IMG/VR virus record: IMGVR_UViG_3300049783_001023
Coordinates: 1 to 20,312 of that record
Direction: 5' to 3' (one strand)
From: a virus
Length of the DNA stretch: 20,312 nt
Part shown: piece by piece, positions 1 to 20,312 of the stretch
Layout of the letters: the number at the start of each line of letters is the position of its first letter
Numbering within the stretch: the first letter of the stretch is position 1
The notes under the pieces: generated by a model
What the model saw: only the letters and a program-made list of their open reading frames with translations
Databases searched by the model: none
Told to the model about the DNA's origin: nothing
Position numbers and translations under genes: made by a program

Positions 1-763
1 CTTCGATGTCAACTTCTTCAAGATCGTGTAACTTTTTAGTTAAAGATGCGATAAGATTAGCTTGCTTTGTGCGCCAAGCCTTTTGACGCAATTCAGTTGA
101 CTTAATTGTTTCGCCTATCTTTTTGTTACTAGCTTCAATCGCATTAATTTTAGCAGTTTCTTGAACAATAGCGTCTTTAACTTCACGCACTAACTGCTTC
201 AGACCTTCTGCTTTTTCAGACAACAAAGTTACGCCTAGTAGCTGCTCAATAATCAAACGTTGATCATTTGTACGCATTGATAAAAACGGTTCTGTGTAAG
301 TGTTAAGAGCAACAATGTGTTTGAACATGTCATGCGACATGCCTAACAAGTTATTAATATCAAGCTGTGTATTTCTAGAATCACCTTGACTTTCGTTTGC
401 GTCAGTTTCTATTTCTTCATTGTTTACAAAATACTTTAAAACATTAGGAGACCGTCCTCGCTCAATGCGATACGTTATTCCGTCTTTTTCAAAGTTAAGA
501 GTAACAAGCATCCCTTTATTGTTTGTCTTGTTAATAAGATTATTTCGTTTAATATTAGTAAGTGCTTGCCCGTAAAGCGCATATGAAAGCGCGTTAATTA
601 TGGTCGTCTTTCCTGTACCGTTACGAGATCCTGAATCATCTCCACCTTGGTCTAAGTTTTCACCTAGCACCAAAGTGAGCTGAACTTTATCAAACGCAAC
701 TGCTTGGCTAACGTTACCTACTGACATGAAATTTTTCACGGTCATATCGCAAATTTTTATCAT
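1..763 (-). CDS. 46: gp46-like recombination endonuclease subunit (SbcC/Rad50-type ATPase), partial
   Basis: This is the ATPase subunit of the phage recombination nuclease. It partners gp47 in a Mre11-Rad50-like complex that resects DNA ends for recombination-dependent replication and host DNA breakdown. The 254 codons present hold the N-terminal ABC half. The start reads MIKICDMTVKNFMSVG, resembling T4 gp46 'YKNIMSVG'. A Walker A motif SRNGTGKTT lies at residues 46-54, preceded by an extra Gly/Asp-rich loop (about 35-45) that T4 lacks. An 'RGRSPNVLKYFVNN' stretch matches the T4 RGQKPNV region. The sequence then becomes charged and helical, as expected for the start of the coiled coil. The 3' part (zinc hook, Walker B) lies beyond the window. 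The ATG at 763-761 has AGGAAA six bases upstream and follows gp47 by 33 bases. An in-frame TTG immediately precedes the ATG. Family assignment is very secure. Confidence 0.97.
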   Translation of the reverse strand, partial: MIKICDMTVKNFMSVGNVSQAVAFDKVQLTLVLGENLDQGGDDSGSRNGTGKTTIINALSYALYGQALTNIKRNNLINKTNNKGMLVTLNFEKDGITYRIERGRSPNVLKYFVNNEEIETDANESQGDSRNTQLDINNLLGMSHDMFKHIVALNTYTEPFLSMRTNDQRLIIEQLLGVTLLSEKAEGLKQLVREVKDAIVQETAKINAIEASNKKIGETIKSTELRQKAWRTKQANLIASLTKKLHDLEEVDIE

Positions 764-796
764 CAAATTTCCTGTTAAGTAAAGGTTCTATAAAAT

Positions 797-1810
797 TTAT
801 AGATTGTTATAGATACTTAACAAAGTTGTGTTCTCAAAGACGTCAGACTGAATTGCCGTTAGTTCTTTGCTTACAATTTGATCTACAGACTCAAATTTTG
901 TAATATCAAGATCAGTATTAATCTCCGCATCAACTTTAGACGGTATTAAAACAATCTCGCGACAGTCGTATTGTTCCATAAATGTTTCTTTTACAAACTG
1001 TGCTTCTTCGTATGATATATCAATATCAAGCGTAACGCGCAAATACATTTTACTCTTAATAAGCTCGTCTTTTTCGTCTAGCAGTTTAGATAATGTAACT
1101 GTACGATACTTAGGACATTCATGCCAGTCAATATATTCAGGCTCGCCGTCCCAGTCAAGGATCATCATACCTCGTTCATCATCCCATGCGTCAGCATAGT
1201 TGTGAGGAAACGCATTGCCTATATAATGTATCTTACCTTTCGTCTGGCGCTTATGGAAATGACCACTAAACACTAGATCAGGATGCTTGAAGTTTTCTGC
1301 TTTTAGCTCTCCTGTTTCTGGCATTTGTACCATAGCGTTCATATAGAAGTACGGGAGCTCAAAATGCCCAAACATATACTTACATTTGATCTTTTGAATA
1401 TTCTTCCATTCGTCGTCTACAAGCCACGGAACCATAGCAACATTGCCACCTTCAATAACTTTATCCACAACTGTAATGCCGGGAATATGGCGAGCAAATT
1501 CGGTGCTTTTAACGTCTCTTTTGTCTTTATAGTATAAGTCGTGGTTGCCCGCAAACAAATAGAAATTGTCAAATGCGGCGCCTAATTTTTCTAAACACCG
1601 TATAGTTGAATCCATTGTAGTTAAGTTAAGACTGTTACGATTATGGTGCCAATCGCCGCAAAACATTCCTGTTTCGCAGCCATTTTTCTTTGCTTCTTTA
1701 ATAAACCAATCTACAAAATCTTCACAATCTTGTAGGTGAGTTTTAGAGTTTCCCTTAAGGCCGAGATGTATGTCAGTGAAAACTGCTAACTTCTTAAATA
1801 AATTTGTCAA
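797..1810 (-). CDS. 47: gp47-like recombination endonuclease subunit (SbcD/Mre11-type nuclease)
   Basis: This is the metallophosphoesterase (nuclease) subunit that works with gp46. The Mre11 signature is complete. With the TTG start used here it reads: D13-x-H15 in FTDIHLG, G-D53 in CGDWHH, GNHD at 88-91, H149 in FGHFE, and GHFH at 183-186. These supply the two-metal site. The T4 protein has 339 residues, and the TTG start at 1810-1808 gives 337. That TTG sits five bases after a perfect AGGAG and falls just before the first beta strand, as in T4. An in-frame ATG at 1849 would add 13 residues but has no Shine-Dalgarno at a usable distance (the nearest AGGAG is 22 bases away). Its position between the small gene and gp46 on one strand indicates a shared transcript. 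Function is secure; the start is a judgement. Confidence 0.95.
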   Translation of the reverse strand: MTNLFKKLAVFTDIHLGLKGNSKTHLQDCEDFVDWFIKEAKKNGCETGMFCGDWHHNRNSLNLTTMDSTIRCLEKLGAAFDNFYLFAGNHDLYYKDKRDVKSTEFARHIPGITVVDKVIEGGNVAMVPWLVDDEWKNIQKIKCKYMFGHFELPYFYMNAMVQMPETGELKAENFKHPDLVFSGHFHKRQTKGKIHYIGNAFPHNYADAWDDERGMMILDWDGEPEYIDWHECPKYRTVTLSKLLDEKDELIKSKMYLRVTLDIDISYEEAQFVKETFMEQYDCREIVLIPSKVDAEINTDLDITKFESVDQIVSKELTAIQSDVFENTTLLSIYNNL

Positions 1811-1811
1811 A

Positions 1812-1859
1812 CTATCTCCTAATTCTGTATCCGTTGTAAAATGAAACATCTTTTGTCAT
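1812..1859 (-). other. possible 15-codon leader ORF before gp47
   Basis: An ATG at 1859-1857 opens a frame encoding MTKDVSFYNGYRIRR and ends at a TAG one base before the proposed gp47 TTG. An AGGAG lies 12 bases upstream of the ATG, which is rather far but possible. Its stop overlaps the gp47 Shine-Dalgarno. The same stop/Shine-Dalgarno overlap is seen where gp55 meets the 65-residue gene. It may be a coupling leader or simply chance; nothing in the peptide is recognisable. Confidence 0.25.
1816..1820 (-). promoter_or_regulatory. Shine-Dalgarno for the TTG start of gp47
   Basis: AGGAG followed by ATAGT and then TTG. The 13-base pattern is nearly identical to the leader of the 65-residue gene downstream of gp55 (AGGAGATAAT then TTG). 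It is the main argument for starting gp47 at 1810 instead of at the ATG at 1849. The TAG in AGGAGATAG also ends a 15-codon ATG reading frame (1859-1812), so translational coupling is possible. Confidence 0.7.
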
Positions 1860-1864
1860 TGATC

Positions 1865-2062
1865 TTACTCGCTCCTGAATTTATTATTTAATAAATCCTC
1901 TATAAGTTTTAAATCACAGTTATGGGAAACGTCAGATATAGTGAATAAATTAAATCCGTGTACATGACCACATCTACCATAATAAACAGTATATTCATTT
2001 CCACGTATTTCTATACTATATTTGGGTTCGCATCCGCATAGCTTTGTTAGATGTTTAATCAA
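1865..2062 (-). CDS. small Cys/His-containing protein of unknown function
   Basis: I do not recognise this 65-residue protein. It has a Cys-x-Cys pair (C9, C11), then a C31-x-H33-x-H35 cluster, and later H47 and C49. This could be a small metal site, but the spacing matches no zinc-finger class I know. The middle (about 15-45) looks like alternating beta strands with several Tyr residues, and the end is a short amphipathic helix. It has no signal peptide or membrane segment. The only usable start is TTG at 2062-2060, five bases after AGGAG; that Shine-Dalgarno overlaps the stop codon of gp55, so translation is probably coupled to the sigma factor. T4 carries unrelated small genes in the 55-47 interval. 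The tight packing and leader argue that the gene is real. Confidence 0.7.
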   Translation of the reverse strand: MIKHLTKLCGCEPKYSIEIRGNEYTVYYGRCGHVHGFNLFTISDVSHNCDLKLIEDLLNNKFRSE

Positions 2063-2067
2063 ATTAT

Positions 2068-2072
2068 CTCCT
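2068..2072 (-). promoter_or_regulatory. Shine-Dalgarno for the TTG start of the 65-residue gene
   Basis: AGGAG, spacer ATAAT, then TTG. It overlaps the TAG stop of gp55 (2073-2071), so ribosomes finishing gp55 would sit on this site. The reading frame contains no ATG, so this site decides the start. Confidence 0.75.
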
Positions 2073-2943
2073 AGTCGTCTGAATTGTTAAATTCTTCGTT
2101 ATGCTTTTCTAAAGCAGTTTCCCATTGGCCTTTATTCTGTCTTGTATATGAAGGGTTTAAACCTTCTATTTCAAGCAAATCATCCCGCAAATCTTGTGCG
2201 CGTTTTTCAACGTTAATAACACGAACAAACGAATTTGTAACTGTTTGTGTATAATAAGCAAAAGGATTATCAGACTTAGATTCATCAAATTGCAATCCAA
2301 TCTGTGCAAGCTGTGTAATTGCTTGTCCGCGCATTTCGTCATTATAACTATAGCCGCGAACGTTACCGCGTGTAGCATATCGCTCACACAATTTTATCCA
2401 CATCTTAGCAAGCTCATTAGTAGCTTGACCTTTTTCCTTAGCAAACTTGCCAGAATCTACTTCGCCTATCCAATGGCTTTTACAAACGCACACAAGCTCG
2501 CCTTCTGCATTAAATCTAAAATGCTGAAACGGCGGAAAGCTTAGTTTCACTTTTGTATCTGCTATTGTTTTGGGCTTTTTCTTACGACCCGGCTCGTCTG
2601 GAATATGCTCAAACGCCATAACACGAAAAACAAGATCTGTCTTATTGATTGTTTTGGGATCAATAGCAAATTCAGCTTGTTTTAGTTTCCCGCCATCTGC
2701 TTTGTGCTTTACAAATTCAGCCCCACCTAAGCGTTTTGCTCTATTCGTTTTTGCTTGGGCAATGGTTGTTATATACGTACCATCTTCAAGCGTTTCGTGT
2801 CTTCCTTTTATAGCTGTTATGTCCTTAACAATGATATCATACTGATGATCTCGTTCTTTATCTACATAACTGCAATAAGTTGCCTTAGATTTGTGTATTT
2901 CTTTTAGTATATCTTTGTTGTTTAAGTAATTACGTGGTTTCAA
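2071..2943 (-). CDS. 55: gp55-like late-transcription sigma factor, long form
   Basis: This sigma factor redirects host RNA polymerase to phage late promoters. The N-terminus (KPRNYLNNKDILKEI, residues 2-16) parallels T4 gp55 KPKYNYVNNKELLQAI. Residues about 175-250 match the T4 sigma region 2-like core, including NDEM (201-204), LQFDESKSDNPFAYYTQ (217-233) and a following SFVRVI...EKR. Between them lies an extra segment of about 150 residues (25-172) absent from the 185-residue T4 protein. It is basic, with a PGRKKKPKT stretch at 118-126 and a CVC at 152-154. The C-terminus is acidic and lacks the hydrophobic clamp-binding tail of T4. The TTG at 2943-2941 follows AAGGAG by six bases. The nearest upstream in-frame ATG (2985) lies between the -35 and -10 boxes of the apparent promoter, so it should not be on the transcript. 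Identity is secure. Confidence 0.93.
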   Translation of the reverse strand: MKPRNYLNNKDILKEIHKSKATYCSYVDKERDHQYDIIVKDITAIKGRHETLEDGTYITTIAQAKTNRAKRLGGAEFVKHKADGGKLKQAEFAIDPKTINKTDLVFRVMAFEHIPDEPGRKKKPKTIADTKVKLSFPPFQHFRFNAEGELVCVCKSHWIGEVDSGKFAKEKGQATNELAKMWIKLCERYATRGNVRGYSYNDEMRGQAITQLAQIGLQFDESKSDNPFAYYTQTVTNSFVRVINVEKRAQDLRDDLLEIEGLNPSYTRQNKGQWETALEKHNEEFNNSDD

Positions 2944-2949
2944 ATAGGT

Positions 2950-2955
2950 CTCCTT
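2950..2955 (-). promoter_or_regulatory. Shine-Dalgarno for the TTG start of gp55
   Basis: AAGGAG followed by six bases and TTG. No internal in-frame Met occurs before residue 109, and the upstream in-frame ATG at 2985 has no Shine-Dalgarno, so this site fixes the start. It is the third TTG leader of the same form in this operon. Confidence 0.75.
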
Positions 2956-2967
2956 GGGTTGGGCTAT

Positions 2968-2996
2968 ATTATAACATACGCACATAATAAAGTCAA
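2968..2996 (-). promoter_or_regulatory. sigma-70-type promoter for the gp55-gp47-gp46 operon
   Basis: Read on the minus strand, TTGACT (2996-2991) is separated by exactly 17 bases from TATAAT (2973-2968). A TG one base before the -10 box also makes it an extended -10. This is close to the bacterial consensus, so host RNA polymerase should use it early in infection. Initiation would fall near 2961, leaving a leader of about 18 bases that holds the AAGGAG site. Confidence 0.85.
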
Positions 2997-3003
2997 CTAA
3001 ATA
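2996..3003 (+). promoter_or_regulatory. possible phage late promoter before gp48
   Basis: ACTAAATA matches six of the eight bases of the T4 late box TATAAATA. It lies 25 bases upstream of the gp48 ATG, the usual place for a late -10 element, and would start RNA around 3009. It overlaps or abuts the -35 hexamer of the leftward promoter by one base. Late promoters need no -35, so the location suffices, but the match is imperfect and the call is tentative. Confidence 0.4.
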
Positions 3004-3028
3004 CTTTGGATAGGAGTATTGTTGTATT

Positions 3029-3907
3029 ATGAAAAATTTTATACCGGGTATTAAGAGCAAAATTAGCAAAGGACTTAACGATAAAGTTGATTCTAAACTG
3101 AACAAAATTGGTAACGATTTCGATGTTAACAATTTGTCGTCTGCCTTGCGATCTCGTAATATCCCAACAGGTGCAGAAGCTTTGCAGCGTACATCAATGC
3201 AAGCATCGTTTGTTGCGAGTAATGCTGAACGAGACTGGCGTGTAAGCTTGTCCGTTCCGTTCATACCGTCTTTTACGAATAGCGCGATTCTAGCACCGCT
3301 TGCTGAAACAGGAAGTAGGTTAATTTTTCCATACTCTCCGACAATCATAATGAGCCATTCAGCAAATTACAATGCTACAAACCCTACTCATACTAACTAT
3401 ACTTATTCCAGTTACGTTAGCAGCCAGGTAGATGCGATTAACATTACGGGCGACTTTACTGTTGAAAACGAGAAAGAGGGAGTATATTGGATAGCGATGC
3501 TACATTACCTGCGTTCGGTGTCTAAAATGTTTTACGGTGAAAATGACCCAAACAGCGGCAATCCGCCACCAATAGTTAAATTAAACGGATACGGAGATTT
3601 TGTGTTTAACAACGTCCCGGTAGTAATTCAAAACTTTACAGTTGACATGCAGCCAGATATAGATTACATTGCTTGTTCAGTTGGCGGCGGCGAAGTTATT
3701 CCGCCAGCATACGATTTTGATGACAGATACTTTAAACCTGATATAAGTAATAACCTAGACGGGAAGCCAGGCATTTCTTGGGTACCAACGCGAAGCACAT
3801 TATCAGTAACAGTACAGCCAATTTACTCAAGAAAGAGCATTTCGCAATTCAGTTTGTCGGATTTTGTTAACGGCAGCTATGTTAAAAATGGCAAAGGATT
3901 TATCTAA
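3029..3907 (+). CDS. 48: gp48-like baseplate tail-tube cap protein
   Basis: This structural protein sits on top of the central hub and gives the platform on which the tail tube polymerises. The diagnostic part runs from about 69 to 170: DWRVSLSVPF, then an APL..T..LIFPYSPTI segment (89-107), THTNYTYSSY (120-129), ITGDFTVEN (139-147), and YLRSVSKMFYG (160-170). These follow the gp48 family rather than gp54. It continues with PPPIVKLNGYGDFVFNNVPVV (179-199) and ends in VTVQPIYSR...FVNGSYVKNGKGFI. At 292 residues it is somewhat shorter than T4 gp48 (about 360). The first 45 residues are Lys/Asn-rich and probably extended. The AGGAG at 3012-3016 is 12 bases from the ATG, longer than usual, but no other in-frame start fits because a TAG at 3011 blocks extension. 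Its stop overlaps the ATG of gp53 (TAATG). Confidence 0.9.
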   Translation: MKNFIPGIKSKISKGLNDKVDSKLNKIGNDFDVNNLSSALRSRNIPTGAEALQRTSMQASFVASNAERDWRVSLSVPFIPSFTNSAILAPLAETGSRLIFPYSPTIIMSHSANYNATNPTHTNYTYSSYVSSQVDAINITGDFTVENEKEGVYWIAMLHYLRSVSKMFYGENDPNSGNPPPIVKLNGYGDFVFNNVPVVIQNFTVDMQPDIDYIACSVGGGEVIPPAYDFDDRYFKPDISNNLDGKPGISWVPTRSTLSVTVQPIYSRKSISQFSLSDFVNGSYVKNGKGFI

Positions 3908-4212
3908 TGGCAGCAAAATACAGCAAAAGCAGTCCGTGGGCAGAAACTACAACAATAGCAGGACCGTATCTTGATAGATTAAAGATACGTTCAATTCCTG
4001 CAGAAGATGACGACTTTTTATACACAGTTGAGCCACAGTACACTTACAGGCCAGATCTATTAGCCCACGATATCTACGGCTCTTCTAAACTATGGTGGGT
4101 ATTTGCCCAGCGCAACATGGACATAATTAAAGATCCAGTTTTTGACATGGTGCCGGGAACACAAATTTTCCTACCAAAATCATCGTCACTTAGACAACAA
4201 CTAGGAATATAA
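3907..4212 (+). CDS. 53: gp53-like baseplate wedge protein (LysM-like fold)
   Basis: This is a small wedge component; in T4, gp53 binds the wedge assembly and helps clamp wedges around the hub. The 101 residues contain the family core: a YTYRPDLLAHDIYG stretch (45-58), LWWVFAQRN (62-70), DP at 76-77, and a final GTQIFLP (84-90) typical of LysM-like domains in tail proteins. T4 gp53 has 196 residues, so this is a minimal version holding only the core and a short basic tail. The ATG overlaps the gp48 stop by one base, with AAAGGA eight bases upstream inside gp48. The downstream gene begins immediately after its TAA. Catalytic activity is not expected. The assignment is good; a generic name such as LysM-type baseplate protein would be equally acceptable. 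Confidence 0.85.
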   Translation: MAAKYSKSSPWAETTTIAGPYLDRLKIRSIPAEDDDFLYTVEPQYTYRPDLLAHDIYGSSKLWWVFAQRNMDIIKDPVFDMVPGTQIFLPKSSSLRQQLGI

Positions 4213-6573
4213 ATGCCAGACGATACAAGCCCTACAAGTAATATTAACGTTGGACAAACTCGAGAAGCCGGCGCCACTACAGGGATGGTAATTGGTATTA
4301 ACAAAGGCCTTCCGCAAGATAAGCAATCAAAAGGTGAAGCACCAGCTCCGGTAGGTAAATCACCGGGCTTGCCCTTGCCTAATCCGTTACATACCTATAC
4401 CTCGTTTAATTCAATTTTTACACTTTATTTGTTAACTCCGGAAGAATACAACTTTCCAGACTTATCTTATAAACGCGGAATCGAACCAAAAAATGTATTA
4501 CTTCGATCAGGCGGCCAAAGTACCCGTTTTAATAAAACAGCTTACGAAGAAGCTAACGGAGTAGTTGAGTACTACATGGAAGATCTTTCGATAGATTCTG
4601 TTGTAGCTCCTAATAAGCTCACAGGAACTTCATTGTCAACTACAATGACTTTTAAAATTACAGAGCCTTACAGCTTAGGAATGTTCCTTGAAACAATTAA
4701 AATAAATGCGTACAGAGAAGGGTACGTTAGTCATATTGATGCTCCTTTATTAATAAAAGTAGATTTTAAAGGATGGAACGACAACGGCAACAGCGAAGAT
4801 ATAGGACAAACTCGATATATTCCGATTAAAATTACTAACATGCGTATTACTGCTACAGAATCAGGCAGTGCATACGAAATAGAAGCAGTTACTTATAATC
4901 AATCAGCACTAGCTGATCAAATACAAACAACTAATCAAGACATATCAATTACAGGAAGTAACTTAATTGAAGTGTTACAAACTGGTCCAGAATCACTAGC
5001 AACACGACTTAATGAGCGTGCTATTGAAAACGAAAAAGAAAAAAATAGTGTTCGCGGCGATCGATACATTATACAAATACCAGATGATGTATCTAGCTTT
5101 TTTAATACAGGACAAGACAGAGCTAACGATTCGGGCGATGGCGCAACAGTTGGTCCTGCTAGTCTATCATTTAATGATCGCTTTAATCAGTCGATTAATT
5201 TAATTGATCAACCTAGTGAATCTGAACTTGTATCTCGCCAAGAAACGTTTAAGAAATTATACAGCGGCGGCGGAGACAAAAACATATTAGAGCGTCTTGC
5301 ATTTGCTGCCCGCGAAAACGTTAATTTTAAAATTGGATTAAAAAGAGTTATTGGAGACTGGACTGCTCCGGGAGAACTTCCGTATCCTCTGCCTGGTACT
5401 GTTATTGACGAAGATACCGGACTGTACAAACGACAAACAAAAGGAATGGAAATATCAGACGACAGACGCCGTTTTACTTTTACCTCAGGCACAAAGATTG
5501 AAAAAATTATTGAAATGATGCTAGTAAACAGCGCTTACGGTAGAGGGCTAGTTGAGCAATTTTGTAATACTCCCGTTGACGGCATGATTAACTGGTTCCG
5601 AATAGAAACACAAGTTTTTATTGACACCAACGTTGAGCAAGCAAAACGTGGAGGACGATATCCGCTAATTTACGTTTATCGTGTTGTAGAATACAAGCTA
5701 CTTCATACCTTTTTTAAAGCACCAACTGTTCCGTCGATAGGAATGGAAAATGCGCGTAACCAGGTTGTAAAAGAGTATAACTATTTGTACACAGGAAAAA
5801 GCCAAGATATACTTGATTTTAATCTTGAATTTAACAATGCTTATTTTATGAACTTGCCAGCAGACTACGGAAATGCAGGTCTAGAAACAAGAGGCGGCGG
5901 TGCTAACACAGGCACAATTAACGATCCGACACAGAAGTTCCAAGTAGGCGAAGCAGGCTCAGCAGGCTCACAAGGAGTTGCAGCCTCACAAATAACACGA
6001 TCAGCTTCTGGATTATCAGGTGTTCAATCGCTTGATGCAGAAACTCGTGTTGCTATGGAAATGCACAAAGCATTTATTAATAGCAGCGCTGACTTAATTA
6101 CTTTAGAATTACAAATTTTAGGCGACCCGTATTTCCTTCCAAACAGCGGACTGGGAAATTACGTAGAAGAAGATTCGTTAGAACCAGGATTATTTAACAT
6201 TAAGCCAGACGGCTCAATGAATCATTTAAACGGCCAAGTAAATATTAACATAATTTTCCAAACTCCTGTTGATATTAGCGAAGATGGTCTATACGATTTT
6301 TCTAAAACTATTAACGAAAAAGGAAACGTGGTTTCTGGATTCAGCGGAATTTATAGAGTTATAACAGTAGTACACAATTTTAATAACGGACTATTTACAC
6401 AAACGCTAGAGCTTGTTCGTCATAGAGATCAAGAAACATCGGATACAAAAAATACTCCAGTACTTACTTGTGCTCCTCCAGAGCTACAAAGCGGAGTAAG
6501 ACAGCAAAATATACAAAAAGCTGAAATAGCTGCAATAAACGAACGAAACGCAAACTTATCGGATACATTTTAA
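4213..6573 (+). CDS. baseplate hub-like virion structural protein
   Basis: This 786-residue structural protein occupies the place where a hub protein (T4 gp27 equivalent) is expected, just before gp5. The N-terminal 60 residues are polar and Pro/Gly-rich. A beta-rich region (about 116-240) includes YYMEDLSIDSVV and ITEPYSLGMFLETIK, a type of segment I associate with large structural proteins of marine T4-like phages. Residues about 575-610 are Gly/Ser/Ala-rich and look like a flexible linker. The C-terminal part has GDP (637-639) in LQILGDPYFLPNSG and ends with FSGIYRVITVV (710-720) and FTQTLELVR, resembling the closing strands of tail-hub (gpD/gp27-type) domains. The start directly abuts the gp53 stop, with TAGGA six bases before the ATG. 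Structural role is likely; the gp27 equivalence is inference from position and motif style. Confidence 0.6.
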   Translation: MPDDTSPTSNINVGQTREAGATTGMVIGINKGLPQDKQSKGEAPAPVGKSPGLPLPNPLHTYTSFNSIFTLYLLTPEEYNFPDLSYKRGIEPKNVLLRSGGQSTRFNKTAYEEANGVVEYYMEDLSIDSVVAPNKLTGTSLSTTMTFKITEPYSLGMFLETIKINAYREGYVSHIDAPLLIKVDFKGWNDNGNSEDIGQTRYIPIKITNMRITATESGSAYEIEAVTYNQSALADQIQTTNQDISITGSNLIEVLQTGPESLATRLNERAIENEKEKNSVRGDRYIIQIPDDVSSFFNTGQDRANDSGDGATVGPASLSFNDRFNQSINLIDQPSESELVSRQETFKKLYSGGGDKNILERLAFAARENVNFKIGLKRVIGDWTAPGELPYPLPGTVIDEDTGLYKRQTKGMEISDDRRRFTFTSGTKIEKIIEMMLVNSAYGRGLVEQFCNTPVDGMINWFRIETQVFIDTNVEQAKRGGRYPLIYVYRVVEYKLLHTFFKAPTVPSIGMENARNQVVKEYNYLYTGKSQDILDFNLEFNNAYFMNLPADYGNAGLETRGGGANTGTINDPTQKFQVGEAGSAGSQGVAASQITRSASGLSGVQSLDAETRVAMEMHKAFINSSADLITLELQILGDPYFLPNSGLGNYVEEDSLEPGLFNIKPDGSMNHLNGQVNINIIFQTPVDISEDGLYDFSKTINEKGNVVSGFSGIYRVITVVHNFNNGLFTQTLELVRHRDQETSDTKNTPVLTCAPPELQSGVRQQNIQKAEIAAINERNANLSDTF

Positions 6574-8900
6574 TGGCACGATCAGATACACACTATACAC
6601 AGAGTAAGCGAAAGCACGATACGCTAGATCCAGGCCCTTATGAGGCAGTTGTACTATCTCATCTTGATCCTAAATTTATGGGAGGGTTACAAGTAGAGCT
6701 ACTTAAAAATACTACTACTGGTAATGCACCGTCACGTTCAGGGTTAACCGCAGAAGTAAGATACCTAACACCGTTTTACGGCATTACTCCTCGCGAAGGA
6801 GTTAACCAAAACGATGGCTACGAAAATAGCCAAAAGTCCTACGGAATGTGGATGATACCGCCAGATGTTGGCACACACGTTCTTGTTATATTTGCTGAAG
6901 GAAATCCAGGACAAGGCTTTTGGATAGGGTGTATTCCAGATACTTACATGAACTTTATGATGCCTGGTAATGCGTCTACAAACCGTACAAGTGATAACAC
7001 ACCAACTGCGCTTAAAGGAAAGAAATTACCTGTAGCAGAATACAACAAACGTACATTAAATGCAGGCGGTGTCGAAACACGTCCGACAACATTTAATAAG
7101 CCGTACCACAAAGAATTTACTCGCAGCTTATTAAAACAAGGGCTACTTGACGACGAAACGCGAGGAACAACAACCTCAAGCGCACGTCGCGAAGTCCCGT
7201 CAATGGTGTTTGGAATATCAACGCCAGGCCAAGTTGACCGCAAAGGTAAAACATCTTCGTTAGGTCCTAAAGAAGGTCCTGCAAACGTACCAACTAACAG
7301 ATTAGGCGGATCGTCGTTTGTAATGGACGACGGCGACCCAACACTTATACGTAAAGGCCACCCTAAAAACAGCCCCTCAGAATATGCAAATATTGAGCGC
7401 GGCGAAGAAGTGCCAGAAGACCGCACACTTTTACAAAACGAATTAATGCGTTTTCGTACTAGAACTGGCCATCAAATTCTTATGCACGATACAGAGGATT
7501 TAATTTACATTGGCAATGCACGAGGAACATCGTGGATAGAACTTACTAGCAACGGTAAAATTGATATCTACGCTGAAGATAGTATAAGCGTACATACAGC
7601 ACAAGATCTAAACTTTACAGCAGATAGAGACATTAACTTTACCGCTGGTGAAGATATGAACATGGTAGTTGGTAAGCGACAGCGCAACGATGTTGGCGGA
7701 TCTATTAATACTACATCGGGTGAAAATATTGCATTTAACGCCTCTACAAGCTTTAGTACACATGCGAATACATCACAGTCCCATTATGCAAAAGAAAGCT
7801 TTACAGCAGTTGCACAAGCAGGTAACGCTACCTTGCTTGCAGGAGGCAACTTAACTATTGGGGCAACAGGACAAATAGCTATTGAAGCAGATGGCAGAAT
7901 TGCAATATCTACAGAAGCAGAGTTACATGCAATTTCAAAGTTAGCGACTAAAATGGAAGTAACTACAGGAGATTTTAATTTAATAACCCGAGACGGCAAA
8001 CAACTTTATACTGCTCTTACTAATGATAGTGCTCCGAATATTATTGAACACAACGGAACGCCAGCAGTAAAACCAGCGATACCGACTAAGCCTGTACCAA
8101 TAAAACCTACTGCACCATTTCGTGCGTCAGTAGCAGCGCGTGTTCCACAACATGAACCGTGGTACCAACATGAAAACCTAAATCCGCTTAATTTTGTCCC
8201 TGAAAAAACACGAGCAGGAGCAGGACAATCAGAAGCATATCCGCCTGTTACTTTTGATACATTTGACACCCGCACAAAAGTTACTGTAGAAACTTCAACA
8301 ACGCAAGAAGCAGCACCGGCTCAATTTGACGCTACTACAGGCGTGCGCGATGTAGCAGAAGGATCGCCTGCATTAAACTCGGGAACTACAGCTACAAGCA
8401 CTCAACCAGTGCCAAGAAACATACGGGAGCTAGGTGACAAGACACAGGCGTATGCAGAAGCAGTTGCTAGACGAGAATCTAACAATTCGTATGATGCAGT
8501 TGGTGCAGACGGTAGACTGGGCAGATATCAAATTACTGCATCATCACTAGAAGTTAATGGCTACTTAAAATCAGGATCGTTTGTTGAGTTTGGCCAAGCT
8601 GCCGTTAATCAAGCTGCTAACTGGACAGGAAAAGACGGAGTACACAATTCAGCTGTTTACCTTGCAGATAAGGTAACGCAAGAAAACGTCTTTATTATCT
8701 TCACTGAAAACAACTTAGCCGCACTAAAATCTCTAGGTACAATTATTGCAACTAATCCTGTGAGTACTATAGCTGGCATACTTTTTGTAGCGCACAAGTT
8801 AGGAGTGTCTAATGCAGCAGCTTGGAGAGACGGATCGGCAGGCCGAGATTCGTTTGGTACAACAGCAGACGAATACTTTAAATTAGGGGCAGCAATATGA
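6573..8900 (+). CDS. 5: gp5-like baseplate central spike with C-terminal transglycosylase-like domain
   Basis: This trimeric puncturing spike pierces the outer membrane on tail contraction. Residues about 22-130 form the gp5/VgrG OB domain (YEAVVLSHLDPKFMGGLQVE, then MWMIPPDVGTHVLV and GQGFWIGCI). No lysozyme domain is inserted after it, unlike T4; 130-320 is polar with no recognised enzyme. Residues about 325-475 make the triple-stranded beta-helix, with an octad rhythm visible as DLNFTADR/DINFTAGE/DMNMVVGK from 345. A Pro/Lys linker (about 493-515) and a Thr/Ala-rich stretch lead to a C-terminal domain (about 625-775). This contains ARRESNN with E635, then GRLGRYQITASSL, the pattern of SLT/transglycosylase-type folds around the catalytic Glu. 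Its ATG overlaps the upstream stop (TAATG) with only a weak GGA before it; its TGA overlaps the next ATG. The spike call is secure; the enzyme call is moderate. Confidence 0.9.
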   Translation: MARSDTHYTQSKRKHDTLDPGPYEAVVLSHLDPKFMGGLQVELLKNTTTGNAPSRSGLTAEVRYLTPFYGITPREGVNQNDGYENSQKSYGMWMIPPDVGTHVLVIFAEGNPGQGFWIGCIPDTYMNFMMPGNASTNRTSDNTPTALKGKKLPVAEYNKRTLNAGGVETRPTTFNKPYHKEFTRSLLKQGLLDDETRGTTTSSARREVPSMVFGISTPGQVDRKGKTSSLGPKEGPANVPTNRLGGSSFVMDDGDPTLIRKGHPKNSPSEYANIERGEEVPEDRTLLQNELMRFRTRTGHQILMHDTEDLIYIGNARGTSWIELTSNGKIDIYAEDSISVHTAQDLNFTADRDINFTAGEDMNMVVGKRQRNDVGGSINTTSGENIAFNASTSFSTHANTSQSHYAKESFTAVAQAGNATLLAGGNLTIGATGQIAIEADGRIAISTEAELHAISKLATKMEVTTGDFNLITRDGKQLYTALTNDSAPNIIEHNGTPAVKPAIPTKPVPIKPTAPFRASVAARVPQHEPWYQHENLNPLNFVPEKTRAGAGQSEAYPPVTFDTFDTRTKVTVETSTTQEAAPAQFDATTGVRDVAEGSPALNSGTTATSTQPVPRNIRELGDKTQAYAEAVARRESNNSYDAVGADGRLGRYQITASSLEVNGYLKSGSFVEFGQAAVNQAANWTGKDGVHNSAVYLADKVTQENVFIIFTENNLAALKSLGTIIATNPVSTIAGILFVAHKLGVSNAAAWRDGSAGRDSFGTTADEYFKLGAAI

Positions 8901-9649
8901 GTCAGATTATAATACCAGAATCTGGCATACTTGATCCTAGTCGTGTTATTCAGCCAGCTGAAACAGCCGTTTATGACTCAGTGTATAAGTCGTCAGCATT
9001 ACAAACAGACGAGAAAGATATAGCAGGAAACCAAGATCCTCCTGGGTACCAAAACGGGTCGCCAGGAGGAGCAGGCGCTGAAGGCAACTTTATTCAGTAC
9101 TCTTCAACAGACGCAAAAGATACAGGAACATGGACTTCTCTTAATAACTTCTTAAAAGTAACAGAATCACAAGCTTGGAAAGAAAACGGCCGTAATCCTA
9201 ACATTATTCAATGTGTTGCAGCATGTAATGTTATAACCGAAAACGACAAAACTCCGCCGTGGTGCGCAGGGTTTGTTGCTTATGTCTTACAGCAATCAGG
9301 ATTTAATTCAATTCGTTCTTTAAGCTCTCAAGCGTATAAAAAGTACGGCAAGCCTGTTGATTGGCGGGACTGGCAAGATGTGCGCAAAAACGATATTATT
9401 ATATTTAAAAGCAAAACTGGGCCAGGTGGGCACATAGGATTCGTTAGCAGCTACAACCCCAAAACAGGTCGTGTAGCTGTTTACGGAGGCAATCAGCGTA
9501 ATGACGCACGTATATCAAACTTCACGGTTAACGGACCAACGCTGTACGTTACAGACGTTCGTAGGGGGTGGGAGATACCTAAATCAGCAGACGTAAGTAT
9601 CATTAACGGAAACTCCACAGATGTATTAGTGGATCCAAATACTAGGTAA
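8897..9649 (+). CDS. NlpC/P60-CHAP-type peptidoglycan hydrolase (TIGR02594-like)
   Basis: This looks like a papain-fold cell-wall amidase or endopeptidase. Residues about 80-218 form the catalytic domain. The nucleophile is C123 in PPWCAGFVAYVLQQSG; the His is H179 in GGHIGFV; a polar third residue is probably within GGNQ (197-200). The intervening KNDIIIF segment and the SSQAYKKYGKPV stretch fit the TIGR02594 pattern as I know it. The first 80 residues are polar and disordered-looking, with no signal peptide. The ATG lies inside the gp5 stop (ATGA), with AGGGG seven bases upstream, so it is co-translated with the spike. That linkage suggests a tail-associated lysin acting at injection. A late-expressed endolysin released by a holin is the alternative. 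Domain family confidence is high; bond specificity and location are unknown. Confidence 0.85.
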   Translation: MSQIIIPESGILDPSRVIQPAETAVYDSVYKSSALQTDEKDIAGNQDPPGYQNGSPGGAGAEGNFIQYSSTDAKDTGTWTSLNNFLKVTESQAWKENGRNPNIIQCVAACNVITENDKTPPWCAGFVAYVLQQSGFNSIRSLSSQAYKKYGKPVDWRDWQDVRKNDIIIFKSKTGPGGHIGFVSSYNPKTGRVAVYGGNQRNDARISNFTVNGPTLYVTDVRRGWEIPKSADVSIINGNSTDVLVDPNTR

Positions 9650-9656
9650 ATAGTAG

Positions 9657-10103
9657 ATGAGCACAATAGAAAAGAACTTAATTAAACGTGTAAGCGTCAA
9701 TTCGCCCAAGGCACCAGAAGCGCCTGTTACTAGCACTAACTATCGCGGATTAAGCACGGTTGATCCTGAACGCCGATCAACCGTTTTATACGACTTAGAA
9801 CTAATTAAACAAGATTTGATCAATCACTTTCACATACGTCAAGGTGAGAAGTTAGAAAATCCTACGTTTGGTACTATTATATGGGACGTCTTATATGACC
9901 CGCTAACAGATCAGCTTAAAGAAGTTATCACTGAAAACATAACAACAATTATTAACAGCGATCCTCGTATTGTTGTCGATCAAATAACTGTTGATTCGTT
10001 TGAAAGTGGCATTCAAATTGAATGCGATTTAACCTACCTGCCTTATAATATATCAGAATCTATGCGATTTTCCTTTGATCAGAATAATGGGTTATTAGCG
10101 TAA
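9657..10103 (+). CDS. 25: gp25-like baseplate wedge protein
   Basis: This core wedge protein belongs to the GPW/gp25 family, conserved across contractile tails and type VI secretion (TssE). It contacts gp6 and the first sheath ring and helps trigger sheath contraction. The family core starts at about residue 42: DLELIKQDLINHFHIRQGE (46-64), then NPTFGTIIWDVLYDPL (68-83), a helix with EVITENITTII, and a terminal beta pair around VDQITVDSF and IQIECDLTYLP. At 148 residues it is slightly longer than T4 gp25 (132) because of a polar N-terminal extension of about 40 residues. The ATG is seven bases after the hydrolase stop. The Shine-Dalgarno is weak (TAGG ten bases upstream, overlapping that stop). 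A 58-base gap separates it from gp6, unlike the tight junctions before it. Identification is secure. Confidence 0.95.
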   Translation: MSTIEKNLIKRVSVNSPKAPEAPVTSTNYRGLSTVDPERRSTVLYDLELIKQDLINHFHIRQGEKLENPTFGTIIWDVLYDPLTDQLKEVITENITTIINSDPRIVVDQITVDSFESGIQIECDLTYLPYNISESMRFSFDQNNGLLA

Positions 10104-10131
10104 TTATTTAAGTACGCACATATCTCATCTG

Positions 10132-10139
10132 AATAAATA
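10132..10139 (+). promoter_or_regulatory. probable phage late promoter before gp6
   Basis: AATAAATA matches seven of the eight bases of the T4 late box TATAAATA. It lies in the only sizeable gap (10104-10161) of the late operon, 22 bases before the gp6 ATG. RNA would start near 10145, just before the AAGGA site at 10150-10154. No -35-like hexamer is needed for this class. No hairpin terminator is visible in the gap, so upstream transcripts probably read through. Confidence 0.6.
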
Positions 10140-10161
10140 CATGGTAAGTAAGGAATCGTAA

Positions 10162-13100
10162 ATGTCAGCAACTAACAGACAGAACCGTCTCCTCGTAGCA
10201 GAGGATTGGAAGAGAGTATATCAGAGCTTCCGTAATGCAGATTTTCAGAGCTATGACTTTGATAACCTGCGTCGTACAATGATCAATTATCTTAGGGAAA
10301 ACTATCCTGAGGACTTTAACGATTATATTGAAAGCAGCGAGTATCTTGCGCTTATTGATATGATTGCGTTCTTAGGCCAAAACCTGTCATTTCGTATTGA
10401 TCTTAATGCACGTGAAAACTTTATTGATCTAGCTGAACGTAGAGAATCAGTACTACGCCTTGCGCGTCTACTTTCATATAATGTGAAACGTAACCAAGCA
10501 GCAAACGGCTTGCTTAAAATAGATTCAGTGCAAACAACAGAATCAGTAATTGATGCAAACAATATTAACTTAGCAGGACAAACAATAGTTTGGAATGATC
10601 CGTCTAACGAAAATTGGTATGAGCAGTTTATTAAAATTATAAACGCAGCGTTACCAGTTAACAACACGTTTGGTCGTCCTACAAAAAGTGACAGAATAGC
10701 AGGTATTCCTACAGAGCAATATCGCTTTAATGCACTTAACACAGATACTCCAGTATACTCATTTAGCAAGAACGTTGAAGGTAGTAACACTACATTTGAA
10801 GTTGTGTCAACTGATATTGTTAACGGCGAAATTTTAGAAGAACCACCGTTATTATCAAACAGCCTTGCAATGCTTTATCGTGACGATGGTCGCGGAGCAG
10901 GCTCGTCTAACACAGGCTTCTTTTCGCACTTCCGTCAGGGCACACTTGACAAGGGTGTGTTTACGGTTACACAGCCAGTTCCTAACCAGATTATTGGCAT
11001 TGATGGCCGCAACATTAACAATAGTGATGTATGGCTTTACAAGATTGATAGCGAAGGAAACGAAACAGAATTTTGGACTAAGGTTGATGCTGTTGAAGGC
11101 AACAACATTATCTATAACAGTCTAAGCAAAAAGATACGTAACGTCTACGCAGCATTAACTCGTGCAGAAGACCGTGTTAATTTAGTTTTTAGCGACGGTG
11201 TTTTTGGTAACTTACCAAGCGGTCAGTTCCGTGTTTATTACCGTTCTTCAGCAAATAGAAGAGTGTTTATACAGCCAAACGAAATACAAGCCGTTACCGT
11301 TGTTGTACCTTACCTAAGCAGAAACGGAACAGTTGAAGAAGCTACATTGCGTATGTCACTTAAAGTGGCAATTGACAACGGTTCTCCTACTGAAACTAAC
11401 GAAAGCGTTAAGACTAATGCACCGTCAACGTATTATACTCAAAACAGAATGATTACTCCTGAGGACTATAACGTTGCTCCGCTAGGCGTGTCGCAAGAAA
11501 TTATTAAAGTAAAAGCCGTTAACAGAACATCAAGCGGCATTAGTCGTTACTTTGATCTTATTGACGCATCTGGCAAATACAGCACAGTAAATCTTTATGG
11601 AACAGACGGTGTACTTTATAAGCAAGCACTATCAGAAAAAGCGAAATTTACTTTCCAAACACAAACAGATATTGAAGGTGTTGTACTTAATACGATTGAA
11701 CCGTTGTTAAAAGACAGAAAGCTATTAAACTTCTATTATCAGAATTTTCCAAAGATACTTACTACAGACCTCGGCGCAACTTGGTCACAATCAACATCAG
11801 GCACAAATAGCTCAACGGGCTTGCTGCAAGATGCTGAAGGACAATTATATTCAGTAGGATCATTTGCTACTAACTCGCTTAAAAATCTTACTGTAGGTAC
11901 ACTTTGTAAATTTATTCCTCCAACAGGCGAGTACTTTACGGCAGACGGAAAATCACTACCAGGCGATGCTACAGTAGTAGGCGCAAGTCTTTATAAGTGG
12001 ACCAAGGTAGTTAGTATTGATGGACGAGGAACGGCTATAACAGACGGCATAGGCCCTATTCAGTTTAACGATGTTATTCCAGAAAGTGCTTTACTTGTTG
12101 AATTACGCCCTGCATTAGCAACAGCAATTACTTCTGATGTTAAAACACAAATTGTTGATCAAGCATTTAGCTTTAATACATTTGGTTTACGATATGATGT
12201 ATCACAAAAGAGTTGGCGTTTGATTACAAACACAAACGTTGATATTGATTCTCCGTTCTCAACAGGTCGACAAGGCGATGTAACTAATCAGAATTTAGAT
12301 GCAAGCTGGCTTTTACTATTCCAGACAAACGGGGAAACATACACAATTACTTACCGCGGCTTGCGTTATGTATTTGAAAGCAAAGACGAGATTAAATTCT
12401 ATTACGATTCGTCAGATACAATTTATGACAGTAACTTAGGACGTATTGTTAAAGATAAGATACAAGTTATGTCAATCAATACACAACCAGACAGCACGTC
12501 GCCGTTTACTATTGACCACGACTGGGAAATTATTGAAGAGTTCCGCGACAAAGAAGGCTACGTAGATACTAATAAAATTCAAGTAGGATTTTATGATAGT
12601 GACGCTGACGGCGTTGTAGATGACATTGATGTGTTTAACATTATCGTTGACGAAGGCACTAATACCACAGAGAAGTTTATTTTCCAGCAGTCGTATCAGA
12701 ATACAGACGGAGTAGAAGACTTCCAGTACGTTGATCAAACAGCAGCAAATATTACAGTAGTTGCAACAGAAATAGCTATTGGTACTTACAGTCAGTACGA
12801 CGACGGCATAGTATTTTACATAGTAGACCGCGATACATTCCGTGTATTAGATGCTACAAGTTTAACGCTTAACTTAACTTCTGAATACCGCGCTTATGTA
12901 GGTCGCAGTGATATTAAGTTCTATTACTTGCACGCAGCAGATGCTAATTCAAGAATCGATCCGTCGGTAAGTAACATTATAGATATGTTTATCTTAACAC
13001 GTACATATGATACATTGTATCGTCGTTACCTTGCAGGCGCGCTAGCAGCGGCTCCGTTACCGCCAAGCAGTGATTCATTATTCCTTTCTTTTGGAAACGA

Positions 13101-13614
13101 ATTAAAGAAGATCAAAAGTATTAGCGATGAGGTGATCTATCATCCGGTTAAGTACAAAGTACTATTTGGATCAAAGGCGAATGAAGATTTGAGAGCAACA
13201 TTTAAAATTGTAAAAAACCCAGACTTAGTTGTCAACGACAACGATGTGAAGACGCGAGTTATTGAAGCTATTAGTCAATACTTTGCTTTGGAAAATTGGG
13301 ACTTCGGTGAGACATTTTACTTTAGTGAATTGTCGGCATACGTAATGAATCAGCTTGCACCGGACATAGTTTCTTTTGTAATTGTTCCTGTTCAACAAAG
13401 CCAAAGCTTTGGTTCATTATACGAAATACGTTCAGAATCAGACGAGATAGTTATCAACGGCGCAACTGTTGATGACGTAGAAATTATCGACGCTATTACT
13501 GCAACACGCCTACAAGCAAGTGGCAAGGTTATCACATCATCAGCAGAAACTATTGTTGGCGTAGTAAGCTCGTCACTAACAACAACCCCAACTACCGGAG
13601 GCTTTAACTTCTAA
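10162..13614 (+). CDS. 6: gp6-like baseplate wedge protein, enlarged
   Basis: This protein forms the continuous wedge ring around the hub and belongs to the baseplate J/gp47 superfamily. The N-terminal signature is clear at 41-115: NYLRENYPEDFNDYIESSEY, then LIDMIAFLGQNLSFRIDLNA and RLARLLSYNVKRNQAANG. A central gpJ-like part near 345-450 includes FSDGVFGNLPSGQFRVYYR and ITPEDYNVAPLG. The C-terminus (about 1024-1130) has ENWDFGETFYFSELSAYVMN and DEIVINGATVDDVEIIDAITA, which I recognise as the conserved end of T4-type gp6. At 1150 residues it is far longer than T4 gp6 (about 660), the extra being in the middle. A DSDADGVVDDID loop (812-823) looks like a calcium-binding site. The ATG follows AAGGA by seven bases, and the TAA overlaps the next gene's ATG. 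Confidence 0.93.
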   Translation: MSATNRQNRLLVAEDWKRVYQSFRNADFQSYDFDNLRRTMINYLRENYPEDFNDYIESSEYLALIDMIAFLGQNLSFRIDLNARENFIDLAERRESVLRLARLLSYNVKRNQAANGLLKIDSVQTTESVIDANNINLAGQTIVWNDPSNENWYEQFIKIINAALPVNNTFGRPTKSDRIAGIPTEQYRFNALNTDTPVYSFSKNVEGSNTTFEVVSTDIVNGEILEEPPLLSNSLAMLYRDDGRGAGSSNTGFFSHFRQGTLDKGVFTVTQPVPNQIIGIDGRNINNSDVWLYKIDSEGNETEFWTKVDAVEGNNIIYNSLSKKIRNVYAALTRAEDRVNLVFSDGVFGNLPSGQFRVYYRSSANRRVFIQPNEIQAVTVVVPYLSRNGTVEEATLRMSLKVAIDNGSPTETNESVKTNAPSTYYTQNRMITPEDYNVAPLGVSQEIIKVKAVNRTSSGISRYFDLIDASGKYSTVNLYGTDGVLYKQALSEKAKFTFQTQTDIEGVVLNTIEPLLKDRKLLNFYYQNFPKILTTDLGATWSQSTSGTNSSTGLLQDAEGQLYSVGSFATNSLKNLTVGTLCKFIPPTGEYFTADGKSLPGDATVVGASLYKWTKVVSIDGRGTAITDGIGPIQFNDVIPESALLVELRPALATAITSDVKTQIVDQAFSFNTFGLRYDVSQKSWRLITNTNVDIDSPFSTGRQGDVTNQNLDASWLLLFQTNGETYTITYRGLRYVFESKDEIKFYYDSSDTIYDSNLGRIVKDKIQVMSINTQPDSTSPFTIDHDWEIIEEFRDKEGYVDTNKIQVGFYDSDADGVVDDIDVFNIIVDEGTNTTEKFIFQQSYQNTDGVEDFQYVDQTAANITVVATEIAIGTYSQYDDGIVFYIVDRDTFRVLDATSLTLNLTSEYRAYVGRSDIKFYYLHAADANSRIDPSVSNIIDMFILTRTYDTLYRRYLAGALAAAPLPPSSDSLFLSFGNELKKIKSISDEVIYHPVKYKVLFGSKANEDLRATFKIVKNPDLVVNDNDVKTRVIEAISQYFALENWDFGETFYFSELSAYVMNQLAPDIVSFVIVPVQQSQSFGSLYEIRSESDEIVINGATVDDVEIIDAITATRLQASGKVITSSAETIVGVVSSSLTTTPTTGGFNF

Positions 13615-16600
13615 TGGCATATGACAACGACCAGCAGGAATTCCAAGCAGACCCAAATCCAGAAAATAGAAAAGTAAAGTCTACACAGTTTTTACCTAAG
13701 TTCTTCCGTACACCTACAAACGAGAAGTTCCTACAAAGCACAATGGATCAAATGATCCAACCAGGCCAGGCTGAAAAAATATCAGCATACATTGGACGCC
13801 AAGTATCAAAAGCAAGAGTAAAAGACGATAGCTATTTAGGCGCAGTTTCACAACAGCGTGCAGACTACCAACTTGAGCCAGCGACTGTTATTAAAGACGA
13901 CCTAGGTAACGTTTTATTTTACAAAGATTACCAAGACTTTATTAACCAAACTAATTCATTCAACGGCAACGTTGAAAACCACAGCAGACTAAATTCGCAA
14001 GAATATTATGCTTGGTCTCCAAACATTGATTGGGATAAGTTTACAAACTTTCGCGAATACTTTTGGTTACCAAACGGCCCGCAAGTAATCTCTGTATTTG
14101 GTCAAACTAAAGAAGTTACTAGCACATACAATGTAACCGTATCAGACCAAGGCGATAACTTTGCTTACGAATTTTCGTCAACAGGCACAACAGCTAACCC
14201 GTCAATAAAATTATATCGCGGCCAAACATATAGCTTTGTTATTGACGCAGAAAATTATCCATTAGCGATTGCAACGTCACGATCTTTTATTGAAGAAGAT
14301 CCAAATAATCCAGCATCGCTTTACAAAGACGGCATTGTTAAATTTGACACAGAAGGCAACGAAGTTACTGATCTTTACATTAGTAACGGCGTAGTACAAT
14401 TTACTGTTCCAGAAAATGCCCCAGATACACTTTATTATGTAAGCTCTACTGCAATCAATACAAGCGGATATTTTAAAGTATACGACATTGATGCAAGTTC
14501 AGAAATTGATGTTGAGAACGAAATTTTAGGAAAGACCGCTTACAGTACAGGCGCAGGATTTGCTCTTTCCAACGGAATGAAAGTAGTTTTTACAGGCACC
14601 GTTACTCCTGCAAAATATGCAGAAGGCGAATGGTATGTTGATGGCGTAGGTGACGGCATTGTCCTTATCGATTCTAGCGACCTTGAAATACCAGCATCTT
14701 ATTCTACTGACCTTCCTATTCCGTTTGATACAGACGGGTTTGATCGTTTGCCTTTTGATAACGCATCGTCTTATGCTGGCGATAAAGATTATATTGTTAT
14801 TAACCGCGCAAGCAAAGATAGAAACGCATGGACACGTTACAATCGTTGGTTCCACCGTTCGGTTATTGAACAAGCGGCAGTTCTTAACGGACAGCCAGTT
14901 GACAACGACATTAACCAGCGTGCGCGCCGCCCTATTATTGAATTTGATGCAGGTATAAAAATATATAACTTTGGTACTGAAGCAAAAGCTGACATTGATC
15001 TTATTGACGACTTTACAACAGATGCGTTTAGTATTATTGAAGGCAGCATTGGTTATAACATCGACGGTGTTAACCTTGCTGAAGGAATGCGTGTATTATT
15101 TACAGCAGACCCCGACTCGTTTGTTTCTGGCAGAATTTTTGAAGTTAAATTTGTTACTTTTGAGAACAAGCGCCAAATTACACTTACTGAAACTAACGAC
15201 ACGTTGCCTTTAGAAAATGAAACTGTACTTGTTAAGCAAGGCACCAACGCCGGACTAATTTACTTCTACAACGGTACTGAATGGATTGCCGGCCAAGAGA
15301 AAACTGCTACTAACCAAACACCTAAGTTTGATTTGTATGACAACGAAGAAAATTCTTTTGCTGACAATTTAGCTTATCCGTCAACAACATTCGCAGGCAA
15401 TCCGGTCTTTACTTACAAAGTTGGAAACGGCACTAACGATGTAGAATTAGGATTTCCTGTTTCTTATCGTGCTTTTGAGAACATTGGTGATTTAGTATTC
15501 AGCTATAATCTTTTACAGCAAACAAATACCTTTACAACGAATAACACTGTAATTGCTTTAGAAAGCAAGCAAGGATATCTACGTTGTTACACTACAAGAA
15601 CTGATTATAGTTACACTAACGGTTGGAAAAAAGGCCGCAAATTAAGCGATCAAAAAGTAGTTCAACAGTACTTTGGTGCTGACCAAGCTAACGACTTTGC
15701 TATTGACGTTTATGATAAATCAGGCGACATTACTGACCTAAGAGTATTTGTATCAGTTAATAATAGCTTTAAGTCAGATGGTGTTGACTATGAAATTACT
15801 AGAATTAACGGTGTTGCGTATGTACGCTTTGTCCGTGATTTAACAGCTAACGACCGTGTTGTTATTAAGACATCAAGTACTACTCCGAAAAATAGCAACG
15901 GCTATTATGAGATTCCTAGTAACCTTGAGCGCAATCCTCTTAACAACGATCTTAACGAGTTTACGCTTGGTGAAGTAAATGACCACGTAGGCGGAATTGT
16001 TGAAGAAGTATTTGGTTTTACAGGAGCATTTCCTGGAAGCTCAAATTTACGCGACTTAGGCAATGTTGCATCTTTTGGTAAAACATTTGTTAAGCACAGC
16101 AGTCCGTTCAACTTAGCTAACTTCCACATTACTAACCGTGATTATAACATAATCAAGGCGCTTCGTTATAACCGCAAAGAATACGCAAAATTCAAGCGTG
16201 TGTTTATGCAGAAAGCATTTAACCTTGGATTTGATGGCCCAGTTAAGCAGCACGTTGATAAAATATTTGAAGCAATCAACAAAGATAAAACAGAAGCTAT
16301 GCCGTTCTATTTTAGCGACATGGTTCCAACTAGATCATCTGTACGGGTAGAGTACACTGTTACTGATTCTCGTAACGAGTTTTATGCACTAGGCGAGATA
16401 TTTGACGATACTAAAGTAGCTGAAAAGGCAGTGCTTGTTTACCTTAACGGTACTCAGCTTGTTAAAGGCCAAGATTATACGTTTAATACAGACGGCTTCT
16501 GCGTTATTACAGCAGAAAAAGCTGTAGACGATATTATTGAAATTTACGAATACGATTCAACAGATGGATGTTATGTTCCGCCTACCCCGTCTAAGCTTGG

Positions 16601-19600
16601 ATTATATCCGTCTTACCGTCCTGCATTATTTGAAGATAATACTTACCGCGAGCCAGTAAATGTTATACAAGGACACGATGGATCAATCACCGTTGCGTAC
16701 AACGATTACCGCGATGACTTATTGCTTGAGTTAGAAAGAAGAATATACAACAACACCAAGCAAGCGTACCGCGAAGACATTCTTGACATTAATACTTTTG
16801 TTGGCGGAGAATACCGCGACACAGGTTTTGATCGAAAGTTAATTGACAATGCAATGATATTTGATTTTACACAATGGTTAAGTATTGTTGGCTCGGTAGA
16901 CTACACAAAGAACGACAATTATACACGAGACGAGTCGTTTACTTACAATTACAAGTTTATGACATCGCCAAGCGGCAATCCGTTGCTAGGATACTGGCGT
17001 GCAGTTTACAAAGCAGCATACGACACTGATCGTCCACACTCTCATCCGTGGGAGATGCTAGGACTTACTACTAAGCCAGGTTGGTGGGACACTACTTACG
17101 GCCCAGCACCTTACACAGGCGACAACCTTGTATTATGGGAAGACCTTGAAAACGGTATCGTACGTGAGCCAAACAAAGAATTAGTATTACGATCTAAGTA
17201 TGCTCGTCCTGGATTATCAAAACACGTTCCTTCAGGCAGCCAGGGCGAATTATTAAGTCCGTTAGCTTCAGGATATGCACAAGGTTACATATCAAGTTTA
17301 GCAAGTACAACATTTACATTTGGCGACGAAGCACCAGTTGAAACAGCGTGGAGACGCTCTTCAGAATTTCCGTTCAGTTTAATCACTGCTTGGATGCTTA
17401 ACCAGCCACACAAAGTAATAGGTACTGGTTTTGACTTATCTCGTATAGAGCGAGACTTAGCAGGCCAACTTGTTTATACTGAAACACATCAGCAGATTCG
17501 TCTTGTTGATTTAAAGTTTCCTAACAACACTGACGATGCAGAACGTGTAACAACTTCTGGTCTTACAAACATGATGGCTAACTATCTGTCAAGTTCAGTG
17601 CTGCTAAACTATGATAGATATATTAATTACTTAACTTCAGTTAACACGCAGCTTGGCATGAAGATTGGCGGGTTTACAGATAAAGCTAAGTTCCAAATGA
17701 TCTTAGACAGTCGTACTCCACTTAACCAAAGCAATGTGCTTATTCCAGAAGAAAACTACCAGATCTTTCTTAACACATCATCGCCTATTGAAGTCGCTAA
17801 CTACTCGGGCGTAATTATCGAAAAGCAAGCTAGCGGATTTATCATCCGTGGCTACGATCAAAACGCGCCTGGTTTTAAATACTTTAAGCCAACAGCAGTT
17901 AACAACGACCCAGTTATTAACATTGGCGGTATATCGCAATCGTTTATAGCGTGGGAAGCACGCCGCAACTATGTTGCAGGGCAGATTGTATTATTTGCAG
18001 AAAAATATTACCGTGTAAAAACTTCTCACTCAAGCGATGCTTCGTTTGAAACAGATAACTTTGCACAACTTCCGTTCTTACCAGTTGTAGGCGGGCGTAG
18101 CATTTTTGTCCGCAAGCGTTTTGATCGTCGCACAGTAGCTGATCTACCATACGGTACAACACTTAAAACTATTCAAGACGTAGCTGACTTTATGTTTGGT
18201 TACAATCAGTATTTGTTGTCTCAGGGCTTTGAATTTAACTACTTTGATAAAGACACTAACGTTGTTGAAAACTGGACACAAGCTGTTAAAGAGTTTGCAT
18301 TCTGGACTACACAAAACTGGGAAGACGGCGCAGTTATTACATTATCGCCTGGATCACAACAGTTAAAGTTTAAAAGCGAATTTTCCGTTGTTGATAACCT
18401 GTTTGATAACTTTTACGATTACAGCATTTATAAAGCAGACGGCAACAAACTTCGCGAAGAGTTTACAAGCCGCGCACGTACAAATGACAACGAGTTTACT
18501 ATTACTCCTCGCAACACAGCAGACGGCGTATACAGTATTAAGTTACCGCTTGTGCAAAAAGAGCATGTATTATTATTAGATAACCGCACAGTGTTTAACG
18601 ACATTCTGTATGATCCAGAACCAGGATACCGTCAAGAGCGTATTCGTGTTGTTGGATACCGCTCAGACGGTTGGACAGGCAGCTTAAACATTCCGGGCTT
18701 CTTCTACGATAATGCAGAGACAACAACTTGGGAACCAAACAAAGATTACCGTATTGGCGAGATGGTACAGTACAAAGAGTTTTTCTACACTGCAGATACA
18801 AAAATAGGCGGAGTATCGCAGTTTGATTCGTCAAATTGGGTTCGTTTAAATAAGCGTCCAGAGCCTAAATTATTTACAAACTTTGATTTTCATATCTCAC
18901 AGTTTGCAGATTATTATGACTTAGACACTGATAACTTTGATGCTGATCAGCAGAAACTTGCACAGCATCTTATTGGTTACCAGCAGCGCGAATACTTGCG
19001 TAACATTATTAATGATGATACTAGCCAGTACAAGTTCTACCAAGGGTTTCTTGCAGACAAAGGTACATTAAATTCACTTACTAAACTGTTTGATGCTCTT
19101 GCAGCAGCCGACAAAGAAAGCTTAGAATTTTATGAAGAATGGGCAGTAAGAATTGCACAAGTCGGTGCAGTTGACAAATACGAAGAAGTTGAATACGTTC
19201 TTGATGAGACTAAGTTTTTACTTACTCCTCAACCAATTGAGCTTACTAATAATACTGATCCAGACGATACACGTTTAATCTACCGCATTAAAGATGTAGA
19301 TACATACTTACGACCAAAAAATTATACTCACAAACCGTTTCCAGTAACACTGCCCTTAGAAGAGTTTGTACCAACTGCTGGCTATGTCCACCGCGAAGAT
19401 GCTGATTATACTGTATTTGGTTACGATGACATTCTTGATCAAGACATTGACTTACTTGCGTTTGGTGAAATTGTATGGGTTGGACGAGAAGGCCAAACAT
19501 GGAACATATATCGTTACGCATCAACTGACTATAAAGTTGAAAGTATTGATCTTGCTGATGACGGCTTAAAAAGACTTAACTTAAATATTTCTCCAAACTT

Positions 19601-20312
19601 TGAAGTTGGTGAAATTATAGGGTTAGCAGACTTAACTTCTGCTAACGGCTTTTATAAAATTGCACGTTTAGAAGATAATGCAATAGTAATTGATTCAGAA
19701 GAGCTAGAAGAGTTTGAAGAAAGAGTTCCGCTTGAGCTAGGCGATAGCACAGTTATTACTACTGAGTTAGGAGTTGAATCAGGGTTACCGAGGATTTCAG
19801 TATTTAAGTCTGTACGCTTTAGTGATGTATCAGCAGCTAATACTTTTATACAAGACAACGGAGTTGAAACTGACGACAAGCTTTGGATTGACAATGCGTT
19901 AGATAATGACTGGACTGTATTTAGAAATATTCCTAAGTACACTAATATGGCAATGACACAAAATCCAGAACCTGGTGACGGGTCTACGTTTGCTAATTTT
20001 GGATCTGTAATTGCTGTATCAGCTGATAACAAAACAGTTGTAGTAGCAGCACCTAATGGACTAACAAACAGAGCAGGATCTGGATACTTAGAAGGCAGCG
20101 TTCACATATATGAGAGACCAACAGAAACTGGTAACCTTATATACAAAGAAACATTATCGCCAGAGCTAAACATTACAGATGGAGGTCTGCAATTTGGAGC
20201 TTCGTTGACATTAAGCCCAGACAGCAAATACTTAGTAGTTGGGTCTCCTAGTGCAAGCAATGTTGCTACACGGTTTAAGGGCGAGTATTTACAAACTACT
20301 ACTTATCAACCG
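13614..20312 (+). CDS. 7: giant baseplate wedge protein in the gp7 position, partial (3' end missing)
   Basis: The frame is open for all 2233 codons to the window end; I followed it without meeting a stop. It starts at an ATG overlapping the gp6 stop (TAATG), with GGAGG 12 bases upstream. The N-terminus has LPKFFRTPTNEKFL (27-40) and SRLNSQEYYAWSPNIDWDKF (124-143), which I associate with giant wedge proteins of marine T4-like phages. RNAWTRYNRWFH (403-414) and RARRPIIEF follow. Residues about 1783-1850 (LIGYQQREYLRN and KFYQGFLADKGTLNSL) look helical. Two carbohydrate-binding-like motifs begin at W1447 and W1706. From about 2129, two FG-GAP-like blades begin with FG at 2129 and 2194. T4 gp7 has 1032 residues and I see no clear motif match to it, so the name rests on position after gp6. 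A large wedge or peripheral baseplate role is likely. Confidence 0.65.
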   Translation, partial: MAYDNDQQEFQADPNPENRKVKSTQFLPKFFRTPTNEKFLQSTMDQMIQPGQAEKISAYIGRQVSKARVKDDSYLGAVSQQRADYQLEPATVIKDDLGNVLFYKDYQDFINQTNSFNGNVENHSRLNSQEYYAWSPNIDWDKFTNFREYFWLPNGPQVISVFGQTKEVTSTYNVTVSDQGDNFAYEFSSTGTTANPSIKLYRGQTYSFVIDAENYPLAIATSRSFIEEDPNNPASLYKDGIVKFDTEGNEVTDLYISNGVVQFTVPENAPDTLYYVSSTAINTSGYFKVYDIDASSEIDVENEILGKTAYSTGAGFALSNGMKVVFTGTVTPAKYAEGEWYVDGVGDGIVLIDSSDLEIPASYSTDLPIPFDTDGFDRLPFDNASSYAGDKDYIVINRASKDRNAWTRYNRWFHRSVIEQAAVLNGQPVDNDINQRARRPIIEFDAGIKIYNFGTEAKADIDLIDDFTTDAFSIIEGSIGYNIDGVNLAEGMRVLFTADPDSFVSGRIFEVKFVTFENKRQITLTETNDTLPLENETVLVKQGTNAGLIYFYNGTEWIAGQEKTATNQTPKFDLYDNEENSFADNLAYPSTTFAGNPVFTYKVGNGTNDVELGFPVSYRAFENIGDLVFSYNLLQQTNTFTTNNTVIALESKQGYLRCYTTRTDYSYTNGWKKGRKLSDQKVVQQYFGADQANDFAIDVYDKSGDITDLRVFVSVNNSFKSDGVDYEITRINGVAYVRFVRDLTANDRVVIKTSSTTPKNSNGYYEIPSNLERNPLNNDLNEFTLGEVNDHVGGIVEEVFGFTGAFPGSSNLRDLGNVASFGKTFVKHSSPFNLANFHITNRDYNIIKALRYNRKEYAKFKRVFMQKAFNLGFDGPVKQHVDKIFEAINKDKTEAMPFYFSDMVPTRSSVRVEYTVTDSRNEFYALGEIFDDTKVAEKAVLVYLNGTQLVKGQDYTFNTDGFCVITAEKAVDDIIEIYEYDSTDGCYVPPTPSKLGLYPSYRPALFEDNTYREPVNVIQGHDGSITVAYNDYRDDLLLELERRIYNNTKQAYREDILDINTFVGGEYRDTGFDRKLIDNAMIFDFTQWLSIVGSVDYTKNDNYTRDESFTYNYKFMTSPSGNPLLGYWRAVYKAAYDTDRPHSHPWEMLGLTTKPGWWDTTYGPAPYTGDNLVLWEDLENGIVREPNKELVLRSKYARPGLSKHVPSGSQGELLSPLASGYAQGYISSLASTTFTFGDEAPVETAWRRSSEFPFSLITAWMLNQPHKVIGTGFDLSRIERDLAGQLVYTETHQQIRLVDLKFPNNTDDAERVTTSGLTNMMANYLSSSVLLNYDRYINYLTSVNTQLGMKIGGFTDKAKFQMILDSRTPLNQSNVLIPEENYQIFLNTSSPIEVANYSGVIIEKQASGFIIRGYDQNAPGFKYFKPTAVNNDPVINIGGISQSFIAWEARRNYVAGQIVLFAEKYYRVKTSHSSDASFETDNFAQLPFLPVVGGRSIFVRKRFDRRTVADLPYGTTLKTIQDVADFMFGYNQYLLSQGFEFNYFDKDTNVVENWTQAVKEFAFWTTQNWEDGAVITLSPGSQQLKFKSEFSVVDNLFDNFYDYSIYKADGNKLREEFTSRARTNDNEFTITPRNTADGVYSIKLPLVQKEHVLLLDNRTVFNDILYDPEPGYRQERIRVVGYRSDGWTGSLNIPGFFYDNAETTTWEPNKDYRIGEMVQYKEFFYTADTKIGGVSQFDSSNWVRLNKRPEPKLFTNFDFHISQFADYYDLDTDNFDADQQKLAQHLIGYQQREYLRNIINDDTSQYKFYQGFLADKGTLNSLTKLFDALAAADKESLEFYEEWAVRIAQVGAVDKYEEVEYVLDETKFLLTPQPIELTNNTDPDDTRLIYRIKDVDTYLRPKNYTHKPFPVTLPLEEFVPTAGYVHREDADYTVFGYDDILDQDIDLLAFGEIVWVGREGQTWNIYRYASTDYKVESIDLADDGLKRLNLNISPNFEVGEIIGLADLTSANGFYKIARLEDNAIVIDSEELEEFEERVPLELGDSTVITTELGVESGLPRISVFKSVRFSDVSAANTFIQDNGVETDDKLWIDNALDNDWTVFRNIPKYTNMAMTQNPEPGDGSTFANFGSVIAVSADNKTVVVAAPNGLTNRAGSGYLEGSVHIYERPTETGNLIYKETLSPELNITDGGLQFGASLTLSPDSKYLVVGSPSASNVATRFKGEYLQTTTYQP

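Follow-up and report, generated by a model that had tools for sequence, protein, structure and literature searches.

In an uncultured virus whose baseplate operon is T4-like, the spike complex probably carries two complementary cell-wall cutters: the gp5-like spike protein ends in a lytic-transglycosylase-like domain, and the next gene encodes a separate CHAP/NlpC-P60 hydrolase that would ride on the spike. Judged from its genes, the window (the whole stretch of DNA analysed, 20,312 nucleotides of IMG/VR record IMGVR_UViG_3300049783_001023) contains the spike part of such an operon, with the hydrolase placed between gp5 and gp25:

3907..4212 (+), gp53-like baseplate wedge protein (phrog_7145, E 8.4e-27; Pfam Phage_gp53 below the cut-off)
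4213..6573 (+), 786-residue structural protein just upstream of gp5, probably the hub (phrog_11190, E 3.1e-32)
6573..8900 (+), gp5-like spike protein of 775 residues, with OB region, beta-helix, linker and C-terminal glycan-type domain
8897..9649 (+), standalone CHAP/NlpC-P60 hydrolase of 250 residues, assigned by CHAP, TIGR02594 and fold
9657..10103 (+), gp25-like baseplate wedge protein (GPW_gp25, 27.4 bits versus a cut-off of 27.2; phrog_261, E 4.1e-14)
10162..13614 (+), gp6-like baseplate wedge protein (phrog_10646, E 1.2e-298)

Those neighbours of the hydrolase that profiles can name in this fragment are baseplate genes. Pseudomonas phage Paride shares the annotated gene order (structural, wedge, structural, hub/lysozyme, then wedge genes), and the 786-residue protein, whose family phrog_11190 is described as 'virion structural protein', holds the same position there. 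The spike protein matches phrog_13211 (E 1.3e-48) and, above the Pfam cut-off, DUF2345; the OB-fold profile Phage_base_V stays below its cut-off (21.1 versus 23.8 bits). A gp5 profile, a beta-helix repeat and gp25/gp6 neighbours together mark the protein as a T4-type spike.

Domains and junction of gp5 and the hydrolase

The two enzyme regions and their junction comprise the following features:

8448..8897 (+), lytic-transglycosylase-like domain of gp5, residues 626-775, supported by phrog_27932 and the AlphaFold model
8475..8477 (+), codon of the presumed catalytic Glu635
8885..8889 (+), Shine-Dalgarno-like AGGGG inside gp5, 7 nt before the hydrolase ATG
8897..8900 (+), ATGA shared by the gp5 stop and the start of the hydrolase
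8897..8941 (+), hydrolase N-terminal segment, residues 1-15, presumed to serve in docking; a variable linker comes next
9122..9586 (+), hydrolase catalytic domain, about residues 76-230, from Pfam and the model
9263..9265 (+), codon of Cys123, the presumed nucleophile
9431..9433 (+), codon of His179
9491..9493 (+), codon of Asn199, the presumed third catalytic residue

The domain of glycan-cleaving type that the initial annotation assigned to the gp5 C terminus is confirmed by profile and fold, although its start at 8461 lies slightly inside the domain, which begins near 8448. Phrog_27932, 'baseplate hub subunit and tail lysozyme', matches gp5 with E 7.6e-27 over the whole protein and has its best stretch at residues 626-774. 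The AlphaFold model of the C-terminal region superimposes on MltE (Z 11.1, rmsd 3.4, 148 residues; VIA-align) and also matches Slt70 and phiKZ gp144. Glu635 is invariant in all 26 rows of an alignment hand-picked from the window and the loci of two IMG/VR scans, and falls near the end of a core helix, 96-111 of the model. Pfam Transglycosylas (PF06737) matches weakly (E 0.09; 13.9 bits versus a cut-off of 27), and a sequence search of the gp5 tail against solved structures found none. The conserved Glu635 and the predicted fold mark the gp5 C terminus as lytic-transglycosylase-like.

The downstream gene had been read as a papain-fold hydrolase with Cys123 and His179 in its active site. Both residues are in place, and Asn199 is the likely third member of a Cys-His-polar triad. 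Pfam CHAP (PF05257) matches above its cut-off (E 1e-6; 29.6 bits versus 26), and phrog_1259 matches with E 1.5e-16; TIGR02594 yields E 1.6e-16, but its 60.8 bits fall short of the NCBIfam cut-off of 70.55. The profile matches of the hydrolase and of the gp5 domain are far above chance. The predicted hydrolase fold is of the CHAP/NlpC-P60 type (Z 12.2 over 116 residues, rmsd 2.9; VIA-align). As Foldseek returned nothing at E <= 0.001 for either model, both fold assignments rest on the families heading the match lists and on the second look with VIA-align. Solved structures searched with the single hydrolase sequence gave none; the hydrolase profile matched them weakly, with two dipeptidyl-peptidase VI entries on top (E 0.0058 and 0.0063), followed by CwlO (E 0.061) and the unrelated lipoyl synthase (E 0.5).

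The N-terminal segment of the hydrolase is as conserved as the catalytic core, whereas the linker is not: mean pairwise identity is 0.51 for residues 1-15 versus 0.23 for residues 16-40, in a set that leaves out loci L095, L179, L191, L212 and L219. A motif for this segment occurs at 29 of 32 hydrolase starts, which is no independent test because it was written from the same sequences; the control is its absence from all 3281 other open reading frames. Its conservation makes residues 1-15 a presumed docking element, modelled with low confidence (pLDDT <50 for residues 1-8), as is the linker.

Two different candidate wall hydrolases encoded back to back and joined by ATGA had been noted at the outset, and both reading frames and both domains bear this out. 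The accompanying idea of coupled synthesis at matched amounts is not upheld: among 32 readable junctions the 4-nt ATGA overlap occurs in just 4, a 1-nt overlap in 22 and a gap of 1-10 nt in 6, and every one of the 32 hydrolase starts has a Shine-Dalgarno-like AGG or GGA core 4-17 nt upstream, versus 23% at random positions. Other junctions in the window operon range from -1 to +58 nt. A programmed frameshift joining gp5 and the hydrolase was also considered and rejected, with no in-frame slippery heptamer seen by eye near the overlap.

The pair and its fusions in relatives

Scanning IMG/VR with the single hydrolase sequence returned nothing, and an alignment query was needed; it matched at least 598 stretches, at least 316 of them confirmed, and the best 80 of these were kept. 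From the other scans we retained the best 80 of 198, the best 80 of 487 and the best 80 of at least 599. Among the matches listed, a separate hydrolase stands beside gp5 in 33 tabulated contigs (the window included, some near-identical), and gp25 is visible downstream of it in 32. A glycan-type domain is present in 30 of the 32 readable gp5 ends: 16 are transglycosylase-like, 13 GH19-like and one, at L095, degenerate GH19-like; the other two hold no enzyme by Pfam. Gp5-tail clusters were named from one representative each. The motif with the presumed catalytic Glu recurs in 16/16 transglycosylase-like and 13/13 GH19-like gp5 proteins, and the former all display the motif R-E-S ... G-[KR]-Y-Q. 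The GH19 assignment next to a hydrolase stems from motif and alignment (13/13) and from BLASTP between loci, Pfam GH19 being below the cut-off in L180, L182, L183, L184 and L186 and not listed for L189, L193 and L195. In a hydrolase tree that omits L095, L191, L212 and L219, adds four outgroups and leaves the fork around the window open, the upstream glycan module switches type at least once and the hydrolase stays.

The pair is rare in the nearest relatives, with one case (L095) in 159 loci found by gp6 or gp5 likeness, among the matches listed. BLASTP from the window detected neither gp25 nor gp6 in 64 of 103 loci with a hydrolase relative, some of them cut short or too distant; close to L203 and L188, ribonucleotide reductase was among the neighbours scanned and baseplate genes were not. 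Scanning bacterial genomes yielded 25 distant loci.

Elsewhere the hydrolase-type domain is fused to gp5 (L179), to gp5-OB proteins (L212 and L219) or to PAAR (L198 and L209), and the L209 PAAR fusion sits between a short gp5 and gp25/gp6. A PAAR-like reading frame follows the hydrolase directly in 7/7 loci tested, in two of them above the Pfam cut-off; in the window and the remaining transglycosylase-type loci, the short gap before gp25 lacks a PAAR reading frame.

At L160, an M15-like peptidase on gp5, suggested by a motif, is not claimed, since BLASTP against the M15 region of L144 gave E 4.8. A reading frame neighbouring this gp5 matches phrog_90, 'endolysin' (E 2.1e-15), and has no related solved structure.

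Role of the hydrolase

We propose that gp5 forms the spike and that its C-terminal domain would cut glycan strands, with the separate enzyme cutting the peptide or amide bond of stem peptides. The hydrolase most likely rides near the spike tip, docked by its conserved N-terminal segment via a flexible linker, and tail contraction would bring both enzymes to the wall and open a local hole. Since relatives keep the pair or fuse the hydrolase domain to spike or tip, both enzymes probably aid wall drilling by the tail; we infer that the hydrolase is present in the virion, how it docks, that both enzymes are active and that they act together. Of the two-enzyme tail tip put forward initially, the glycan- and peptide/amide-type cutters, the site between gp5 and gp25 and, in relatives, the gp5/PAAR fusions all speak for it, and the matched synthesis drops out. 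A more specific version, plausible if somewhat short of probable, is loading as at a T6SS tip: the hydrolase would be detachable cargo on an N-terminal docking peptide, persisting as the gp5 glycan cutter swaps between transglycosylase and GH19, or passing by fusion to gp5 or PAAR, and would equip the spike of T4-like phages, whose hosts are probably Gram-negative, with two wall enzymes that are separate and complement each other.

The hydrolase might instead be the phage endolysin, merely transcribed with the late structural genes and acting at lysis after holin release; a relative in Proteus phage PM-CJR is flanked by annotated holin and spanin genes. Eight Pfam families revealed no separate endolysin or second wall hydrolase in five related record fragments of 47-122 kb, a result compatible with a lysis role, alone or additional. 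This absence says little, because the records are fragments and CHAP, sought in 12 records of which 5 were also searched for the seven other families, appeared once each in 10 records but was missed in those of L177 and L312, which hold the hydrolase. SLT (3/5) and GH19 (5/5) gave only sub-cut-off matches, in open frames of 866-908 residues, the size of gp5, and in a control the CHAP family matched in 4/14 named genomes. The gp5-gp25 position in more than 30 contigs, the gp5 and PAAR fusions and the conserved N-terminal segment argue against lysis as the function of the hydrolase, which we consider unlikely.

A free helper role, with both enzymes in use but the hydrolase unbound to the spike, for example in wall passage or assembly, is rather improbable. 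In its favour, the hydrolase is a polypeptide of its own, its linker is modelled with low confidence, and a wall hydrolase needed for T6SS biogenesis, TagX, is known (PMC5061870); yet the gp5/PAAR fusions put the domain at the tip in relatives, and by eye the hydrolase shows neither a signal peptide nor a membrane segment. That one or both domains are retained without catalysis, chiefly for structure or wall binding, appears very improbable. At L095 the hydrolase has Ser for Cys and gp5 no Glu at the GH19 position, so that the slot can persist without activity, and the fold matches of the hydrolase include RipD, which is titled a non-catalytic NlpC/P60 protein. Against this, 32 of 33 distinct hydrolase sequences retain Cys123 and 33/33 retain His179 and Asn199, and Glu635 is present in 26/26, which fits the preferred reading of two active cutters.

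Comparison with known systems

T4 gp5 forms a spike with a glycan-cutting lysozyme inside the protein, before the beta-helix, and to our knowledge T4 has this one enzyme at the spike position and no second. The window gp5 has no lysozyme between OB fold and beta-helix; its glycan domain lies at the C terminus, past the beta-helix region. Among cultured phages, gp5 of Pseudomonas phage Cygsa01 (PP179332, annotated as a hypothetical protein) combines SLT and CHAP in a Gp5_OB spike followed by an annotated baseplate wedge gene, but differs from the window in holding both domains in one 1129-residue polypeptide; apart from Cygsa01 itself, none of the 652 phage records that matched reached 80% coverage of the two-domain query. 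The one gp5 scanned from the Ackermannviridae, that of Klebsiella phage 0507-KN2-1, is a Gp5_OB protein with CHAP that adjoins an annotated gp25; there, CHAP lies within gp5, in which Pfam finds no glycosidase.

The report on the diffocin hub-hydrolase CD1368 (PMC10996793) describes a lytic transglycosylase and an endopeptidase in one contractile-machine baseplate, predicted to cut glycan and peptide bonds, and the fold matches of the window hydrolase include the endopeptidase part (8v3w_H, residues 465-581; Z 10.7). Diffocin, which attacks a Gram-positive cell, has both enzymes on one gp27-like hub polypeptide, and its transglycosylase is compared in that report with MltA; the window has one enzyme on gp5 and encodes the other in a gene of its own. 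In Staphylococcus phage phiIPLA88, HydH5 is a virion-associated CHAP and lysozyme pair, both assayed active, but is one protein of a phage with a Gram-positive host (PMC3150257). For the T6SS effector Tae17 on VgrG17 (PMC11796386), transglycosylase and amidase activities are delivered by a spike whose C-terminal region binds the cargo N terminus non-covalently; both activities reside on the cargo, and the setting is a secretion system rather than a phage tail. A 2017 review names only PRD1 and phi11 as having two different virion-associated lysins and ascribes all virion-associated lysins with two lytic domains to phages of Gram-positive bacteria (PMC5380687), and a 2018 review calls endopeptidase-type catalytic domains almost exclusive to phages of Gram-positive hosts (PMC6116005).

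A literature search of limited scope found no paper on this arrangement, and the version in which the hydrolase has its own gene within a T4-like spike operon looks new, whereas a transglycosylase and an endopeptidase in one baseplate are already known from diffocin. The comparison suggests T4-like spikes that combine a glycan cutter with a peptide-type cutter made as a separate protein, and one spike position at which a single enzyme family occurs fused to gp5, fused to PAAR or encoded on its own. If true, phages would offer a counterpart of VgrG/PAAR cargo loading that can be put to the test, and wall enzymes already paired by nature could be drawn from them.

The baseplate operon and its two candidate wall cutters

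The gene content of the + strand of the virus record (20,312 bases) reads as a T4-like baseplate operon, in the following order:

+ strand, 292-aa structural protein
+ strand, gp53
+ strand, 786-aa structural protein, the probable hub
6573-8900, + strand, gp5, the 775-aa spike protein
8897-9649, + strand, 250-aa hydrolase, overlapping gp5 by ATGA (8897-8900)
+ strand, gp25
+ strand, gp6
+ strand, very long ORF

The order agrees with that of Pseudomonas phage Paride, and in both a sigma factor gene and an SbcD-like gene lie upstream on the opposite strand. Named relatives found in searches with gp6 and gp5 include Salicola SCTP-2, Phosso, the PA5oct group and Atu_ph07, all recorded on Gram-negative hosts.

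In gp5, an OB region (under the cut-off) is followed by a beta-helix region (DUF2345, over the cut-off) and a C-terminal domain (residues 626-775). The same domain also occurs in the gp5 of phages of Rhizobium and Agrobacterium, for example OLIVR5, where it lies mid-protein, ahead of the beta-helix. A 26-row alignment shows no change at Glu635 and Ser636, nor in parts of a G-x-Y-Q motif and a W-T-G motif. The structure model built for residues 526-775 has a mean pLDDT of 76.5 (above 90 over most of the domain) and matches lytic transglycosylases, led by MltE (Z 11.1, rmsd 3.4, 148 residues) and followed by Cj0843, MltC, phiKZ gp144, Slt70 and goose-type lysozymes.

The tail of gp5 is a place where domains are swapped. 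In a set of 135 complete gp5 proteins that includes the window's, one representative scanned from each of four tail clusters matched a VgrG3-like C-terminal domain (74 members), an M15 peptidase (20), no enzyme (17; locus L062) and GH19 (6). Of 209 complete gp5 proteins searched over their whole length, 207 contain an E-P-[W/Y/F] motif and 195 contain H-E-P-[W/Y/F]; the motif precedes the variable part in the window's gp5 (near residue 525) and in the relatives' tails inspected.

The 250-aa hydrolase is a CHAP protein by Pfam. Its model (mean pLDDT 74.0; below 50 at residues 1-8, 29-72 and 239-250) matches NlpC/P60 and CHAP enzymes, with autolysin Acd24020 at the top (Z 12.2, rmsd 2.9, 116 residues) and endolysin LysIME-EF1, MepS, diffocin 8v3w_H (Z 10.7) and Tse1 (Z 8.2) further down. 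Cys123 is placed at a helix start, His179 at a strand start and Asn199 right after the following strand. Across 33 distinct hydrolases whose loci contain baseplate genes, His and Asn are invariant and Cys is replaced once (Ser in L095). The predicted target is either peptide or amide bonds.

Recurrence and junction of the gene pair

IMG/VR was scanned with a hydrolase-domain alignment (best 80 of at least 316 confirmed loci) and with the gp5 domain (best 80 of 198 loci). The table drawn up from these covers 33 contigs, window included and some near-identical, in which a separate hydrolase lies among baseplate genes; gp25 is visible downstream in 32 of the 33. Where the gp5 end is readable (32 contigs), it is transglycosylase-like in 16, all with R-E-S...Y-Q, GH19-like in 13, all with T-E-S and R-G-x-I-Q, degenerate GH19-like in L095, which lacks both of the latter motifs, and devoid of enzyme by Pfam in two (L196, L207). 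A wide spread of the pair is spoken against, because only L095 has a hydrolase relative among the best 159 loci fetched by gp6 or gp5 likeness, and because neither gp25 nor gp6 was detected by BLASTP from the window in 64 of 103 loci with a hydrolase relative. Among 50,697 named phages, no place covered 80% of the hydrolase (three queries, E 1e-3).

In L095 (4939-9587) both members of the pair look inactive, with Ser for the hydrolase Cys and Gln at the GH19 Glu; the hydrolase domain there ends a 517-aa protein, with ~400 other residues ahead. Distant hydrolase relatives also occur in 25 bacterial contigs (L337-L361), several titled Rhodobacteraceae, perhaps in prophage or gene transfer agent tails.

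The initial annotation noted the ATGA overlap and suggested that coupled synthesis at matched amounts would suit a two-enzyme tail tip. The overlap is real, but is found at only 4 of 32 junctions; 22 others overlap by a single nucleotide, and the genes are 1-10 nt apart at the remaining 6. AGG or GGA stands 4-17 nt upstream of all 32 starts (23% at random positions), and a four-base core precedes 26 of them (9% at random positions). Since the overlap is not conserved, each start has its own AGG or GGA and other junctions within the window range from -1 to +58 nt, matched amounts do not follow.

Placement of the hydrolase

In locus L179 the hydrolase is fused to the end of a gp5 of the window's family, in which no glycosidase was found. 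L212 and L219 carry the hydrolase domain inside Gp5_OB proteins, an arrangement resembling that in the only Ackermannviridae gp5 scanned, from Klebsiella phage 0507-KN2-1. In L198 and L209 the domain is fused to PAAR, in L209 between a short 258-aa gp5 and gp25/gp6; no baseplate genes were found among the scanned neighbours of L203, which resembles L198. An ORF between hydrolase and gp25 is PAAR-like in all seven loci tested (two over the cut-off; in L207 it is the second ORF of the interval). In the window, and wherever gp25 is visible in the other loci of the transglycosylase type, no such ORF would fit into the short stretch before gp25. Pseudomonas phage Cygsa01 has SLT and CHAP within a single gp5. 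The loci thus show three attachment modes: part of gp5, separate gene and part of PAAR. Taken together, the fusions, the PAAR-like neighbours and Cygsa01 are best read as pointing to a tip-bound enzyme.

The hydrolase might act in lysis, solely or additionally. This would accord with the lack of a second wall hydrolase in related records, all fragments, by a CHAP search of 12, which missed the known hydrolase in two, and by searches with seven further families in five of the 12. Its position and fusions, however, speak against lysis as the main role. We consider it fairly probable that the overall explanation is a spike complex with two wall cutters, one glycan-type and one peptide- or amide-type; our confidence was slightly lowered by the two missed hydrolases and by the lack of a visible baseplate context in 64 of 103 loci.

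A tip-bound hydrolase could dock through its N-terminus. Over 28 sequences, mean pairwise identity is 0.51 for residues 1-15, on par with the catalytic core (0.52, residues 121-185), and 0.23 for the variable residues 16-40. The motif M-[C/S/G]-[Q/N]-[V/I]-x-[V/I]-P, which allows for one optional residue, begins 29 of 32 hydrolases and is absent from the loci's 3281 other ORFs; position 2 is occupied by Cys in 21 of these 29 hydrolases and by Ser in the window (8897-8902). Residues 1-15, where model confidence is low at 1-8, would fit a putative docking peptide with linker. Likewise, the N-terminal part of the T6SS cargo Tae17 is described as binding the end of VgrG17 (PMC11796386), the spike-binding part proposed here being N-terminal as well.

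In short-gp5 loci, a different 336-540-aa ORF fills the slot before gp25 (L053:6496-7506, L065:5878-7500, L066:1961-3259, L081:2935-4233). The short gp5 of L053, L066 and L081 has no enzyme by Pfam, and the L053 slot ORF weakly matches tape measure proteins. L160 (7959-12177) and the like locus L157 have a 546-aa slot ORF with an endolysin-like stretch (L160: phrog_90, E 2.1e-15); the gp5 beside that of L160 has its own C-terminal module of unproved type.

Comparison with known systems

HydH5 is described as a two-domain virion lysin (PMC3150257), and the listing in a 2017 review gives two different virion lysins only for PRD1 and phi11 (PMC5380687). A CHAP gene standing on its own between gp5 and gp25 may be new: no published description was found among the titles and abstract openings searched, which is no proof of absence. 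The combination of transglycosylase and endopeptidase in one baseplate is already known from diffocin, whose authors tie the pair to the Gram-positive envelope (PMC10996793).
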